Source of the DNA: an uncultured Alphaproteobacteria bacterium
GTDB taxonomy: Bacteria; Pseudomonadota; Alphaproteobacteria; HIMB59
DNA length: 64,000 nt
Assembly: GCA_902613185.1 (NCBI GenBank)
Contig: CACMGP010000002.1
Span: 99,378 to 163,377, forward strand
Direction: 5' to 3'
Part shown: piece by piece, positions 1 through 64,000 of the stretch
Numbering within the stretch: the first letter of the stretch is position 1
Layout: each line of letters opens with the position of its first letter
Notes under the pieces: generated by a model
Told to the model about the DNA's origin: nothing
The model's database searches: none
What the model saw: the letters and a program-made list of their open reading frames with translations, nothing else
Translations under genes and position numbers: made by a program

Positions 1-600
1 TTTTACATGTTCCCTGGCACTGTTAGGATCTGTAATCAGAGATTCATTAATATAACGAGGTGTTAATGTAGCATTATCATCATATGTGCGATCTGCAAAA
101 ACCTCAAGGGCAGTGGGTATGTTGCTGCTCATACCAATTTTAGCAAGTTCACTTAAAGCTGGTGCAAGTAATATCATTGATGGATAATTTCTCTTTAAAA
201 AATCTACTATTTCACTGGAAAGGTCTTGATCAACGCATGCCATATTACTTAAAGCCCCGTGAAGCTTAACATGTGTTACTGGAAAATTAATATCAGAGGC
301 AAGATTATGAATAAAAATTAATTGATCTTTGATAATTTCTTGGATTAGTTTTTTGTTCCAATTAATTTTTGTGCGACCAAAATTATCTCTATCTAAAAAA
401 GAAATATGCGCACCAACTGAAACATGTTTTGTTTTACAGTAATTTAGTGCTTTAAAAACAACGTCTTTTGACCCTCCATGATAAAGACAAGAAAGATTAG
501 CTGAGCTAATTTTATTTATTAGCTGCATATCAACAGTCTCAAAAAAACTGAGATCTTTTTCTGCGATATCAGAATTTAAATTAATTTTATTCAAATGCAC
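1..600 (-). CDS. pxpA: 5-oxoprolinase subunit A (LamB/YcsF family), C-terminus cut by window edge
   Basis: PxpA is the subunit of the prokaryotic ATP-dependent 5-oxoprolinase that acts with PxpB and PxpC to open 5-oxoproline (pyroglutamate) to glutamate. Reading the minus strand from a GTG at 598-600, the N-terminus begins MHLNKINLNSDIAE, matching the family start M-x-I-D-L-N-x-D-x-G-E. It continues with SSANLSCLYHGG (family S-x-N-I-A-C-G-x-H-A-G-D), VSVGAHISF and VKLHGAL. The frame stays open to base 1, so about 200 residues are visible and roughly the last fifth lies outside. The usual ACGxHAGD is weakened to SCLYHGGS, so it is a divergent member. pxpBC lie immediately upstream and divergent, which supports the assignment. 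Confidence 0.85.
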   Translation of the reverse strand, partial: MHLNKINLNSDIAEKDLSFFETVDMQLINKISSANLSCLYHGGSKDVVFKALNYCKTKHVSVGAHISFLDRDNFGRTKINWNKKLIQEIIKDQLIFIHNLASDINFPVTHVKLHGALSNMACVDQDLSSEIVDFLKRNYPSMILLAPALSELAKIGMSSNIPTALEVFADRTYDDNATLTPRYINESLITDPNSAREHVK

Positions 601-623
601 CAAAGTTACATTATGATATTAGA
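601..623. promoter_or_regulatory. 23-bp divergent start region between pxpA and pxpB
   Basis: Only 23 bases separate the two opposed GTG start codons of pxpA (minus) and pxpB (plus). Neither gene has room for its own promoter and 5' UTR here, so the promoters must overlap the opposing coding sequences, or the transcripts are leaderless. Both N-termini match their families at these starts, so large start-site errors are unlikely. Confidence 0.5.
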
Positions 624-1343
624 GTGTATTTCAAAGGAATAAATTCTTATGGGGATCGGGGTTTGGTCTTAGATTTTGGAAATGAAACCTCAAAATCTAT
701 ATCACAGGAGGTAAACGACGTATTTTTGAGTATTTCAAACCTTAATCTTCAATCACTAAATATTGTCCCCTCATTTAATAAAATTGTTGTAATTTTTGAA
801 AATTCTCACATACGAGATCAAAACAAAGACAAAATTAATATAAAAATAAATGAAACAAAATCTCAAAGTAACAAAAAAGCTTCTAAAACATGGAAAATAC
901 CGGCATGTTATGATGAAGATTTTGCCTTAGATATAAAGATAATCCAAAAACTTCATAAAGTTTCAAAAGAAGAGATTATCAATCTTCACTCATCCGTTAA
1001 TTACTATACATATTATATAGGCTTCATGCCGGGGTTTCCATATTTAGGGGATGTTCCCTCCCAATTAATCACACCGCGGTTAGCTACTCCAAGGGTAAAA
1101 ATTCCTGCTAGATCCATTGGCATAGCAAAAAACCATACCTGTATATATCCAAAAGTTTCACCTGGTGGTTGGAATATTATTGGACAAATACCATTTGATA
1201 TTTTTGATTTGCAAAGTTCTTATCCTTCCCTTTTTCTTCCAGGTGATGAAGTAAAATTTTACTCCGTATCACTTTCAGAGTTTCAAAAAATAAAAAAACA
1301 TAATTTTTCATTAAATAAATTGATCAAGGAATACTCGTCATGA
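624..1343 (+). CDS. pxpB: 5-oxoprolinase subunit B (KipI family)
   Basis: A 239-residue protein of the KipI/allophanate-hydrolase-subunit-1 family, the PxpB subunit of 5-oxoprolinase. The N-terminus (YGDRGLVLDFGN) matches the family's G-x-x-A-x-x-x-x-F-G-x segment. The central signature around residues 130-150 is clear: YIGFMPGFPYLGDVP corresponds to the family's G-F-x-P-G-F-x-Y-L, followed by TPRLATPRVKIPARSIGIA and SPGGWNIIGQ. The start is a GTG at 624, which gives the expected N-terminus. The stop overlaps the pxpC start by four bases (ATGA), implying translational coupling. It is cytosolic and acts with PxpA and PxpC in recycling or consuming 5-oxoproline. KipI alone can act as a kinase inhibitor in Bacillus, but the pxpABC context favours oxoprolinase. 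Confidence 0.9.
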   Translation: MYFKGINSYGDRGLVLDFGNETSKSISQEVNDVFLSISNLNLQSLNIVPSFNKIVVIFENSHIRDQNKDKINIKINETKSQSNKKASKTWKIPACYDEDFALDIKIIQKLHKVSKEEIINLHSSVNYYTYYIGFMPGFPYLGDVPSQLITPRLATPRVKIPARSIGIAKNHTCIYPKVSPGGWNIIGQIPFDIFDLQSSYPSLFLPGDEVKFYSVSLSEFQKIKKHNFSLNKLIKEYSS

Positions 1344-2218
1344 ACTCAATCATAATCACTCGTGCAGGAACTCATTCAACTATTCAAGACTTTGGTAGAT
1401 TTCAATATCAGCACTTAGGAGTTTCACCAAGTGGAGCAATGGACCAAAGAATTATTATAGAGTTGCAAAAAATTATACCCAATCATCAAAATCAATTTAT
1501 AGAATTTGCTTATGTGGGGCCATCAATAAAAGTAAAAGAGGGATCAGTTAAGATTTGTGTTGGTGGTAATTGTAATATGAGTATTCAGAAAAATAACAAC
1601 AGCCAGCTTGAGTGCCAGCCCTATAAGAGTATTAATTTATTTGAGGGTGATGAATTGATTATTCACAATACAATAGACTCAGTATATGGATACATAGCTT
1701 TTGAGCATGGACTTGGGTTAAAGCCTTGTCTTAATAGTTACTCCACTGACACAAAAGCAGGAATAGGTTCTATTAATCGACCTCTTAATAACGAAGATAC
1801 ATTTCATATTAGCAAAGATGTCAGCTCTTGGGATCTTATCTCTATACCAAAACCTAATTTAGAGAAAGTAACTAACTTCAAAGTATATCCCGGCCCTCAA
1901 CTTCAATATTTCTCAGACATTACTCTACAATCTTTTATTAGCAGTGTTTTTACAATAACTAATCAAAGTGATCGAATGGGTATCAGGCTCAAAGGTGAGA
2001 GTCTCATTAGTTCTAAGTCTCATGATATTTTGTCTGAAGGAATATTGCCTGGGTCTATTCAAGTACCAAGTGATGGGCAACCCATTGTATTAATGCGGGA
2101 CATTCCTTGTACTGGGGGATATCCAAAAATTGCAATTTTAAACGAGGTAGATATTTCAAGAATCTCTCAACTCTCCCCTGAAACCAAAATTACCTTTGAT
2201 TTACAAACAATCTATTAG
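1340..2218 (+). CDS. pxpC: 5-oxoprolinase subunit C (KipA / biotin-dependent carboxyltransferase-like)
   Basis: A 292-residue PxpC/KipA (allophanate hydrolase subunit 2 family) protein. The N-terminus has the family hallmark AGTHSTIQDFGRFQYQHLGVSPSGAMD (family: G-x-x-x-x-x-Q-D-x-G-R-x-G-x-x-x-x-G-V-P-x-S-G-x-M-D). Later segments SDRMGIRLKGE and SEGILPGSIQVPSDGQPIVLM correspond to the conserved R-M-G-x-R-L-x-G and S-x-x-x-x-x-G-x-x-Q-x-P-x-x-G-x-P-x-x-L. Length is typical. It overlaps pxpB by four bases and completes the PxpABC set with the divergent pxpA. Confidence 0.9.
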   Translation: MNSIIITRAGTHSTIQDFGRFQYQHLGVSPSGAMDQRIIIELQKIIPNHQNQFIEFAYVGPSIKVKEGSVKICVGGNCNMSIQKNNNSQLECQPYKSINLFEGDELIIHNTIDSVYGYIAFEHGLGLKPCLNSYSTDTKAGIGSINRPLNNEDTFHISKDVSSWDLISIPKPNLEKVTNFKVYPGPQLQYFSDITLQSFISSVFTITNQSDRMGIRLKGESLISSKSHDILSEGILPGSIQVPSDGQPIVLMRDIPCTGGYPKIAILNEVDISRISQLSPETKITFDLQTIY

Positions 2219-2242
2219 CACAGATTTTATGTATAATTAAAA

Positions 2243-2980
2243 GTGAAAATCTCAAGTATTCAAGATCTAATACCAACATCAAAAAATTTGAATAGTGCTA
2301 TGTTATCAAGACAAAATGCGCTGGAAAAATTCAATTCTTTTAATCCTACACTCTACGCAAAAACAAGAAACTTTTTGAATGGACAAATTTCAAGATTATC
2401 AGCACATATAAAATATGGAATAATCACTAACAAAGAGCTCTATCAATATATTCGAGACAAATATAATTTTGTTGAGAGTGAAAAGTTTATTCAAGAATTA
2501 GCATGGAGAGATTTTTGGAGAAGTTATGCCTATCATCATCCTGATCAACTATGGACAGATGTAGAAGAATATAAAACTGGATTTCAAGCTCAAGAATATC
2601 AAGATAACTTGCCTGAGGATGTTATATCAGCAACAACACCAACGCAGATTATTAATATTTTCATCGAGCAACTCATAAATACTGGGTACCTTCATAACCA
2701 TGTACGTATGTATTTGGCTTCTTATATTATTCACTTTAGAAGAGTGAAGTGGCAAGCTGGAGCGAAGTTTTTTATGAGTCATTTACTGGATGGAGATATT
2801 GCAAGTAATAACTTCTCTTGGCAGTGGATCGCGAGTACCTTTGCAGGAAAACCTTATATATTTAATTTAGAAAATGTTCACAAATACTGTCACCGAAGCA
2901 TAGATATTATACCTGAGAAGAATCGAGAAATAGATGGCAGCTATGAAGAAATTGGTTCGAGGCTCTTTCCCAATTTATGA
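2243..2980 (+). CDS. Stand-alone FAD-binding domain of the photolyase/cryptochrome family
   Basis: The 245 residues correspond only to the C-terminal helical FAD-binding half of DNA photolyases. Visible family motifs are ELAWRDFWRSY (W-R-E-F), NTGYLHNHVRMYLASYI (T-G-x-x-x-N-x-x-R-M-x-x-A-S), GAKFFMSHLLDGDIASNN and FSWQWIASTFAGKPYIFNLEN (W-Q-W-x-A-S-T). Full-length photolyases are about 450-500 residues with an N-terminal alpha/beta antenna domain, absent here. The start is a GTG at 2243, 24 bases after pxpC. The stop overlaps the next gene in an ATGA, and that gene looks like the missing alpha/beta half, so the two may form a split, order-reversed photolyase. FAD-dependent DNA repair or light sensing is inferred from the family only. 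Confidence 0.8.
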   Translation: MKISSIQDLIPTSKNLNSAMLSRQNALEKFNSFNPTLYAKTRNFLNGQISRLSAHIKYGIITNKELYQYIRDKYNFVESEKFIQELAWRDFWRSYAYHHPDQLWTDVEEYKTGFQAQEYQDNLPEDVISATTPTQIINIFIEQLINTGYLHNHVRMYLASYIIHFRRVKWQAGAKFFMSHLLDGDIASNNFSWQWIASTFAGKPYIFNLENVHKYCHRSIDIIPEKNREIDGSYEEIGSRLFPNL

Positions 2981-3372
2981 ACTTAATTTATTTATATGAC
3001 GAGTTCATGAGAGTGCCAGCCGGTATTGAGGGTAATCCTGTTTACATCTTTGATGATACTTTAACTGAAGGCTATGAGCTTAGTGACAAAATCATTGAAA
3101 ATAGATACTTTTTAGCCAAAGAGGCAGGGGCTGAAATCTATAGAGGTAATACATATGAAATATTGCAGGAAATTCATAACCAAAACACCATATTCAAAAT
3201 TATAACAAAATCTACTTTTAGACCTATTTACCAAAATTTATTTCAAAAATTAGGTGAAAAATATGATTTAGAGCAGTTACCCGATTACTTCTTATTGCAG
3301 GAGAATTATCTTCATCCAGCAAAAAGATTTTTTCAGTATTGGAACAAAATAAAGAAAAATTTAAAATATTAG
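2977..3372 (+). CDS. Small protein resembling a photolyase N-terminal alpha/beta domain
   Basis: A 131-residue protein coupled by an ATGA overlap to the FAD-domain gene before it. It contains a Rossmann-like beginning (NLIYLYDEFM, then PVYIFDDTL) and a segment running IIENRYFLAKEAGAEIYRG, the layout of the photolyase N-terminal domain, where an F/D-rich strand is followed by a helix and a strand. The end (LHPAKRFFQYWNKI) is basic and aromatic. A complete antenna domain is larger and carries DLR-type motifs near its start, which I do not see, so the match is weak by sequence and leans on gene order. It could instead be an unrelated partner protein. Confidence 0.55.
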   Translation: MNLIYLYDEFMRVPAGIEGNPVYIFDDTLTEGYELSDKIIENRYFLAKEAGAEIYRGNTYEILQEIHNQNTIFKIITKSTFRPIYQNLFQKLGEKYDLEQLPDYFLLQENYLHPAKRFFQYWNKIKKNLKY

Positions 3373-3374
3373 TC

Positions 3375-3575
3375 ATGGCTGAGAAATGCAAATATTGCGA
3401 AGGAGAATTATCAGTCATGGACAGTGTGTATATTGAGTCTGAAATTCGAACAGCTCCTAAGAAAGTTCAAAATTTAATTAAAAGTCATCATAACCTTGTC
3501 TGTTACATGTGTTATAAAAAACTAAAAGCTATTAAAGTGATAAACACGAAAGATAAAAATAAAAAATTAAATTAA
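3375..3575 (+). CDS. Small double-CxxC zinc-ribbon protein (DUF2256/DksA-like size)
   Basis: The frame is open from 3339, but the likely start is the ATG at 3375, two bases after the previous stop, giving 66 residues that begin MAEKCKYCEGEL. Two CxxC pairs (CKYC at residues 5-8 and CYMC near residue 42) predict one zinc-ribbon site. The C-terminus is lysine- and asparagine-rich. It appears to be the last gene of the pxpBC-photolyase-like run and overlaps the convergent acyl-CoA synthetase by four bases. Function unknown; a partner role for the photolyase-like pair is only positional. Confidence 0.6.
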   Translation: MAEKCKYCEGELSVMDSVYIESEIRTAPKKVQNLIKSHHNLVCYMCYKKLKAIKVINTKDKNKKLN

Positions 3576-5197
3576 AGATTTTTTACTGTTTCTCTTAACT
3601 CGTACTTTTGAATTTTACCAGTTGATGTTTTTGGTAGAACCTGAAATACAAAAGTTTTAGGCATTTTAAAACCAGCTAAGTGCTCTCTGCAAAATTTCTT
3701 TAACTCATCTTCTTCTACTGTTTGACCTTCAATTAACTCTATAAAAGCACAGGGTGTCTCACCCCATTTTTCATCAGGTCTAGCGACAACTGCTGCTAAT
3801 GATACTGCAGGGTGCTTTGTAATAATATTTTCAATTTCTACAGATGATATATTTTCACCACCACTAATAATGATATCTTTTGATCGATCTTTAACTTGAA
3901 TATACCCACTAGGGTGCATTACTGCTAAGTCGCCTGAATGAAACCATCCACTTTTCATGGACTCTTTAGTGGCTTCTTCATTTTTGTAGTACCCCATCAT
4001 GACAGTATTTCCTCGGATCATAATCTCCCCCATGGTTTTCCCATCTGAAGGGACGGGTTCGAGGGTTTCTGGGTTCATGACCGATACCATTTCTGTGTGT
4101 GGGTAGCGAACTCCTTGATAGGCTTTTAGCTCAGATCGCTTTTCATCTGCTAGATTATCCCAGTCCTTATTCCAAGCACAATGAACAACATGACCGTAAG
4201 TTTCAGTCAGTCCATATACATGCATAACCTCAAAGCCTAAAGACTCCATTTTTTGAAGAATTGAACTAGGGGGCGGTGCACCAGCAGTCATAACATAAAC
4301 CTTATTTTTCAGTGCTTTTTGATCATCTGAAGGAGCATTTGCTATCATATTTAATACGATAGGAGCACCTCCAAAGTGAGTCACCTCATATTTATCAATT
4401 AAATCGAAAATTTCTTTAACAACAATATTTCGTATAAATATTACACGGGCATGGAGCATCGCCAAAGTCCATGGATACCCCCAGCCATTACAGTGAAACA
4501 TTGGCACTGTATATAAATAGGTGAGCCGGTTAGGCATATTCCATGCAGTGATACTTCCCATTGACATTAAATAAGACCCTCTGTGATGGTACACAACACC
4601 TTTTGGGTTTCCTGTTGTTCCAGATGTATAGTTCAGTGAAATAGCCTGCCACTCATCATCAGGTCTTATCCATTCAAACCCCACATCACCTGTTTGTAGG
4701 AAACTTTCATACTCTAATTTTCCGATTGATGGAATATCTCCTAAACCTGCTTGTTTGTCATCAATATCAATAACGACGATCTCTCGATTGACTTGAGCAA
4801 TAGCATCAATTGCTACATTGTGAAATTGTCGATCCACTATAAAAACTTTACAGTCACTATGATCTAGTATGTAAGCAACTGTTCTGGTGTCTAAACGAGT
4901 ATTAATTGTGTTAACAACACCTCCTGTCATAGGAACAGAATAATGCGCTTCAAATAATTCAGGAGTGTTTGCTGCCATAATAGAAACAACATCACCTTTG
5001 CCAATTCCAACTTTTGTTAAAGCACTGGCAAATCGAGTGCATCGATCGTAAACTTGTCTCCAAGAGTACTTTCTTTCTTTATATACTATGGCTTCATAGT
5101 CGGGGTATACGTCTTTTATTCGATCAAGGAAACTGATGGGAGTTAAAGGAACAAAGTTTGCATCATTTTTATGCATTCCCTGTTCAAAATTATTCAT
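3572..5197 (-). CDS. AMP-forming acyl-CoA synthetase (medium-chain / AlkK-DmdB type)
   Basis: A 541-residue ANL-superfamily ligase that activates a carboxylic acid to its CoA thioester through an acyl-adenylate. Visible motifs: the phosphate-binding loop YTSGTTGNPKGV (near residues 190-200), HVYGLTETYG, the hinge-region WFHSGDLA and KDRSKDIIISGGENIS, and the C-terminal PKTSTGKIQKYELR with the catalytic lysine. Length matches the AlkK/DmdB group. It shares a single base with the stop/start junction of the upstream FadN-like gene, so the two form a beta-oxidation operon. DmdB (methylmercaptopropionyl-CoA ligase of DMSP demethylation) belongs to this group and a dddP-type gene occurs at 59 kb, but no dmdA, dmdC or dmdD is visible here, so the substrate stays open. 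Confidence 0.88.
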   Translation of the reverse strand: MNNFEQGMHKNDANFVPLTPISFLDRIKDVYPDYEAIVYKERKYSWRQVYDRCTRFASALTKVGIGKGDVVSIMAANTPELFEAHYSVPMTGGVVNTINTRLDTRTVAYILDHSDCKVFIVDRQFHNVAIDAIAQVNREIVVIDIDDKQAGLGDIPSIGKLEYESFLQTGDVGFEWIRPDDEWQAISLNYTSGTTGNPKGVVYHHRGSYLMSMGSITAWNMPNRLTYLYTVPMFHCNGWGYPWTLAMLHARVIFIRNIVVKEIFDLIDKYEVTHFGGAPIVLNMIANAPSDDQKALKNKVYVMTAGAPPPSSILQKMESLGFEVMHVYGLTETYGHVVHCAWNKDWDNLADEKRSELKAYQGVRYPHTEMVSVMNPETLEPVPSDGKTMGEIMIRGNTVMMGYYKNEEATKESMKSGWFHSGDLAVMHPSGYIQVKDRSKDIIISGGENISSVEIENIITKHPAVSLAAVVARPDEKWGETPCAFIELIEGQTVEEDELKKFCREHLAGFKMPKTFVFQVLPKTSTGKIQKYELRETVKNL

Positions 5198-7536
5198 TAG
5201 TTTTTTAGTCTTCTCCCCGTAGACAGCATTGCATGGATCCTATCCCTCGTCTTATTGGATTGTATTAAATTTATCAAAGACTGTCGCTCTAAATCATATA
5301 GATCGGCTTCTGACAATTCTTTTGATTTAGTTGTATCACCCCCGCTAAGTACGGTTGCTAAATGAAGACCAATATCAACATCGTAGCCAAAAATGATCTT
5401 TTTTTGCTCTAAATCCAATAAAACTTGGTGCATTTTCTCTTTTACCTCAGGTCCGCTTAGTGTGAACTTTGGCTTTTCAGGAGCCGAATATCCATTCTTT
5501 AATAATGATACTTGATTAAAGGCCTCCACAAGAAGATTATCTCTGTTCAAAACGAAAATATCATCATCTAGAAAAAATTTATGCTTTTTAGCTTGCAATG
5601 GGGAATGGGCCATTAGGCCATATCCTATAATATCAAATACTTGAAGAGCTGCTTGATCATGGTCATTTACATATTTTTTGTCTTGCACCCATCTCCATAA
5701 TAATTCTTTACACCCACCACCACCTGGAACAAGGCCGACACCTGTTTCTACTAAACCTAAAGTGCTATTCATATGTGCAACCATCTTAGAAGTTTGACAT
5801 GCTACTTCAAAACCACCTCCAATAGCTAAACCTGCAACAGCACTAACTGTTGGTTTCGATGCATATTTCATTTTCATACACGCGGATTGAAAATCAGATA
5901 GGTATTTATCGATACCTTTCCAGTCTTTCACGTCAGCTAAACCAATCATGGTATTTAAATCAGCACCTGCAGAAAAATTCATAGCCTCATTATAAACAAC
6001 TAGACCTTGATAATTATCTTGTTCAAGACGGTTAACTGACTCCTCTAGAATTTTCATTGCATCAGCGTTTAAAGCATTTGCCTTGGTGTGAAATTCGCAA
6101 CACAGTATCTTTTGTTCTCGAGGTTCATCATTAAATTGCCAAATAGTTGCAGCAAAATTTCGAGATAATGGATTTGCATATTTTTTGTGGTCACCTAATC
6201 GGCGAACTCCCACTCCTCTAGAGATAAACTTCATACCTGTCTCATGATTATAAGCTCGTGAGGAAGCTGAGTCATAAGGCTCTTGTTTTAATCTAATCAT
6301 AGTTGTAAGTAATTCTGGTACTTCTTGTTTTTCATCTTGAAGTCGTTGGACAAATTTGGTGAGTCCGTACTCATTTAATAATTCAAATGGCCCTTCATTC
6401 CAGTTAAATCCCATACGAAGTGCATCATCTATATCTGTTACTTTTGATGAAACTTCAGGAATGCAAAAAGCGCTATAATTGATGATTTTAGCTAATACTG
6501 CAAAAGCATATCGACCATAATCACTATCATCATCAAGAAGTGCTTTGATACCCTCTTTCTCAACTCTTCTTGCGATTTCTAAATCTACTTTATCAAAATC
6601 GTAATAACTCATATCTGAAGTGTTCATCGCCTTGACATGTTCATCGCCCTCAACAATTGTTGTTTGATAAAAACCCCCAGGGCCCTTATTTCCATTAAAA
6701 CCTTTTTCAAGTAACTGCTCGACTAAAGGATGAGGTTTCACTACATCCATAAAAGGGTCATCTTCTTGTAATTCTTTTTTAAAGCTTGCAAGCACATCTT
6801 TCATCAAATCAATACCAATGAGATCATAGAGTCCAAAAACACCTGTTTTAGGAATTCCTAATGGTCGGCCAAATAAGGCATCTGCAATTTCTACTGGAAG
6901 ACCTCGCTCTAATGATTCATACATCGCAACCTGCATTGCGTACACACCAATACGATTACCGATAAAACCTGGAGTGTCGTTACAGTTAACAATACCTTTA
7001 CCCAGTTCGTTTTGACAAAAGTTGCGAAGGCTACTTATCTTGTCTTTATTCATCGTTGGTGTTTCAACGATCTCTAATAATCTCATAAATCGGACAGGAT
7101 TAAAAAAGTGAGTAATACAAAAATCTGCTTTCATACTATCAGACATCTCTTGTGTCAGAATTGAAAGAGGAATTGTAGAAGTATTAGATGAAATAATAGA
7201 ATTGGGGCTGCGAACTTTATCAATTTGGGAGTAAAGTTTGTGTTTGATATCAATACGCTCAACAACAGCTTCGATAACCCAATCTGCATCTTTGATTTCA
7301 TCAAAATCGTCATCGAGGTTACCTGGTTTGATATGATCAATTCTAGATCTTTCCACTAATAGAGGTGGATCTGACTTTTTGATAATATCAATTGCATTTT
7401 CAGAAATTTGGTTGGGTTTGTCTTTGCCTTTGAGATCAAGCAAAACCACTTGGCGGTTAGAATTAGCCAAATGGGCAGCAATACCTGAGCCCATCGTACC
7501 AGCACCAATTACAACGATTTTATTAAAGTTACTCAT
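5197..7536 (-). CDS. 3-hydroxyacyl-CoA dehydrogenase / enoyl-CoA hydratase fusion (FadN-like)
   Basis: A 779-residue bifunctional beta-oxidation enzyme. The N-terminal NAD-binding domain has the Rossmann motif VVIGAGTMGSGIAAHLA at residues 7-23, and the 3-hydroxyacyl-CoA dehydrogenase signature appears in SSNTSTIPLS, DFCITHFFNPVRFMRLLEIV and NDTPGFIGNRIG. The C-terminal third is crotonase-like: FSAGADLNTMIGL (oxyanion-hole region) and AVAGLAIGGGFEVACQTSKMVAH. The dehydrogenase-first order and length match FadN/YusL rather than FadB, where the hydratase comes first. It is the first gene of a two-gene operon with the acyl-CoA synthetase; no thiolase is in the window. Confidence 0.9.
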   Translation of the reverse strand: MSNFNKIVVIGAGTMGSGIAAHLANSNRQVVLLDLKGKDKPNQISENAIDIIKKSDPPLLVERSRIDHIKPGNLDDDFDEIKDADWVIEAVVERIDIKHKLYSQIDKVRSPNSIISSNTSTIPLSILTQEMSDSMKADFCITHFFNPVRFMRLLEIVETPTMNKDKISSLRNFCQNELGKGIVNCNDTPGFIGNRIGVYAMQVAMYESLERGLPVEIADALFGRPLGIPKTGVFGLYDLIGIDLMKDVLASFKKELQEDDPFMDVVKPHPLVEQLLEKGFNGNKGPGGFYQTTIVEGDEHVKAMNTSDMSYYDFDKVDLEIARRVEKEGIKALLDDDSDYGRYAFAVLAKIINYSAFCIPEVSSKVTDIDDALRMGFNWNEGPFELLNEYGLTKFVQRLQDEKQEVPELLTTMIRLKQEPYDSASSRAYNHETGMKFISRGVGVRRLGDHKKYANPLSRNFAATIWQFNDEPREQKILCCEFHTKANALNADAMKILEESVNRLEQDNYQGLVVYNEAMNFSAGADLNTMIGLADVKDWKGIDKYLSDFQSACMKMKYASKPTVSAVAGLAIGGGFEVACQTSKMVAHMNSTLGLVETGVGLVPGGGGCKELLWRWVQDKKYVNDHDQAALQVFDIIGYGLMAHSPLQAKKHKFFLDDDIFVLNRDNLLVEAFNQVSLLKNGYSAPEKPKFTLSGPEVKEKMHQVLLDLEQKKIIFGYDVDIGLHLATVLSGGDTTKSKELSEADLYDLERQSLINLIQSNKTRDRIHAMLSTGRRLKN

Positions 7537-7592
7537 AATAATAAGACAGGGATAATAGCAAAAACACTAAAAGAGCAAACAATAAACTTTAA

Positions 7593-9275
7593 TTAACTTG
7601 AAAAGGCCAGTGTTTTATTTAGTTCATTTATTTTACTTTCCAAACCAATAATAAATAACCTATTCTTAGCCCTTGAGAGACCAACATATAATTTTTCTAT
7701 TTCAATAGGAGATACAAAATTTGTAAAGAATAATATTGGCACTTCGAGACCCTTTATTCTATTTATTGTTTCAAACATTAATTGATCTGGTTGTACATAT
7801 TCAGCAGGACTTAATTCCAAATGACTAATATTAGGTATTATTTTGCTGAGGTTTTTAACATTTGTTGATTTTAAACCATCATATAATAATACTCCCATCT
7901 CTCTTACTTCAATACCCTCATGCTGTCTCAAATGATTAATTTTATCGGCAATCCATTTAAATTGTTGTTCATAATTTCGAACCGCAATCAACTCAGGTTT
8001 AGAGCCAATTACACCTCTCGAGGAGTATTTAGTCTGTTTGTTAAAACCTTTAAATAATTCGAAAATTTGTTTGGTATTCCTAAAATTCTCTTCTAATTCC
8101 AAATGACTGAATTTTTCTTTTAAAAAATATTGTGACTTTCTCTCAAAAATAGACTGTTGTTGATCATAGAAAACATAAAATTTGCCATTTTTTCTTAATA
8201 TTTGTTCGATACTAATCATCCACTCATCACTGAAGTCTTGTGCTTCATCTATAATTATTACATCATATTTTTTGTCATCATTCTTTAGCTCAGATACCAC
8301 AGTTTCAATTTCTTGATCTAAATCAAGTGAATTATCTTTTGGATGATCGAGGCCCCTTTTCATAGTGCTTACCCATTGATGTATGTTATGAATATATAAT
8401 TTTTCATTAAATCCTTTAAATGAGTATCGAATATAGCGAGCTAAAGGTTTATTAAAGCATAAAAATAAAATTTTATGTTTTGGTGCCATAGTTCTCATTA
8501 GTTCAATAGCTAATAATGTTTTCCCTGTGCCTGCCCCTCCGTTTAGAGCTACGTAATTTAGATTTGGAATTATATTAATGAAAAAGCTTTGATTACTTGA
8601 AAAAGACATTTCTTCATTTTCAATTTCAATTGATTTTTTAAGGGGAATTTTTACAGGTAAGTCATTTCCAATAATTAATTTATGAAAATTTTTTTGAAAT
8701 AATGCGTCTAGAGTATTAAATTCCCTATCTCCTTTGTGCCAATCTAAAATTTTATTTATATTTTCTCTAATATTGTTCAAATCATCTTTGAAAATAAATA
8801 AATTCTGTGGTTTATCAGGACCAAAGGGCCTGGGATCGAGTGGTCGAGGCGTGTCTGGAAGACAGGCAGCGTAAGACAAGTTCAAAAATTTTCCTTTGAG
8901 TTCAGGATAATCGTCATAAAGCAAATCTCTTATTGCAAACATTGCCTTTTTAGACTGACTTAAAGGATCTTTAATTTTATATTTCTTATTTTCATCTCTT
9001 CTCAATGAAATCCATTGTTTATCTCTAGCATTAAAACCAACTATGCCCCCTTTAACTTCTAAGAATAAAATACCTTTATTGGGAACCATAATAATAAAAT
9101 CGCACTCGCCATCGATCATATTGCCTTCGATAGAAGTTTTTAAAAAATTACATTGTGAATATATTTTTGATTCTTTACTTAATAGATCATGCATAAATAA
9201 AAAAACTTTTTTTTCTGATTGGAAGTTATTTTTATCTAATAATGATAGTATTGTAGGTGGAAAATATTCTGGCAT
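7593..9275 (-). CDS. NERD nuclease-domain / UvrD-like superfamily 1 helicase
   Basis: A 560-residue fusion. The N-terminal NERD domain shows a PD-(D/E)XK-type catalytic pattern: D59 in GECDFIIM and E73-x-K75 in LFLEVKGG. From about residue 240 it is an SF1 helicase: Walker A GGAGTGKTLLA, Walker B IIIDEAQDF, the LEENFRNT motif and the C-terminal VGLSRAKNRLFII motif VI. NERD helicases are repeatedly found beside restriction-modification and other defence genes. Here it is divergently transcribed from the cytosine methyltransferase, with 43 bases between starts. Processing foreign or damaged DNA is a family-based inference. It could be an independent defence gene rather than a subunit of the neighbouring system. 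Confidence 0.85.
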   Translation of the reverse strand: MPEYFPPTILSLLDKNNFQSEKKVFLFMHDLLSKESKIYSQCNFLKTSIEGNMIDGECDFIIMVPNKGILFLEVKGGIVGFNARDKQWISLRRDENKKYKIKDPLSQSKKAMFAIRDLLYDDYPELKGKFLNLSYAACLPDTPRPLDPRPFGPDKPQNLFIFKDDLNNIRENINKILDWHKGDREFNTLDALFQKNFHKLIIGNDLPVKIPLKKSIEIENEEMSFSSNQSFFINIIPNLNYVALNGGAGTGKTLLAIELMRTMAPKHKILFLCFNKPLARYIRYSFKGFNEKLYIHNIHQWVSTMKRGLDHPKDNSLDLDQEIETVVSELKNDDKKYDVIIIDEAQDFSDEWMISIEQILRKNGKFYVFYDQQQSIFERKSQYFLKEKFSHLELEENFRNTKQIFELFKGFNKQTKYSSRGVIGSKPELIAVRNYEQQFKWIADKINHLRQHEGIEVREMGVLLYDGLKSTNVKNLSKIIPNISHLELSPAEYVQPDQLMFETINRIKGLEVPILFFTNFVSPIEIEKLYVGLSRAKNRLFIIGLESKINELNKTLAFSS

Positions 9276-9318
9276 TGTTATTATAATAATAATAATTAAA
9301 ATCTTACTAAAGTATTTT
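9276..9318. promoter_or_regulatory. Divergent promoter region with TAA/ATA triplet repeat
   Basis: The 43-bp gap between the opposed starts of the NERD helicase and the methyltransferase contains an uninterrupted run of ATA/TAA triplets (about 9280-9296). The region is nearly pure A/T and must hold both promoters. No good ribosome-binding site precedes the methyltransferase ATG at 9319. Confidence 0.4.
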
Positions 9319-10701
9319 ATGAAATTTATTGATTTATTCGCAGGTTTGGGAGGGTTTCACACCGCATTAGGTCGTTTAGGTCACAAGTGTGTTTACGCAT
9401 GTGAAATTGATCCTGCACTTAACAAGATTTACGAAGATATATATGGTATTCAACCAGACTTTGATATTTCAAAGGCAGATTTAAAGAAAATACCCGAATA
9501 CGACATCTTATGCGCTGGTTTTCCGTGTCAACCTTTTTCAAAAGCGGGTTCTCAGTCTGGGTTTAATCATAAAGTTGCTGGGGATATGTTTGATAAGCTT
9601 TGTAGTTTTCTAGAGGCTCACCGGCCAAAGTTTTTTTTTTTAGAAAATGTTCCAAATCTGCTAACTCATGATAAGGGATTCACTTGGTTATATATGAAAT
9701 CTAAGCTTGAGGGTTTAGGTTATAGTATTAGTCAAGATTTAATTTCTCCTACCGATTTTAATGTTCCTCAAACAAGACAAAGAGTATATATACTTGGATC
9801 CACTGACGATGATCCGATAAGATGGCCAGTCCCAGAAATTAAAAATAAAATCTCAGCCAAAGACTTTATTGTTGAAAAACCATCAAAAATAAAAAGATTA
9901 AGCAAAGATAAAAGAATAGTCTTAAAAATTTGGGAAGATTTTTTAAGTCAAATAAATAATAAAAACTCAATTATTAGCCCTTTATGGTCTATGGAATTTG
10001 GGGCAACATATCCTTATGAAGAAACTACTCCTTTTGCAATTGGTCAAAAGAAATTAAAAAAATATAAAGGAAGTTTTGGCGTAAATTTATCAGAAGTAGA
10101 AGATGACAAAATTTTTAAAAATATACCTCCCTATGCTCATTACAGTAATAGAAAAAATGAAAGTGATGAAAAAAAACTTAAGTTTCCTGATTGGAAAATT
10201 CAGTTCATAAGAAAATCTCGGGATTTTTATAAAAGAAATAAGAACTGGATTGATCCATGGATAAAAAGAAGTTTAAAACACGAGCAATTCAAAATAGCAA
10301 CTTATCAGAAATTCGAGTGGAACTGTCACGGTGATGAACTTAGGCTCAAAGATAAGTTTATAAGTTTCCGGTCATCTGGTGTCAGGGTAAAGAGGATTGA
10401 TAATTCTCCAACACTTGTAAATTTAAGTTCATCTGGACTACCTTATATAACATCAGAAAAAAGGTATTTTACTCTGGAAGAATGCTTGAAATTACAAGGT
10501 TTCCATGAAAAAAAATTCAAAATATTGCTCGATGAAAGTTATATAAACAAGTTAAATAGAGAGTCTGATGCATTTCTTTTCAGAGCCCTCGGAAATGCAG
10601 TGAATGTCGATGTCATTGAAAAAATAGCCGAAACATTTCTTTCAAAATCTAAAAACATTGTGTTTAGAAGCATCAAACAACAAATGAGTTTAATCTATTA
10701 A
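9319..10701 (+). CDS. DNA (cytosine-5-)-methyltransferase
   Basis: A C5-cytosine methyltransferase of 460 residues. The open frame extends upstream to 9043 through the antisense of the helicase gene, but the true start is the ATG at 9319, which gives the family N-terminus. Motif I is FIDLFAGLGGFH (residues 3-14), motif IV is GFPCQPFS with catalytic Cys70, motif VI is FFLENV, motif VIII is QTRQRVY, and motifs IX-X occur as CLKLQGF and RALGNAVNV. It should methylate a specific sequence with S-adenosylmethionine and protect host DNA from the nuclease encoded alongside. The target-recognition region (about residues 190-350) gives no hint of specificity by eye. It is convergent with the Z1 gene, one base apart. 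No Vsr endonuclease accompanies it. Confidence 0.92.
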   Translation: MKFIDLFAGLGGFHTALGRLGHKCVYACEIDPALNKIYEDIYGIQPDFDISKADLKKIPEYDILCAGFPCQPFSKAGSQSGFNHKVAGDMFDKLCSFLEAHRPKFFFLENVPNLLTHDKGFTWLYMKSKLEGLGYSISQDLISPTDFNVPQTRQRVYILGSTDDDPIRWPVPEIKNKISAKDFIVEKPSKIKRLSKDKRIVLKIWEDFLSQINNKNSIISPLWSMEFGATYPYEETTPFAIGQKKLKKYKGSFGVNLSEVEDDKIFKNIPPYAHYSNRKNESDEKKLKFPDWKIQFIRKSRDFYKRNKNWIDPWIKRSLKHEQFKIATYQKFEWNCHGDELRLKDKFISFRSSGVRVKRIDNSPTLVNLSSSGLPYITSEKRYFTLEECLKLQGFHEKKFKILLDESYINKLNRESDAFLFRALGNAVNVDVIEKIAETFLSKSKNIVFRSIKQQMSLIY

Positions 10702-10702
10702 G

Positions 10703-13234
10703 TTATATCTTCTGAATTCCAATCCAAGGAGATACTTCAGCAAACCAACTTGTTGGTGCATAAAAGAAAAAGTAACTGACATTTTTTTTTAATATTTTAT
10801 TTGGTTTGATATTTAAAGATTGTTCATAAACATCAAAGTTATGAATTTGTAAAGTTGGCTGATTTTTTGCATATAACTCATTAAGATTAAAATCATCTGG
10901 ATTTTCCAAATAATCAGTAAAATAAATTTTATCTTTTGACTCTATTGGACCTTTATCTGGATTACTTTCAATAACAATTTTAAATTCTTTGTTTCTACCT
11001 CTTCTTTTCTTTTCATCACTATTTTGATACTTATCATTCATTATCATAATTGGACAGGGTTCTTCTTCGAGTTTCATTTTCTCGATAATATTTGCTATAA
11101 AGTTAAACATATTTACATCTTCAGTAGAAAATCTCGACCTATCTAAAAATATATTTTTAACTTCTCCTAATTTTTTTTCGAAAAAAAAATGACCCCTTGA
11201 GTCAAAATTTTTGAATATATCTGTTAATTCTACTGCATCTTTTTTAATTTCATAATATAAGTCTCTATTTTTTTTTAGACCCTCATCAGAGATATTATGC
11301 ATAGATGTACCTTTTATATGACAAAATTGATTTCTTCGTCTTAACATGTCAAAACCAGTTCTAGCTGGATTAGTCAAATCATAAGATGCATTAGTTCCTC
11401 CCATAAACGTTCTTGGCCAATCAACTAAATCGTTTTTGGGATCTTTTAGATAATTAGTTATGTCATTTCTTAAAAAATACTCTGTTTTTGAGCCATCTGA
11501 AAATACGTTACTTGAAGTAATAGGCATGAAAATTCTGAATAAATCTAAGTTATTTTTGTGATAACCAAAAAATCTAGCTCTTTGTAAAGTGGTATCAAGT
11601 CTTTCACTGGCTCTTCTAAGAAGGTAAGATACAGTAAGTCCCTCCACAGTATAGCCCCTATCAAGTCCTGCGCCCCCTATAAGAATTCTTGCATACCCTT
11701 CTTCATACCATTTAATTACTGGAATAGTGGATTTTTCAAAAGCATTAAACTCAACTAATTCAATGAAAGAGATGGCTTTAACGAAATAAATAATATTATT
11801 TTTATCAAAATTTATTAAATTACTAGAAAATTTTTTTAAATCTTCGTATTGAGATAAAAATTCATCTAAGATTTTTTCGAAATCTTGTTCTTTTTGTGAA
11901 TGTCTAAATTTTAATAATTTATTTTTTAAAATTTGAAGGTCTTCGTTAACAAGTTCGATAATATTTTGGTGTGAAAGGAAATTATCACCATCAATGTTTT
12001 CAACTTCAGAGCAAATATGAATAAACATAGACCTGGATTTATTTTTTTTATGATGTTCTTTTTTTATTCCATCCGCAACTCCAATTATAAAACATCTTAA
12101 TGCTTTTTTTAAACTTTTTGGGTAATCATTGTGATTTTCAAGTTTTGAAAATTCAATTGGATTAATAGATCTTACATATTTACTCTTATTTTCAATATTA
12201 TCAAAAAAAAATTTACTTCCTGTATAACCAGAACCTGGATTTAATACTTTAGCAAAATTAGGTGATAAATTATTCCAAGTATCAATTAATAAATTTGCAT
12301 AAGGCGTTGCTGTATAACCAATATAGGAGGAGTTTCGAAAAAACTTTCTGAGAAATTTTATTCTTCTATGCGTAGCGCTTTCATTAGGAGCAACTTGATA
12401 AGTTTGATTAGACTCAAGATCATCTATTGATGATATTTGATCTTCATTTAACCAAACAAGTTCTTCTGCTGATATTGAATTCTCACATAAATAATCATCA
12501 ATAGTTTGATCCTCTTGAAACTTTGCAAATTGTGGTGGGTAACCTAAATCAACAAGACTAGCATCGTCATTTTTACTAGGACGACGCCTATTTAAAGAAG
12601 CATGGTCACATTCGTCATCTATAATTAAAGTCGGTATTGTGCTTAGTCTTTCATCTCTTTCATTGAGGGTTTTAATTAGCCTATGAAGCTTCTCTAGTCT
12701 TTTTACGCCTTTCATAGATAAAATAAATACAGTTCTTTTTTCTTCATCATTAAATATGTTATCTTCCCATGTATCAAAGGAGGAGCTAATATCAGATGAG
12801 ATATCTTCCATTCCTTTGCCTCTCCTTAGTTGTTCTTCGTCATTAGAACCTGGTATGTATATTCTCTTCCAACAAATTCCATTTGTGCTCTGATTGAGCC
12901 TTTGTTTAGTTTGTTTAGTTAACGAATTTACAGTTCCTGATAAAACTATAATTAGTTTGTATCCATTATCCCTTGCTAAATTACAAATCATTTCCATAGA
13001 AGAGGTTTTACCACTTTGAATTAAACCCATTGCTAGACCTGTAGAAAGAGAAGAATTAATTCTTTTTGGGTCAATGCATCTACTCAAAAGTTCCTTATTT
13101 TCTTTTAATCTTAGATTAAATTCCTCATGAATTTTTGACTTGTTCTCCTCACCCAATTTTTTCAAAAGATCATTAATGTATTGTTCCTTAAATTTTTTTA
13201 AACTAAAGCCCTGATCATTTACTTGCCAACTCAT
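10703..13234 (-). CDS. Z1-domain superfamily 2 helicase-like protein of a MORC/Z1 restriction system
   Basis: An 843-residue Z1-family protein. Walker A is AMGLIQSGKTSS (K76), Walker B is LIIDDECDHAS near residue 205, and YTATPYANLLID follows as the SF2 motif III-like segment. The Z1 domain proper (about residues 500-600) has ILIGGAGLDRGYTVEGLTVSYLLRR and TTLQRARFFGYH, matching the family's G-G-x-x-L-x-R-G-x-T-x-E-G-L and Q-x-x-R-x-F-G-Y. Z1 proteins are known with MutL/MORC ATPases, DCM methylases and PD-(D/E)XK proteins in the restriction-like systems described by Iyer, Abhiman and Aravind, and in Mza-type defence loci. It is the last gene of a four-gene minus-strand operon and abuts the ATPase gene with no gap. 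Confidence 0.88.
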   Translation of the reverse strand: MSWQVNDQGFSLKKFKEQYINDLLKKLGEENKSKIHEEFNLRLKENKELLSRCIDPKRINSSLSTGLAMGLIQSGKTSSMEMICNLARDNGYKLIIVLSGTVNSLTKQTKQRLNQSTNGICWKRIYIPGSNDEEQLRRGKGMEDISSDISSSFDTWEDNIFNDEEKRTVFILSMKGVKRLEKLHRLIKTLNERDERLSTIPTLIIDDECDHASLNRRRPSKNDDASLVDLGYPPQFAKFQEDQTIDDYLCENSISAEELVWLNEDQISSIDDLESNQTYQVAPNESATHRRIKFLRKFFRNSSYIGYTATPYANLLIDTWNNLSPNFAKVLNPGSGYTGSKFFFDNIENKSKYVRSINPIEFSKLENHNDYPKSLKKALRCFIIGVADGIKKEHHKKNKSRSMFIHICSEVENIDGDNFLSHQNIIELVNEDLQILKNKLLKFRHSQKEQDFEKILDEFLSQYEDLKKFSSNLINFDKNNIIYFVKAISFIELVEFNAFEKSTIPVIKWYEEGYARILIGGAGLDRGYTVEGLTVSYLLRRASERLDTTLQRARFFGYHKNNLDLFRIFMPITSSNVFSDGSKTEYFLRNDITNYLKDPKNDLVDWPRTFMGGTNASYDLTNPARTGFDMLRRRNQFCHIKGTSMHNISDEGLKKNRDLYYEIKKDAVELTDIFKNFDSRGHFFFEKKLGEVKNIFLDRSRFSTEDVNMFNFIANIIEKMKLEEEPCPIMIMNDKYQNSDEKKRRGRNKEFKIVIESNPDKGPIESKDKIYFTDYLENPDDFNLNELYAKNQPTLQIHNFDVYEQSLNIKPNKILKKNVSYFFFYAPTSWFAEVSPWIGIQKI

Positions 13235-14932
13235 TTAAGATAAGTTTCTTCTATTTTCTGAAGGTGGTAACTCCCTAAGTATACTGTTTAGATTATTAAG
13301 TATTGTCTCTGCCTTTGTTACACCCATATCTGATGCTGCGATAATCGTTGATGTGATTAAGAACTCAGCAAATATAACAATGCCATCACGAATTAATGAT
13401 TTCCCATCTTCATTTGTAGCAGCATTTAAAAAATATTGAGTAAAAAATACATGGGATAATGCTATCTGAATAGTAAGCGTTTTAGTTTTTTTATTTATCT
13501 GGTATTGAAGCCAAGAGTCAAAATAGTCTTCATCCCAAGTTGTCTTAACTACAACCTTATATCTAGTTCCACCTATAAGAATTGATTTATCTTTGTTGAT
13601 AGTGATGGCTCTTTTATGTCCCATTGAAACAGGATCCTCGGGTGATCTATTTAAATCTTTATATTTTTTTCCATTTTTAACTGCTTTTATTTGTTGACTG
13701 TAAGAAAAAGATCTTTTTTCATTTTGAGATATGATATCTGGGTGAATTCCTTTTGCTAAAAGTTTTTCCTTTTCAATTAATTTATCAACTTCTTTCTTTA
13801 TCTCTGTTCTAAGTTGCTCCCAAAGAGAGTTTCCATCAAATTTATTGGGATCTTGCATTTCTTTTTGTAGTTTTTCCTCGAAATCATGCAAATCATCATC
13901 ATTTAGAACTAACTCATCCTTCGTAAACGTGGAGTCAACGTTACTAAAATGTATTTCTCCATACAGACCTTTGTTTAGATGACTGCTATCCATTGATGAA
14001 ATTATAGACTCAGGAAATGTTGGTCCTTGCAAAAGTTTATTATATCTAAAATAGTATAGGCCCCTACCTTTAAAAGAAGTCTCTAACTTTGCAACATATC
14101 CTTTTGCCGTGAATTTATCTTCATTTTTTTCAACACCGAATTTTATATTTATTGGTAACTTCCAAAGAACAGGTTTTGGTTTATATTTTTTTGCTTTTTC
14201 ACTTTTGTAATTCCCATGATAATTGTCTAACCAACTCTTGTATGCAGTAATTGGGTAAGAATTTCTAAATACTGGCTTTTTAAAAGATAATTTATATGGT
14301 GGATTAGAGAAATCTTTAGATCCTTCAGCTTCATAGTAAATTTCAATATCATTACCTAAAAAATTTCGAAAAACTGACTCTAATGACTCTACAAACTCTT
14401 TATGTTTTCCAATAGGTTTTTCACAATTCTTTAGAGTAATCTTTGTAAATGACTTTGTATTTGGTTTGCTAAAATCTCTGTGAACAATAACCTTACCATC
14501 ATTTGAATTAGATATTTTGCCTAAATCAAGGTTTACAGTTTTTATTGCTTTTTCGTTTAATGCTTTTGTTTCAATACTCCATTGTCTTGTGAACCAATAA
14601 GATGCACATTTCATTCCCATACCAAACTCATTAAGGCTACCTTTTTTTGGTTTTACTGGTTTGGCTGCAGTTTTAAGTGCTCTTGACCAGTCTTTATCAG
14701 ATATACCTCCTGCATTATCCCTAATTGATATGACTCTTTTATTTTTACTTACAAATATATGAATTTTTAACTTATAATTTTTAGATAGTGCTTTTAACTG
14801 AGCTTTTTTATCGAAGTAACTTTGTACAGAGTTATCTATGTACTCTGCCAAAGCTGAATGAGTTTTATAACCAAGATAAGGTAAAGCCTCAAGAATACCG
14901 TGATCAGCACCTGCGTCTATCTTCTCAGTCAT
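13235..14932 (-). CDS. GHKL ATPase of the MutL/MORC type
   Basis: A 565-residue protein with an N-terminal HSP90/GHKL ATPase fold. The N box is ALAEYIDNSVQSYF (E30 likely the general base, N34 for Mg), followed by ISIRDNAGGI (the DNAGGI motif, residues about 70-80) and LNEFGMGMKCASYW (the G-x-G-x-K ATP lid, near residue 103). The middle corresponds to the transducer region with FKGRGLYYFRYNKLL. The C-terminal part is unassigned. Its partners match the MORC-like ATPase of MutL-type restriction systems, where ATP-driven dimerisation is thought to clamp DNA. It overlaps the upstream PD-(D/E)XK gene by eight bases and is followed directly by the Z1 gene, so all are co-translated. Confidence 0.88.
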   Translation of the reverse strand: MTEKIDAGADHGILEALPYLGYKTHSALAEYIDNSVQSYFDKKAQLKALSKNYKLKIHIFVSKNKRVISIRDNAGGISDKDWSRALKTAAKPVKPKKGSLNEFGMGMKCASYWFTRQWSIETKALNEKAIKTVNLDLGKISNSNDGKVIVHRDFSKPNTKSFTKITLKNCEKPIGKHKEFVESLESVFRNFLGNDIEIYYEAEGSKDFSNPPYKLSFKKPVFRNSYPITAYKSWLDNYHGNYKSEKAKKYKPKPVLWKLPINIKFGVEKNEDKFTAKGYVAKLETSFKGRGLYYFRYNKLLQGPTFPESIISSMDSSHLNKGLYGEIHFSNVDSTFTKDELVLNDDDLHDFEEKLQKEMQDPNKFDGNSLWEQLRTEIKKEVDKLIEKEKLLAKGIHPDIISQNEKRSFSYSQQIKAVKNGKKYKDLNRSPEDPVSMGHKRAITINKDKSILIGGTRYKVVVKTTWDEDYFDSWLQYQINKKTKTLTIQIALSHVFFTQYFLNAATNEDGKSLIRDGIVIFAEFLITSTIIAASDMGVTKAETILNNLNSILRELPPSENRRNLS

Positions 14933-16067
14933 GGTTTACTACTTTTCCATCATCTATCCAGATGTATCTTATACCAAGGTAATTTAAAAATTTAAAATAT
15001 AAATTTAGATTGTTCAATTTATCATACTTGATTGGGTTTTCATGAAAAATTAAATATTTTTTTATTACTCTGTCAAAACCCGAGGATCCGATTTGTTGAT
15101 GAAAAAATATATAAAAAGATAATTGAGTAATCGCAGACCTTATTTGAGAAATTATATTTTTACTAGTTATACTTTTTGCCTCATAAATATAACCATAATC
15201 ATCATTGTAAGCAAACATATCAAATGATTTAGGATCCTCATAAACTATTAGTTTTTTTTTTCTCAAATACTTATCTAAGATATTTAATGTTCTTTTGTGC
15301 AAGTAAGAGGCTCTATCTTTTAAATTTTGGATATCATACATATCTAAATTTTTAATTTTTAAATTAGAATTTGATATTTCTTTTTGAGGAATATATTTTC
15401 TAATATTTGGTAGTTTTGGGATCACTAATTGTTTAGATTTTTTAAAAATATTATTTAATTCGTTATTATGAAGGCTTGATATAACGTTTGTAATTTTTTT
15501 ATAATTTTTGTTGAGAAAAATATTTTCAAAATTCCTGTATTGAAAGATATCATTTTTAAATTTTATTTTAACTTTTTGATTATTTGTAAGAAAATAAGAT
15601 AAAAATTCAGATTTAAAATGAAATAATTTTGACATAGGAAAACTTTTTAAATTTTCATTGTCAACAAAATTAAAGCCATGATTTAAAATTTCATTTAAAT
15701 CGTAATAGATTTTTACCTCATCCTTACTATTTTCAGTTTGTAATTTTAACTTATTAATTGAATGATAATCATTCATTTTTTCAAGTGGTGAATAACTAAT
15801 AATATCTAACTTTTCATTAATCAAAAACAAAGCTGTTATATATTTTTTTGAGAAATTTATAAAATTTCTATTGTAATATAAAATTAAATTTAAATAGTCT
15901 TTGATTTTAATATTGTCATGATTGTTAACGTAGCAGCATAAAAAGAGAAAATTTTGATTTTTAAATTTTACTTTTATACTAATATTTTTATCAATTACTT
16001 TTAACTTACATTTTTTATCGTCTTTATTTAAAATATTTTCAAAATATTCAAGTTTTTTAGTATTCAT
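14925..16067 (-). CDS. PD-(D/E)XK nuclease-like protein of the MORC/Z1 system
   Basis: A 380-residue, extremely K/N/I-rich protein. The C-terminal third carries a plausible PD-(D/E)XK core: the acidic residue of SFDMFAYNDD (near residue 290), followed by YGYIYEAKSI with E-x-K, then an SQIRSAITQLSFYIFFHQQ helix. The R-x-x-x-x-Q-L-x-x-Y pattern after the E-x-K strand is typical of restriction-type PD-(D/E)XK domains. The first ~250 residues are unassigned and could recognise DNA. The operon position, between a small unknown gene and the MORC ATPase, matches the nuclease slot of such systems, and it is therefore the best candidate cleavage subunit. Base composition is clearly lower in G+C than the metabolic genes on either side. 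Confidence 0.7.
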   Translation of the reverse strand: MNTKKLEYFENILNKDDKKCKLKVIDKNISIKVKFKNQNFLFLCCYVNNHDNIKIKDYLNLILYYNRNFINFSKKYITALFLINEKLDIISYSPLEKMNDYHSINKLKLQTENSKDEVKIYYDLNEILNHGFNFVDNENLKSFPMSKLFHFKSEFLSYFLTNNQKVKIKFKNDIFQYRNFENIFLNKNYKKITNVISSLHNNELNNIFKKSKQLVIPKLPNIRKYIPQKEISNSNLKIKNLDMYDIQNLKDRASYLHKRTLNILDKYLRKKKLIVYEDPKSFDMFAYNDDYGYIYEAKSITSKNIISQIRSAITQLSFYIFFHQQIGSSGFDRVIKKYLIFHENPIKYDKLNNLNLYFKFLNYLGIRYIWIDDGKVVNHD

Positions 16068-16068
16068 G

Positions 16069-16482
16069 TTAATCTAAAAACTTCTTTATAATCTCTTTAT
16101 ATCTTTTATCTTCATGAATCTTAATCACCTCGTTGATAATTAATAGTTCTAAAGCTTCTTCAAGCGTTTCATTAGAGGGAGTCTTGTTAAAAGTTTTAAT
16201 AAAATATTTATCTTTTATTATTTCTTTTAAATTCTCTAATGGGCAGTACTCGCACCACATTTTATCTCTCATGATCTCAATATCTAATTGCGATCGAAAT
16301 ATACTCATTTCCCCAAATTTATCTAGAATAATATCTAATTCATCATCAGTGATATAAGTAAGGTTTTCTTTTTTATTTATGAATAATTTTTTAAGACCTT
16401 CATATTTACAGACTTCGTACAAATATCCTAATAAATGGTCATAATAATTGTCTTTCCATTCGCTATATTCAAATAATTTCAT
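16069..16482 (-). CDS. Small acidic protein heading the defence operon, function unknown
   Basis: A 137-residue protein encoded one base upstream of the PD-(D/E)XK gene, so it is almost certainly the first gene of the four-gene operon. It is mostly predicted helix, acidic, and has a CEYCPLENL segment with two cysteines that is too short for a zinc ribbon on its own. The C-terminal half (SNETLEEALELLIINEVIKIHEDKRYKEII) could be amphipathic. I recognise no family. Possible roles are a specificity or control subunit, or an inhibitor of the nuclease. An operator-like inverted repeat lies 54 bases upstream of its ATG. Confidence 0.7.
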   Translation of the reverse strand: MKLFEYSEWKDNYYDHLLGYLYEVCKYEGLKKLFINKKENLTYITDDELDIILDKFGEMSIFRSQLDIEIMRDKMWCEYCPLENLKEIIKDKYFIKTFNKTPSNETLEEALELLIINEVIKIHEDKRYKEIIKKFLD

Positions 16483-16535
16483 AAAAGGAATTTATGTTTA
16501 GAGTTCAATGTTAAACAAAATTTGGAGATAAATTG

Positions 16536-16565
16536 TAGTGAAAAAAAAAGCTCAACATTTCACTA
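16536..16565. promoter_or_regulatory. Operator-like inverted repeat, copy 1 (before the defence operon)
   Basis: Perfect 8-bp inverted repeat TAGTGAAA-N14-TTTCACTA. The same half-sites with the same 14-base spacing recur at 21851-21882 and 22461-22490. Here it lies 54 bases upstream of the first gene of the PD-(D/E)XK/MORC/Z1 operon, a typical place for repressor control. The binding protein is unknown; the regulator encoded at 22497 is the best candidate because another copy sits on its own start. Confidence 0.7.
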
Positions 16566-16653
16566 AATAATTATAATAAGAGAAGTATTTTAGAATTGTC
16601 TTTATGTTTATTGTTTAGCATTTTGACTCCTTTCTGTTTGTTAATGAGCCGGA

Positions 16654-16680
16654 TCAAGCACCCTTTAAAAGGGTGCTTGA
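16654..16680. terminator. Perfect hairpin at the end of the module A operon
   Basis: The bases form a perfect inverted repeat, TCAAGCACCCTTT on one arm and the complementary AAAGGGTGCTTGA on the other, with a one-base loop. It sits 8 bases beyond the stop of the last gene of the 21.8-16.7 kb minus-strand operon. No clean T-run follows on the minus strand, so it may be an mRNA 3' stabiliser or a weak terminator. On the plus strand it is followed by an A/T-rich stretch with a seven-T run. Confidence 0.6.
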
Positions 16681-16688
16681 TATTTCAA

Positions 16689-17351
16689 TTAAATTTTTTT
16701 AATTAGGTTTTTCTGAATAAATAATCTAAAAAAAATTAAGATTAATAAAAAAGATAAAATTTCTAAAACAATAGAAAAAAGTAAGTAAATTTGTTTATTA
16801 TTATTCGCATTATTAATTTCAATATTTAGATTATCAATTTCTCCTAAAGTGGCACCTGCTTCTTTTTGCAAAACTCTATAAAATTTCATAATTTCGTATA
16901 AATAATCTTCGAAAACGGAATAACTGTTTAAATTTTCAACTTCTAATTCTTCAACATTTTTTTTTAAATTCTCAAAATTTTTAATTGGATCTGGATCTAT
17001 GAACTCTTTTACATATTTATTTGAAATCACTATTTCCATAAAATTTGAAGTATAAAATTTCAAATTAAATAATAAATTATCACTATATAATCCAAAATTT
17101 ATTGACATTTGAATTGACTCTAAATACTCACTGTTTAAAGATGTAAGTGAGAAATAAGAGGATTGTATATTTTGAAATTTATTATTTAACTCTGGTATTC
17201 TTTCCTGCATGTTTCTAATATTCCCCTCTGCTTGAACAACATATTGTTGAATTGCCAAAGATCCAAATTGTAAAACACCAGCAATGATCAAAATTATGAA
17301 ACCTCTTTTGCTAATTTTACTAGACTTCTTCACTGCTTCTAATATCCACAA
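16689..17351 (-). CDS. Coiled-coil membrane protein, two terminal TM segments
   Basis: A 220-residue protein with a transmembrane segment near the N-terminus (GFIILIIAGVLQFGSLAI), a long helical, probably coiled-coil middle (about residues 40-185) and a second strong TM at the C-terminus (YLLFSIVLEILSFLLILIFF) followed by a basic tail. The start shown is a TTG; a GTG at 17333 is an alternative. It overlaps the preceding gene by about 32 bases and closely resembles it in architecture. The helical middle could lie in the periplasm or cytoplasm. Such TM-coil-TM pairs recall chemoreceptor-like or scaffold proteins, but no known domain is visible. It is the last gene of the channel/PrsW operon. 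Confidence 0.7.
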   Translation of the reverse strand: MWILEAVKKSSKISKRGFIILIIAGVLQFGSLAIQQYVVQAEGNIRNMQERIPELNNKFQNIQSSYFSLTSLNSEYLESIQMSINFGLYSDNLLFNLKFYTSNFMEIVISNKYVKEFIDPDPIKNFENLKKNVEELEVENLNSYSVFEDYLYEIMKFYRVLQKEAGATLGEIDNLNIEINNANNNKQIYLLFSIVLEILSFLLILIFFRLFIQKNLIKKI

Positions 17352-18072
17352 ACTGAATTACGATGAAAATTAATAATTGCAAAACAAATGAAATTAAAAT
17401 GATATTTGTCGATAGTTGAGATGTTTCATTTTTTTTTAAATTAAGATCTATTATTTTTTTATCGACTTCATTTTTAGCAGATTGAAATATACTTAAGGCA
17501 TTTTCAAGTAAGCCCCTAGTTTCAAAAATAGAGTCTATTAAATTTCTTTGAAAAGTTCTGAAATCAGTATTAGGATCTTCACTATTAAAATCAGTACTTT
17601 TAAGAACTTCAACTGCTTTATTGTACCCCTCCTCTAATTCTTCAATGTCATATTTAGATAATTGTTCATTTGTGAAATTGTATTTCATATCTCTAGCTGA
17701 ATTTTTAAGTTGAGTTGGCATTTGATTAAGAATTTGGAAAATTCTAAATGTTATTGTTTGTTCTCGATCAATTTCTTTTTCGAATGTTTCATAAGTAATA
17801 TTTATAATGTCAGAAGTTTGGGTAAATCTCCTGTCAGACTTATGGAGATTTTCACTAATCAACTGTACCCATTGATTATAAATTCTTTGTTTTGTTTGCT
17901 CTTTAGATATTTGCAAAGAAATATCATTTATTTTTATTTCATAACTAATCGAGATTACTGAAGCTATTAGTGCAAAAATTGTTAAAAAAATTGCGAGATC
18001 AACTACTCTTTTTAAAGTTGAGTAATCAAAAAAATTGATAGAGTTCTTTAGATGAACAAGCCTTAGTCTCAA
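17320..18072 (-). CDS. Coiled-coil membrane protein, paralogue-like partner of the next gene
   Basis: A 250-residue protein with the same plan as the following gene: a TM segment at about residues 22-45 (VVDLAIFLTIFALIASVISI), a helical middle of about 165 residues rich in Q/E/K/N, and a TM near the C-terminus (IILISFVLQLLIFIVIQF). The overlap with the next gene suggests the two are made in equal amounts and form a heteromer. There is no recognisable enzyme motif. It sits in the operon with the PDZ-channel and PrsW protease, making it a candidate scaffold, signalling partner or protease substrate. That role is inferred from position. Confidence 0.7.
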   Translation of the reverse strand: MRLRLVHLKNSINFFDYSTLKRVVDLAIFLTIFALIASVISISYEIKINDISLQISKEQTKQRIYNQWVQLISENLHKSDRRFTQTSDIINITYETFEKEIDREQTITFRIFQILNQMPTQLKNSARDMKYNFTNEQLSKYDIEELEEGYNKAVEVLKSTDFNSEDPNTDFRTFQRNLIDSIFETRGLLENALSIFQSAKNEVDKKIIDLNLKKNETSQLSTNIILISFVLQLLIFIVIQFVDIRSSEEV

Positions 18073-18076
18073 ATAA

Positions 18077-18664
18077 TTACTGTCTAAAAGGATCCCTGGT
18101 GGATGGTTTTTTTAATTCCCTTTTCATACTTAAACTGTTTCCTGAAGACGCAGCTTCAGCAACTAATTGCTGGCACTCTACAAGAGAAACCGCTGCATTG
18201 TAACTACCATCCAAAATTAAACCTAATAAGTCTCTGTCATTATATGTAAATCTAATTGAGTCCATTTCTGCAAAGGTGGTAAGGAATTCTGTGCCAACTA
18301 TGAATTCAATTCCTTTATGATCGCCATAACTCACAACTTCTGCTTCACCAATCCATTTATCAGAAAATGGTTCGAAAATTACACCCATTTCATGAATATC
18401 GCCAACTCTTAAACTGCTCCACAAAGGGTTAACAAGATGCAAGTAAACGTTTTTCGCGTTTTGTCTGTTATCTACATAAACTGATAACATTTCGCCGTCT
18501 TCATATATTGGTGACGATGTATAGCAACCAAAATTTAGGTGCGGAAGGATACCAATTTCCCAGCCACCTACCTCATCATAGAAAATAGGATCATCTTTGC
18601 CTGCAAAAGAATTTGTGGATATGTTCAATATAACTAAAAAAAATATACATTTGATTAGTTTCAT
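18077..18664 (-). CDS. Exported small protein with two conserved cysteines (module A member)
   Basis: The frame is open to 18718, but the ATG at 18664, two bases after the PrsW stop, begins a standard signal peptide (MKLIKCIFFLVILN, cleavage after SFA). The mature protein starts GKDDPIF and contains GGWEIGILPHLNFGC, a beta-rich middle, and a C-terminal helix with VECQQL. A tryptophan strand, a cysteine in the following strand and a cysteine in the last helix are also found in the proteins at 23420, 24761 and 27865, so I group these as one divergent family. The paired cysteines could form a disulphide in the periplasm. Function unknown; it lies in the channel operon and might be a periplasmic partner of the receptor. 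Confidence 0.7.
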   Translation of the reverse strand: MKLIKCIFFLVILNISTNSFAGKDDPIFYDEVGGWEIGILPHLNFGCYTSSPIYEDGEMLSVYVDNRQNAKNVYLHLVNPLWSSLRVGDIHEMGVIFEPFSDKWIGEAEVVSYGDHKGIEFIVGTEFLTTFAEMDSIRFTYNDRDLLGLILDGSYNAAVSLVECQQLVAEAASSGNSLSMKRELKKPSTRDPFRQ

Positions 18665-18666
18665 AA

Positions 18667-19491
18667 CTAAATGAAACCAAAAAATATTGCTAATATCAAT
18701 GAAAAAATTAAACCGCAAAAAGAAATCTTGATATAGTCGCCATAAATTGAATTTTTTTCATATCTAAATTTATAAGTCTCTAATTTTGGTAAAAATACTA
18801 AGGAAAGAAGAATAACAAGAAAATAAAATATTAGTAAATAAAAATGAATATTGTTTTCATAAAGTATTTTACTATCATACGTATAATTGTGAAGTCCATG
18901 TAAAAATATTGGGACACACAAGGATGAAAATAACGTTAGGTATTTATTGACATTTAACAATCTTGATTTAGCTAGAAGTATTCCCATAATAATGCCTAGA
19001 GTTACATGTGCAATTAATGCCCACCATCTGTCTTGAATAAAATAAAGCATAGGTGTGTCATATAAATAATAATTAAAAAGATAATTATAGTTTTCTACAA
19101 CAGCATAACCCAAGCCTACTGCTGCACCGTAAATTACACCATCAGATAGTTCATCAAAATTAGTATTTTGATAAATAAATAAAAATAATACTGAGAATTT
19201 CAAAAATTCTTCAAGAAAAGCTGCTCTAAAAAAAGCAAAAATAGAATAATAATGTTTATAAAAAACCTCATCTGTTAAAAAAGGGTTTGCCTCTTTATTT
19301 TGAAAGTTGGTATCAAGAAAAGGATCTACAATGCTAATTAGTATATCTAATGGTATGACTATAATATAGGTCAAAGCGAAAGCAGATAATACTATTGATA
19401 TAGGCTCTTTTTTTTTCTCTCTAAGTAAAAAGATTCCTAGAATAAAGATAGCTGGTATAGAGTTAAGAGATAAGTAAAAGGCTGTACCCAT
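18667..19491 (-). CDS. PrsW-family intramembrane metalloprotease
   Basis: A 274-residue polytopic membrane protein with about eight TM segments. The PrsW signatures are visible: FLEEFLKFSVL (E-E-x-x-K motif), YAVVENYNYLF (E-N motif) and IFLHGLHNYTYD (H-x-x-x-x motif), together with AHVTLGIIMG. PrsW proteases cut single-pass membrane substrates inside the bilayer; in Bacillus, PrsW releases a sigma factor by cutting RsiW. Here it is co-transcribed with a ligand-gated channel, two TM-coil-TM proteins and exported proteins, so a local substrate is likely. It sits 25 bases downstream of the channel gene. Confidence 0.8.
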   Translation of the reverse strand: MGTAFYLSLNSIPAIFILGIFLLREKKKEPISIVLSAFALTYIIVIPLDILISIVDPFLDTNFQNKEANPFLTDEVFYKHYYSIFAFFRAAFLEEFLKFSVLFLFIYQNTNFDELSDGVIYGAAVGLGYAVVENYNYLFNYYLYDTPMLYFIQDRWWALIAHVTLGIIMGILLAKSRLLNVNKYLTLFSSLCVPIFLHGLHNYTYDSKILYENNIHFYLLIFYFLVILLSLVFLPKLETYKFRYEKNSIYGDYIKISFCGLIFSLILAIFFGFI

Positions 19492-19516
19492 AAAAAATTT
19501 TTAAAATAAAACTATA

Positions 19517-20917
19517 TTAGTTATTGTATATAATAAACGACGTAGTGAGAATAATTAAAAAATATGATATTGGTGCTATATATCGCAAGTTTATATCTAA
19601 TGAATTAAACTCACCTTTCTGGCCATCTCTTCTATAATCGTAATAGGAGTATATTGAAACAATCGTTGCTGCACCAGAGTACAAATATGAAATGAAAACT
19701 AATGAGTCAATTATTGTGATAAAGTTTAATTTTGGTAATTCTGAATTGTAAACAAAGTTATATGCAATAAGAGCAAGTAAACTCACTATAGACACATTAA
19801 GTTTTGCTTCGATCTCCTGATTTTTAATCCAAAATACTGAAAAAGAAATTAAAACTATAAAAATGACGGGAAAAATTATCTTCATAAAATAATAAAGCGT
19901 ATTTCTCTCTAACTCAAATTCCAAATAATGGAGTGGATAAACAAGATCTCCTCCAATATCATATGTGTCTTGATCATAAGTTAATTCGGCATCTACAATT
20001 TGCCACTCATAAAGATAACGGTTAGTTCTATAGACACCATCATCTAATTGTTCTAACCAATCATCAGCGAGAAATAAATCTCCACCTGAAAAATAACTGA
20101 AATCAAAAAAAAATGACATGTTGTCAAAAGGAAACTTCTTTAAATTTGCATCGGTGGGTACAGAACTTTCTATATCATAAGTAATTGAAAAAGGATCCTC
20201 AAGAGATGTGTCAATACCAACACCAAGAATATCTACAAGGGAGAATGTGCTACCGGTCTGATCAACTCTGGTAATCGGATACCAAAATTTTTGTAAAAGC
20301 TTTTCAATATTGTCTTTATTTGTGTAATAGCATGAAAAATCTTGATTATTGTTAAAAGATTTTTTTATATAATTCAAAAAATTTGGATTTTTCCAGTCAG
20401 TCCAAATTCTAAATCTTGCCTTTGCTTCTCGGTTTAAATTAATAATTTGAATTTTATCAATATAATAATTACTTATAACTTCTGGTTCAGATTTATATGT
20501 GAACTTAGTTATATCATAATTAATAATTTCGGAATTTTCATCGACGACCTTGATAGAAAAACTATTTTTGTCCATTAGATCGTAAATATAATCAATTGTG
20601 TCCTCAAAGTTATCTTTTAGATTATCGTGAATTTTTATATTATCAATCGAGTGAATTTCTAAAAATTTTTCAAGGCCAATTTCTTTTGCAGGGGAAAAGT
20701 TTTCAATAGATAAAATAAAAATTTTATCAGAGTTTGGGTCATCATAATCCTCTAAGCCTATTCCATGATCGTATTTGTCAATATATCGATCTGAAAAAAA
20801 GTAATTAACATTTATAAGTTTATTACAAATTTCACTAGCTTTTAAATTTGTAAATGTTCCATTAAAAAAACACAGACTAACTATAAAAATTAATAAATAT
20901 CTAAGCTTTGTTTCCAT
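19517..20917 (-). CDS. PDZ-like domain fused to a pentameric ligand-gated ion channel (copy A)
   Basis: A 466-residue protein with a signal peptide (METKLRYLLIFIVSLCFFNG). A PDZ-like domain follows at about residues 45-125 (GIGLEDYDD, SIENFSPAKEIGLEKF, EIHSIDNIKI), then a Cys-less pLGIC ligand-binding sandwich with the hallmark KKFPFDNMSFFFDF and EWQIVDAEL, and four TM helices. M1 contains IIFPVIFIVLISFSVFW. M2 is EAKLNVSIVSLLALIAYN with Glu at -2' and Leu at 9', as in cation-selective members such as GLIC. The M2-M3 loop has ELPKLNFIT and M4 is at the C-terminus. pLGICs are pentamers gated by extracellular ligands. An N-terminal PDZ domain in the periplasm is unusual, as PDZ domains usually bind protein C-termini. 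It is operonic with a PrsW protease and exported proteins. Confidence 0.85.
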   Translation of the reverse strand: METKLRYLLIFIVSLCFFNGTFTNLKASEICNKLINVNYFFSDRYIDKYDHGIGLEDYDDPNSDKIFILSIENFSPAKEIGLEKFLEIHSIDNIKIHDNLKDNFEDTIDYIYDLMDKNSFSIKVVDENSEIINYDITKFTYKSEPEVISNYYIDKIQIINLNREAKARFRIWTDWKNPNFLNYIKKSFNNNQDFSCYYTNKDNIEKLLQKFWYPITRVDQTGSTFSLVDILGVGIDTSLEDPFSITYDIESSVPTDANLKKFPFDNMSFFFDFSYFSGGDLFLADDWLEQLDDGVYRTNRYLYEWQIVDAELTYDQDTYDIGGDLVYPLHYLEFELERNTLYYFMKIIFPVIFIVLISFSVFWIKNQEIEAKLNVSIVSLLALIAYNFVYNSELPKLNFITIIDSLVFISYLYSGAATIVSIYSYYDYRRDGQKGEFNSLDINLRYIAPISYFLIILTTSFIIYNN

Positions 20918-20962
20918 TTTATAAACAGTAACAAATATATATTAAGAATTTAAGTTAGTTTT

Positions 20963-21271
20963 TTAGTGCAACCAGGAATTATCGCATCCAGATACCCAAG
21001 ACTTTACCTCATCCCCAGATGATTGATAATCAGGGAATATTTCTAAAATCAAATTATTATTGAATATTGCCTCACTTTGCAAATTGCAAATTTCCTTTGT
21101 TTTATATGAATCTGGGAAGTAAATTTTATACCAACTGTTTGTTCCTTGGCAGTTATCGCCTGCCAAGGTTGAAGACACGTAATAATTACATAAAAATGCT
21201 TTATATTCTTTTGCGTGAGAATAAGAATTTAAAGAAATCATAATAATTATTAGAGCAAATATTTTTTTCAT
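20963..21271 (-). CDS. Small exported cysteine-containing protein
   Basis: A 102-residue protein with a clear signal peptide (MKKIFALIIIMISLNSYSHA). The mature part is about 80 residues with four cysteines (FLCNYY, GDNCQG, EICNLQ, SGCDNS) and several aromatics. Four cysteines suggest two disulphides, a compact periplasmic or secreted domain. It lies between a small membrane protein gene (3-base gap) and the PDZ-channel gene (45-base gap). A soluble ligand, modulator or accessory subunit for the channel is possible. No family is recognised. Confidence 0.65.
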   Translation of the reverse strand: MKKIFALIIIMISLNSYSHAKEYKAFLCNYYVSSTLAGDNCQGTNSWYKIYFPDSYKTKEICNLQSEAIFNNNLILEIFPDYQSSGDEVKSWVSGCDNSWLH

Positions 21272-21274
21272 GAC

Positions 21275-21607
21275 TTAAAAGCTTGTAATTGTTGCGAACA
21301 AAAATACAACTGCTTTGATAAACCTGCTAAGAACACAAAGATGTAATATAAAAGTGATAAATCCATGTGACTCATGCTTAATATTTGATTGGTACATACC
21401 TACACATGTGTAAATCATAAAGGCAGTCATCAAAGCAAAAGATATTTGCTCTGGTACATAGTCCATAGATATTCCAAGCAAACCAGTAACTATGATACTC
21501 AGGAAAACAAAAATCCCCCAAAAAGAAGCGCCTAAACTTAATTCTCCTCTCCAGTAAGACAAGAAAAAATTTTCAGCAGGTTTATTCATAGAAATATTAT
21601 ATGTCAT
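21275..21607 (-). CDS. Small polytopic membrane protein
   Basis: About 110 residues with two to three predicted TM segments (FWGIFVFLSIIVTGLLGI, ISFALMTAFMIYTCVGMY, and a C-terminal hydrophobic stretch). The frame is open to 21613; I prefer the ATG at 21607 because it overlaps the stop of the HTH gene as ATGA. An N-terminal PAENFFLSYWRGELSLGASFWG segment resembles small membrane proteins of unknown function that precede TM regions in proteobacteria. No enzymatic motif is visible. It is the second gene of the channel operon. Confidence 0.6.
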   Translation of the reverse strand: MTYNISMNKPAENFFLSYWRGELSLGASFWGIFVFLSIIVTGLLGISMDYVPEQISFALMTAFMIYTCVGMYQSNIKHESHGFITFILHLCVLSRFIKAVVFLFATITSF

Positions 21608-21807
21608 TGACATCCTCCATTTTCAATAGATTTATTACAGTAGGTATTAATGTCATCAACTAAATACCTAACCCTCCCATTTGGTAACTTTATAAATTCT
21701 GGACCTTTACCAATTTTTCTCCAATACTTTAAAGTATGATGAGAGGTATCTAAATAAGCAGCAAGGCTTTTTTCATTAAGATATTTTTTTTCAAGATTAA
21801 TTCTCAT
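21604..21807 (-). CDS. AlpA/excisionase-type small HTH DNA-binding protein
   Basis: A 67-residue protein matching the HTH_17/AlpA excisionase fold: KYLNEKSLAAYLDTSHHTLKYWRKIGKGP followed by GRVRYLVDDINTYC. This is the standard pattern in which the first helix positions the phage- or island-type HTH and the wing ends in R-Y. Such proteins act as transcription factors or recombination directionality factors in mobile elements, but no integrase is in this window. It heads an eight-gene operon through to 16689. A GGAG-type ribosome site lies before its ATG, and the operator-like repeat at 21851-21882 lies about 44 bases upstream. Confidence 0.8.
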   Translation of the reverse strand: MRINLEKKYLNEKSLAAYLDTSHHTLKYWRKIGKGPEFIKLPNGRVRYLVDDINTYCNKSIENGGCQ

Positions 21808-21850
21808 ATTTTCTCCTATAATCTATATTTAGATATTAAGTAAAAAATTT

Positions 21851-21882
21851 TTAGTGAAATGTTTAATTTTATTTTTCACTAA
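21851..21882. promoter_or_regulatory. Operator-like inverted repeat, copy 2 (before the channel operon)
   Basis: Perfect 9-bp inverted repeat TTAGTGAAA-N14-TTTCACTAA, the longest of the three copies. It begins 44 bases upstream of the AlpA-like gene and overlaps the stop codon of the convergent-facing 178-residue gene at 21879. On the minus strand an A/T-rich -10-like TATCTAAATATAG follows at a spacing that would place the repeat over the -35 region, as expected for a repressor or activator site. Confidence 0.7.
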
Positions 21883-22415
21883 TTAATTGAGATTAATTCT
21901 TTCTCAAGCTGATGTATGTATAAGTCAAATTCATCTAATACTTCATCAAAAAGATTTTTAACGTACTTTCTAGAGTAAATATGATTTTTCTTTAATTCTT
22001 TTTCATTATGTTTTTTTATGTATTTATTTGCCCTAACGGCAAGTAAATAATAAAAATGATATTTAGTTAAATAGTCATACAAATTATTTCTATGACATAC
22101 TTTAGTTATCACGATAAATAACCAACTAAGTTCTTTGTAAAAATGTGTAACAATATAATTAAAACCCCTGGGGTCATTTTGAAATTTTTTCATGTCATTA
22201 GGAGATATAATACAAGTATCAGCACCACCCCATTTTTTATCATGCTTATTTTTAGACTTATCAATTTCTTTATAAACCACGTCAAGATTTATTTTGGAAT
22301 TTAAAAAATTTAAATCTCTTTTTGCATTTGTTATTTGAGGTATGTATTGAGGATTTTTTGACTCGTCTCCTTCTTCAAAATAATCAGTAATATCAATAAT
22401 TTTACCCTTTTTCAT
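21879..22415 (-). CDS. Protein of unknown function next to the module A regulator
   Basis: A 178-residue, lysine-rich, mostly helical cytosolic protein with no signal peptide or TM segment. The N-terminus (MKKGKIIDITDYFEEGDE) looks like a flexible acidic tail. The centre (NYIVTHFYKELSWLFIVITKVCHRNN) is hydrophobic helical and the C-terminus is acidic helical. I recognise no family. It is divergent from the regulator at 22497, with an operator-like repeat between them 46 bases from its start. It may be transcribed into the AlpA-led operon, since only 71 bases separate them. Confidence 0.6.
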   Translation of the reverse strand: MKKGKIIDITDYFEEGDESKNPQYIPQITNAKRDLNFLNSKINLDVVYKEIDKSKNKHDKKWGGADTCIISPNDMKKFQNDPRGFNYIVTHFYKELSWLFIVITKVCHRNNLYDYLTKYHFYYLLAVRANKYIKKHNEKELKKNHIYSRKYVKNLFDEVLDEFDLYIHQLEKELISIN

Positions 22416-22460
22416 TTAATCAGTCCCAGTTGAAAGTATGTGTCAAAGATGATTAAATTA

Positions 22461-22490
22461 AAGTGAAAAAGATTATAAATTATTTCACAT
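22461..22490. promoter_or_regulatory. Operator-like inverted repeat, copy 3 (on the regulator A start)
   Basis: AAGTGAAA-N14-TTTCACAT: the same GTGAAA/TTTCAC half-sites and the same 14-base spacing as copies at 16536 and 21851. It ends 6-7 bases before the ATG of the regulator at 22497. A TATAAAT -10-like sequence lies inside the spacer, so a bound protein would block transcription of the regulator: the classic arrangement for autorepression. It also lies upstream of the divergent gene starting at 22415. Confidence 0.7.
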
Positions 22491-22496
22491 AAGAAT

Positions 22497-22958
22497 ATGT
22501 CTGGATATACAAGAGAGTTTTTATCAATAGAGCAAGCTCTAAAAGAGATTGTAAGAAAAATTGATAAAGAAGATATTAAGAGTGCGACTGGTAAGTCAGA
22601 GTCTTTTTTTCGAAAGTGCAGTGATGAAAGTGATAATGAACATAATCTTCACTTAAAAGATGCTGTTGAATTAGACATTTTGGCTTTTAAAAAAGGTTTA
22701 GGGACACCTCTCATGTCCTGTATCGAAGCCTTAATAAAAAGCAAAGGCACAGTTAATGAATATGAAGCCATAACTACATCTTTATTGAATATAGGCGGTA
22801 GGATTGGATCATTGATGGAGAAAATAAAAGATTTTACTCATATTCATAGTGAGGGTGGTATTAGTTTATCAAAAAGAGAGAAAGACGAAATTTATAAATC
22901 GATAGCAAGCCTTGAAGAAAAGATAGTTAATTTAAAAATATCAGTAGATAAGAACTAA
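22497..22958 (+). CDS. Putative DNA-binding regulator A (paralogue of the protein at 26974)
   Basis: A 153-residue cytosolic protein. The first ~75 residues (SIEQALKEIVRKI, IKSATGKSESFFRKCSDESDNEHNLHLKDAVELD) have the look of a helix-turn-helix reader followed by a helix, as in phage CII-type and related alphaproteobacterial regulators where T-G-K-S-x-S is the turn region. The C-terminus (LNIGGRIGSLMEKIKDF, then a helical K/E-rich end) resembles a dimerisation helix. It shares this whole layout with the protein at 26974-27438, including ATGKSES/ITGKSKS, K-C-x-D and IGGRxGxLM. An operator-like repeat overlaps its promoter. I infer a repressor of the channel and defence operons; binding is untested. 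Confidence 0.7.
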   Translation: MSGYTREFLSIEQALKEIVRKIDKEDIKSATGKSESFFRKCSDESDNEHNLHLKDAVELDILAFKKGLGTPLMSCIEALIKSKGTVNEYEAITTSLLNIGGRIGSLMEKIKDFTHIHSEGGISLSKREKDEIYKSIASLEEKIVNLKISVDKN

Positions 22959-23093
22959 ATATTTTTAGATTTATCAATTTTAAGAATTTTTTCTTTTTTT
23001 AATATTCTGATATTTCATTTAAAAATTATTCCTGTTTTATACTTTAGTCTGACTAAATCCTCAGGCTTTCAGGCAATTATGCCTTTTATGATT
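22959..23093. other. Intergenic region without a recognised gene
   Basis: About 135 bases of A/T-rich sequence between regulator A and the small gene at 23094. A CAGGCTTTCAGGC / GCCTTTTATG segment near 23060-23085 forms an imperfect hairpin, but no clear terminator or RNA gene can be claimed. Confidence 0.4.
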
Positions 23094-23249
23094 TTAACCA
23101 TTTTTAATCTCTTTTGATTTATTGGCTGCATTTAAAAACTTTTTAAGTTTTTTATTAGATAATGGTTTTTGATGAAATTGGATATAAGAGCGATGAATAG
23201 GTATTCCTAGTTCTCTTATTTCTTTTAGAGTTAATTTTTTCATTGGCAT
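23094..23249 (-). CDS. Short basic protein with a strong ribosome-binding site
   Basis: The frame runs to 23279, but the ATG at 23247-23249 is preceded by a textbook GGAGG at a 6-base spacing, so I take a 51-residue protein starting MPMKKLTLKEIREL. It is lysine-rich with no TM segment, and the sequence LTLKEIRELGIPI suggests a short helix that could bind nucleic acid or a protein. No family is recognised. The good Shine-Dalgarno site is rare in this accessory region and is the main reason to trust it. Confidence 0.5.
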   Translation of the reverse strand: MPMKKLTLKEIRELGIPIHRSYIQFHQKPLSNKKLKKFLNAANKSKEIKNG

Positions 23250-23321
23250 TGTTAACCTCCATTGGTTTGAAAAAGACAACTAATGTGGGAATTTAAGACT
23301 CACCGTTTTAGCTGCATTTAT

Positions 23322-23358
23322 TAAGCACCCGCAATATTGTGTAAGTAAATCGGTGCTT
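23322..23358. terminator. Imperfect hairpin downstream of the exported-protein gene at 23420
   Basis: AAGCACCCG pairs with CGGTGCTT around a loop of about 19 bases, with one bulged C. It sits 62 bases past the stop of the minus-strand gene at 23420, a reasonable place for a terminator. The T-run after it on the minus strand is poor, so a stable 3' end or small RNA is also possible. It shares the 8-mer AAGCACCC with the hairpin at 16654. Confidence 0.4.
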
Positions 23359-23419
23359 ATAATATTTCTAACATAAAATAGGTTAATTTAAAACATTACC
23401 AAACAAGTGTTAGGAAATT

Positions 23420-23962
23420 TTAAACTTGATTAGCTATACAGATATTATGAGCTTCGTGCATTTTGTCTCCAAAATTTTCAAAACTCCAATTTTCTTCAGG
23501 GATATCAAAGTACTTTGCATGCTCTTTTTGTATGGTCATGGTCATTAAATTGTCTTTGAGCATCTCTTTATTCATTTGAATGAAATCTTTTGATAGAGGG
23601 ATATTTGTAGCTACGTAGATGCCCGCAATTTCTCCTAAGCCAAATGGTGAAGTAAAACCAACACTCGCAAGTATATCTTGACCACCAAAATTCAGATAAA
23701 TTTTTGGATCTTCAAAGATTTCATTTAAAGGTGATGGGTTATCTTGCATCGTATAAATAAAGAAAAAAACATTAAACCTACAACCATTATCCTTATCAAA
23801 ATTAAAGTGGATGTTATTTCCATGTTGGATTTCACCATTTTTTTTTAAAGTGATGAAATTTTCATCATGATCAATTTGCCATGGATCAGCTAAGGCAAAA
23901 ATTGGTGTCAGCCAAATTAAGAAGAATATAAAGTATTTTAAATTCACATTTGAATAGTACAT
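23420..23962 (-). CDS. Exported small protein with two conserved cysteines (module B member)
   Basis: About 180 residues. The frame is open to 23971, but the ATG at 23960-23962 overlaps the stop of the upstream zinc-ribbon gene as TGATG, the better coupled start. A signal peptide follows (YFIFFLIWLTPIFALA). The mature protein begins DPWQIDHDENFITL, carries a cysteine in NGCRFNVFFFIYT and ends with HNICIANQV. This W-strand / Cys-strand / Cys-helix layout is shared with the proteins at 18077, 24761 and 27865. Many predicted beta strands and no TM segment after the signal suggest a periplasmic domain. Function unknown. Confidence 0.7.
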   Translation of the reverse strand: MYYSNVNLKYFIFFLIWLTPIFALADPWQIDHDENFITLKKNGEIQHGNNIHFNFDKDNGCRFNVFFFIYTMQDNPSPLNEIFEDPKIYLNFGGQDILASVGFTSPFGLGEIAGIYVATNIPLSKDFIQMNKEMLKDNLMTMTIQKEHAKYFDIPEENWSFENFGDKMHEAHNICIANQV

Positions 23963-24375
23963 CAGTCCCACAGTATACCTAGCAAGACTTTAAGATCCTG
24001 CTGATGACATTTAGGACAGCACAGATCTGGAATAGTTTCATTATCACTATCCTCTGGCATATACTCTCTTGCCTTTTGACATGACCTACAATAAGACTCT
24101 GTTTGAAATATAAGATCTCCTTGTTGGTTGTACAATGTAAGGTGACACTTATTTTCTAATGAGTGGCATTTACTACACTGATAAAGAGAATAACCTCGTG
24201 AATAATGGGTATGAATTTGTTTTCGGTGCTTTAGGAGTTGTACTGTTTTTTTGTCATTACCTCTAAGTGCATGGAGTATGTCATCAATATTTCCAAATAA
24301 AAAGCCAACTCCCATTGTGATCTCTTCAGATTTGTAATCACATTTTTGACATTCAATAAAATAGCTATGACCCAT
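23962..24375 (-). CDS. Zinc-ribbon protein of unknown function
   Basis: The open frame extends into the tRNA-like element up to 24492, but that part reads out nonsense of the tRNA; the ATG at 24373-24375 (MGHSYFIECQKCDYKSEEI) is the real start, giving 137 residues. Four CxxC pairs (CQKC, CSKC, CRSC and CCPKC) predict two zinc-ribbon sites. It resembles rubredoxin-like or RNA/DNA-binding zinc-ribbon proteins but no family name can be given. It is translationally coupled to the exported protein downstream. Confidence 0.65.
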   Translation of the reverse strand: MGHSYFIECQKCDYKSEEITMGVGFLFGNIDDILHALRGNDKKTVQLLKHRKQIHTHYSRGYSLYQCSKCHSLENKCHLTLYNQQGDLIFQTESYCRSCQKAREYMPEDSDNETIPDLCCPKCHQQDLKVLLGILWD

Positions 24376-24417
24376 AAGAGGTATTATAAGTTTTTTTGAA
24401 AACTCCCCAAATAGTTT

Positions 24418-24507
24418 TGGTGCAGCCGGATCAGGAGTCGAACCTGCATCTTCCCTTCCCGCAAGAAATCTCAGTGTGGGACGCTTTTCCATTTAAGCTA
24501 AGGCCGC
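24418..24507 (-). tRNA. tRNA-like element with encoded CCA, anomalous anticodon arm (possible pseudogene)
   Basis: Minus strand, 90 nt. The 5' GCGGCCT pairs at six of seven positions with the 3' CGGCTGC, followed by ACCA. The D arm reads TAGCTTAAATGGAAAAGC, a typical TAGC...GGxA...GC pattern with a four-base stem. The T arm has CAGG-TTCGACT-CCTG with an intact TTCGACT loop. The anticodon region does not fold normally: CCCAC and GCGGG could form a stem with an A-C mismatch but the loop would be about 13 bases, and two extra bases sit between the T stem and acceptor. It is either a decayed tRNA, a tRNA-derived integration scar, or an unusual functional tRNA. No anticodon can be assigned. Confidence 0.45.
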
Positions 24508-24536
24508 ATAAGTAAATTTTAATTTCATGGAAAATA

Positions 24537-24764
24537 TTATTTTCCATATTTTGGAACTATCGGGGGCTCGGGCTCCTCTGGCAATGTACATTGCTCTTTG
24601 TTAGCAGGTAATTCATCAAAAGGTCGTGTTACCCAAATGTGAGAAAAAATAATGTCCCCATTTTCATTTTGAAAGCACTTCTTACCAAAATGAAGTTGAC
24701 TGTGATTTTGCTCATCTGCAACATACAAGAATATAACTGCAGCTAAAAAATGTAAAAAAGTCAT
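24537..24764 (-). CDS. Small exported protein, coupled to the gene upstream
   Basis: A 75-residue protein whose start overlaps the stop of the gene at 24761 as ATGA. The first ~16 residues (MTFLHFLAAVIFLYVADEQ) are a signal peptide or membrane anchor. The remainder contains two cysteines (KKCFQNENGD and EQCTLPEEPEP) and ends in a proline-rich tail, PEPPIVPKYGK. No family recognised. It is the last gene of a two-gene unit downstream of the PDZ-channel B block. Confidence 0.55.
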   Translation of the reverse strand: MTFLHFLAAVIFLYVADEQNHSQLHFGKKCFQNENGDIIFSHIWVTRPFDELPANKEQCTLPEEPEPPIVPKYGK

Positions 24765-25363
24765 GTTTTTAGTCCTTTCTGAGAATTGTTTAGGCTAGCT
24801 GAAATGGGATCAGGTATTTTTTTACAATGCCTATGCGCTCTGTCCATGGCTTCCTCTACTTGAGGCATAGCCCACTGTATTGTAGGTAAGTCTATGAATG
24901 TTCTTAAAGCTACTGGCTCCTCGAATGAGACATCTGTGACTGTTAAGCGAGAGCGTTTATGAAAAGTATAATATTCTTTAATCGTTTCATGATTATATGA
25001 ACCCATGCCTATTAAAATCATGTGTCCATTCTTATATGGATATATTTCATGCACCGTTCCGGTGGTTGAATGACCATTTTCCTGGAGCTCAATTTCTTTA
25101 TCTAATAATTTTGTAAGATCTGGGTGAACTGATAAGGTAAATAATTCAAAGAATTGAAGCACGCGATCACAATTATTTTTTGTCATAACAAAAATAATAT
25201 TTTCTGAGTCTTCAACATCACCACTGCGTTCGATTGCAATCATTTCCTCCTCCAATAATTGAATATTCCAACCGTGGAATTTTTCTAAAGTCATCGCTGA
25301 GCTTAATGAGGCAATAAATAGAGAGGTAATTATTAGTATTAAGTATTTTCCTCTTTGCACCAC
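24761..25363 (-). CDS. Exported small protein with two conserved cysteines (module B member)
   Basis: The frame is open to 25540, but residues before about 60 look non-coding; the GTG at 25361-25363 (or 25358-25360) leads straight into a signal peptide (KYLILIITSLFIASLSSA). The mature protein is about 175 residues, begins MTLEKFHGWNIQLLEEEM, has a cysteine in NNCDRVLQFFEL and another in HRHCKKIPD near the C-terminus. This places it in the same W/Cys/Cys group as 18077, 23420 and 27865. Length and composition are otherwise unremarkable. The start is uncertain because no convincing ribosome-binding site precedes either GTG. Confidence 0.6.
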   Translation of the reverse strand: MVQRGKYLILIITSLFIASLSSAMTLEKFHGWNIQLLEEEMIAIERSGDVEDSENIIFVMTKNNCDRVLQFFELFTLSVHPDLTKLLDKEIELQENGHSTTGTVHEIYPYKNGHMILIGMGSYNHETIKEYYTFHKRSRLTVTDVSFEEPVALRTFIDLPTIQWAMPQVEEAMDRAHRHCKKIPDPISASLNNSQKGLKT

Positions 25364-25586
25364 GGCTAATGTACAGGAGGATGGGATTAGCCGTAGCACA
25401 GAAAGGAACCATGAAAAAACCACCTCAATTTTTCCTCTCTCTTTTTTTTGTTTGTCATTTATTAACCTGGTAGGAAATGACTTAGAGAAGGAGTAACTAG
25501 AAAACAGAAAGGAAGAGAGAGGTCTTTGCACTAAAGGCAAAGATATTAATTTTTAAAAATAAAGATTGGGGAGAAATTAATAAATT
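25364..25586. other. Gap before the channel B gene
   Basis: About 220 bases carrying the 3' intergenic region of the channel B gene and the 5' part of an open frame that I judge non-coding. A/T-rich with purine runs; no terminator-like hairpin stands out. Confidence 0.3.
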
Positions 25587-26972
25587 TTAGACAGGAATAC
25601 TTGTCCCATAAAAATTCCAATTTTTTGTAATCCCCCACCATAAAATAATCAAAAAAAGATGGTAGGTTATTGGGACAAACCACCGAAGTTTACTATCGAT
25701 TGTATTATAGAGACCAGTTTGTTTATCCCTATGATAGTCCCAATAGCTCCATATAGTTATCATTGTAGATAAGCCAGCAAATAAATATGAAAGTAAAATC
25801 CAGGCATCTAAAATAGTGATATAGTTTAATTTTGGAACATCGTCTCCAAATACAAAGTTGTAGGCAACCAAAGTTAACAAACTACCCATTGAAACTGCCA
25901 GTTTCGACTCTAACTCTCTTGCCCTGATGTAAAAAACACTAAAGGATAGGTAGACTAGGAAGATCACTGGAAGAATGATCTTTAAAATATAGTAGAAAGA
26001 TTTGCGATTGAGATCAAAACTGTATTCGAGTGTTTGAAGCACTCCTTGCCCATAAAGTTGAGTATCACAACAGTTTAAACGGTGGTCATTAATTTCCCAT
26101 TCATACAAAATTTCATTACCCTCCATCATACTAAACTCTGGGTTGTATCGAGGAGAGGTACTTAAATCAACATCTTGAAATATAAAATCGGCAGATGTTG
26201 AAATATTATCAAAAGGGAATTTTCTAAAATCGGAGGAATTAGTTACCTGATAATTAATTTGTTGTTTAAGAACAAAATTAAAAGGATCAGATTTATCATT
26301 TGTAATAAGTAAGCTTTTAAAAGTAATATCATTTATAAAAGATCCTGTTTGCGTAGTTTCAAATGTAGGATACCAAATTTTTTGTAGGATATTTTCAAGT
26401 TCAGCTGATTTTCTGAAGATACATTTGATAGGTGACTTATCAAGATCTGTTAAATTGAAAAAATTATGTATTAAATCTTCATTTTGCCACTGCAAATTCA
26501 CCTCTAAATTCAAATTTGATTTACTACTTTGCTGAGTTACCTCAAAATCATTTAATATTATATCTGCCTCGACTATAGGATGGCCTAGATACGGAATTCT
26601 TTTAAGATCAACTATCTCCTCTTCCCCGTCTAAATGTTGAACAGTTAATGAGAGATCTCTCATTGCTGAGGTTTCTAGTAAGTTGGATAAATACAGGTAA
26701 GCATCGGTATCATTGGAGGCAACCGGTTTTTGATCAACAGCTAAGATACGGTCTCCCACCTTAAGTGGGGTATTAAAAGCGAAGGAACCAAAGCGTTTTT
26801 TGTTGATAATAGGTTGATTTTGCTCAAGAACAACACCGCTGTCGTTATAAGCTAGCCTAATGTTAGAAGTTTCCCTGAAGTCTTTTTTAAGAAGTCGTTC
26901 ACAAATTTCTGCTCCCCAGCTAACACTGGAAAAGAAAACCCAAAATCCTAAAATTACCCCCCTTAAAAACAA
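25587..26972 (-). CDS. PDZ-like domain fused to a pentameric ligand-gated ion channel (copy B)
   Basis: A 461-residue relative of the protein at 19517. The signal peptide (MFLRGVILGFWVFFSSVSWG) precedes a PDZ-like domain (FGSFAFNTPLKVGDRILAVDQ at about residues 60-85), the pLGIC sandwich with RKFPFDNISTSADF and EWEINDHRL, and four TM helices. M1 reads IILPVIFLVYLSFSVFY; M2 is ESKLAVSMGSLLTLVAYN with Glu at -2' and Leu at 9'; the M2-M3 loop is DVPKLNYIT. The two copies share the same domain order and the same N-terminal IC-x-x-L segment but differ throughout the ligand site, so they probably recognise different ligands. It is encoded one base after regulator B, in one operon. A cation channel of the inner membrane is inferred. 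Confidence 0.85.
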   Translation of the reverse strand: MFLRGVILGFWVFFSSVSWGAEICERLLKKDFRETSNIRLAYNDSGVVLEQNQPIINKKRFGSFAFNTPLKVGDRILAVDQKPVASNDTDAYLYLSNLLETSAMRDLSLTVQHLDGEEEIVDLKRIPYLGHPIVEADIILNDFEVTQQSSKSNLNLEVNLQWQNEDLIHNFFNLTDLDKSPIKCIFRKSAELENILQKIWYPTFETTQTGSFINDITFKSLLITNDKSDPFNFVLKQQINYQVTNSSDFRKFPFDNISTSADFIFQDVDLSTSPRYNPEFSMMEGNEILYEWEINDHRLNCCDTQLYGQGVLQTLEYSFDLNRKSFYYILKIILPVIFLVYLSFSVFYIRARELESKLAVSMGSLLTLVAYNFVFGDDVPKLNYITILDAWILLSYLFAGLSTMITIWSYWDYHRDKQTGLYNTIDSKLRWFVPITYHLFLIILWWGITKNWNFYGTSIPV

Positions 26973-26973
26973 A

Positions 26974-27438
26974 TTAGAGTGATTTTAACACACTCTTAAT
27001 TTTACTCAACTGATCATCTAGTTTTTGGATGTCTTGGTAAATTTTTTCTTTTTCATGAGGGACTATTTTTGTTCCTCCTGAACTTTTCTCATCCATTGAC
27101 TCACGCACAGCATCCATTAAATCTCCCAATCTTCCGCCTATTGCTAATATCTCTGATTGTACTTCACTCTCACTAGCAGGTTTTTCAGGTTGGGCGGTTG
27201 CTAGATAATCTTTCAAAAAATTGCTAAAAGGAGTTTTTTGGTAAATTTTATGCATAGCATGCTCTAACCGAATGACAGTTCTAAATTGTATATTCCTATC
27301 ACTGTCGTCAGGATCAGCACATTTGTATATATAAGACTTGGACTTCCCAGTGATATCTTGAATGTCTTGATCACTTAAATTTTTAAGAACCTCTTTTAGG
27401 GTATGTTCAATGGTGATAATTTCTTTTGTTTTAGACAT
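26974..27438 (-). CDS. Putative DNA-binding regulator B, operonic with channel B
   Basis: A 154-residue paralogue of the protein at 22497. Shared positions include the N-terminal TIEHTLKEVLKNL, DIQDITGKSKSYIYKCADPDDSDRNIQF (HTH-like with a KC-x-D end), and the C-terminal IGGRLGDLMDAVRE with a helical tail. There is no TM segment or effector domain. It is transcribed with the PDZ-channel gene directly behind it, and divergently from an HTH-containing operon at 27545. An inverted repeat, GTCCAAA-N11-TTTGGAC, lies in the shared promoter region. I infer an autoregulated repressor with a binding site different from that of regulator A. Confidence 0.7.
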   Translation of the reverse strand: MSKTKEIITIEHTLKEVLKNLSDQDIQDITGKSKSYIYKCADPDDSDRNIQFRTVIRLEHAMHKIYQKTPFSNFLKDYLATAQPEKPASESEVQSEILAIGGRLGDLMDAVRESMDEKSSGGTKIVPHEKEKIYQDIQKLDDQLSKIKSVLKSL

Positions 27439-27483
27439 ACCTTACTATAGCAATTTATGTTAAGCGGGTAATCAATAAACTAT

Positions 27484-27508
27484 GTCCAAAAGTAAAAAAG
27501 CTTTGGAC
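27484..27508. promoter_or_regulatory. Operator-like inverted repeat of module B
   Basis: GTCCAAA-N11-TTTGGAC, a perfect 7-bp inverted repeat spanning 25 bases in the 106-base divergent region between regulator B and the HTH gene. Its overall span (25) is close to that of the module A repeats (26 for GTGAAA-N14-TTTCAC), and both have AAA at the inner edge of the half-site, so it is a plausible site for the regulator B paralogue. Confidence 0.6.
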
Positions 27509-27544
27509 TATTTGTAGAAATAATAATTCCTCATTATTGTTACC

Positions 27545-27865
27545 ATGAAGTCTAATTATATTACTCCTACTTTAGGTAGAAAGTTATCCCCTAATAAAAA
27601 AAATGAACCACAATCCTTAAGAGATATTGAAGAGTATTTGCGTTGTTTAGCACAAATCAGACAAGAAAATAATATTTCAGTTGAGGATGTAATGCAGCAT
27701 TTGAATTATTCTCGTAGCACTCTTGATGCTCTAGAGAATGGTAATTCAAAATTTATTCAGTATCCCCTAAATTACTTTTTTACAAGGCAATATGCCTCTT
27801 ATCTTAAAGTACCCTTTCCTAAGCAATTTTTAATGAGCCATTTCAAACCAGGAGAAAAGAAGTAA
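27545..27865 (+). CDS. HTH (XRE/RodZ-like) DNA-binding protein
   Basis: A 106-residue protein with a helix-turn-helix at about residues 28-65: LRCLAQIRQENNISVEDVMQHLNYSRSTLDALENGN, the pattern of the XRE / RodZ N-terminal HTH (S-x-x-D-V-x-x-x-L-x-x-S-x-x-x-x-x-x-L-E-x-x). No TM segment follows, so it is not a RodZ. Its stop shares a base with the start of the next gene (TAATG). It heads a plus-strand operon of exported and membrane proteins, mirroring the AlpA-like protein that heads module A. Confidence 0.75.
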   Translation: MKSNYITPTLGRKLSPNKKNEPQSLRDIEEYLRCLAQIRQENNISVEDVMQHLNYSRSTLDALENGNSKFIQYPLNYFFTRQYASYLKVPFPKQFLMSHFKPGEKK

Positions 27866-28392
27866 TGAGAGCATTATTATTGTTATTTATCAGTGTTTTT
27901 TTAACGAATTGTTCTCTAAAAGCAGAGAGCAGTCCTATGCATCATGAATTTGATAATTGGATACATATGGAGGCTAAAGAGGAAAACTTAGACTTAGTCT
28001 TTAGTTTGGAAAACCAGGATCAAATGATTATTTTTATTGTCGATCCAAACTTAAGTTGTGATGCTCGTTTAGTTTACACCAATCGAGAATTTGAGCCTAA
28101 GGATTTTGACGTTATGAGTGGTGAAACATTTGATTGGAAACTCTCAGGTCAATCTTATGGAGGCAAAGATGCTAGCCGATTGAATGCCGATGGATACGTT
28201 CGTTGGGAGTTAATGAGTTTTTATAAACACCACTTCTCTAAGCTTGAAGAGCTATTGTCCAAAAGAGGACAAATTTCATTTTCTATCAATGATCCACTCA
28301 ACAGGTTTGAAAAACAAGAGATAGAAATGAAAGCTAACGGACTCAGTTCTGCTCTTAACAGCGCTTTGGATACGTGCCAGGGATGGACATGA
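27865..28392 (+). CDS. Exported small protein with two conserved cysteines (module B member)
   Basis: A 175-residue protein with signal peptide MRALLLLFISVFLTNCSLKA; the SVFLTNC segment could also be a lipobox, so it may be a lipoprotein. The mature chain has FDNWIHMEAKEENLDLVFSL, a cysteine in PNLSCDARLVYT and a C-terminal LDTCQGWT, the same W/Cys/Cys plan as 18077, 23420 and 24761. It starts within the stop of the HTH gene and its own stop overlaps the next start as ATGA, so three genes are coupled. Function unknown. Confidence 0.7.
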   Translation: MRALLLLFISVFLTNCSLKAESSPMHHEFDNWIHMEAKEENLDLVFSLENQDQMIIFIVDPNLSCDARLVYTNREFEPKDFDVMSGETFDWKLSGQSYGGKDASRLNADGYVRWELMSFYKHHFSKLEELLSKRGQISFSINDPLNRFEKQEIEMKANGLSSALNSALDTCQGWT

Positions 28393-28838
28393 TTAAGAAA
28401 TTATTATGTGTGGTCATGCTCCTAACCTGGTCTTTACCGATTAAAGCAGAAATTAACCACTCAACGATTTTTGTGCTAGGTAGTTTAGATATAGAAACAA
28501 AGCAATTATTTAGAGAAACAATTTATGACCAAATACACATTAACGCTCAAACAATTAGTTTAGAAACACAGTCGAAAATATATGTGTTTCCCTATCAAAA
28601 TCAGAATCAATGGCAGGTTGTGAGTTTGCATGTCCAAGGAAATGAAAACCATTCATATCTTCTCGATCTCTCTTTAGAGGGTCACCCTCTTCGGTCTTTA
28701 GATGAAATCCGCCAACTCGTTGGTCTAGATGGTTCTCTGAAATACATCGGTTGGAGCAGCTATGATGAGCTACCACCAGAAAAGGTTTTTATTGCTTCAA
28801 AAATTATCGCTCAAGATTTTCTGTATTTGTATTTTTAA
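28389..28838 (+). CDS. Exported protein of unknown function
   Basis: The frame is open from a GTG at 28374, but the ATG at 28389 overlaps the previous stop as ATGA and starts a good signal peptide (MIKKLLCVVMLLTWSLPIKA). The mature part, about 125 residues, is predicted mostly beta (IFVLGSLDIETK, KIYVFPYQNQ, WQVVSLHVQGN) and ends LYLYF. No cysteine pair and no recognised domain. It may be a periplasmic partner in the same operon as the two genes before it. Confidence 0.65.
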   Translation: MIKKLLCVVMLLTWSLPIKAEINHSTIFVLGSLDIETKQLFRETIYDQIHINAQTISLETQSKIYVFPYQNQNQWQVVSLHVQGNENHSYLLDLSLEGHPLRSLDEIRQLVGLDGSLKYIGWSSYDELPPEKVFIASKIIAQDFLYLYF

Positions 28839-28848
28839 AAAAAGTTCT

Positions 28849-29025
28849 ATGAGTGTTTTAGTCTTTGTTTCTTTGATGTCATATCAAAGCGGTTTCATTC
28901 CTTTAGTGATAATAGTAGGAGTCTTATTGTATTTGTTTATAGTCTTATTTTTTTTCTTAAACTACAACCATCAAAGGTCGTCAACTCCATCAATAGCAGA
29001 AACCACCATTAACGACTCTATATAG
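28849..29025 (+). CDS. Small single-TM membrane protein
   Basis: 58 residues from the ATG at 28849, 10 bases after the previous gene; the frame is open further upstream but that part lies inside that gene. Two hydrophobic stretches (SVLVFVSLMSY and FIPLVIIVGVLLYLFIVLFFFL) give one or two TM segments, with a polar C-terminus. It overlaps the convergent zinc-ribbon gene at 28971 by 55 bases, so one of the two may be shorter or spurious. Confidence 0.4.
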   Translation: MSVLVFVSLMSYQSGFIPLVIIVGVLLYLFIVLFFFLNYNHQRSSTPSIAETTINDSI

Positions 29026-29183
29026 CGCTTTTTGCTACAATCGTAGCAAATTGTAATCATTTCATCGTTGATTTTATTGATATATTTCTTTGAGACTTCC
29101 TTGAAATCACCACATTCAGTGCACTTGTTATAAGGAATTTCATTATTTTCAAATAAATCCTCTTTTTTATTCCACCAGCCCAT
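28971..29183 (-). CDS. Small zinc-ribbon protein
   Basis: A 70-residue protein starting MGWWNKKEDLFEN with two CxxC pairs (KCTECGDF and CYDCSKK), forming one predicted zinc site. The rest is helical. It overlaps the end of the plus-strand membrane-protein frame. No family is recognised. A palindrome, ATGATA-AA-TATCAT, lies just upstream of its start. Confidence 0.5.
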   Translation of the reverse strand: MGWWNKKEDLFENNEIPYNKCTECGDFKEVSKKYINKINDEMITICYDCSKKRYIESLMVVSAIDGVDDL

Positions 29184-29256
29184 TGATGATAAATATCATA
29201 TATATGGACCAGTCTTTTATAGAAGTTATGCATAAATTAAAAAAGTTGTTAATAAA

Positions 29257-29826
29257 TTATTTGGTTAATTCATTAATTAAAATATTGAGATCACTTATAA
29301 AAGTCTTTTGATCAATAGAGGTATCAAGATACATGGTGCAATGGTGATTGATGAAGTGATCTTTGAGAAATTTCATTGCATTGTCTTCGCCACTCCAAGA
29401 TTGACTAAAGTCTTCTGAGGCTTGAAAAAAAGACTTCAATGACTCCTCACTGCAATTATCCCAAAACGCAGGACAATAGTTTATTCCATCTCCCTTAAAT
29501 AAATTGATGTATGCATCTAATACTAAGATTTCAAAATTAGGATAATTAACTTTTTTATATTTATTTATATCTACACCATCCAAATCAATTAAAAACTGCT
29601 TTGATTGCGAGTCATAATACAAGTCATAGTTTAAGTTTTCTGCACCTTCAAAATTATCATCAAAAAATTTAATTATTCTTTCTCGAACTTCAATCTCTTC
29701 GATAGGGTCCAAGGACCAGTAGACTTCCTCTAAGTAGCCGACACAGTAATCTTGGTCTAGTGAATTAGAAAGTAGCTTTGATGGAATTAAAAAAGCAACT
29801 ATTAGAATTAAAGGTTTTAAATTCAC
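29257..29826 (-). CDS. Exported protein of unknown function
   Basis: A 189-residue protein with a signal peptide (MNLKPLILIVAFLIPSKLLS). The mature chain is acidic and has four cysteines (DYCVGY, NYCPAF, DNCSEE, HHCTMY), consistent with disulphides in the periplasm. The start shares a base with the stop of the DadA-like gene (TAGTG), so it is the second gene of that unit. No known domain is recognised. Unlike the W/Cys/Cys group, the cysteines are spread along the C-terminal half. Confidence 0.65.
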   Translation of the reverse strand: MNLKPLILIVAFLIPSKLLSNSLDQDYCVGYLEEVYWSLDPIEEIEVRERIIKFFDDNFEGAENLNYDLYYDSQSKQFLIDLDGVDINKYKKVNYPNFEILVLDAYINLFKGDGINYCPAFWDNCSEESLKSFFQASEDFSQSWSGEDNAMKFLKDHFINHHCTMYLDTSIDQKTFISDLNILINELTK

Positions 29827-31049
29827 TATAGATACCTATCTATCAAGAAAGCTGGATTATGTGTTGTCTCACCGTTCACTAGCCCAGTAATTACTTTTCC
29901 AGTTATTGGGCCTAAAGTCCAACCTAAGTGATTATGTCCAAAACCGTAATAAAGATTTTCAAGACTTGGGGACTTACTAATTATTGGCAAACAGTCTGGG
30001 AGAGTTGGTCTATAGCCTAACCATGAATTTTGATATTCTTGAAGTCTTGGAATTAATTGTTTGGCATAGTGATGAATATAATTCAGCCTAGATTTATTTA
30101 ACTTTTTTGAAGTACCGGCTAGTTCCACTGTTCCTGCAGCTCTAATTCCATATTCAAGAGGAGTTAAGTACATGCCTGAGTCGACCAAGCAGGTCGGACG
30201 AGTTAAATATTCTTGAGTTCCAAGAAACTCTAAATGGTAACCTCTTTCTGTTTCAAGAGGTATACTTTTATTTTCTAGTTGATTAACTAAATCTTTTGAA
30301 AAAGCTCCTCCACAAACAATCAAACAGTCATAATTTTTATTATTGATGCTGAATTTTCCAAAACTATGATTTAATGATACTACCTTTTCCTTTAAAAATT
30401 TTCCCATTTTTTCAGTGAACTTTAAAAATAACTTATTTAAAATCTTATCTGGGTTTAAAGTATGATGTGCACGAGGAAAATACCAACCTCCTTTAATGCT
30501 GCTACTTAAATTTGGCTCGAGACCTAAGATCTCATCTTTGGAAAGACTAACTTGCTCAATATTATTTTTTTTTCTTATTTCTATTTGGTCATAAGTTGGT
30601 TTTTCTTTTTCATTAATCCAAACATATAAAACTCCTTTATGTGTCACTAAATCCGTAGCACCAATTTCAAGAAGCAATGTCTCATAAGACTGTAAAGCAT
30701 CCTTTAAAAGGCTTGTCATATGCTCTGCTGTATAGTTCATTGAGTTTAAATTACAATTTTGAAGAAATTTTAAGATCCAAGGAAACATTTCAGGTAAATA
30801 AGACCATTTCATAGAAAGGGGAGAGTTGTTAGAAAAAGTATATCGAAATAAATTTTTCCAAATATCAGGCTGATTTAGTGCAGGAATACCGTAATCTGCA
30901 ATCACACTTGCATGTCCTCTCGAAGTTCCTGAGCCAGGATCATTCTGATCAAAAATTGTAACCTGATGGCCTGATGACTGTAAATAATAAGAGGTGCAAA
31001 GACCAACAATTCCAGCGCCAATTACTGCAATTTGCTTATTATCTCTCAT
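29826..31049 (-). CDS. DadA-like FAD-dependent D-amino-acid dehydrogenase
   Basis: A 407-residue DAO-family flavoprotein. The N-terminus has the dinucleotide motif VIGAGIVGLCTSYYLQSSGHQVTIFD, followed by SGTSRGHASVIADYGI, typical of D-amino-acid dehydrogenases and glycine oxidases. The C-terminus contains PSLENLYYGFGHNHLGWTLGP, the family's G-H-x-x-x-G-W motif. It would oxidise a D-amino acid or related amine with transfer of electrons to the respiratory chain. Overlapping a secreted-protein gene and touching the nuclease gene upstream at 31049, it is part of a compact set whose joint role is not clear. Confidence 0.85.
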   Translation of the reverse strand: MRDNKQIAVIGAGIVGLCTSYYLQSSGHQVTIFDQNDPGSGTSRGHASVIADYGIPALNQPDIWKNLFRYTFSNNSPLSMKWSYLPEMFPWILKFLQNCNLNSMNYTAEHMTSLLKDALQSYETLLLEIGATDLVTHKGVLYVWINEKEKPTYDQIEIRKKNNIEQVSLSKDEILGLEPNLSSSIKGGWYFPRAHHTLNPDKILNKLFLKFTEKMGKFLKEKVVSLNHSFGKFSINNKNYDCLIVCGGAFSKDLVNQLENKSIPLETERGYHLEFLGTQEYLTRPTCLVDSGMYLTPLEYGIRAAGTVELAGTSKKLNKSRLNYIHHYAKQLIPRLQEYQNSWLGYRPTLPDCLPIISKSPSLENLYYGFGHNHLGWTLGPITGKVITGLVNGETTHNPAFLIDRYL

Positions 31050-31540
31050 TAATTACTTTTTCGATAATCCCATGGATATTGAAATTTCATAGACCACATA
31101 CCAAGCCTATTTGATTTAGAATACTCCTCATCTGAAATAAATTTGTCTGAATATTCTCTATATGCAAACGCAAAGCCCTCTCTAACTAAATATCTACTTA
31201 AAGACTCTCCATTTACAAAGCACTCACCTAATACTCTTCCATAAAAGTCTTTTCCCTCATCTGTACAACTAATTTTATTATTTGTAACTTTTGTAGTTAA
31301 AATATCTCTTGATATCTTTCCACACGCAACCTTCCCTTCACTTGCAACACATGTCTGATTAATTTCAGGAGCATCTATTCCACTAAAGCGTATTTTAACA
31401 TCACCTATTTTAATTGTGTCTCCATCAACTACAGTGACGTGTGAAGCAAATAGGTTATTTACCAATAAAAACAGTGAGGAAATTAGGTAAATAATAGAAA
31501 ATTTTAGTGACACGCAATATTGTATTTTTTTAAACGCCAA
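31049..31540 (-). CDS. Exported thermonuclease (staphylococcal-nuclease family)
   Basis: A 163-residue SNase-like protein with a signal peptide (FSIIYLISSLFLLVNNLFA). The nuclease core is visible: VTVVDGDTIKIG, IRFSGIDAPEIN, SRDILTTKV, DFYGRVLGECFVNG, YLVREGFAFAYREYS and a closing GMW. It should degrade DNA or RNA in the periplasm or outside, for nutrients or defence. The frame overlaps the preceding DUF4396 gene by about 37 bases; a GTG at 31513 is a shorter start that removes that overlap. It is directly followed by the DadA-like gene. Confidence 0.85.
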   Translation of the reverse strand: MAFKKIQYCVSLKFSIIYLISSLFLLVNNLFASHVTVVDGDTIKIGDVKIRFSGIDAPEINQTCVASEGKVACGKISRDILTTKVTNNKISCTDEGKDFYGRVLGECFVNGESLSRYLVREGFAFAYREYSDKFISDEEYSKSNRLGMWSMKFQYPWDYRKSN

Positions 31541-31950
31541 TAATTATAGGGCCAAGGAGTAATAAAACCTACAAAAAGCATTATAGGAACCACCCACCAA
31601 GTGAGCATTGCTCCTCCAGTTAAAATTACATCTGTAACATTCATAGCAATTTCCATTGATATCATAGAAATAAAGCTCATACCAAGAGCAGTGCTAATTG
31701 CCTGTCTTAAAGAAAAATTTTGTCTTAAAAGAATTATTGTTTCAAGAACAATGCTAGTAATCAGTCCATTAATAATTGCTAAAATCATTATATTTAAGGT
31801 AGGCCAAGCAATTTCATTAACTTGAAAGTAGAATATCGTACCAAGATCTCCTATAGCACATCCGATTAAACACCACTTGGTATTATGAGCACTTTTTTTC
31901 CATGTGTGTTTACATTTCCAATTAAAGTTGGTGAGAGTTGATACAAGCAT
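31504..31950 (-). CDS. DUF4396 integral membrane protein, divergent from CsoR
   Basis: A 148-residue membrane protein with about four TM segments. The region SAHNTKWCLIGCAIGDLGTIFYF and the C-terminal TPWPYNYWRLKKYN match the DUF4396 family, which carries a conserved C-x-x-G-C-x-x-G-D. It is divergent from a copper-sensing CsoR repressor with a palindromic operator between them, so it is probably copper-regulated, perhaps in copper handling or export. The cysteines could bind Cu. That role is inferred from regulation, not known. Confidence 0.7.
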   Translation of the reverse strand: MLVSTLTNFNWKCKHTWKKSAHNTKWCLIGCAIGDLGTIFYFQVNEIAWPTLNIMILAIINGLITSIVLETIILLRQNFSLRQAISTALGMSFISMISMEIAMNVTDVILTGGAMLTWWVVPIMLFVGFITPWPYNYWRLKKYNIACH

Positions 31951-31962
31951 TATTTTATATTT

Positions 31963-31982
31963 ACTATATACTGGTATATAGT
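31963..31982. promoter_or_regulatory. Palindromic CsoR operator
   Basis: Perfect 9-bp inverted repeat ACTATATAC-TG-GTATATAGT in the 43-base gap between the divergent DUF4396 and csoR genes. CsoR-family operators are palindromes of a similar length with an ATAC...GTAT core, which is present here. Placement 12-13 bases from both starts means binding would block both promoters. Confidence 0.75.
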
Positions 31983-31993
31983 ATAGTACTTTT

Positions 31994-32287
31994 ATGTCAA
32001 ATATTATTAAAATAAATAAAAATCCAGATCATATTAAAAATATTCATCGCATTAATCGAATTCATGGTCAGCTTAAAGGCGTTGAAAAAATGATTGTTGA
32101 AAAACGATATTGTCTTGAAATTTTACAACAAACAAGAGCCATAACTTCGGCAATAAAATCTCTAGAAAATAACATACTTAATAAGCACATTGACCACTGT
32201 GTTGTAGATGCTATGAAAAAAAACGATAAACAAAAAAAACAAAAAATAGAAGAATTACAAGATTTACTTAGAAAATTTAATAATTAA
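31994..32287 (+). CDS. csoR: CsoR-family copper-sensing repressor
   Basis: A 97-residue CsoR/RcnR-type all-helical repressor. The HRINRIHGQLKGVEKMI helix with R-I-x-G-Q is the family signature, and the Cu(I) ligand set is intact: Cys in RYCLEIL and the H-x-x-x-C of HIDHCV, as in the C-H-C set of copper sensors. Nickel (RcnR) and formaldehyde (FrmR) members differ at these places. Cu(I) binding releases DNA. It controls the divergent DUF4396 gene and probably the cytochrome gene six bases downstream, via the palindrome at 31963. Confidence 0.85.
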   Translation: MSNIIKINKNPDHIKNIHRINRIHGQLKGVEKMIVEKRYCLEILQQTRAITSAIKSLENNILNKHIDHCVVDAMKKNDKQKKQKIEELQDLLRKFNN

Positions 32288-32292
32288 AGACA

Positions 32293-32775
32293 TTGTCATT
32301 TCTTTTAAAAAGAATTTTAGTATTTGTTATTGGTCTCGCAGCAATAATAATTTCTCTTTTGTATTTTTTAAATCCTAACAAAAAGGAAAGCGGTAATATA
32401 GAAACTACCAATATAGAAATAGATGAAAAATTAATTAGTCAAATTATCCTAGGTAAATCTCTTTATGTGACTCACTGTGCGTCATGTCATGGTGACAACT
32501 TGCAGGGTCAACCTAACTGGAGTACAAAAAAAGATAAAGATGGTCATAACCTCTCCCCGCCCTTAAATGGGACAGGTCATACATGGCATCACAGTCAAGA
32601 ACAACTCTTTAATATAATTAGGTATGGATTTAAAATTTATAATGAAAACTACGATGGTAAAATGCAAGGTAACGACAAATTAAATGACGATGACATATGG
32701 TCTATTTTAGCTTACATGAAATCTGTTTGGCCTGCGTCAATACAGAAAAAATACGATACCATAAGTAAACATTAA
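32293..32775 (+). CDS. Membrane-anchored c-type cytochrome
   Basis: A 160-residue protein with an N-terminal signal/anchor (ILVFVIGLAAIIISLLYFL) and one heme-binding CASCHGD motif near residue 62. A methionine in DGKMQGNDKLND is the probable sixth ligand, with YMKSVWP as the closing helix typical of cytochrome c. The start is a TTG at 32293. It is directly behind the CsoR gene, so its expression is likely copper-responsive, and an electron-transfer role with a copper protein is possible. Confidence 0.75.
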   Translation: MSFLLKRILVFVIGLAAIIISLLYFLNPNKKESGNIETTNIEIDEKLISQIILGKSLYVTHCASCHGDNLQGQPNWSTKKDKDGHNLSPPLNGTGHTWHHSQEQLFNIIRYGFKIYNENYDGKMQGNDKLNDDDIWSILAYMKSVWPASIQKKYDTISKH

Positions 32776-32953
32776 TTTTAAACATAGCTAATCTATTAAA
32801 TATCCCTAAAAAGTAGAATTAATATGATTAAAGGTTGATAATATTGATTTTTTGATATCAGTAAATTGCATATTATTTGAGCTTTTAATGTGTTTGAAAT
32901 CACTCTCATTTTGTTAGATTCAACAGTAGATTTTTTATAGGAGGAGGATTTCT
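32776..32953. promoter_or_regulatory. Promoter region of the aglEFG operon with strong ribosome-binding site
   Basis: A 178-base A/T-rich gap before the sugar-binding-protein gene. A strong AGGAGGAGG ribosome-binding site lies about 6-10 bases before the ATG at 32954, consistent with high expression of a periplasmic binding protein. No clear palindrome is seen. Confidence 0.55.
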
Positions 32954-34264
32954 ATGAAATTAATAAAAACACTTACGGCTTTGATAGCTTTATCTTTGTT
33001 TGGAGCAAGCTATGCAAATGCTGGTTCTCACGCATATACAGGCCCTGACCTGTCGGGAGAAAAATTAACAATCTTTGGTCCATGGTTGGCACCACAAGAT
33101 GATGATTTCAGGGATGTCATATCAATTTTTGAAGCAGCAACAGGAGCGACTGTCGAGTACGGTGGTTCTGATGAATTTGAATCAATTATTAATATTGACT
33201 GCCAAGCGGGTAGTCCAGCAGATATAGCTGTATTCCCTCAACCAGGATTAGCCGCAAATATTGCAGCAACTGGTTGTCTATCTCCATTAGGAGACGATGT
33301 CAAACAAATGGTTCTAGACAATTATGCTGCGGGACAATCTTGGGTTGATCTTACAACATATAAAGATCCAGTTGGATTTGAAAAATTCTACGGAGTCTTT
33401 TATAGAGTCAATGTTAAAAGCTTAGTTTGGTATTCACCAGATAACTTTGAGGACAACGGTTATGAAATACCAGAAACTATGGAGGATTTATTAGCATTAG
33501 CTGATCAAATGGTAAGTGATGGTAATACTCCTTTCTGTATAGGTTTAGGTTCTGGTGGAGCTACTGGATGGCCAGCCACAGACTGGATGGAAGACATTAT
33601 GTTGAGAACACACTCACCAAACACTTATGATCAGTGGGTTTCAAATGAAATGAAGTTCAATGATCAAAGAGTTATTGATGCTATGGATTTCTTTGGATCA
33701 ATTGCATTAAATGACTCATATGTTAACGGTGGTACAAAAGCTGTTGCAACGACTGACTTCAGAGACTCTCCAAACGGATTGTTTACTTCTCCTGCGGAGT
33801 GCATGATGCACAGACAAGCTAGCTTTATTCCGGCTTTCTTTCCTGAGGGCGCAGAAGCTGGTGTGGATTATGATTTCTTCTACTTCCCACCATTCGCTTC
33901 ACAAGACTTAGGTAAACCTGTGCTTGGAGCAGGTACTTTAATGGCCCCTACTAATGACAGACCAATTACTACCGAATTCATGAAGTTCTTACTTCACCCT
34001 GAAGCTAACGAAAGATTCATGGAAAAAGGTGGTTTCTTGACACCTCATAAGTATGTTGATACTAGCAAATACTCAAGTGATACATTTAGAGGTCTTCATG
34101 AAATCCTAATGAATGCAACAACTTTCAGGTTTGACGGATCAGACTTGATGCCTGGTTGGGTTGGAGCAGGATCTTTCTGGACCGGAATGGTTGATTATAC
34201 TAATGGTAAATCAGCTAAAGATGTAGCAGACGAGATCCAAGCTAGCTGGGAAGCTGGTCAGTAA
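32954..34264 (+). CDS. aglE: Sugar ABC transporter periplasmic binding protein (AglE-like)
   Basis: A 436-residue family-1 extracellular solute-binding protein with a signal peptide (MKLIKTLTALIALSLFGASYANA). The opening LTIFGPWLAPQDDDFRDVISIFEAATG and the mid-protein CIGLGSGGATGWPATDWMEDI are characteristic of the alpha-glucoside-type AglE/ThuE-like clade. It captures an oligosaccharide in the periplasm and delivers it to the AglF-AglG permease encoded behind it. A hairpin at 34286 lies between it and the permease genes, which would allow more binding protein than permease to be made. The exact sugar is not determined by the sequence. Confidence 0.85.
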   Translation: MKLIKTLTALIALSLFGASYANAGSHAYTGPDLSGEKLTIFGPWLAPQDDDFRDVISIFEAATGATVEYGGSDEFESIINIDCQAGSPADIAVFPQPGLAANIAATGCLSPLGDDVKQMVLDNYAAGQSWVDLTTYKDPVGFEKFYGVFYRVNVKSLVWYSPDNFEDNGYEIPETMEDLLALADQMVSDGNTPFCIGLGSGGATGWPATDWMEDIMLRTHSPNTYDQWVSNEMKFNDQRVIDAMDFFGSIALNDSYVNGGTKAVATTDFRDSPNGLFTSPAECMMHRQASFIPAFFPEGAEAGVDYDFFYFPPFASQDLGKPVLGAGTLMAPTNDRPITTEFMKFLLHPEANERFMEKGGFLTPHKYVDTSKYSSDTFRGLHEILMNATTFRFDGSDLMPGWVGAGSFWTGMVDYTNGKSAKDVADEIQASWEAGQ

Positions 34265-34285
34265 ATAAAAAAATAATTTTCTTAT

Positions 34286-34314
34286 CTAAGGGCGAATAGT
34301 ATATTTGCCCTTAG
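34286..34314. terminator. Attenuating or stabilising hairpin between binding protein and permease genes
   Basis: CTAAGGGC and GCCCTTAG form an 8-bp stem around a 13-base A/T-rich loop 21 bases after the aglE stop. No long T-run follows, which fits partial readthrough or 3' stabilisation of the aglE message. Confidence 0.55.
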
Positions 34315-34328
34315 TTCCATAACATTTA

Positions 34329-35312
34329 ATGAATATATTTTCCTTAGCAATTACCGTTCTTATTGGAGTACTTTTTTTTGTTATTTTCTTTCACTTATCA
34401 AATTTTTTATTAGATTATTTTCGAGTAAGAGCTACAAAAAAATTTGAATTAGAAAATTCAATTAGAGTTATTATTTTTATCGCACCTGCTTTTATAGTAT
34501 TGTTTATCTTTATACTTTACCCAGTTTTTGAAACTATCAGACTCAGTTTTTATGATAAACAAGGAGAGAGCTTTGTGGGGCTCTATAATTATGCATGGGC
34601 TATAAAGGATCCTGATTTTAAGAGAAGTATCATTAACAACTTAGGTTGGTTATTGGTTGTACCGACTCTCAGTACATTTTTTGGTTTAGTAATTGCAAAC
34701 TTAGCAGATAGGGTTTGGTGGGGATCAATTGCTAAATCAATTATTTTTATGCCCATGGCTATTTCATTCGTAGGTGCTGGAGTGATTTGGAAATTTATGT
34801 ATGATTACAGAGGTCCTGGTGACCAACAGATAGGCCTACTAAATGCGATAACTGTAAATTTAGGTTTCGAGCCTCAAGCTTGGTTAACAATACCAATCTG
34901 GAATAATTTTTTTTTAATGGCAATAATGATATGGATACAAACTGGTCTTGCCTTAGTAATTTTTAGTGCTGCACTAAGAACTATACCTAGTGAAACTTTA
35001 GATGCTGCTAGAATTGATGGAGCAAGTGAACTAAAGATTTTCTGGAGAATAATCATTCCATATCTGGAACAAACTATCTTAGTAATTTGGACAATAATCA
35101 CACTCTTAGTCTTAAAAGTATTTGACATAATCTATGCTATGACCAATGGACAATGGCAAACAGAGGTTTTAGCAAACTTAATGTATGATTGGATGTTTAG
35201 AGGAGGGGGCGATACTGGCAGAGGGAGCGTTCTGGCATTTTGTATTTTAATTGGCGTAACTCCCATATTGGCTTGGAACTTGTATAGACACAAGCAAGAT
35301 CAAAAAGTATGA
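34329..35312 (+). CDS. aglF: ABC transporter permease (AglF-like)
   Basis: A 327-residue MalF-type inner membrane permease with about six to seven TM segments. The cytoplasmic EAA-like loop lies around ETLDAARIDGASELKIFWRIIIPYL. Segments SGxxNYxWAIKDPDF and GGGDTGRGSVLAF are typical of AglF. It pairs with the AglG-like permease, whose start overlaps its stop by four bases (ATGA). It transports the sugar captured by the AglE-like protein, powered by the AglK-type ATPases at 37867 or 40319. Confidence 0.85.
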   Translation: MNIFSLAITVLIGVLFFVIFFHLSNFLLDYFRVRATKKFELENSIRVIIFIAPAFIVLFIFILYPVFETIRLSFYDKQGESFVGLYNYAWAIKDPDFKRSIINNLGWLLVVPTLSTFFGLVIANLADRVWWGSIAKSIIFMPMAISFVGAGVIWKFMYDYRGPGDQQIGLLNAITVNLGFEPQAWLTIPIWNNFFLMAIMIWIQTGLALVIFSAALRTIPSETLDAARIDGASELKIFWRIIIPYLEQTILVIWTIITLLVLKVFDIIYAMTNGQWQTEVLANLMYDWMFRGGGDTGRGSVLAFCILIGVTPILAWNLYRHKQDQKV

Positions 35313-36448
35313 AAAAGTTAACATTTACCTCAATTTTTTCTCAACTATTATTGCTAATTTTTGTAATCGTATGGATAGTGCCCACATTTGGTCTTTTTAT
35401 CAGCTCTTTACGAGACAAAGATGTTTTGGCAATTAGCGGTTGGTGGACATCTTTCACAACAACAGAAGTTAATGAAATATATCGAACCGAAGGTAATGAG
35501 TCTCAAATTAAGGAGGGTGATCATTACTATATAAAGGGGAATCTTTTTGGCGAAGATAAAGGAAAACAGATTTTCCGATTTGGTGTAACTTCTAAAAATA
35601 TTGATGAGTTTGAAGTTGGTAGTACAGCTATATTCAAAGATAAAACTAAAATTACTGTTTTTGAAAACGGAGACTATATTTGGAAATCTCAAGAGGAATT
35701 TAAAAAGAAAAAAGGTAAAAGAGTCTTTGTCTCTGCAAAGAGTCCACCAAGTTTTACATTAGATAATTACAAAGAGGTTTTATTTAAAGAGGGTTTGGGA
35801 CAGGCTTTTTTAAACACATTTGCTGTTGCCCTTCCCTCTACATTAATTCCATTAATCATATGTTCATTTTTTGCATACGCCTTAACGTGGATGAAATTTT
35901 ATGGAAGAGATATTTTATTGGCTAGTATAATTGCATCACTAGTTGTTCCACTACAAATGTCATTAATACCTATACTAACAGTATATAATGACTTTGGAGC
36001 TTTATTTGGAGTAGCTGCTAAGTCTTATCCTGGAATTTGGATGGCTCATACTGGATTTGGACTGGCATCTACAACTTTTTTGTTATGGAATTTTTTAAAA
36101 TCTCTACCAAGTGAAATGATGGAGGCAGCTAAAGTTGATGGTGCCACACACTATGATACTTTTCTAAAAATTGTTGTTCCATTATCGATCCCAGCTTTTG
36201 CATCAATCTTTATTTTGCAATTTTTATGGGTCTGGAATGATTTATTAGTTGGTTTAGTTTTCCTAGATAAACATCCAAGTGAAATCATTCTTACTGCGAA
36301 ATTGAAAGAATTACTTGGCTCCAGGGGAGAAAATTGGGAGATACTTACTACAGGTGCATTTGTCTCAATGACAGTGCCGTTATTTATTTTCTTTTCATTA
36401 CAAAGATACTTTATAAGAGGACTTGTAGCAGGATCAATAAAAGGATGA
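35309..36448 (+). CDS. aglG: ABC transporter permease with periplasmic insert (AglG-like)
   Basis: A 379-residue MalG-type permease, about 100 residues longer than usual. The extra part, a hydrophilic beta-rich region at about residues 45-145 (GDHYYIKGNLFGED, FEVGSTAIFKDKTK), sits between the first TM segment and FTLDNYKEVL; this insert is a feature of the AglG clade and supports the assignment. The EAA-like loop is EMMEAAKVDGATHYDTFLKIVVP. It forms the transport pore with AglF. Confidence 0.85.
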   Translation: MKKLTFTSIFSQLLLLIFVIVWIVPTFGLFISSLRDKDVLAISGWWTSFTTTEVNEIYRTEGNESQIKEGDHYYIKGNLFGEDKGKQIFRFGVTSKNIDEFEVGSTAIFKDKTKITVFENGDYIWKSQEEFKKKKGKRVFVSAKSPPSFTLDNYKEVLFKEGLGQAFLNTFAVALPSTLIPLIICSFFAYALTWMKFYGRDILLASIIASLVVPLQMSLIPILTVYNDFGALFGVAAKSYPGIWMAHTGFGLASTTFLLWNFLKSLPSEMMEAAKVDGATHYDTFLKIVVPLSIPAFASIFILQFLWVWNDLLVGLVFLDKHPSEIILTAKLKELLGSRGENWEILTTGAFVSMTVPLFIFFSLQRYFIRGLVAGSIKG

Positions 36449-36460
36449 GAAGGAACAGTA

Positions 36461-37777
36461 ATGAATAATAAAATAGTAATTATAGGTGCAGGTAGTACTA
36501 ACTTTGGTTTAGGACTTGTTGGAGATTTTTTTAAATCTAAAATCCTCAGCGGTTCAACATTAGTACTTCATGATATTAATTCTGATACTTTAAAAAACAC
36601 TCATAAAATCGCAAACGACTATAAAGAAAAACTTGGTGTTAACTTTAAAATTGTGTCGACAACTTCAAGAGCTGAGGCGCTTCAAGAAGCTAATTTTTGC
36701 TTAATTTCTATAGAAGTAGGAAATAGATTTGACCTCTGGGAGCAAGATTGGAAAATTCCCCTTCAGTATGGCATCAAACAAGTCTACGGAGAAAACGGAG
36801 GTCCTGGTGGTCTCTTTCATGCAATGCGTCAAATTCCAGAAATTATTAAAATTTGTGAGGATATAGAGAAAATTTGTCCAGAAGCATTTATATTTAGTTA
36901 TTCCAATCCTATGCAAAGAATATGTCATGCATTAACAACACGTTTTCCAAATTTGAAAATAACAGGCTTATGTCATGAAATTGCTTCAATGAGTCGACAA
37001 CTTCCATCTTTAATGGAAACAACTCAAGAAAATATTGAGTTTGAGGCAGGAGGTTTAAATCATTTTAGTATTTTATTAAGAGCGAAATATAAAGACTCAG
37101 GGGAAGATGGATACCCACTTATTAAAAAAAATTTTAATGATTATTATTCTAACTTAGTTAATGATCATGAGGGTTTTTATTCAAATCCAGGAGCAGAAAG
37201 AGGCTTGTTTTTTGAACTCTTTAAACAATACGGATATTTACCAATTACAACAGACAGTCATTTAGGAGAGTATTTATCTTGGGCATACAATGTTGTTGAT
37301 CATGATGGTATTTTAGATTTTTATGATAAATATAAAAAAAGATGTTTATCATTTTATTCAAATGATGGTTATGATCAATTTTTTGATATGAATCACCCTG
37401 ATCCTCATGAAAGGGCAATACCAATTATTGAAAGTATTGTTGATGACTCCAATATGCTAGAACACGCTGTAAATATTAAGAACGATAATCTTATAAATTG
37501 TCTGCCAAATGATATAGTTGTAGAAGTGCCGGCAACAATTAATAAAACAGGGGTTCACGGTAAAGCACTCGAGGATTATCCTAATTCTTTTGGAGCTCTA
37601 CTTAACACACAAGTAGGGGCCATTCAATTAACTACAAATGCAATTTTGAATAAATCAAAACAAGAGGCTAAATATGCTCTTTTGGCTGACCCAATTGTTG
37701 GAAATTCAAATACAGTCGAGTCTTTAGTGGATACAATGATTGAATTTCAAAAAGAATATTTAGGATATTTAAAATAA
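36461..37777 (+). CDS. GH4 family glycosidase, CHE-type (alpha-glucuronidase/galacturonidase-like)
   Basis: A 438-residue NAD/Mn-dependent GH4 glycosidase. The N-terminal NAD motif is IIGAGSTNFG, with NPMQRIC and GLCHEIASM in the middle. In GH4 the motif after the metal-binding cysteine tracks substrate: CHSV in alpha-galactosidases, CHGx in alpha-glucosidases, CHEx in alpha-glucuronidase/galacturonidase types and CN(V/I)P in 6-phospho-beta-glucosidases. Here CHEI is seen, pointing to an alpha-linked uronic acid rather than a neutral sugar. It follows aglEFG closely and lies before an ABC ATPase, so its substrate is likely brought in by that transporter. Confidence 0.8.
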   Translation: MNNKIVIIGAGSTNFGLGLVGDFFKSKILSGSTLVLHDINSDTLKNTHKIANDYKEKLGVNFKIVSTTSRAEALQEANFCLISIEVGNRFDLWEQDWKIPLQYGIKQVYGENGGPGGLFHAMRQIPEIIKICEDIEKICPEAFIFSYSNPMQRICHALTTRFPNLKITGLCHEIASMSRQLPSLMETTQENIEFEAGGLNHFSILLRAKYKDSGEDGYPLIKKNFNDYYSNLVNDHEGFYSNPGAERGLFFELFKQYGYLPITTDSHLGEYLSWAYNVVDHDGILDFYDKYKKRCLSFYSNDGYDQFFDMNHPDPHERAIPIIESIVDDSNMLEHAVNIKNDNLINCLPNDIVVEVPATINKTGVHGKALEDYPNSFGALLNTQVGAIQLTTNAILNKSKQEAKYALLADPIVGNSNTVESLVDTMIEFQKEYLGYLK

Positions 37778-37866
37778 GAAATAGTAGATATGCTCAAATC
37801 TATCAATAAATGTAACAATGTTAATGATTTTAGAAATATAAATAAAATGGCATAATAAATATTTAA

Positions 37867-38943
37867 ATGGCTTCTATAAACATTAAATCCCTTAATAAAT
37901 TTTATGGCAAAACACACGTTATAAAGGATTTTTCTTTGGAAATAAAAGATCAATCTTTTACAACTTTAGTTGGTCCTTCTGGCTGTGGTAAATCAACTTT
38001 ACTTAGAATGATTGCTGGTTTGGAAGAAATAAATTCTGGAACAATTTCAATTAATGACAAGAGGGTTAATGATTTATCACCTAAAGATAGAAATATTGCT
38101 ATGGTATTTCAATCTTATGCTCTATATCCACATATGACTGTTTTTGATAACATGGCTTTTGGATTAAAATTAGAAAAGAAATCCAATGAAGAGATTAATG
38201 AGCGAGTTTTAGATGCTGCAAAAACACTTCAAATCCAAGATTATTTAAAGCGCAAGCCTAAACAATTATCTGGTGGGCAACGTCAACGTGTTGCCATAGG
38301 AAGAGCTATCACAAGAAAACCTCAAGTTTTTCTTTTTGATGAACCTTTATCTAACCTTGATGCTGCCTTAAGGGTTCAAATGAGAATTGAATTAGCAAAA
38401 CTACATGAACAACTTAATACTACAATGATTTATGTTACTCATGATCAAACTGAAGCGATGACATTATCAAATGAAATTGTTGTTTTGGATGAAGGAGAGA
38501 TTTCTCAACAAGGAAATCCTATAGAACTATATAATAATCCGAAAAACTTATTTGTTGCGGGTTTTATTGGATCTCCAAAGATGAATTTCATAAATTCTAA
38601 AGTTTCATCAATAGATGAGAGTAGAGTTGAAATAAGTGTACTAGGATCAAATATCACAATTCCAAAAAAAATTAATAAATATGATGATGATGATATTATT
38701 TTTGGTATAAGGCCTGAGGATATCACTATTACAGATGGCTCAGATTATGATTTTCAAGGTAAAGCCTATGTTGTAGAAAAATTAGGGTCAAACACATTTA
38801 TTTATTTAGATAACGAGGGTGATCCTATAGTAATTGAAGCATCGGGCGATAGCTTAATAAAAGTTGGTGATGGTGTTAAAATAAAATTTGATTTAAACAA
38901 AACAAATTTATTTAATTCTAAAAATAAATTCAGAATTGATTAG
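37867..38943 (+). CDS. Sugar ABC transporter ATPase (MalK/UgpC/AglK type)
   Basis: A 358-residue ABC ATPase. Walker A is GPSGCGKST, the signature is [14 protein letters not shown], Walker B is [12 protein letters not shown] and the H-loop is YVTHDQTEAMT. The C-terminal OB-like extension (VEKLGSNTFIY, FGIRPEDITI) is typical of MalK-type carbohydrate importers and binds regulators. It is one of two similar ATPases in this cluster and overlaps the GH1 gene. Confidence 0.88.
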   Translation: MASINIKSLNKFYGKTHVIKDFSLEIKDQSFTTLVGPSGCGKSTLLRMIAGLEEINSGTISINDKRVNDLSPKDRNIAMVFQSYALYPHMTVFDNMAFGLKLEKKSNEEINERVLDAAKTLQIQDYLKRKPKQLSGGQRQRVAIGRAITRKPQVFLFDEPLSNLDAALRVQMRIELAKLHEQLNTTMIYVTHDQTEAMTLSNEIVVLDEGEISQQGNPIELYNNPKNLFVAGFIGSPKMNFINSKVSSIDESRVEISVLGSNITIPKKINKYDDDDIIFGIRPEDITITDGSDYDFQGKAYVVEKLGSNTFIYLDNEGDPIVIEASGDSLIKVGDGVKIKFDLNKTNLFNSKNKFRID

Positions 38944-40258
38944 TTTATCTGACCTACAAAACTTTCCTAAAGATTTTAAGTTTGGAGTTGCGACCTCAGC
39001 TTATCAGATTGAAGGAAACAATTATGGGAATTGTGGTGAGTCTATATGGGATGACTTTGCTAAAAGGAAATTAAGCGGAATTGATGGCAAAAATGCCTGT
39101 AATCATATTAAATATTTTACAGAGGATATAAAACTCATAAAAGAAGCGGGGTTTAAAGCCTATCGTTTCTCGTTTGCATGGCCTAGATTGTTTCCAGACA
39201 ATGACAAGGATGTAAATTTAAAAGGTGTAGATTTTTATAAAAGGCTTTTGGATGAGATAAATAATTCTGATTTAGAGGCTTTTCCAACAATTTATCATTG
39301 GGATCTTCCATTACGATTTCAAGAATTGAAAGGTTGGGAAAATCAAGAAACTTGCAAACGTTTTGGTGATTTATCCTTTTTCATTTCAAAAACATTTGGT
39401 GATCAATTTGAAAATATATCTACAATCAATGAGCCTTGGTGTATTTCTTGGTTAAGTCACTATCTTGGAGAACATGCGCCAGGTATGAAAAATATCCAAT
39501 CAGCTGCTAAAACTATGCACAATATTTTATTTGCGCACTCGCAATCTGTTGAGGCATTAAGATCCTGTAATACTCATCAGATTGGAATAGTTTTAAATAA
39601 TCAGTTTGGTCAATCTATAGATGGCGATGAAGAAAATATTCAAGCAACAAAACTCTTTGATGAAATTCACAATAAATGGTTTTCCGATGCAATTTTTAAA
39701 GGTAAATATCCAGAATTAGCTTTATCTATCCTAGAAAAATATCTACCAGAAAATTATAAAACACAATTAGAATTAATATCATCACCAATTGATTGGATAG
39801 GATTGAATTATTACACCCGCTCTTTAATCAAATATAAAAAATCAGAAGATGGTGTAAATTATGAGTGTAATAGTGGAACACTAAAAAAAACAGATATGGG
39901 ATGGGAATTTTACCCTCAGGGATTAAGCTACTTTATTAAAAGAATTAATGAAGAATATGATAATAAAATTCCTATTTATATTACTGAAAATGGAATGGCA
40001 AATAACGATAAACCAACCTCAAAAGAAGAAGTTCATGATAAAGATAGAATAGAATTTTTTAATTTACATTTAAAACAAATATTAAGTTGTTTAAATGAAG
40101 GTTTGTCAGTTAAGGGATACTTTGCATGGTCATTACTTGATAATTATGAATGGGCATTTGGCTATTCCAAGAGATTTGGATTAGTCTATGTTGATTTCGA
40201 TAGCTTTAAACGAATTCCAAAAAAATCTTATTATGAATTCTCAAAGTATTTAGCCTAA
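38936..40258 (+). CDS. GH1 beta-glucosidase
   Basis: A 440-residue GH1 retaining beta-glycosidase. The acid/base is in STINEPWCISW (N-E-P) and the nucleophile in YITENGMAN (T-E-N-G). Other family marks are FKFGVATSAYQIEG at the N-terminus and AYRFSFAWPRLFP. It lacks a signal peptide, so it cuts imported beta-glucosides or beta-galactosides in the cytosol. The start is a TTG at 38936 overlapping the ATPase stop by eight bases. Confidence 0.9.
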   Translation: MISLSDLQNFPKDFKFGVATSAYQIEGNNYGNCGESIWDDFAKRKLSGIDGKNACNHIKYFTEDIKLIKEAGFKAYRFSFAWPRLFPDNDKDVNLKGVDFYKRLLDEINNSDLEAFPTIYHWDLPLRFQELKGWENQETCKRFGDLSFFISKTFGDQFENISTINEPWCISWLSHYLGEHAPGMKNIQSAAKTMHNILFAHSQSVEALRSCNTHQIGIVLNNQFGQSIDGDEENIQATKLFDEIHNKWFSDAIFKGKYPELALSILEKYLPENYKTQLELISSPIDWIGLNYYTRSLIKYKKSEDGVNYECNSGTLKKTDMGWEFYPQGLSYFIKRINEEYDNKIPIYITENGMANNDKPTSKEEVHDKDRIEFFNLHLKQILSCLNEGLSVKGYFAWSLLDNYEWAFGYSKRFGLVYVDFDSFKRIPKKSYYEFSKYLA

Positions 40259-40318
40259 ATTAAAACTATAGTCACTGATGTATATTTATACAAAAAATGC
40301 TAAAGTTTTCAGGGTATT

Positions 40319-41350
40319 ATGGCAAATTTAAACCTTAAAAATGTAAAAAAAACTTATGATAAAACTGAAGTAATCCATGGTGTGGACCTTGATATCAACT
40401 CTGGTGAGTTCATTGTTTTTGTTGGACCATCTGGTTGTGGTAAGTCTACACTCCTTAGAATGATAGCCGGACTAGAAGATATAACAGAAGGAGAAATATC
40501 TATAGGTGGAGAGGTTGTAAATAAAATTATCGCAGCAGAGAGGGGTGTTGCGATGGTTTTTCAATCATATGCATTGTACCCTCACATGACAGTTTTTGAC
40601 AATATGTCATTTGCATTAAAACAGGCTAAAACTCCTATTGATGAAATAAAAAGTCGAGTTTTAGAGGCAGCAAAAATTTTGCAAATTGAAAGTTTATTTG
40701 AAAGACTACCTAAACAGTTATCAGGTGGTCAACGACAACGTGTTGCTATTGGAAGAGCTATAGTAAGAAATCCAAAAGTATTTTTATTTGATGAGCCCTT
40801 ATCTAATTTAGATGCAGCACTTCGTGTTCAAACGAGAATAGAAATAGCTAAACTTCATAATCAATTAACTGCAACTATGGTTTATGTAACACATGACCAA
40901 GTTGAAGCGATGACCCTAGCAGATAGAATTGTTGTTATCAATGAGGGTATTATTGAACAAGTTGGCACTCCTATTGAACTTTATAATTCTCCAAAAAATC
41001 AATTTGTGGCTGAGTTTATCGGCTCTCCAAAAATGAATATGGTTGATATAAAAGATGGCCATAAATTAAATTTGATTAATTTAAAAGTTCCAAGTGATGC
41101 CACCAAAATAGGAATTAGACCTGAGCATCTTAGTTTGTCTAATGATGAGACTTGTAAGCTCAAAGGAAACGTTAGACATATAGAACATTTAGGCGAGCAC
41201 TTATTATGTTATATAAACTTAGAAAAGAATGATGAGATCGTAGCTAAACTTGGTGTAAATAGTAAAATTAAAATTAATGAAAATATTTGTCTAGAATGGC
41301 ATCAAAATCACCAGCATTTTTTTGACTCCTCTGGTGTTTCAATCGGCTAA
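40319..41350 (+). CDS. Sugar ABC transporter ATPase (MalK/UgpC/AglK type), second copy
   Basis: A 343-residue ABC ATPase with Walker [10 protein letters not shown], signature [14 protein letters not shown], Walker [13 protein letters not shown] and H-loop [18 protein letters not shown]. It resembles the ATPase at 37867 along its length but is a distinct gene with a shorter C-terminal regulatory part. Two ATPases in one locus may serve different permeases, for instance the aglFG pair and one elsewhere. Its stop is two bases before the GH42 start. Confidence 0.88.
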
Positions 41351-41352
41351 AG

Positions 41353-43302
41353 ATGTCTAAAAGTCCCGAATTGGGGGTATGTTATTACCCAGAGCATTGG
41401 TCTGAAAAAATGTGGATAACTGATGCTGAGAATATGCACAAAAATGGTATCACTTGGGTAAGAATTGCTGAATTTGCTTGGTCTCGTATCGAGCCAAGTT
41501 CTGGTGTTTTTGACTGGAATTGGCTGGATAAGATTGTGGATATATTGGGAAATAATGGTTTGAAGATTGTAATGTGCACTCCAACAGCCACTCCTCCTAA
41601 ATGGTTGGTTGACCAGATGCCGGACATGGTTGCCATAGATGAAAATGGTCAGGCTAGAAAATTTGGATCTCGAAGACACTATTCCTTTTCTCATATTGGT
41701 TATCAGAAAGAAAGTCAGCGCATAACTAAAGCTATAGCAGAGAGATACGGACAAAATAATTTTGTGAAAGCATGGCAAACGGATAATGAGTTTGGTTGCC
41801 ATGAAACTACATACTCTTGGTGCTTGTCTGCCTTGCGAGAGTTTAGAATTTGGCTTGAAAAAAAATATCAAAATATAGATGATTTAAATAAATCTTGGGG
41901 AAATGTTTTCTGGTCTATGGAGTATCGCTCCTTTGAGGAAATCGAACTTCCTAACTTAACAGTTACTGAGGCAAATCCTTCTCATAATTTTGATTTTCGA
42001 AAGTTTAGCTCTGATCAGGTAAAAAATTTTAATTATCAACAAGTGAAAATATTAAATGATTACTCTCCCGGAAGGCCCGTTAGCCATAACTTTATGGGTC
42101 ATTTTACAGAATTTGATCATCGTGAAATATGTGAAGATTTAAATATTGCTGCTTGGGACAGTTATCCTTTAGGTTTTCTTCAAAATATGCAAACAATCGC
42201 TAGAAAAGACAAAAAACTTCTTGAAGACTGTTACAATATTGGTGATCCTGATTTTCAATCTTACCATCATGACCTTTATCGAGGGATGGGTCGTCTTTGG
42301 ATAATGGAACAACAACCTGGTCCAGTTAATTGGGCAAGATACAATCCTATTCCTTTAGCTGGTGCTGTAAGGATGTGGACGTGGGAGGCATTTGCTCACG
42401 ACGCTGAGGTTGTAAGTTATTTTCGCTGGAGACAAGTGCCATTTGCACAAGAACAAATGCATGCAGGACTTATGTACCGTGATAATACACCAGCAATAGG
42501 TAGTCACGAGGCCATGCAGGTAAGTAATGAGATACAAATGCTCAATTTACCAGAAACACAAAAATCCGAAATTGCGTTATTGCATGATTATGAAGCTTGT
42601 TGGATAACTGAACTAGATGGACAAACAGAAGATTTCCACTACACGCGCATGATGATCGATTTTTATAAATCAGTCAGAGTTAATGGTGGCTCTTTGGATA
42701 TTGTTGGAAAAAAAGCTGATTTTACTGGTTATAAACTAATTATTGTTCCCTCTTTTGTAAATCTTGAAACTGACACTTTTAAAAAAATGGTTTCTTCTGG
42801 AGCAAAAATTTTAGCTGGTCCCAGGACAGGAATAAAAAATAGAAATTTTCAAATTCCGGAAAACTTAAGCTTAGAGGGACTTGGTTATAAAGTTAAAAGA
42901 GTAGATGCCCTTCCCTATGAACTTCCAGTTGAAGTAGAATGGAAAGGCCAAAAAGGAAACTTACACGTTTGGAGAGAACAAGGAGACAGCTCAGGTGTGT
43001 CTGAGGGGAAATCAGAGGATGGCTTTCCTGTTATCACTAGCGGAAACCAAGGAAGTTATTTGTGCGGATGGCCGGATGAGACATTGTTGACCTCAATAAT
43101 GAAAGAACAAATGACTGCAGCAGGTTTAAAACCAATCACACTTCCGGAATATTTAAGAGTAAGGCAAAGAGGTGATCTATTATTTTTTACTTATTATGGA
43201 AAAAAAAGTGTTTCTATACCTGACGCTTTTCAAGGCGAAATTCTCCTTGGATCTAAAAAAATGAAACAAGCAGATGTAACTATTATAAAAATTAATAAAT
43301 AA
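41353..43302 (+). CDS. GH42 beta-galactosidase
   Basis: A 649-residue GH42 enzyme. Beta-galactosidase signature residues are visible: acid/base glutamate in WQTDNEFGCHE and the nucleophile in WIMEQQPGPVNW. The opening GVCYYPEHWSEKMW and the DAENMHKNGITWVRIAEFAWSR segment are typical. It has no signal peptide, so it is cytosolic and probably hydrolyses imported beta-galactosides. It ends the cluster that started with aglE. Confidence 0.9.
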   Translation: MSKSPELGVCYYPEHWSEKMWITDAENMHKNGITWVRIAEFAWSRIEPSSGVFDWNWLDKIVDILGNNGLKIVMCTPTATPPKWLVDQMPDMVAIDENGQARKFGSRRHYSFSHIGYQKESQRITKAIAERYGQNNFVKAWQTDNEFGCHETTYSWCLSALREFRIWLEKKYQNIDDLNKSWGNVFWSMEYRSFEEIELPNLTVTEANPSHNFDFRKFSSDQVKNFNYQQVKILNDYSPGRPVSHNFMGHFTEFDHREICEDLNIAAWDSYPLGFLQNMQTIARKDKKLLEDCYNIGDPDFQSYHHDLYRGMGRLWIMEQQPGPVNWARYNPIPLAGAVRMWTWEAFAHDAEVVSYFRWRQVPFAQEQMHAGLMYRDNTPAIGSHEAMQVSNEIQMLNLPETQKSEIALLHDYEACWITELDGQTEDFHYTRMMIDFYKSVRVNGGSLDIVGKKADFTGYKLIIVPSFVNLETDTFKKMVSSGAKILAGPRTGIKNRNFQIPENLSLEGLGYKVKRVDALPYELPVEVEWKGQKGNLHVWREQGDSSGVSEGKSEDGFPVITSGNQGSYLCGWPDETLLTSIMKEQMTAAGLKPITLPEYLRVRQRGDLLFFTYYGKKSVSIPDAFQGEILLGSKKMKQADVTIIKINK

Positions 43303-43305
43303 AAA

Positions 43306-44037
43306 TTATCTTATGCTTCTACCTCCATCTACAGGGATGGTCAATCCTGTCATGAAAGTTGAATCTTCACTTGCAAGAAAATAAATTACACTTGCCACTT
43401 CTGCTGGTTTTCCAATCCTTCCAATAGGATGATTTTCTTTCATCCTTTTTTCAAATTCCTTTTTTGTTAAATCCTTTTTAAAGGAGGCTAGCATTGGAGT
43501 ATCAATAGCACCTGGGGCAACAGCATTAACTCTAATATTGAAATTAGATAAGTCCAAAGCCAAAGATGCCGTAAAAGATATTATTGCACTTTTTGATGTT
43601 GCATAAGCCAACATATTTTTTGCTCCTCTTATGCTATTAATTGAAGCTAAATTTACTATGCAAGATTTCTTACTTTTTTTGAGCAATGGTAATGCATATT
43701 TGCATGCTAAAAAAGTGCCAGTCACATTGTTATTAAAGTGATAAGTCCATTCATTCATCGAGGTTGTTTCTAAATTTCCGCTTAGTCTCACACCAGCACT
43801 ATTAACTAAAACGTCAATTTTTCCGTACTTTTTTTTGATAGTGTTGGATAATCTTTTCCAATTAGAATTATTGGTTATATCTATTTGAAAGTATTCAATG
43901 TCTTTAATTTTGTAGTTAATTTTTTTGAGTGAAGTTCCGAGTACTATATAACCATTATTGGCAAATATTTTGGATGTACTTTTTCCAATACCAGATTCAG
44001 CCCCAGTTATCAGGACAATTTTTTTTTTGGAAATCAA
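43306..44037 (-). CDS. Short-chain dehydrogenase/reductase
   Basis: A 243-residue classical SDR. The NAD-binding motif is TGAESGIGKSTSKIF, the NNAG-type strand occurs as VNSAGVRLSG, and the catalytic tetrad Asn-Ser-Tyr-Lys includes VNLASINSIRG and YATSKSAIISF. The C-terminal FMTGLTIPVDGG is the usual end. Substrate undetermined; as the second gene behind an IolD-like gene it may act on an inositol or sugar-acid derivative. Its stop is three bases from the GH42 stop (convergent). Confidence 0.88.
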   Translation of the reverse strand: MISKKKIVLITGAESGIGKSTSKIFANNGYIVLGTSLKKINYKIKDIEYFQIDITNNSNWKRLSNTIKKKYGKIDVLVNSAGVRLSGNLETTSMNEWTYHFNNNVTGTFLACKYALPLLKKSKKSCIVNLASINSIRGAKNMLAYATSKSAIISFTASLALDLSNFNIRVNAVAPGAIDTPMLASFKKDLTKKEFEKRMKENHPIGRIGKPAEVASVIYFLASEDSTFMTGLTIPVDGGRSIR

Positions 44038-44039
44038 GA

Positions 44040-45884
44040 TTAAACGCCTTTACGTTGTTTACTCTTTCCCGTTTCAAAGTCATCTAACGCTTTTTTGTTT
44101 TCTTCAGTTATAGGATCTTGAAGTGTAGGGCTTTCCCAAAAAGCTGTCCCATCTAACCATTCATAGCCATGAGTTTTTATAGCTATGACATATGTTTTAT
44201 CAGACTCTTTGGCTCTTTTGAAAGCAGCCTCTAACTCTGAGGTTGAACTTACTGTCTCAGCATTCGCTCCCATACTTTTAGCATGGTTTTCGAAATCTAC
44301 GAATTTAAGATTGGTAGCTCTTGCAGCGCGAAGATTACAAATGTATTCCTTACCTCCTTTAGCTAATTGAAGACGATTGATAACCATATGTCCGCCATTA
44401 TCACAAATAATAATAATTAATTTTTGATCATAGAGAACCGAACTATATATATCACTATTATTAAGAAGATAAGAACCATCTCCAACAAATACAACGACAT
44501 CTTGATCGGGTTTAGCCATTTTAATTCCCAGTGCTCCTGATATTTCATATCCCATACAGCTAAAACCCCACTCAGTCTCAAAGGTGTTAAGTTCCTTTGG
44601 CTTCCAAACTTGAACGACCTCTCCTACAAGGCCTCCGGCTGCTGTTACCACGATATCACTTGGATCTGAATTTCTATAAATTGCACCAACTGCATGAGCG
44701 TAAGATGGCTCTTCTTGATTTGTAGGGCCACTTTGTTTTGCAACATATGCTTCCCATTCGTCTCTCTCTTTAATTGCTCTTTGATACCAAGTATCAGGGG
44801 CCCTCCAATCACCGAGGGCTTCAGATATTTGTAGCAATCCCACTTTTGCATCGCTAATAACAGGAGTGGCTAAATGCTTGGTAGTATCATAACGGGCTGT
44901 ATTAACTGAAATTAGTTTAAAGTTAGGATTTTCGAAATTTGCCCATGAACCTGTCGTAAAATCTGCGAGTTTTGTACCCACAGCTAAAGCTAAATCAGTG
45001 TCTTTAGATAAATTGTTTGAGGAACCCTCTCCTAAAGCCCCAACAGCACTAATGTAGTAAGGATCATCTTTGGTCATACATCCAATTCCCATTACAGTTG
45101 AAGTGACAGGGATATTATGTTTTTTTGCAAAATTAGAGAGAGTTTGTTCTGCCTCAGAATATAGAACGCCACCCCCTGATATTATTATAGGTTGTTTTGA
45201 ATTTTTTAATTTATCAGCTGCTTCTTGAATTTGGTTTGGGTCAGGGTGAACTCTTCTAATATGATGGATTTTTTCTTCAAAAAAAATTTCAGGATAATCA
45301 AATGACTCTCCTTGAACATCTTGAGACATAGCAATTGTTGCAGGGCCACAATCTGATGGGTCAAGCATCACTTGAATTGCTTGAGGAAGAGATGCCAGAA
45401 TTTGCTCTGGTCTAGTAATCCTATCAAAATATTTGGACACAGACTTAAAGGTATCATTTGCAGTTTCAATAGGAGAGTTGAAATTTTCAACTTGTTGTAA
45501 TACAGGATCAGGAAATCGGCTTGCAAATGTATCTCCTGGAAGAAGTAATATTGGAAGACGATTACTCATAGCTACTGCTGCAGCTGTTACCATATTTGTA
45601 GCTCCAGGACCAACTGATGAGGTAGCAATAAAAATTTGCTTTCTTCTCATAGCTCTTGAATAGCCAATACCAGTCAATGCCATACTTTGTTCATGATGCC
45701 CTCTGTAACCTGGGAGATCAGATTGAAACTCTTCCATTGCTTGGCCTAGACAAGCCACATTACCATGACCATAAATTGCAAATGCTCCAGGAAATAATGG
45801 TAGTTTTTTACCATCAATAATAGTTTTTTGTGCAATCAAATATTTAAAAAGTGCATGTGCACAGGACAATTTGATGGTTTTCAT
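44040..45884 (-). CDS. iolD: ThDP-dependent enzyme, IolD-type trihydroxycyclohexanedione hydrolase
   Basis: A 614-residue ThDP enzyme whose length and N-terminus (FPGAFAIYGHGNVACLGQAMEE) match IolD, the 3D-(3,5/4)-trihydroxycyclohexane-1,2-dione hydrolase of myo-inositol breakdown. The ThDP-binding motif is FVGDGSYLLNNSDIYSS (G-D-G-x-x-x-N). Other marks are YRGHHEQSMALTGIGYSRA and VGPGATNMVTAA. Acetolactate synthase is the main alternative, but the length and the H-x-N-V segment fit IolD better. Other iol genes are missing from the window, and the adjacent SDR is a plausible partner. Confidence 0.75.
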   Translation of the reverse strand: MKTIKLSCAHALFKYLIAQKTIIDGKKLPLFPGAFAIYGHGNVACLGQAMEEFQSDLPGYRGHHEQSMALTGIGYSRAMRRKQIFIATSSVGPGATNMVTAAAVAMSNRLPILLLPGDTFASRFPDPVLQQVENFNSPIETANDTFKSVSKYFDRITRPEQILASLPQAIQVMLDPSDCGPATIAMSQDVQGESFDYPEIFFEEKIHHIRRVHPDPNQIQEAADKLKNSKQPIIISGGGVLYSEAEQTLSNFAKKHNIPVTSTVMGIGCMTKDDPYYISAVGALGEGSSNNLSKDTDLALAVGTKLADFTTGSWANFENPNFKLISVNTARYDTTKHLATPVISDAKVGLLQISEALGDWRAPDTWYQRAIKERDEWEAYVAKQSGPTNQEEPSYAHAVGAIYRNSDPSDIVVTAAGGLVGEVVQVWKPKELNTFETEWGFSCMGYEISGALGIKMAKPDQDVVVFVGDGSYLLNNSDIYSSVLYDQKLIIIICDNGGHMVINRLQLAKGGKEYICNLRAARATNLKFVDFENHAKSMGANAETVSSTSELEAAFKRAKESDKTYVIAIKTHGYEWLDGTAFWESPTLQDPITEENKKALDDFETGKSKQRKGV

Positions 45885-45996
45885 TATTCCTCCATAAATA
45901 AACCTACTATAGATCTTACATGATAGAAAAATAATTTGAATGAAAAACCTTTTAAAATTGAGACTTTTTTGACATAACTTTTAAACAGAGAATAAA

Positions 45997-46959
45997 ATGA
46001 AAATTGCAATATTAGGAACAGTTCATTCAAAAGGGTTAGAGTTTTTAAAAGAAAATGAGCTAGAAATAGTCGAGGTAACAAATTTTAACAATCAAAACCT
46101 ACAAGAGGAATTAAAGTTTGTAGATGCAATCCTTCTAAGAACATCAAGGCTAGATCAAGATATTTTAGAACATTGTAAAAATTTAAAAATTATTTCAAGA
46201 CATGGTGTTGGTTATGACAATGTTGATTTAGATTTTTTAAATAAGAATAAAATTGCCCTTTGTATTACATCAACATCCAATGCCGTAAGTGTTGCTGAAC
46301 ATGTAATGTCGTTTTTTTTGTATTTAACAAAAAATTTATCTCTCTCTGATAAATTAGTGAAAGGAGGGAATTTTACTCAAAGGTCTGAACTGCCAAACTT
46401 TTTTGAATTATATAAAAAAAAATTACTTATAGCTGGTTTTGGCAGAATAGGAAAAGAAGTTGCAAAGAGATGTCTTGGTTTTGATATGGAAGTATATGTT
46501 TATGATCCATTTTTAGATAGTGATTTAATAAAAAAAAGTGGCTGTATACCCATAGAAAAAAATGATGGTTTAGCACTTGCAGATTTTGTTAGCATACATT
46601 TGCCATTGAATGAAGACACAAAAAATTTTATATCACAAAAAGAATTAGATCGTATGAAAGAAAAAACAATTCTAGTAAATACATCTAGGGGTGGGATAGT
46701 AAATGAAAATGATTTACATCAAGCCCTTAGCTCAAAAAAAATCTTAGGTGCAGGAATGGATGTTTTTGTCTCTGAACCTCCAGAGCCTAATCATCCTTTT
46801 TTTAAGTTAGATAATATTTTATTAACGCCACATAACGCTGCATTAACTTTGGAATGCAGAGAGAGAATGTCTCTAGAAGCCTCACAAAATATATTCTACT
46901 ATTTAAAAAATATGACTAAATTAAATATGGAAAATTTAGTTAATAAGAAATTTCTTTAA
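45997..46959 (+). CDS. D-isomer-specific 2-hydroxyacid dehydrogenase
   Basis: A 320-residue NAD-dependent 2-hydroxyacid dehydrogenase (phosphoglycerate/glyoxylate-reductase-like). The nucleotide-binding motif is LIAGFGRIGKEVAKR, with NTSRGGIVNENDL (Arg), GMDVFVSEPPEPNHP (Glu) and LLTPHNAALT (catalytic His). Divergent from iolD, with 112 bases of shared upstream region. Substrate not determinable. Confidence 0.88.
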   Translation: MKIAILGTVHSKGLEFLKENELEIVEVTNFNNQNLQEELKFVDAILLRTSRLDQDILEHCKNLKIISRHGVGYDNVDLDFLNKNKIALCITSTSNAVSVAEHVMSFFLYLTKNLSLSDKLVKGGNFTQRSELPNFFELYKKKLLIAGFGRIGKEVAKRCLGFDMEVYVYDPFLDSDLIKKSGCIPIEKNDGLALADFVSIHLPLNEDTKNFISQKELDRMKEKTILVNTSRGGIVNENDLHQALSSKKILGAGMDVFVSEPPEPNHPFFKLDNILLTPHNAALTLECRERMSLEASQNIFYYLKNMTKLNMENLVNKKFL

Positions 46960-46961
46960 AA

Positions 46962-47834
46962 TCAAATATCAGTTAAAAGTTGAACACGGCCTTGAGTACC
47001 AGTTTCAATTTTATGAAGATTTCCACCTTCATTATCACTTGTCGGATCTGCCCTTAAAGATGTAATGTAGAGACTGTTTAGATTAGCACCACCAAAAGTT
47101 ACACATGTGGGCGTATTGGTCGGAAGACTAATTTTTTCTAAAATTTTTTCATCTTTTGTATCAATACAAATAATACATTTCCCTCTTACTCTTGCTGACC
47201 AATAATTATTATCAATATCTACAGTAGCTCCATCGGGTTCACCTACATTTTTAAAGATCATATTTGATTCTAATTCATAAAACTTATAGAAATTTTTAGT
47301 GTACTCGAATTTTCGTATTCGACCAGTTGGAGTATCAGCAAAATACATGATATTTTCGTTTTCTGAAAAGGCTATTCCATTAGAGACTGTGATGTTTGAC
47401 AAAAGTTTTGTTAAAGATAAATTTGGCGCAATTCTGTAGAGATTAGCAATAGGCTTTCTTTTTGCTTTATCCGGATCTTCATTATAAGTACCAAATACTA
47501 TGCCTCCATAGGGATCTACTTTTGCATCATTAATTCGAGTTTGATTATTTGTGATTTCAACTTCGCATATTTTTTCAAATGAAGAAAAATTTTTATCAGT
47601 GATAGCAATAAAGTTGGGAAATCCAATAATAAATCCCTCTTTTTTCCTTGGAAGAATAAACCCTGCCCTATCTGGTAAATTAAATACAAAGCTTTGATTG
47701 TTATCATCAAGCATCCATGCCTTCTTTGCTTCTATGTCTGTCCAAACTAAGCAATTATATCTTGGGTCCCAAAAACAACTTTCGCCAAGTAAATTTTTGC
47801 ATTTAAGAATTGTTGTAACTTTTACTTTATTCAT
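46962..47834 (-). CDS. SMP-30/gluconolactonase family lactonase
   Basis: A 290-residue six-bladed beta-propeller hydrolase of the SMP-30/gluconolactonase group. Family marks are LLGESCFWDPRYNCLVWTDIE (metal-binding Glu), RINDAKVDPYGGIVFGTYNED, VSNGIAFSENENIMYFADTPTGRI (metal-binding Asn and Asp) and EPDGATVDIDNNYWSARV. It opens sugar lactones such as galactonolactone. Six bases upstream of galK on the same strand, it belongs to a galactose-related unit. Confidence 0.85.
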   Translation of the reverse strand: MNKVKVTTILKCKNLLGESCFWDPRYNCLVWTDIEAKKAWMLDDNNQSFVFNLPDRAGFILPRKKEGFIIGFPNFIAITDKNFSSFEKICEVEITNNQTRINDAKVDPYGGIVFGTYNEDPDKAKRKPIANLYRIAPNLSLTKLLSNITVSNGIAFSENENIMYFADTPTGRIRKFEYTKNFYKFYELESNMIFKNVGEPDGATVDIDNNYWSARVRGKCIICIDTKDEKILEKISLPTNTPTCVTFGGANLNSLYITSLRADPTSDNEGGNLHKIETGTQGRVQLLTDI

Positions 47835-47839
47835 TTTAA

Positions 47840-48922
47840 CTAGGTGTAATATTTTTTTCCTATATTGGTAACTAAATATGATTTAGGACAATGTTCTAAT
47901 ATTTTTTTGATAATATCATCTCTTCGAGTATTTGACGACAAAACTACAGCACAACCTCCAAATCCAGCTCCCGTAAGTCTTGCGCCTAAAGCACCGTATG
48001 ACTGAGCAGTTTTAACAATATGATTTAATTCAGGACTAGATATTTCATAATCTTTGTCCATGGAAATATGGCTTTCGTTCATTAAATTTCCAAATGCTTG
48101 CGCATTATTATCTTTTAAAGATTGTACAGCCTTTAGCACTCGATCGTTTTCAGTAATGACATGTCTAGCTCTTCTTAAAATTTTAGGATCTTTAATAATA
48201 TCTAAATCAGAAATTTCTGCATGGCGTAATGACGGGATATTAAGAGATTTACTAGCTATTTCTGTCTCTCTTTTTCTTTCATTATACAACCCTTCTGAAA
48301 GTTTACGTGTACTTCCAGAATGAATAATTATGAAAGTATAGTCTTTAAAGGTAGGTACTATTTCTGTATTCAAATTTTCACAATCCAAGAATAATACTTG
48401 TCCAAATTTAGATTTTGATGATGACATTTGATCCATTATTCCACAAAAGGTTCCTATAAAATGATGTTCTATCAGCTGTCCTATTTTTGCTATTTTAGTT
48501 GATGATAGTTCATGTCCAACCATTTTGCACAAGGCCCTCAAAATTGCTATTTCAAGTGCGGCTGAAGAAGATAATCCAGACCCTGTTGGAATACTAGAGG
48601 CAACCGCAATATCTAAACCTTTAATTGGTTGCCATTCCTTTGCCATATAATATAAAGCTCCTCTGACAAAATCTATCCAAGTACCATCAGTATTAGAGTC
48701 AGATAATACAGTCTTTTCACCAAATTCTTCAGAAATTCCAACTATTTTAGAATCTAATCGAGGACTAAGACTTACTTCAATTTTCTGTTCAATTAATGTT
48801 GGAAGTACGAAACCTTTATTATAATCGGTGTGCTCACCAATTAAATTTACTCTTCCATGTGCCTCTGATGATGATACTGCAGAATAGTTGAAGTGCTGCT
48901 TAAATAAAGACTTACTATTCAT
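47840..48922 (-). CDS. galK: Galactokinase
   Basis: A GHMP kinase of about 360 residues. Signatures are GRVNLIGEHTDYNKGFVLP (residues near 25-43, GalK motif), SSIPTGSGLSSSAALEIA (ATP-binding GHMP motif 2) and GARLTGAGFGGCAVVL (motif 3). It phosphorylates galactose to galactose-1-phosphate for GalT, encoded just upstream. The frame begins at a GTG (48937); the ATG at 48922 overlaps the galT stop and is equally likely. Part of a galactose operon with galT and a GH4 alpha-galactosidase. Confidence 0.92.
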   Translation of the reverse strand: MNSKSLFKQHFNYSAVSSSEAHGRVNLIGEHTDYNKGFVLPTLIEQKIEVSLSPRLDSKIVGISEEFGEKTVLSDSNTDGTWIDFVRGALYYMAKEWQPIKGLDIAVASSIPTGSGLSSSAALEIAILRALCKMVGHELSSTKIAKIGQLIEHHFIGTFCGIMDQMSSSKSKFGQVLFLDCENLNTEIVPTFKDYTFIIIHSGSTRKLSEGLYNERKRETEIASKSLNIPSLRHAEISDLDIIKDPKILRRARHVITENDRVLKAVQSLKDNNAQAFGNLMNESHISMDKDYEISSPELNHIVKTAQSYGALGARLTGAGFGGCAVVLSSNTRRDDIIKKILEHCPKSYLVTNIGKKYYT

Positions 48923-49973
48923 CAGGAAGTTCTTCACCTCTCAAGATACGAGCTGAGCGTTCTGGAGGAAGATCTACTAAAAAAAAACCTGTAATTTGCT
49001 CAACACCTGATAAATATTTTAATTTTGTTTTTGATCTGCGTATAGGTTGAAAGCATACATGAAAATGGTGAGAATTCTCATAACCTTTAGGAGATAGTTG
49101 CCATGCAAGAGTATACGGCATAGGATCATCAAATACTTTGTCTAAACTTTTAGAGGCATCAAGCATAAGTTCAGCAAGATCTTTTTGCTCATTTTCTGAA
49201 AGTTCAAAAATATTAGATGTCCTTCGGTAAGGTACTATCCAAATCTCAAAGGGGTATCTAGCCCAACGAGGCACAAAGGATATAGCAGAAGAATTTTTTT
49301 TTAAAATTAATTCTTTTGGAATATTCGATAAATACTTTTTGAGAGGATTTGATTTTTGTACTATAGCTTGCCTTTTAATCAATTCTGGAATATGTCCAAA
49401 ACTATATATTTGTCCATGAGGATGATCTAAAGTTACCCCGATATCTTTTCCTTTATTTTCAAATGGTAAAATAAATTTAATTTTTGAATTATTATATAAT
49501 TCTTCAGAGCGGTTAGATAGTGCTTTAATAATTAGCTCAATTCTTTCGATAGGTAACTTAGAGAACTCATCATTATGTTTTGAACTATAAGAGATTACAT
49601 CACAAGTTCCTACTGCTTGATTAGTTTCTACTTCTAAATGAGGTATATCAGACTCGATTAATTTGAATGAGCTAAAACGATTTGTAAAGATGGCAACTTC
49701 ATATTGGTCAACAGGAATGTCACTCGGTGCTTCATCATTTATCATTGGACATAATGGACATTCAAGGGCCTTAGGTAAAAAGGTTCTGTTTTGTCTTGAT
49801 GTTGAGTATCCTACCCATTCAGAGCGAGTTGGGTGGTACCTAAGATGAGTTTTGTTATCAGAGATTGGGGGTAAGCCTTCAAAAACTCTGTATTTTATGG
49901 GGTTTTGACTAAATAAAATAAGTTCTTTTCCATTACCCCTGTAAATTCTTTTTATCGATAGATTAGCCATCAT
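48915..49973 (-). CDS. galT: Galactose-1-phosphate uridylyltransferase
   Basis: A 352-residue GalT. The zinc and active-site segments are visible: CPLCPMINDE, FENKGKDIGVTLDHPHGQIYSFGHIP (H-P-H-x-Q, the nucleophile histidine motif), and HHFHVCFQP at the end. It moves UMP between UDP-glucose and galactose-1-phosphate. Start ATG at 49973 overlaps the preceding GH4 stop as ATGA, so it is coupled to that gene. GalK follows and GalE is at 54447, completing the Leloir pathway apart from GalM. Confidence 0.92.
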   Translation of the reverse strand: MMANLSIKRIYRGNGKELILFSQNPIKYRVFEGLPPISDNKTHLRYHPTRSEWVGYSTSRQNRTFLPKALECPLCPMINDEAPSDIPVDQYEVAIFTNRFSSFKLIESDIPHLEVETNQAVGTCDVISYSSKHNDEFSKLPIERIELIIKALSNRSEELYNNSKIKFILPFENKGKDIGVTLDHPHGQIYSFGHIPELIKRQAIVQKSNPLKKYLSNIPKELILKKNSSAISFVPRWARYPFEIWIVPYRRTSNIFELSENEQKDLAELMLDASKSLDKVFDDPMPYTLAWQLSPKGYENSHHFHVCFQPIRRSKTKLKYLSGVEQITGFFLVDLPPERSARILRGEELPDE

Positions 49974-51298
49974 TTGAAAACAGGTAACATTGAACCATGA
50001 GCGTCAAGTAGCTCATCAACCATTTTCCAAATTTGATCTAAATTAAGTTCACCAGCGGTGTGTGGGTCTAGCATGGCAGCATGATAAATACTCTCTTTCT
50101 TAAGAGTTTTAAGAGCCTCAACTGTTAATTGCTGAACATTAATATTGGTCTGAATTAGATTTGCTAAGTGCATAGGTAATGGTGGTACTGATTGTGGGGT
50201 AAGGTTATTTTTTTGAACAGTACAAGGAACTTCCACACAGCAATTGTTTGGTAAATTAGGTATGAAATTTTTATTAAGAACATTACCGTAAATAGTGTCT
50301 TGATTTCCAGTTACCATTGATAAAATTATTCGCGAAGCATACTCGACAGATTTATTATATTCTATTTGAGGTTTGCTAATTAACTCTTTTTCTTGCGTTT
50401 CCCATTCTTGAATTTGTTTTTTACAGCGACGAATATATTCATTAACTGGAATATCAAATTTTGAGATTAATTCTTTTTGGTGATTTTTAATAAACCAAGG
50501 TGTATATTCTGCAAAATGTTCCGATGACTCTGTAACAAAATAACCAAGTCTTTTCAATACTTCATATCTAACGTAATTTGAACAACCATCCCAATTGGTG
50601 CCAAAATTCCCTTCCTCTCCTGCCTTAAAAATTTTAGGGTAAAGATCTTCCGTTAAACCATTATCTAATTTTTTTTCAAACTTTGTAAAAAATGACATAT
50701 GATTTATTCCAGAGCATTCATATTGAATTTTGCTTAAATCTTCATTTATGTCTCTCGCTAAATCAGCAGCTGTACCCTGTACAGAATGACAGAGTCCTAC
50801 ATATTGAAGCTCAGGAACAAAGTCTGAGAGAGCTAGACAATTGATTGCCATAGGATTTACATATTGAAGCATCCATGCTTTAGGGCATTGTTCTATTATA
50901 TCTTTGGCAATTTCAACTAAAACAGGAACTGTTCTCAACCCGCGCATAATGCCTCCAATACCTAGCGTGTCTGCAATTGTTTGTTGAAGTCCATATTTAG
51001 CTGGTATTTCAAAATCAATAACAGTTGAGGGTTCATAACCTCCAACCTGTATCATAACTATAACAAAATCAGCGCCTTTAAGAGCCTCTTTTCTATCTAA
51101 CGTAGTATTTATTGATGCCGGAGCTTTTAACGACTTACATATGTTATCAGCTACTATTTGTGATGTTTTTAGTCTTTTTGGGTCTATATCATGTAAGGCA
51201 ATATCAAACGAATTTAACTCCGGCTCAAGTAAAATATCTGCCAAAATACTTTTCATGAAGACAGTACTGCCCGCACCTATAAAAGTAATTTTAGCCAA
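49970..51298 (-). CDS. melA: GH4 alpha-galactosidase, CHSV-type (MelA-like)
   Basis: A 442-residue NAD/Mn-dependent GH4 enzyme. The NAD motif is ITFIGAGSTVFMKSI, the metal site is VGLCHSVQGTAAD with the CHSV motif typical of alpha-galactosidases, and YVNPMAINCL is the N-P-M element. It releases galactose from alpha-galactosides brought in by the ABC genes directly upstream (51301-54355). The galT gene follows in an overlapping frame, giving one operon from binding protein to galK. Confidence 0.88.
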   Translation of the reverse strand: MAKITFIGAGSTVFMKSILADILLEPELNSFDIALHDIDPKRLKTSQIVADNICKSLKAPASINTTLDRKEALKGADFVIVMIQVGGYEPSTVIDFEIPAKYGLQQTIADTLGIGGIMRGLRTVPVLVEIAKDIIEQCPKAWMLQYVNPMAINCLALSDFVPELQYVGLCHSVQGTAADLARDINEDLSKIQYECSGINHMSFFTKFEKKLDNGLTEDLYPKIFKAGEEGNFGTNWDGCSNYVRYEVLKRLGYFVTESSEHFAEYTPWFIKNHQKELISKFDIPVNEYIRRCKKQIQEWETQEKELISKPQIEYNKSVEYASRIILSMVTGNQDTIYGNVLNKNFIPNLPNNCCVEVPCTVQKNNLTPQSVPPLPMHLANLIQTNINVQQLTVEALKTLKKESIYHAAMLDPHTAGELNLDQIWKMVDELLDAHGSMLPVFK

Positions 51299-51300
51299 TT

Positions 51301-52152
51301 CTATCCCTTACTAGCGCCTAGTGTAAGACCAGCAATAAAATGTTTTTGCATTAGAAAAAACATTATCACAGGAGGAACTGCTGCGATTATTGATCCAGCA
51401 GATAGAAGATGATATACAGTAACCCATTGACCATTTAGAGATTTCAAACCTGCAGTAATTGGCATTGCGTGTTGTCCTTGAATTAAAACAGTTGCCCAAA
51501 AAAAGTCATTCCATATAAATGTAAATATTAGCACAGACAAAGCAGCAATAGCTGGTCTTGTAAGGGGAACTACTATTTTCAAGAATATATTAAACTCCGA
51601 AGTACCATCAATCCTTGCGGCCTCAAATAACTCATTTGGTAAAGCTTTAATAAAATTTCTCATAAATAAAGTACAAAAGCCAGTTTGAAAGGCGACATGA
51701 AATAAAACTAATCCTGTAACTGTATCATACAAACCCATTTGGAAAGTAAGGTCTCGAACTGGTATCATTAAAATTTGAAAGGGAACAAAATTTCCAGCAA
51801 TAAACGTGAAAAAGATAAAGAGATTTGCTTTAAACTTATATGATGCTAATGCAAAACCTGTCATACAGCTTATAGCGACAGCACCTATTACAGTAGGGAT
51901 GGTTATTTTAAAACTATTAATTATGTAAGACAACATTGGGGTATTTTGAAATACATCTTTAATGTTACTAAATAATAAAAATTCACTAGGTATGCCCCAA
52001 TAATTTCCTGCGGTGATATCTCCTAAACCTCTAATTGAAGTAAGCATAATCCCTATTAGAGGGATCAACCAAACGAACAAAGATACAGGTACAAGTATTT
52101 TGTATGAAATCCTGTTAATTAAAGGTCTTTTTTGAATTGGTATGGGAAACAT
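51301..52152 (-). CDS. Sugar ABC transporter permease (MalG type)
   Basis: A 283-residue MalG-type permease with six TM segments and the EAA-like loop ELFEAARIDGTSEFNIFLKIVVPLT. N-terminus PLINRISYKILVPVSLFVWLIPLIGIMLTS. It pairs with the permease encoded directly upstream and the binding protein at 53114. Three bases before the GH4 start. Confidence 0.88.
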   Translation of the reverse strand: MFPIPIQKRPLINRISYKILVPVSLFVWLIPLIGIMLTSIRGLGDITAGNYWGIPSEFLLFSNIKDVFQNTPMLSYIINSFKITIPTVIGAVAISCMTGFALASYKFKANLFIFFTFIAGNFVPFQILMIPVRDLTFQMGLYDTVTGLVLFHVAFQTGFCTLFMRNFIKALPNELFEAARIDGTSEFNIFLKIVVPLTRPAIAALSVLIFTFIWNDFFWATVLIQGQHAMPITAGLKSLNGQWVTVYHLLSAGSIIAAVPPVIMFFLMQKHFIAGLTLGASKG

Positions 52153-53070
52153 TTAAAGTCCTTTTTTCTCACTTTGATACATCCGATAAATAAAAAATAA
52201 TATATAGAACATCATTATAGTGAATAAAACTGCTGCAATAGCTGAACCATAACCCATCCTATATCCATATTCGCTTAAAGCGGTCTCAAACATATAATAT
52301 GCTAAAACATTAGTTGAACCATATGGGCCACCTTGTGTCATGATAGCAACCATGTCAAAACTTCTCAGGGATCCGATCACAGTTACAACAATTGCTAGAA
52401 AAGTGGCTGGCTTCAATTGAGGTAAGATAATATTTTTAAATAAAGAGAAGCCTTTTGCGCCATCCATTCTACCTGCCTCAATTTGATCTGTATTAAGATT
52501 GTTTAAGCCTGTTAAATACAAAATCATACAGTATGCAATTTGTGGGTAAATTCCTGCAAAGATAATTCCATAGGTAGCAAAATTCTCATCTGCTAATATG
52601 GCATAATTACTGAGTCCTAATTTATCTAAAAAAGGCCCAATAACACCTCTTGGATTGTAAAACCATGAAAATATAATTCCGATAACAACTTGGGAAATTA
52701 CAAAAGGGAAAAAGAAAAGAGATTTGATGAGTCTTATACCAAAAATAGTTTGATTTAAAAATATTGCTAAGCCTAATCCTATTGGAACAGCTAACATAAA
52801 TAAGATTAACCACTTAAGATTATTCATTAACGAAATATAAAAATACTCATCGTCCAATAATTCTATATAATTTGATAATCCAACGTAAATTGCTGGAGAT
52901 AGCCCGTCCCATTGTAATAAAGAAATATATAAAGAATTAAAAATTGGCCATATTACATAGACTAAAAATAGTAATAAACCTGGAAACAAAAAAATCCATG
53001 GTGTTAACCTTTGTTGATTAAGTTTCCACCATGATGACTTTCTATATGTAATTTGTATTGAATTAGGCAC
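52153..53070 (-). CDS. Sugar ABC transporter permease (MalF type)
   Basis: The frame is open to 53103 from a TTG inside a hairpin; I prefer the GTG at 53068-53070 (VPNSIQITYRKSSW), giving 305 residues after the hairpin. Six TM segments, opening WIFLFPGLLLFLVYVIWPIFNSLYIS, and the EAA-like loop IEAGRMDGAKGFSLFKNIILP. Partner of the MalG-type permease downstream, adjacent with no gap. Confidence 0.88.
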   Translation of the reverse strand: MPNSIQITYRKSSWWKLNQQRLTPWIFLFPGLLLFLVYVIWPIFNSLYISLLQWDGLSPAIYVGLSNYIELLDDEYFYISLMNNLKWLILFMLAVPIGLGLAIFLNQTIFGIRLIKSLFFFPFVISQVVIGIIFSWFYNPRGVIGPFLDKLGLSNYAILADENFATYGIIFAGIYPQIAYCMILYLTGLNNLNTDQIEAGRMDGAKGFSLFKNIILPQLKPATFLAIVVTVIGSLRSFDMVAIMTQGGPYGSTNVLAYYMFETALSEYGYRMGYGSAIAAVLFTIMMFYILFFIYRMYQSEKKGL

Positions 53071-53080
53071 GTTAAGAAAT

Positions 53081-53101
53081 GGGGTGGTTGAAAACCACCC
53101 C
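53081..53101. terminator. Stable hairpin between binding-protein and permease genes
   Basis: GGGGTGGTT and AACCACCCC form a perfect 9-bp stem with a three-base loop, 13 bases past the binding-protein stop on the minus strand. It corresponds to the hairpin in the aglE-aglF gap and should raise binding protein over permease. It is also the reason to move the permease start downstream to 53070. Confidence 0.65.
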
Positions 53102-53113
53102 AATTGAAATTGA

Positions 53114-54355
53114 TTATTTATAAACTCTTTGGCGTACTTTTTCTAAACGCTCAAGAATTTTATCTCTTCTATCAGGATTAACCATATATTCTTGAAAACC
53201 CTTCATTCCTTCAGAGGCCATTTCAGCTGGGGCATCCCTGTCGTAGAATTGTGCCATTGCATATGCGTTATTTAACATATTCAAACCTGCTTCTAAAAAT
53301 GGATCTGGATCAACTTTAGAACCACTATTAACTGGCAGTTGTCCTAGAGTCTTATTCATCTCCTCTTGAACATCTGCTCTACTTAAAAAGATCAGGAATC
53401 TTTTAGCATCTGTCTTATTTTTGGCTCCCGATGCAATGTGCATCGTATCAGTTGGTGCCTCTTCAGCCATAGGAATACCAGGAGTTATTTCTGGAAATTG
53501 GAAAAAGCCGAGGTTGTCATTTGTTAATCCACCCTCTTTGAATAATGCAACTGAGAAGTTACCCATAACATACATCGCCGCCTCTCCATTAATCATTGGA
53601 GGAATTGCTTCTTGCCAAGCAAGTGAGGCATGATTTTCAAGAAAATATCCTGGTTTAACTAATTCATCCCACTTGTCAAATACAGCATGCACCCTAGGGT
53701 CAGTGTATGGTATTTCACCTTTTGTCAAGGCCATGTGGAACTCATAACCATTTGTTCTTAAGTTTAAATAGTCAAAGACACCTGCTGTTGTCCAAAGGTA
53801 TTTTGATCCAATCGTGATTGGTGTAACACCTGCGGCTTTCAATGTTGCGCATGCAGCAACAAATTCATCCCAAGTTGTTGGTACTGAAATTCCGTTGGCC
53901 TCAAAAATATCTTTTCTGTAATAAACACCCCACTGGTAATAGGTGTATGGAATACCCCATTGTTTGCCACCAATAGTCATTGGTTTCTTAGCGTGAGACA
54001 TGCCCTCTGTTAAGTTTCCATCAACCCATCCGGTGTCTGACCAGATATCTGATACATCCTCTACAAGCCCTGCTCTTACAAATGGAAGCATTCTGTTTCC
54101 TGCATACCAATTGAAAACATCAGGGGGGCTTGTGGTTAAAAAATTTCTAATTGCTTGTTTATATCCTTCATGATCGAAGTTATTAACTTCAATTGTGACG
54201 TCAGGGTTTTCTTCTTGGAATTTATTAAAAGCCCATTCAAACGCTGCTTTTGGAGCTGGATCAGTTAAATCAGTATTAATGACTAATGTCCCTGCGAATG
54301 AAGAAGAAAATCCCATAGCTAAAATAGCTGTTAAAGTAGCTATGATTTTTTTCAT
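53114..54355 (-). CDS. Sugar ABC transporter periplasmic binding protein
   Basis: A 413-residue family-1 solute-binding protein with signal peptide (KKIIATLTAILAMGFSSSFAG). Segments include LVINTDLTDPAPKAAFEWAFNKFQEENPDVTIEVNNFDHEGYKQAIR and YYRKDIFEANGISVPTTWDEF, typical of carbohydrate-binding proteins. A strong AGGAGG ribosome site precedes the ATG. It is the first gene of an operon with two permeases, a GH4 alpha-galactosidase, galT, galK and a lactonase, so an alpha-galactoside is the likely ligand. No ATPase gene is in the operon; one of those at 37867 or 40319 could serve it. Confidence 0.87.
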   Translation of the reverse strand: MKKIIATLTAILAMGFSSSFAGTLVINTDLTDPAPKAAFEWAFNKFQEENPDVTIEVNNFDHEGYKQAIRNFLTTSPPDVFNWYAGNRMLPFVRAGLVEDVSDIWSDTGWVDGNLTEGMSHAKKPMTIGGKQWGIPYTYYQWGVYYRKDIFEANGISVPTTWDEFVAACATLKAAGVTPITIGSKYLWTTAGVFDYLNLRTNGYEFHMALTKGEIPYTDPRVHAVFDKWDELVKPGYFLENHASLAWQEAIPPMINGEAAMYVMGNFSVALFKEGGLTNDNLGFFQFPEITPGIPMAEEAPTDTMHIASGAKNKTDAKRFLIFLSRADVQEEMNKTLGQLPVNSGSKVDPDPFLEAGLNMLNNAYAMAQFYDRDAPAEMASEGMKGFQEYMVNPDRRDKILERLEKVRQRVYK

Positions 54356-54446
54356 TTTATCCTCCTACAAATCTAAATTAGATTGTATTTAATTAAGCAT
54401 TCTTATTATAATAAAATAATTATATTGATACAGTAAAATAGCTAAT

Positions 54447-55424
54447 TTACTTTATTTTTCGCTTTTTTTCCCAATTCCATGCTGATTTGACGATGGTCTC
54501 TAAGTCAGAGTATTTTGGGTTCCAGTCTAATAAATTCATTATTTTTTTATTATCAGCAATTAACTCTGCTGGGTCTCCTTTTCGCCTTCCTTGAATCTTG
54601 AAGGGAATATCGACTTTAGTAATTTCTTTGGCCATCTGGATAATTTGATTAACACTAAAACCTTTTTTGTTGCCAATATTAAAAACTTGAGATTTGTTTG
54701 TATTCGTTAAATTTTCCATAGCTAATATATGAGCCTCTACTATATCCATTACATGAACATAATCTCTCACACAAGTGCCATCAGGGGTAGGATAATCATC
54801 ACCAAAAACACTAATATGTTTTTTTCTTCCGGAAGCAACTTGAAGCACAAGAGGTATTAAGTGTGTTTCTGGATCGTGCATTTCACCTATTGTACCATCG
54901 AGATGAGCGCCACAAGCATTAAAGTATCTCAGTGATACATATTTTAAACCACAAGACTCCTCGTAACTTTTTAAAATGTTTTCAACTTCTGCTTTTGTAT
55001 CACCATATGGATTTACTGGATTAAAAGGATGTAGTTCAGTAACTGGAAGGTGCTCAGGTTCACCATAAACAGCAGCAGATGAAGAAAATATAAATTTATT
55101 AATTTTTAAATCTCTCATACACTCAAGAAGGTTGATTGTATTGATAACGTTATTTTGTTGATATTTTTTTGGATCATTATACGACTCCCCAACATTAATT
55201 GATGCTGCAAAATGCATTACAAGATCATAGTTTTGCTCAGACAATATTTTATAAACTTTTTGCTTATCTGATAGGTCACAAACATGAAGTTTGTAATTTT
55301 GAGTGTTCTCTTTTTGTCCACTTGATAAATTATCAAGAATTTCAATGTCATAATTTGTTTCTTTGAAACGCTTTAACATATGTGAGCCTACGTATCCGAT
55401 GCCACCCACAACCAGAATTTTCAT
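54447..55424 (-). CDS. galE: UDP-glucose 4-epimerase
   Basis: A 325-residue extended SDR. The NAD motif is LVVGGIGYVGSHMLKRF, the S-x-n-Y-x-x-x-K element reads FSSSAAVYGEPEHLP and VNPYGDTKAEVENIL, and GTCVRDYVHVMDI and FNIGNKKGFSVNQI are present, all of GalE type. It interconverts UDP-galactose and UDP-glucose, closing the Leloir cycle with the GalK and GalT encoded nearby. It lies upstream of the alpha-galactoside operon, 91 bases from the binding-protein gene. Confidence 0.9.
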   Translation of the reverse strand: MKILVVGGIGYVGSHMLKRFKETNYDIEILDNLSSGQKENTQNYKLHVCDLSDKQKVYKILSEQNYDLVMHFAASINVGESYNDPKKYQQNNVINTINLLECMRDLKINKFIFSSSAAVYGEPEHLPVTELHPFNPVNPYGDTKAEVENILKSYEESCGLKYVSLRYFNACGAHLDGTIGEMHDPETHLIPLVLQVASGRKKHISVFGDDYPTPDGTCVRDYVHVMDIVEAHILAMENLTNTNKSQVFNIGNKKGFSVNQIIQMAKEITKVDIPFKIQGRRKGDPAELIADNKKIMNLLDWNPKYSDLETIVKSAWNWEKKRKIK

Positions 55425-55486
55425 ATTTTAATTTTATACAGACAGCAGAAAAAATTCATAGTAATTATCTTATTTATAGAATTGTT

Positions 55487-55789
55487 TTACTTAATATTTT
55501 GGACACAATTTTCTAAAATAGGAGGAAGGAAATCAAAATTGTTCGACCAAGCATAGTGTATTTCTGTTTTCATAAATTCTATATCTTCTAATGGAAAATG
55601 ACCATCCTCGTATTAATCTAGTAATTCTTGTTTTTTTAAAAACATCTCCTGTGAGGTTTTTTCATCTTTCATTGATGAAAAAAAATCTGTAGCTAATTCA
55701 TAAGTTGCTATACAAATTATTTCATCTTCATTATATGCATACAAACTAAAATTAAAAAATATGAAAATTAAAAGTAAAATGTTTCGCAT
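55487..55789 (-). pseudogene. Small exported-protein gene broken by an in-frame TAA
   Basis: The minus strand reads from an ATG at 55787-55789 with a good signal peptide (MRNILLLIFIFFNFSLYAYN), on to a stop TAA at 55613-55615 after 58 residues, and then continues in the same frame for another 41 residues (YEDGHFPLEDIEFMK...) to a stop at 55487. The second part is protein-like and ends with NCVQNIK. It is best read as a 100-residue secreted protein gene disabled by a point mutation, though an error or a true 58-residue product is possible. It accounts for the otherwise empty gap between galE and the sugar dehydrogenase. Confidence 0.6.
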
Positions 55790-55809
55790 TTGATTAGGAT
55801 AGATTAAAG

Positions 55810-56895
55810 CTATGGTTTTAAAACAAATAAATTTGTGCTATTCTCGTCAGCAATAATATATATATTTCCCAATCTATCTATTTCCATATCTCTGACTCTC
55901 CCAATTTTATCTTGAAATATAATTTCCTCTTTAACAAATTTATTATTTTCTCTATGCAATACAGATAAATATCTGAATTTTAATGAAGACACCAAAAGAG
56001 AATTTTGCCATTCTGGAAAAGCCTCTCCTTGATAGAATTTGATACCACTAACTGCAATTGAAGGTACCCAAATAAATTCTGGTTTTAAAAAACCAGGTTC
56101 CCAAGCATTGCCATCTCCAATTTTAGTTCCAGAGTAATTTGTTCCTCCCCATCCTATTTTTTTCCAACCATAATTAGTACCTCTTTCAACTTTACCAATA
56201 AAGTCTCCTCCTTTAGGTCCATGATTAGATATATAAATAGATTTAGTATGAGGATCCAAAGTCATCCCTTGAGGGTTTCTAACACCAATTTGAAATAACT
56301 CAGGAAGCCAATCATTACCCGATGTGAAAGGATTATCTTTAGGGTAGTCACCATTTTTATGTATTCTGATTATTGAACCAATTGAATTTGAGGAGTCCTG
56401 AGCAATCATGCCTTTTCCTCTTTCACCAATGCTTACATAAAGGTAATCATCAAGAATTTCTATTCGAGAACCAAAGTGTTTACCATTACCAAAATATGGT
56501 AAAGCCTCATATAAAAGATTTTCATTAATGAGCTTATTTTCTTTTAGCTCAGCAGAATACACAGCAGTTGTGTATTTGCCATTTTTCTTAATTGAGCCAG
56601 TAACCCATATAAAATTCTTTTCACTTACAATATCTAAAAGCCCTCCTTGGCCATGTTGAACAAAAGGAATGTTGTGATCAATTTTTGTATGTGAGTAATC
56701 ATTTGTATTTACAAGGAAAATTTCACCTGATTTTTGAGTGATCAATAATTGATCATCTATCCAACTCATCCCCCAAGGATTTTCCAGAGAAACTCTAGTT
56801 TTTTCTAAAGTTTTTGAATATAAATGGGTGCTGAAAAGTATTAAGAAACAAAAAATAAATAAAAAAATAGTTTTAGAAAAAATAATTATCTTCAT
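55810..56895 (-). CDS. PQQ-dependent sugar dehydrogenase (glucose/sorbosone dehydrogenase family)
   Basis: A 361-residue exported beta-propeller enzyme. A signal peptide (FSKTIFLFIFCFLILFSTHLYS) is followed by SLENPWGMSWIDDQLLITQKSGEI (the family W-G-M-x-x-L-x-x-x-L-L-x-T-x-K-x-G), QHGQGGLLDIV, GERGKGMIAQ, RNPQGMTLDPHTKSIYISNHGPKGGDF and NYGWKKIGWGGTNYSG. These match the GSDH/YliI type that oxidises aldoses with PQQ in the periplasm. Standing alone on the minus strand. Confidence 0.85.
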   Translation of the reverse strand: MKIIIFSKTIFLFIFCFLILFSTHLYSKTLEKTRVSLENPWGMSWIDDQLLITQKSGEIFLVNTNDYSHTKIDHNIPFVQHGQGGLLDIVSEKNFIWVTGSIKKNGKYTTAVYSAELKENKLINENLLYEALPYFGNGKHFGSRIEILDDYLYVSIGERGKGMIAQDSSNSIGSIIRIHKNGDYPKDNPFTSGNDWLPELFQIGVRNPQGMTLDPHTKSIYISNHGPKGGDFIGKVERGTNYGWKKIGWGGTNYSGTKIGDGNAWEPGFLKPEFIWVPSIAVSGIKFYQGEAFPEWQNSLLVSSLKFRYLSVLHRENNKFVKEEIIFQDKIGRVRDMEIDRLGNIYIIADENSTNLFVLKP

Positions 56896-56935
56896 ACAGT
56901 CAGTAATAAACCGCCGGTTATAAACATTTTAAAAG

Positions 56936-57970
56936 TTATTTTACACCAAGTTTTTTTTGAAGATCACTTGAAGAAGTAGTGTATCTAAACACATATTTTT
57001 TATCACTATGGCAATATTCAAACATTTTTTTTGCTGCAAGAGCTGCTTCATGAAATCCACTCAAGATTAACTTTAATTTACCAGGATAAATACAAATATC
57101 TCCAACAGCAAAAACTCTTGGAACAGAAGTTTCAAAATTCTCAGTATTCACTGATATTAAATTTTTTTCTAAATTTAAGCCCCAATCTGCTATTGGGCCC
57201 AACTCTATTTTTAATCCAAAAAACGGAAAAATAGCGTCAATATCACTTAATGTTGTCTCATCATCAAGTGTCACTGTGACTTTATCGTTATCATTTTTTT
57301 CAACCTTTTTTAAACTTCCCATATTGAAGTTTACATCGCCTTTATCAACTAAAGACATAACTTTATTTACAGAGTCTTGAACTCCTTTAAATTCTTTTCT
57401 TCTGTGGACCAAAGAAACTTTTTTGGCTATTCCTTGAAATCCCATAACATAATCAAGAGCAGAGTCACCACCACCAATTATTAAAATATTCTTATCTTGA
57501 AAATCAGATCTTTTTTTAACAGAGTAAAAAATGTTTTTATTTTCTAGCTCCTGTGAGCCCTCTGCAGGAAGCTTTCTTGGAACAAAACTGCCAGCACCTG
57601 CTGCAATCACTAAAGACTTACATTTAATGGATGTGCCCTTATCGGTTTCAACTAAAATATCATTATCATTTAAAGAAATTTTAGAGGTTAATTGATTGAG
57701 ATGATAAGAGGGATTGAAAGGCTCAGCTTGTTTTATTAAATCATCAGTTAGTTCTTGGCCGGTAATAGCAGGCCTACTTGGAATATCATATAAATTTTTA
57801 TCAGGATATAATTCTGCGCACTGCCCTCCTATTTTATCAAGGTTGTCGATTAAATGAGCCTTCATATCTAAAAGACCCAATTCAAAGACTTGAAAAAGAC
57901 CACATGGGCCAGCACCAATAATAACAACGTCTGTTTCGTGGCTTCCACCTGATTTTATAATATTGGTCAT
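56936..57970 (-). CDS. Ferredoxin/flavodoxin-NADP reductase, thioredoxin-reductase type
   Basis: A 344-residue flavoprotein of the TrxR-like ferredoxin-NADP reductase family (YumC type). The FAD motif is VVIIGAGPCGLFQVFELG, the segment DNLDKIGGQCAELYPDKNLYDIPS is typical, the NADPH motif is ILIIGGGDSALDYVM, and VFAVGDICIYPGKLKLI closes the FAD site. It lacks the CxxC redox pair of thioredoxin reductase, so it is an FNR. It would supply reduced ferredoxin or use it to make NADPH. Confidence 0.88.
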   Translation of the reverse strand: MTNIIKSGGSHETDVVIIGAGPCGLFQVFELGLLDMKAHLIDNLDKIGGQCAELYPDKNLYDIPSRPAITGQELTDDLIKQAEPFNPSYHLNQLTSKISLNDNDILVETDKGTSIKCKSLVIAAGAGSFVPRKLPAEGSQELENKNIFYSVKKRSDFQDKNILIIGGGDSALDYVMGFQGIAKKVSLVHRRKEFKGVQDSVNKVMSLVDKGDVNFNMGSLKKVEKNDNDKVTVTLDDETTLSDIDAIFPFFGLKIELGPIADWGLNLEKNLISVNTENFETSVPRVFAVGDICIYPGKLKLILSGFHEAALAAKKMFEYCHSDKKYVFRYTTSSSDLQKKLGVK

Positions 57971-58004
57971 GTCTTATTTTATAATAAATGTTACTTGAAT
58001 TAGA

Positions 58005-58097
58005 TTATTTGTTTCTTTTGTAAATATCAAAAACCATTATTGCTATTACTAAAACTGCGCCAAATATACCCAATAAAAGCGAGGTTTCTAAAGTCAT
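58005..58097 (-). CDS. 30-residue single-TM peptide
   Basis: Minus strand from ATG at 58095-58097: MTLETSLLLGIFGAVLVIAIM followed by a basic VFDIYKRNK tail, 30 residues with one TM helix. The shape, a hydrophobic helix with a positive cytoplasmic end, resembles small membrane subunits of transporters and oxidases. There is no ribosome-binding site. It lies just upstream of the reductase gene and could be co-transcribed with it. Small-ORF calls of this length are easily spurious. Confidence 0.35.
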   Translation of the reverse strand: MTLETSLLLGIFGAVLVIAIMVFDIYKRNK

Positions 58098-58172
58098 ATT
58101 TATAAACTAACCCGTTAACTCTATTATGGTAATCAATGCATTTCTAGTTTAAAAAAAACTAGGAGAAATAAA

Positions 58173-59285
58173 GTGGGGGCAAAAAAGTCAGATTTTTTTG
58201 ATTCAAGAGATAAATATTTATCATTTGTAAATTCTACCAACGAAAAAAGTCGAATAGCTTTTCAATTAGCGAAGTATTTAAAAAATTCTAAAATTACTAA
58301 AGATTCATTTAGAATTTTTGATGCTGGGACAGGAGATGGCTCAGTTATCTGTACATTGCTATCGGCTGTTCATGACAAATTTCCTGAAGATCCAATTATA
58401 GTTGTTGGAAAAGAAATTAGTATTGATGATATTAACAGTCTTCTAAATTATCTTGGTTATAGATTTTTTGAACATAAGAATTTAGTTTTCTGTATAACAA
58501 ATGCATCCTACAGAGAAATTAATGATAATCGTTTCACAGATTGTAAGTTAATTAAAAAAGAATTAGTTGGAAATTCAAGTTTTAGTTTCAATCAGCAACT
58601 CATGAATATGGGTGAGATTATAAGAAAAAATTGGGATATAAAAGAAGATACTTCTTCAACCATATTGAGACCGAAACAAAAGACACTGATGGTTATTTAT
58701 AGGAAGGATCAAAAAATTGCATTAAAGCATTTGATACCAAGTAAGTTAGAGAGTATTCCAAAGTTTTACGACTATATAATTGCATCTCAAGCTTTCAGGC
58801 TAAGATCTCCTTACGACAGAACTCTTAAGCTAGTACTTATTCCATTATTAAAAATGTTGGATGTAAAAGGTCAGCTATTTTTTATTTATTCATCCGGAAA
58901 TGATTTTTCAAAAAAGCTTCTCAAATTATTCTTTCCAAAGATTAATCCCTATCAATTTAGTGATCCCAAAAAATTTGTAGAAAGCCTGAATAAAAAAATA
59001 CCTCATTTTAGAAAAAAATTTAAAGTATCCGCATCTTCATTTTTATTTTCATTTATAAACCTATCATTATCCTCTAAGAAAAAATTTTCACCGATGAACT
59101 CTCTTGGATTATGGAATGCTATCACCTATGTTGGTCAAATATCCGAAAATGAACAAAAAAGTATTAAAATAAGTATTAATTTTCTAGATAAAATTAGCAA
59201 TAGTGCAAAAAAACTTAAATTGCAATTTAGTGATTATCTTTTAAGATTTGAAAAGAATAATTTTAAAAGTCATTTGGATGAGTAA
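58173..59285 (+). CDS. SAM-dependent methyltransferase-like protein coupled to dddP
   Basis: A 370-residue protein starting at a GTG with an AGGAG ribosome site. The segment FRIFDAGTGDGSVICTLLSA (near residues 45-65) fits motif I of class I methyltransferases (D-x-G-x-G-x-G), and DYIIASQAFRL followed by the IPLLKMLDVKGQLFFIY segment resembles the later strands. The final third is basic. It overlaps the dddP-like gene by eight bases, so the two are made together. Substrate unknown; a link to DMSP or acrylate metabolism is only from position. Confidence 0.65.
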   Translation: MGAKKSDFFDSRDKYLSFVNSTNEKSRIAFQLAKYLKNSKITKDSFRIFDAGTGDGSVICTLLSAVHDKFPEDPIIVVGKEISIDDINSLLNYLGYRFFEHKNLVFCITNASYREINDNRFTDCKLIKKELVGNSSFSFNQQLMNMGEIIRKNWDIKEDTSSTILRPKQKTLMVIYRKDQKIALKHLIPSKLESIPKFYDYIIASQAFRLRSPYDRTLKLVLIPLLKMLDVKGQLFFIYSSGNDFSKKLLKLFFPKINPYQFSDPKKFVESLNKKIPHFRKKFKVSASSFLFSFINLSLSSKKKFSPMNSLGLWNAITYVGQISENEQKSIKISINFLDKISNSAKKLKLQFSDYLLRFEKNNFKSHLDE

Positions 59286-60564
59286 TTTTACAAGTAAATT
59301 TGCTGACCGTAAAATTGGCCCAAAGTTTTTCGAAACAATTAACCAAAATTTTGAAAATCAAGTTTATAAACCTAGACTCTACGAAGAAAAAATAGACTTC
59401 GACCGTTTACGTATGTATCGACTCAATAGAGTTTTAGAGCAACTACGATTAAATAATGTTGGTGCTTGCATATTATTTGATCCGATCAATATAAGGTATG
59501 CAACCGACAGTAGAAATATGAGTTTATTTACAATGCATGAACTCGTGCGATTCGTATTTATTTCTGCAGAGGGAAAAGTAATACTATTTGATTATCCAAA
59601 GAGCGAGCATCTCTCAGAACATTTATGCACGATTGATGATATTCGAGCAGTTGATAGTTGGGATTTTTTTTCAGCAAATAATTTTGTTGATAAAAATGCA
59701 AAAAAATGGGCTTGCACTGTTCAAGATTTAATGAGAGAGCATTCACCTGATAATAATTGCCTTGCAATAGATGTTTCCGATCCAGTTGGAATACAAATGT
59801 TACTTAAACAGTTTAATGTTAAACTAGTGAACGCCCAAAAGTATATTGAGCTTGCAAGATCTATTAAATCTGATGATGAGTTAATTTGCATGAAAGCTTC
59901 TATTGAGACTGCTGAAAAAGGAATGTGGCTAATGAGAGATAAACTTCAGGCAGGTATTACAGAAGAAGAACTTTGGTCATATATGCATAAAGTCAATATT
60001 GAAAATGGTGGGGAATGGTTTGAGACTCGTCTTTTAGTATCTGGACCACGAACAAATCCTTGGCTTCAAGAATGCAGTAACAGAGTCATTGAGTCTGGAG
60101 ATTTAGTCGCTTTTGATACAGATATGGTTGGACCGTACGGTTACTGTGCTGATATCTCTAGAACCTTTGTTGAGGGCAATCGTTTAAATGATGAACAAAA
60201 AAGGCTTTACTCAATGTCTTTAGAGCATATTAATCATAACAAATCTCTGATTAAAGCTGGTTTAAATTTTAGAGAATTTGCAGAAAAATCCTGGAAATTA
60301 CCTGATAATTGTTACGATAATCATTATCCATGCATTATTCATGGTGTCGGTCTTTGTGATGAATGGCCACTTGTTGCTTACCCAAATAGAGATTTTAGCA
60401 ACGCGGATTACTCAGCCAATTTTGAGGAAAATATGACTATCTGTGTAGAGAGTTATGTTGGTGAAGTTGGCGGCAAAGAAGGAATTAAACTTGAGGATCA
60501 GTTCGTTGTAACTAAAGATGGCTTGAAGCAACTAAGTTCATTTCCTTATGAGATAGATATCTAA
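59278..60564 (+). CDS. dddP: DddP-family metalloenzyme (probable DMSP lyase)
   Basis: A 428-residue M24-like metalloprotein, starting MSNFTSKF at 59278 (the frame extends to 59248). It matches DddP closely in segments: LFDPINIRYATDSRNM, GGEWFETRLLVSGPRTNPWLQEC, VAFDTDMVGPYGYCADISRT, CIIHGVGLCDEWPLVAYPN and KLEDQFVVTKDGLKQLSSFP. The metal-ligand pattern D-x-D plus D, H, E and E is intact (FDTDM, ADIS, IHGVG, CVES, KLED). DddP cleaves dimethylsulfoniopropionate to DMS and acrylate. Xaa-Pro peptidases are the alternative family, but these segments are DddP-specific. Confidence 0.8.
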   Translation: MSNFTSKFADRKIGPKFFETINQNFENQVYKPRLYEEKIDFDRLRMYRLNRVLEQLRLNNVGACILFDPINIRYATDSRNMSLFTMHELVRFVFISAEGKVILFDYPKSEHLSEHLCTIDDIRAVDSWDFFSANNFVDKNAKKWACTVQDLMREHSPDNNCLAIDVSDPVGIQMLLKQFNVKLVNAQKYIELARSIKSDDELICMKASIETAEKGMWLMRDKLQAGITEEELWSYMHKVNIENGGEWFETRLLVSGPRTNPWLQECSNRVIESGDLVAFDTDMVGPYGYCADISRTFVEGNRLNDEQKRLYSMSLEHINHNKSLIKAGLNFREFAEKSWKLPDNCYDNHYPCIIHGVGLCDEWPLVAYPNRDFSNADYSANFEENMTICVESYVGEVGGKEGIKLEDQFVVTKDGLKQLSSFPYEIDI

Positions 60565-60565
60565 A

Positions 60566-60886
60566 CTGATTGGATATTTTTATTTAGCTGCAGCGGTCTT
60601 CTTCGGGATACTTTCAAATAATTTTGCAAAAATATCAAATGGATACGAGAAATTCATACCAACCTCACTAAGTGCTATTTCCATAGTAATCGCGGTCTTT
60701 TTTATTTCTAAGGTAATGAAGTTTTTACCAATGGGAATTGCCTATGCCTCTTATGCTGGTTTAGTGATTTTTGGAACGTTCATATTAAGTATAATTAAGT
60801 TTGGTCAGATTCCAAACTTATTTGGAATACTTGGTTGTGTTCTAATTATACTTGGTATTGTAATGGTAAACGCTCTGGGTAAATAA
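60566..60886 (+). CDS. SMR-type small multidrug/drug-metabolite transporter with non-standard start
   Basis: About 105 residues with four TM helices: YLAAAVFFGILSNNFAKISNG, TSLSAISIVIAVFFISKV, MGIAYASYAGLVIFGTFIL and IFGILGCVLIILGIVMVNAL. The alignment with EmrE is good (helix 3 GIAYA, helix 4 LGxxxIxxGIxxxN). No ATG is available: an in-frame TAG lies just upstream, so the start is CTG (60566) or ATT (60569), 1-5 bases after the dddP stop, consistent with coupled translation. The glutamate of SMR helix 1, which binds the substrate and protons, is a glycine here. It may be an exporter of a small organic compound or a non-pump homologue. Confidence 0.7.
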   Translation: MIGYFYLAAAVFFGILSNNFAKISNGYEKFIPTSLSAISIVIAVFFISKVMKFLPMGIAYASYAGLVIFGTFILSIIKFGQIPNLFGILGCVLIILGIVMVNALGK

Positions 60887-61780
60887 TTACTTCATTCCAG
60901 TCATAGTAATACCTTCAACAAATCTTTTTTGAGCAACTATGAAAGCCACAATAAGTGGAATGGTAACAGTAACAATCGACGCCATCATGGGTCCAAATTC
61001 ATCGCTATCTATACCACCTCTAAATTCTCTAATACCAAGTGGTGGTGTAAATAAATCACGATTACCTGTGATAACAATCCTAGGCCAAAAATAATCATTC
61101 CAGTGAGCAACAACTGAGAAAATTGCAAAAGCGAGTAACGCTGGTATGGCTACAGGAAGCATAACTTTCCAAACAATAGAATATTCTCCCATACCATCCA
61201 TCCTTGCAGCATCAATTAGTTCATCTGGTACTGTCATAAAGAATTGCCGCATTAGAAAAATTCCAAACACAGATATCGTCCACGGTATTATTAAGGCTGC
61301 ATAGGTATCCACCAGTCCAGCTTTTGCTAACATGACATACAACGGTAAAGCGATTGCATGTACAGGTATTAATAAACAGAACAGAACCATTGAAAATACA
61401 AATTCCCTTCCTTTAAACCTAAGCTTGGCTAGTGCATAAGAACATGGAAGTGCAATCAATACTTGTATTAAAAAGATTGAAACAGTCACAATCAAACCGT
61501 TCATTAAATACCTTGGAATTGGGGCTTTTTTGAATGCAAACCAGAAATTGTATTTATAAGGTCGCATTGTGCATACCTCTTCAGTGTATCCGTGCTTAGT
61601 ACAAACTGGGAATGTTTGAATCTCCTGTGCTCCGACTAAACCTCCAGATATTGACTGAATTTCTTGTTGAGATTTAAGTGACATTGAAACCATCATGTAG
61701 AATGGGATCAACACAATTAATGCTCCAATGATGAGCAGTCCATGCTTCCATGACTCTCCAATATAATGTCTAGCTAACAT
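60887..61780 (-). CDS. Sugar/polyol ABC transporter permease (MalG/UgpE type)
   Basis: The frame is open to 61804; I take the ATG at 61778-61780 (MLARHYIGESWKHG), two bases after the upstream stop. About 297 residues with six TM segments and the EAA-like loop ELIDAARMDGMGEYSIVWKVMLPVAIP. A loop between the first and second TM carries a cysteine-containing segment (FPVCTKHGYTEEVCTM). Its stop abuts that of the SMR gene. Confidence 0.87.
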   Translation of the reverse strand: MLARHYIGESWKHGLLIIGALIVLIPFYMMVSMSLKSQQEIQSISGGLVGAQEIQTFPVCTKHGYTEEVCTMRPYKYNFWFAFKKAPIPRYLMNGLIVTVSIFLIQVLIALPCSYALAKLRFKGREFVFSMVLFCLLIPVHAIALPLYVMLAKAGLVDTYAALIIPWTISVFGIFLMRQFFMTVPDELIDAARMDGMGEYSIVWKVMLPVAIPALLAFAIFSVVAHWNDYFWPRIVITGNRDLFTPPLGIREFRGGIDSDEFGPMMASIVTVTIPLIVAFIVAQKRFVEGITMTGMK

Positions 61781-61781
61781 T

Positions 61782-62738
61782 TTAGTAATGTACCCTTTTC
61801 TCAATCACATATCTTTGGAAGAATGTTAGCAAGATTATAAATATTATAAACACAACAGTAATCGCTGCACCAATACTTGTAATATTTTGTTGAATTGCTT
61901 TTTCAAAAATTGCGTACATCATTACATACGTTGTTTTGGCAGGACCACCTTTTGTAAGAATTTCAATTGTGTCAAATACTTGAAATGACCTTATTGTCGT
62001 TATGGTAACCACAAAAAGAGTTGTAGGACCTAACATTGGCCAAGTTACAAGTTTAAATTGTTCCCAAGTTGACTGAGCACCATCCATTTCTGCAGCATGA
62101 TACAATTCTCTTGGTATACTTGTTAAACCAGCTAAGTATAACACCATATTAAATCCAAAGGCTTGCCATACTCCAATAAAACAAATTGTCCAAATCGCTG
62201 TTTTTTTATCTTTGAGCCAATACGGGAAATCCATATTGTTAGCACAAGCAACACTGTACCAACTGTCCTCGGAACTAACCCACGGTAGCCAATGAAAACC
62301 TAAAATAAATTCTCTAATACCTCCGCATCCATTGGCAAGAAAAGAATTTATTATTCCAAGAGTTGGATGAAGAGTAAATTCCCAAGCAATAGCCATTGCC
62401 AATAAAGTAGCCATCACCGGAAGAAAGAAAATTGTTTTATAAATATCAGCTCCAAATCGAAGAGAGTTGAGCATAATGGCTGCAACTAAACCTAATACCA
62501 CTGAAACAGGAACAACGATCAACACGTAAGTTGCCGTTGATATAATCATTTTTATGTAAGTTTTTCTGGAGAACATTTTTTCATAATTCTCCGTACCTAC
62601 CCATTCGAAACTAGAATTACCAAGATTGTAATTAGTAAATGAGATACCTCCGGCTAAAAAAATTGGAAGAATTAATATGACAATCATTAGTATGATTGCA
62701 GGCCAAACAAACCAAATATGTGCTTTAGAGTGGTGCAT
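61782..62738 (-). CDS. Sugar/polyol ABC transporter permease (MalF/UgpA type)
   Basis: A 318-residue permease starting MHHSKAHIWFVWPAIILMIVILILPIFLAG. The EAA-like loop is ELYHAAEMDGAQSTWEQFKLVTWPML, and FDTIEILTKGGPAKTT is the G-G-P turn common to MalF-type subunits. An extra periplasmic region (GFHWLPWVSSEDSWYSVACANNMDF) lies between TM segments. Overlaps the next permease region by proximity only. Confidence 0.87.
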   Translation of the reverse strand: MHHSKAHIWFVWPAIILMIVILILPIFLAGGISFTNYNLGNSSFEWVGTENYEKMFSRKTYIKMIISTATYVLIVVPVSVVLGLVAAIMLNSLRFGADIYKTIFFLPVMATLLAMAIAWEFTLHPTLGIINSFLANGCGGIREFILGFHWLPWVSSEDSWYSVACANNMDFPYWLKDKKTAIWTICFIGVWQAFGFNMVLYLAGLTSIPRELYHAAEMDGAQSTWEQFKLVTWPMLGPTTLFVVTITTIRSFQVFDTIEILTKGGPAKTTYVMMYAIFEKAIQQNITSIGAAITVVFIIFIILLTFFQRYVIEKRVHY

Positions 62739-62740
62739 AT

Positions 62741-63856
62741 TTATCGGATACGCTCACCAGATGTTTCAAAAAGCATAGCCTCTGCATGAGAGAGACTTAT
62801 TCTAACTGTTTCCCCATTTGAAATTAGTCCAGCTGGTGAGCCTCTGACTATGATCTTAAAGTCAGATTGATCAACTTGAACATGGTAAAATATATCCGAA
62901 CCAAGGTTTTCTCTGTATGAAACTGTAGCCTCAAATGCAGGTTTGTTTGAGTCTTTTGTAATTTCTAAATGTTCTGGTCTCACAGCAACTAAAGCTTTTT
63001 GACTATTAGTATTAAATTTTCTTTCAAGCTTAATACCCGTAAATTCAACAGAACCATCAGAGGTAATCTGAGCAGCAAATGTGTTAATCTTTGGGCTGCC
63101 GACAAATTCTGCAACCCTTAAAGATGATGGATTATTATAAACCTCACTTGGTGTATCAAGTTGCAAAAGTTCCCCATCAATCATTACCGCCATTCGAGTT
63201 GACATTGTAAGTGCTTCAGCTTGATCATGCGTCACATAAATGAAAGTGGTCTTTAAAGAATTATGAAGCTCAGATAGTTCAGATCTCATATGAACTCTTA
63301 ATGCAGCATCAAGATTTGATAAAGGTTCATCCATTAAGAATGCAACTGGTTCTCTTACCATCGCCCTTCCTAATGCCGCTCTTTGTCTTTGACCACCAGA
63401 TAGTTGACCTGGCTTTCTATCAAGTAGTTCTGTTATTTTTAAAGTTTCAGATGTTTTAAAAACAAGGTCATCAATTGATTTCTTTTTTTCTTTTCTACTA
63501 GGTACAAAATTACCAACAAGAGGCAACCTCTCTACAAAACTATAGTCTCTTAATTTCAAAGGTGTTTCTAGATTTTTTCTGACAGTCAGGTGCGGGTAAA
63601 GAGCGTAAGATTGGAAAACCATTGCTAAGTCTCTCTTGCTGGCTCTGGTGCTGTTAACATTCTTATCATCAATAATTACATCGCCACTATTTTGTTGCTC
63701 TAATCCAGCAATAATTTTTAACAAAGTGGATTTGCCACAACCGGACGGACCGACTAATGTTAAAAATTCACCATCTTGGATATCAAGGCTTAGTTGTTTA
63801 AGTACCTCAGTTGAACCAAATGACTTATTGATGTTCTTTAAAGAAATTGTCCCCAT
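62741..63856 (-). CDS. Sugar/polyol ABC transporter ATPase (MalK/UgpC type)
   Basis: A 371-residue ATPase with Walker [24 protein letters not shown], Walker [13 protein letters not shown] and H-loop YVTHDQAEALTMSTRMAV. The C-terminal TOBE-like part (VEFVGSPKIN, VAVRPEHLEITK) is present. First gene of the operon; the matching binding protein is not in the window and may lie beyond the right end. Confidence 0.88.
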   Translation of the reverse strand: MGTISLKNINKSFGSTEVLKQLSLDIQDGEFLTLVGPSGCGKSTLLKIIAGLEQQNSGDVIIDDKNVNSTRASKRDLAMVFQSYALYPHLTVRKNLETPLKLRDYSFVERLPLVGNFVPSRKEKKKSIDDLVFKTSETLKITELLDRKPGQLSGGQRQRAALGRAMVREPVAFLMDEPLSNLDAALRVHMRSELSELHNSLKTTFIYVTHDQAEALTMSTRMAVMIDGELLQLDTPSEVYNNPSSLRVAEFVGSPKINTFAAQITSDGSVEFTGIKLERKFNTNSQKALVAVRPEHLEITKDSNKPAFEATVSYRENLGSDIFYHVQVDQSDFKIIVRGSPAGLISNGETVRISLSHAEAMLFETSGERIR

Positions 63857-63938
63857 CTATTTTTATTCCTCAAAACTAAAATAGTTCTGATTAAGACATT
63901 TTAAAAGTAAATTTGTAATATTTATGTTAAAACTTTAT

Positions 63939-63970
63939 GAACAAATTTTAAAATAATCAAAAATTTGTTC
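63939..63970. promoter_or_regulatory. Long inverted repeat upstream of the third ABC operon
   Basis: GAACAAATTTT-N10-AAAATTTGTTC, an 11-bp perfect inverted repeat 83 bases upstream of the ATPase start. It could be an operator for a regulator of this operon or, with the following T/A stretch, a terminator of a gene outside the window. The length (32 bases) exceeds usual LacI or GntR sites. Confidence 0.5.
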
Positions 63971-64000
63971 TTTATAGAGAGCAGTTATAATTATGAGTGA

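What the first reader, a model, noticed from the sequence alone, without database searches (positions are those of the whole stretch)
7593..16482. Dcm-MORC-Z1-PD-(D/E)XK restriction-like system without Vsr and with an unknown first gene
The ATPase, Z1 and nuclease set matches MutL/MORC-type restriction systems known from Iyer and colleagues and Mza-like loci. Here the nuclease is a K/N-rich PD-(D/E)XK protein, Vsr is missing, a NERD helicase is divergent from the methylase, and a 137-residue protein leads the operon. This is a variant composition.
Basis: partly seen in the sequence, partly recalled or inferred. Interest (0 to 1): 0.55.

Follow-up and report, generated by a model that had tools for sequence, protein, structure and literature searches.

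The report
DNA-defence system with a swapped cutter
A marine bacterium carries a known type of DNA-cutting defence system in which the usual DNA-cutting protein is missing and an apparently unrelated one sits in the same gene cluster, which suggests that the recognising and the cutting parts of such systems can be exchanged.

Summary
NERD helicase, Dcm, Z1 helicase and MORC ATPase keep their catalytic motifs. The locus is a variant of the third MORC operon type of Iyer 2008. Its relatives nearly always use a DUF4420 nuclease: 79 of 92 comparison loci. The window has none. Instead P0005, which overlaps MORC by 8 bases, carries an unrelated C-terminal PD-(D/E)XK domain, shared with two Pelagibacteraceae MORC-Z1 loci that also lack DUF4420 and with two simple Dcm-nuclease pairs. 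Its first 240 residues are an orphan.
Lack of Vsr is ordinary: a Vsr ORF lies in 12 of 95 held stretches. The 137-residue gene is probably a neighbour: eight other genomes of the order carry it, none with P0005, six at the same hotspot upstream of fadJ beside other cargo. The exchanged cassette is about 7,564-16,068: P0005, MORC, Z1, Dcm, NERD.
The methylase target domain is kept across phyla while the nuclease varies, though in some Pelagibacteraceae the methylase changes too. Function is inferred, not tested.

The parts
7593..9275 (-). NERD nuclease-domain + UvrD-like helicase (560 aa), accessory nuclease/helicase
   Evidence: Pfam NERD, PADLOC RTasNERD-Hel 174.7 bits; homologue directly behind DUF4420 in G088 (E 3e-49); inside the exchanged cassette
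9319..10701 (+). C5-cytosine DNA methyltransferase (460 aa), convergent with Z1 and divergent from NERD
   Evidence: Pfam DNA_methylase 222.1 bits; 52% identical to the Dcm of the same system in G088 and G103
10703..13234 (-). Superfamily II helicase with C-terminal Z1 domain (843 aa), predicted ATP-driven DNA motor
   Evidence: Pfam Z1 116.5 bits; DTTLQRARFFG at residue 547
13235..14932 (-). MORC-type GHKL ATPase (565 aa)
   Evidence: Pfam HATPase_c_3 62.6 bits; E 1e-45 to the G088 MORC; S5 motif with K in place of R
14925..16067 (-). P0005: predicted restriction nuclease (380 aa) that stands in for DUF4420; orphan part about 1-240, PD-(D/E)XK domain about 241-380
   Evidence: C-terminal match to the nuclease of DUF4420-less Pelagibacteraceae loci L053/L055 (BLASTP E 7e-8; z 14.4 against 1000 shuffles); overlaps the MORC start by 8 bases
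14925..15347 (-). PD-(D/E)XK domain of P0005 (D283, E296-x-K298, QIR from 308, QL..Y)
   Evidence: D, ExK, QIR and QL..Y columns invariant in 4 aligned sequences (A6; residue numbers); model order helix-strand-strand-helix-strand
16069..16482 (-). P0006 (137 aa): gene of the hotspot margin, NOT judged part of the system
   Evidence: full-length homologues in 8 other genomes of the order, none with P0005; dN/dS 0.06-0.13 in the 11 of 15 pairs that could be computed
7564..16068 (.). Exchanged cassette between P0006 and fadJ
   Evidence: within window 7400-16900 base-level homology with G017 and G154 covers only P0006 and fadJ with 27-28 bases before it; in G021 and G035 the P0006 match runs about 36 bases into P0005

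Best explanation
This is an ATP-dependent, methylation-guarded restriction-modification system of the MORC-Z1 kind in which the usual nuclease, DUF4420, has been replaced by P0005. Proposed working: Dcm marks a fixed sequence in host DNA (family assignment shown, activity inferred). On unmarked foreign DNA the Z1 helicase assembles and runs along DNA using ATP, as is proposed for the Z1-bearing N-proteins of CglI and NgoAVII; the MORC ATPase closes on the DNA as a MutL-like clamp (both inferred from relatives). P0005 then cuts with its C-terminal PD-(D/E)XK domain; its N-terminal orphan part either docks on MORC/Z1 or reads DNA (inferred). The NERD helicase-nuclease would degrade or unwind the cut ends (inferred). 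P0006 is a neighbour, not a component.
For: Shown: core gene families and motifs. Z1 tree puts the locus in an 11-row group with G088 and Pelagibacteraceae loci, support 100. No DUF4420 hit in the six frames of the whole 64-kb window, while 79 of 92 comparison loci have one near MORC. The P0005 C-terminal domain is homologous to the nuclease in two other DUF4420-less loci and in two Dcm-nuclease pairs. P0005 overlaps MORC by 8 bases and lies in the exchanged cassette. P0005 has a lower GC (0.20) than MORC, Z1, Dcm and NERD (0.29-0.32), as a separately acquired gene might. Experimental parallel: CglI/NgoAVII Z1 ATPase plus nuclease cut DNA with unmethylated sites only with ATP (PMC4267653, passages).
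Against: Full-length P0005 was found nowhere else (0 of 161 other genomes in the order; no match in plasmids; none confirmed in viral contigs), so its link to MORC-Z1 rests on one locus plus its C-terminal kin. In L053/L055 the kin sits between two Dcm genes of another family, behind Z1, not before MORC. Low GC is shared by the neighbours P0006 (0.25) and the 220-aa gene (0.23), so it is weak evidence. The whole-protein model was useless (pLDDT 32) and the domain model modest (pLDDT 62; best Z 5.6; no Foldseek hit at E<=0.001). The Z1 tree warns of long branches meeting at this very place and of skewed composition. The strict MORC S5 motif fails in the window (K for R); 90 of 94 proteins, window included, meet it. 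Restriction itself is not tested.
Confidence: 0.6

Rival explanations
1. P0005 is not the restriction nuclease; the NERD helicase-nuclease is the cutter, and P0005 is an accessory or a passenger gene (for example a separate small restriction enzyme).
For: NERD carries its own ExK site and lies in the cassette. P0005 has a different base composition and no Pfam family. C-terminal kin of P0005 stand beside Dcm genes without MORC in two records.
Against: A strong NERD hit near MORC was seen only in this locus and in G088 (L016, its copy L046), which also has DUF4420; a weaker hit in L051 lies about 9 kb from MORC. L053 and L055 carry a P0005-type nuclease domain and no NERD hit. P0005 overlaps the MORC gene.
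Confidence: 0.2
2. A decaying restriction system: DUF4420 was lost, and what remains is a methylase with leftover genes.
For: DUF4420 missing; MORC motif R to K; long branch of the Z1 protein.
Against: All five frames are open and full length with the motifs searched for; genes abut or overlap in a small genome (1.35 Mb assembled).
Confidence: 0.1
3. P0006 is a regulator or leader component of this and other defence operons, so the system has six genes.
For: P0006 ends 1 base before P0005. It precedes a DISARM-like set in G017 and follows genes with partial PDC-M33 matches in G152; in G153 its neighbour looks like a methylase by eye.
Against: In G021, G035 and G154 it lies between a 274-aa and an 86-aa gene; in G028 it is inverted, with opposite genes downstream; in G113 no neighbour looks like defence by eye. 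None of these genomes has P0005.
Confidence: 0.13

Closest known systems
MORC operons of the third type, Iyer, Abhiman and Aravind 2008 (PMC2292703)
   Same: Helicase with the DThhQXuRhFG-type motif, MORC ATPase, Dcm methylase, an RE-fold protein
   Different: In the relatives fetched here the RE-fold protein is nearly always DUF4420, absent in this window; P0005 and a NERD helicase instead; Dcm on the other strand (as in several Pelagibacteraceae loci)
Putative defence system of Miller et al. 2022 (PMC9523054): core Z1 protein + PD-(D/E)XK protein (printed DUF4220) + cytosine methylase
   Same: Z1 and cytosine methylase; MORC is named as an associate of its type II
   Different: The core nuclease is replaced; no AIPR domain in the six proteins scanned
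CglI / NgoAVII (PMC4267653)
   Same: Separate methylase, Z1-bearing ATPase and nuclease
   Different: Their R-protein has PLD nuclease and B3 domains; three genes, no MORC
MzaABCDE
   Same: Distant MORC-like (MzaB) and Z1 (MzaC) proteins
   Different: Scores far below the curated cut-offs; no MzaA, D or E hit among the six proteins
Pelagibacteraceae loci L053 and L055
   Same: MORC and Z1 convergent with a Dcm gene, no DUF4420 hit, nuclease with the same C-terminal domain
   Different: Dcm of another family, nuclease has an MTaX1 N-terminal domain and lies between two Dcm genes

Membership tests
MORC-Z1 restriction system (Iyer 2008, third type) | SF2 helicase with C-terminal domain holding DThhQXuRhFG | tested here: met
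   DTTLQRARFFG at residue 547; looser form D-x3-Q-x-[AG]-R-h-[FY]-G in 79 of 88 Z1 proteins; Pfam Z1
MORC-Z1 restriction system (Iyer 2008, third type) | MORC ATPase with GHKL motifs and S5 motif GhXhhpXXRhl | tested here: inconclusive
   GHKL boxes present, homology E 1e-45, but GLYYFRYNKLL has K for R; strict pattern met by 90 of 94 proteins, window included; L088 also has K
MORC-Z1 restriction system (Iyer 2008, third type) | An extra gene for an RE-fold protein with an acidic/ExK site | tested here: met
   C-terminal domain of P0005 by sequence; fold only weakly supported
MORC-Z1 system with DUF4420 (as in Miller 2022 core and most relatives here) | The nuclease is DUF4420 (PF14390) | tested here: not met
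   no Pfam hit for P0005 at E<=1; no DUF4420 hit in the window at E<=0.1; C-terminal part z -0.2, N-terminal part z -1.2 against DUF4420 of G088; 79 of 92 other loci have it. PF14390 search of the own genome found none, but its control rang nowhere
MORC-Z1 restriction system (Iyer 2008, third type) | Dcm methylase (frequent) | tested here: met
   52% to the Dcm of G088 and G103
PD-(D/E)XK nucleases (for P0005) | Acidic residue and ExK | tested here: met
   D, ExK, QIR, QL..Y invariant in 4 sequences
PD-(D/E)XK nucleases (for P0005) | Fold | tested here: inconclusive
   6 of the first 9 VIA rows are PD-(D/E)XK proteins by recall (2okf, 2inb, Card1, EndoMS, Bse634I twice), but Z is 5.6 at most and unrelated rows lie among them; no Foldseek hit at E<=0.001
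MZA | MzaB and MzaC above NCBIfam cut-offs | tested here: not met
   38.7 of 850 and 124.9 of 1500 bits
CglI/NgoAVII type | R-protein with PLD nuclease and B3 domain | tested here: not met
   No Pfam hit in P0005 at E<=1
DISARM | DrmA helicase and DrmB | tested here: not met
   No Drm model other than methylase DrmMII among the rows shown for the six proteins (lists of P0001 and P0002 cut at 25)
Any restriction system | Cleaves unmethylated DNA, methylates own DNA | not testable with these tools
   needs methylome and plating assays

The most novel reading that the evidence does not exclude
MORC-Z1-Dcm is a recognition-and-motor core with a fixed DNA target and exchangeable cutters. The Dcm target domain is conserved across phyla while the nuclease is DUF4420, HNH or P0005. 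That would put target recognition for restriction in the shared core (Z1/MORC, or Dcm itself) and make the nuclease a plug-in effector, unlike ordinary type II systems where the endonuclease reads the site. Against it: in L053/L055 nuclease and methylase have both changed, and in L037, L042 and L103 the methylase changed while DUF4420 stayed.
Probability: 0.27. Interest if true: 0.62.

Novelty: new variant of a known kind. Interest (0 to 1): 0.42.

Why it matters
MORC-Z1 restriction systems are widespread but the papers of which I saw parts do not establish their mechanism. A natural nuclease swap, with methylase and motor kept, gives a direct test of which part recognises DNA. It also shows that finding such systems by the DUF4420 gene will miss members. 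The same hotspot in this alphaproteobacterial genus holds different cassettes between the same two genes, so it is a good place to look for further systems.

Tried and rejected
Rejected: SAR86 origin (my first guess from size and GC). A genome of the same order, G088, has a contig of the same length (30,052) and gene set as a record titled 'uncultured Alphaproteobacteria bacterium' (L046). That the complete genome G029 (1,410,127 bases) is HIMB59 is recall only; no tool named the window's taxon (only looked the name up). Rejected: Vsr loss as the novelty. Rejected: P0006 as a system component. Rejected: DUF4420 in disguise (z -0.2 and -1.2).

Led nowhere: P0005 in plasmids, in viral contigs, in 161 other genomes of the order; its C-terminal domain in viral contigs; the L053 nuclease in phages; MORC P0004 alone in viral contigs; the PDB by sequence; single-sequence fold of P0005. 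The weak PADLOC hit of P0005 to PDC-M02A (E 0.0033, 15.6 bits) was not followed. BpuJI_N in the Tolypothrix and G279 relatives is below cut-off (15 of 25 bits). Domain profile searches matched 2 of 385 genomes in the class sample (own and G279) and 2 of 398 in the phylum sample (own and G721, E 1.7e-6, context not read). The PF14390 search of the own genome found nothing, but its control rang nowhere. Folds not listed are not excluded.

Rows dropped. One search kept 80 of 357 relatives, so all counts describe the nearest ones. Nuclease count: of 95 stretches the window, L046 (copy of L016) and L030 (near copy of L029) were left out, hence 92; of the 8 'other' loci, L069, L107 and L109 end near MORC/Z1 at contig ends, L047, L082 and L117 have broken or missing genes, L067 and L116 are unexplained. 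The Z1 tree holds 83 rows: short or missing Z1 genes fell out, and so did G103 (L017), because the script looked for Z1 on one side of MORC only. Methylase comparison: 81 rows beside the window; 8 more were dropped because my motif I pattern missed them (L035, L038, L053, L055, L088, L109, L111, L115; 4 of them have an ordinary MORC-type Dcm); 3 of the 81 (L037, L042, L103) have another Dcm family and are not in the 78; near copy L030 was kept. The first Z1 motif pattern was too strict (8 of 88) and was loosened (79 of 88). Gene names not backed by a call (methylase look of G153 neighbours, defence-free look of G113) are by eye.

Full report
What is there. On the minus strand the order is P0006 (137 aa), P0005 (380 aa), MORC, Z1; Dcm lies convergent on the plus strand, with one base between the ends of Dcm and Z1; NERD is divergent from Dcm, 43 bases between their starts. 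Pfam supports NERD, DNA_methylase, Z1 and HATPase_c_3 above the curated cut-offs and gives nothing for P0005 or P0006 at E<=1. The motif strings searched for are present in the four recognised proteins. In the MORC S5 motif the arginine is a lysine; 90 of 94 MORC proteins, window included, meet the strict pattern.

What it is. Iyer and colleagues (2008; two of four parts of the text read) describe a third type of MORC operon: a helicase with a DThhQXuRhFG motif, MORC, an RE-fold protein, and frequently Dcm and Vsr. Miller and colleagues (2022; one section and passages read) predicted a defence system whose core is a Z1 protein, a PD-(D/E)XK protein (printed DUF4220) and a cytosine methylase. 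I fetched relatives by the MORC protein: the best 80 of 357 genome loci, 10 viral contigs, two plasmids and two genomes of the same order, G088 and G103. With local profiles the usual order is Dcm, MORC, Z1, DUF4420 on one strand; in several Pelagibacteraceae loci Dcm is convergent, as here. Of 92 loci (window and two copies left out) 79 have DUF4420 near MORC, 3 have an HNH gene, 2 have a P0005-type nuclease and 8 are cut, broken or unclear. The whole window has no DUF4420, Vsr or HNH hit at E<=0.1.

The nuclease swap. P0005 scores no better than shuffles against the DUF4420 protein of G088 (z -0.2 and -1.2), but its last 140 residues match the nuclease of about 515 aa in two Pelagibacteraceae loci, L053 and L055 (BLASTP E 7e-8; z 14.4 over 1000 shuffles). 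These loci also lack DUF4420. A Tolypothrix plasmid protein behind a Dcm gene (z 11.4) and a protein behind a Dcm gene in a genome of the same class, G279, share the domain. The columns D, ExK, QIR and QL..Y are invariant in four sequences. A three-sequence model of the domain has the helix-strand-strand-helix-strand order (pLDDT 62); six of the first nine structural matches are PD-(D/E)XK proteins by recall, but all are weak (Z 5.6 at most). The N-terminal parts differ: MTaX1 in L053/L055, a faint BpuJI_N trace below cut-off in the simple pairs, an orphan in P0005 that shows no relation to the L053 N-terminal part (z -1.1). So the domain looks like a cutter that is joined to varied N-terminal parts.

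Which genes belong. In the same genus the site upstream of fadJ holds different cargo. In G014, G019, G160 and G022 the matches at about 7,565 and 28,980-28,990 of the window lie 45-60 bases apart, so the stretch between is missing there. Within window 7,400-16,900, base-level homology with G017 and G154 is confined to P0006 and to fadJ with 27-28 bases before it; in G021 and G035 the P0006 match runs about 36 bases into P0005, and G035 and G152 have one further short match each. Between these two genes G017 has DrmA and DrmB, a methylase, a type II enzyme match and its own NERD helicase; G021 has a 1398-aa protein with partial Mko-type matches, and G154 one of the same length. P0006 has full-length homologues in 8 of 161 other genomes of the order, and weaker or partial matches in three more; six of the eight lie on the same contig upstream of fadJ. 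dN/dS is 0.06-0.13 in 11 of 15 pairs of six sequences; in four pairs with G028 dS is saturated. P0005 occurs in none of these genomes. I therefore take the system to be the five genes from P0005 to NERD and P0006 to be a neighbour. NERD is kept because it lies inside the exchanged segment and because G088 carries a homologue (E 3e-49) directly behind DUF4420. It is otherwise rare near MORC: hits in 4 of 95 stretches, window included, one of them a copy (L046) and one weak and distant (L051).

Methylase. Between motifs VIII and IX (boundaries set by me) the window Dcm has a 195-residue target domain. Over 78 MORC-type Dcm proteins from several phyla mean identity to the window is 0.50 in the catalytic part and 0.37 in this domain, with 29 columns conserved in at least 90%. 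The three loci with HNH are among them (target-domain identity 0.27-0.34). As a control, 313 plasmid records hold a Dcm relative at E<=1e-20, but only 4 align over at least 80% of the query, that is through this domain; three of these four lie in loci with a Z1 gene (Rathayibacter, Hymenobacter, Neorhizobium) and the fourth, Listeria marthii at 27%, has none annotated nearby. The control is not matched for catalytic identity, and shared ancestry alone keeps some similarity, so a common DNA target is an inference. Against a fixed target: in the Pelagibacteraceae loci L037, L042 and L103 another Dcm family stands in (target-domain identity 0.14 over 96 columns) with DUF4420 kept, and in L053 and L055 both methylase and nuclease differ.

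Mechanism. The nearest experiment is CglI/NgoAVII (passages read): there a Z1-bearing ATPase and a nuclease hydrolyse ATP on DNA with unmethylated sites, and cutting needs that hydrolysis; translocation is the authors' suggestion. By analogy the Z1 protein here would be the motor, MORC a looping or clamping ATPase (Iyer's proposal is looping), P0005 the cutter and NERD an end-processing helper. None of this is tested.

Novelty. None of the listings and passages I saw (searches; papers) describes a MORC-Z1 system with this nuclease; the library lacks preprints and most subscription journals. I rate it a new variant of a known kind. P0005 is a single case at full length, which limits confidence.

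Noticed in passing
window 7564-28978; L134-L145: The stretch upstream of fadJ is a variable hotspot in this genus; in G014, G019, G160 and G022 the matches to its two flanks lie only 45-60 bases apart.
   Followed up: partly
L139:8196-19754: DISARM-like cassette at the same site in G017: methylase, type II enzyme match, two proteins without a hit, NERD helicase, DrmA, DrmB.
   Followed up: partly
window 16069-16482; L139:7654-8067; L144:10257-10670; L161:6841-7254; L163:7978-8391: A 137-aa protein family of unknown function at the hotspot margin, strongly conserved and mostly next to changing cargo; function open.
   Followed up: partly
L167:6001-13075: Neorhizobium plasmid with Dcm (annotated as two genes), a DUF262 protein where MORC would be (no MORC hit), Z1 and PD-(D/E)XK: the ATPase may be exchangeable too.
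   Followed up: partly
L028:7308-9611, L029:7399-9999: Large proteins with RNA polymerase alpha C-terminal-like domains and sigma-70 region 4 matches shortly before MORC systems in Pelagibacteraceae.
   Followed up: no
L051:13784-14713, L065:13826-14698: HNH nuclease in the DUF4420 position behind Z1.
   Followed up: partly
L165:3074-9985: In G152 the P0006 homologue sits behind genes with partial PDC-M33A/C matches at the same hotspot.
   Followed up: no
L118:4770-7501: Tolypothrix plasmid Dcm followed by a 516-aa protein with the P0005-type nuclease domain: a probable restriction-modification pair.
   Followed up: partly
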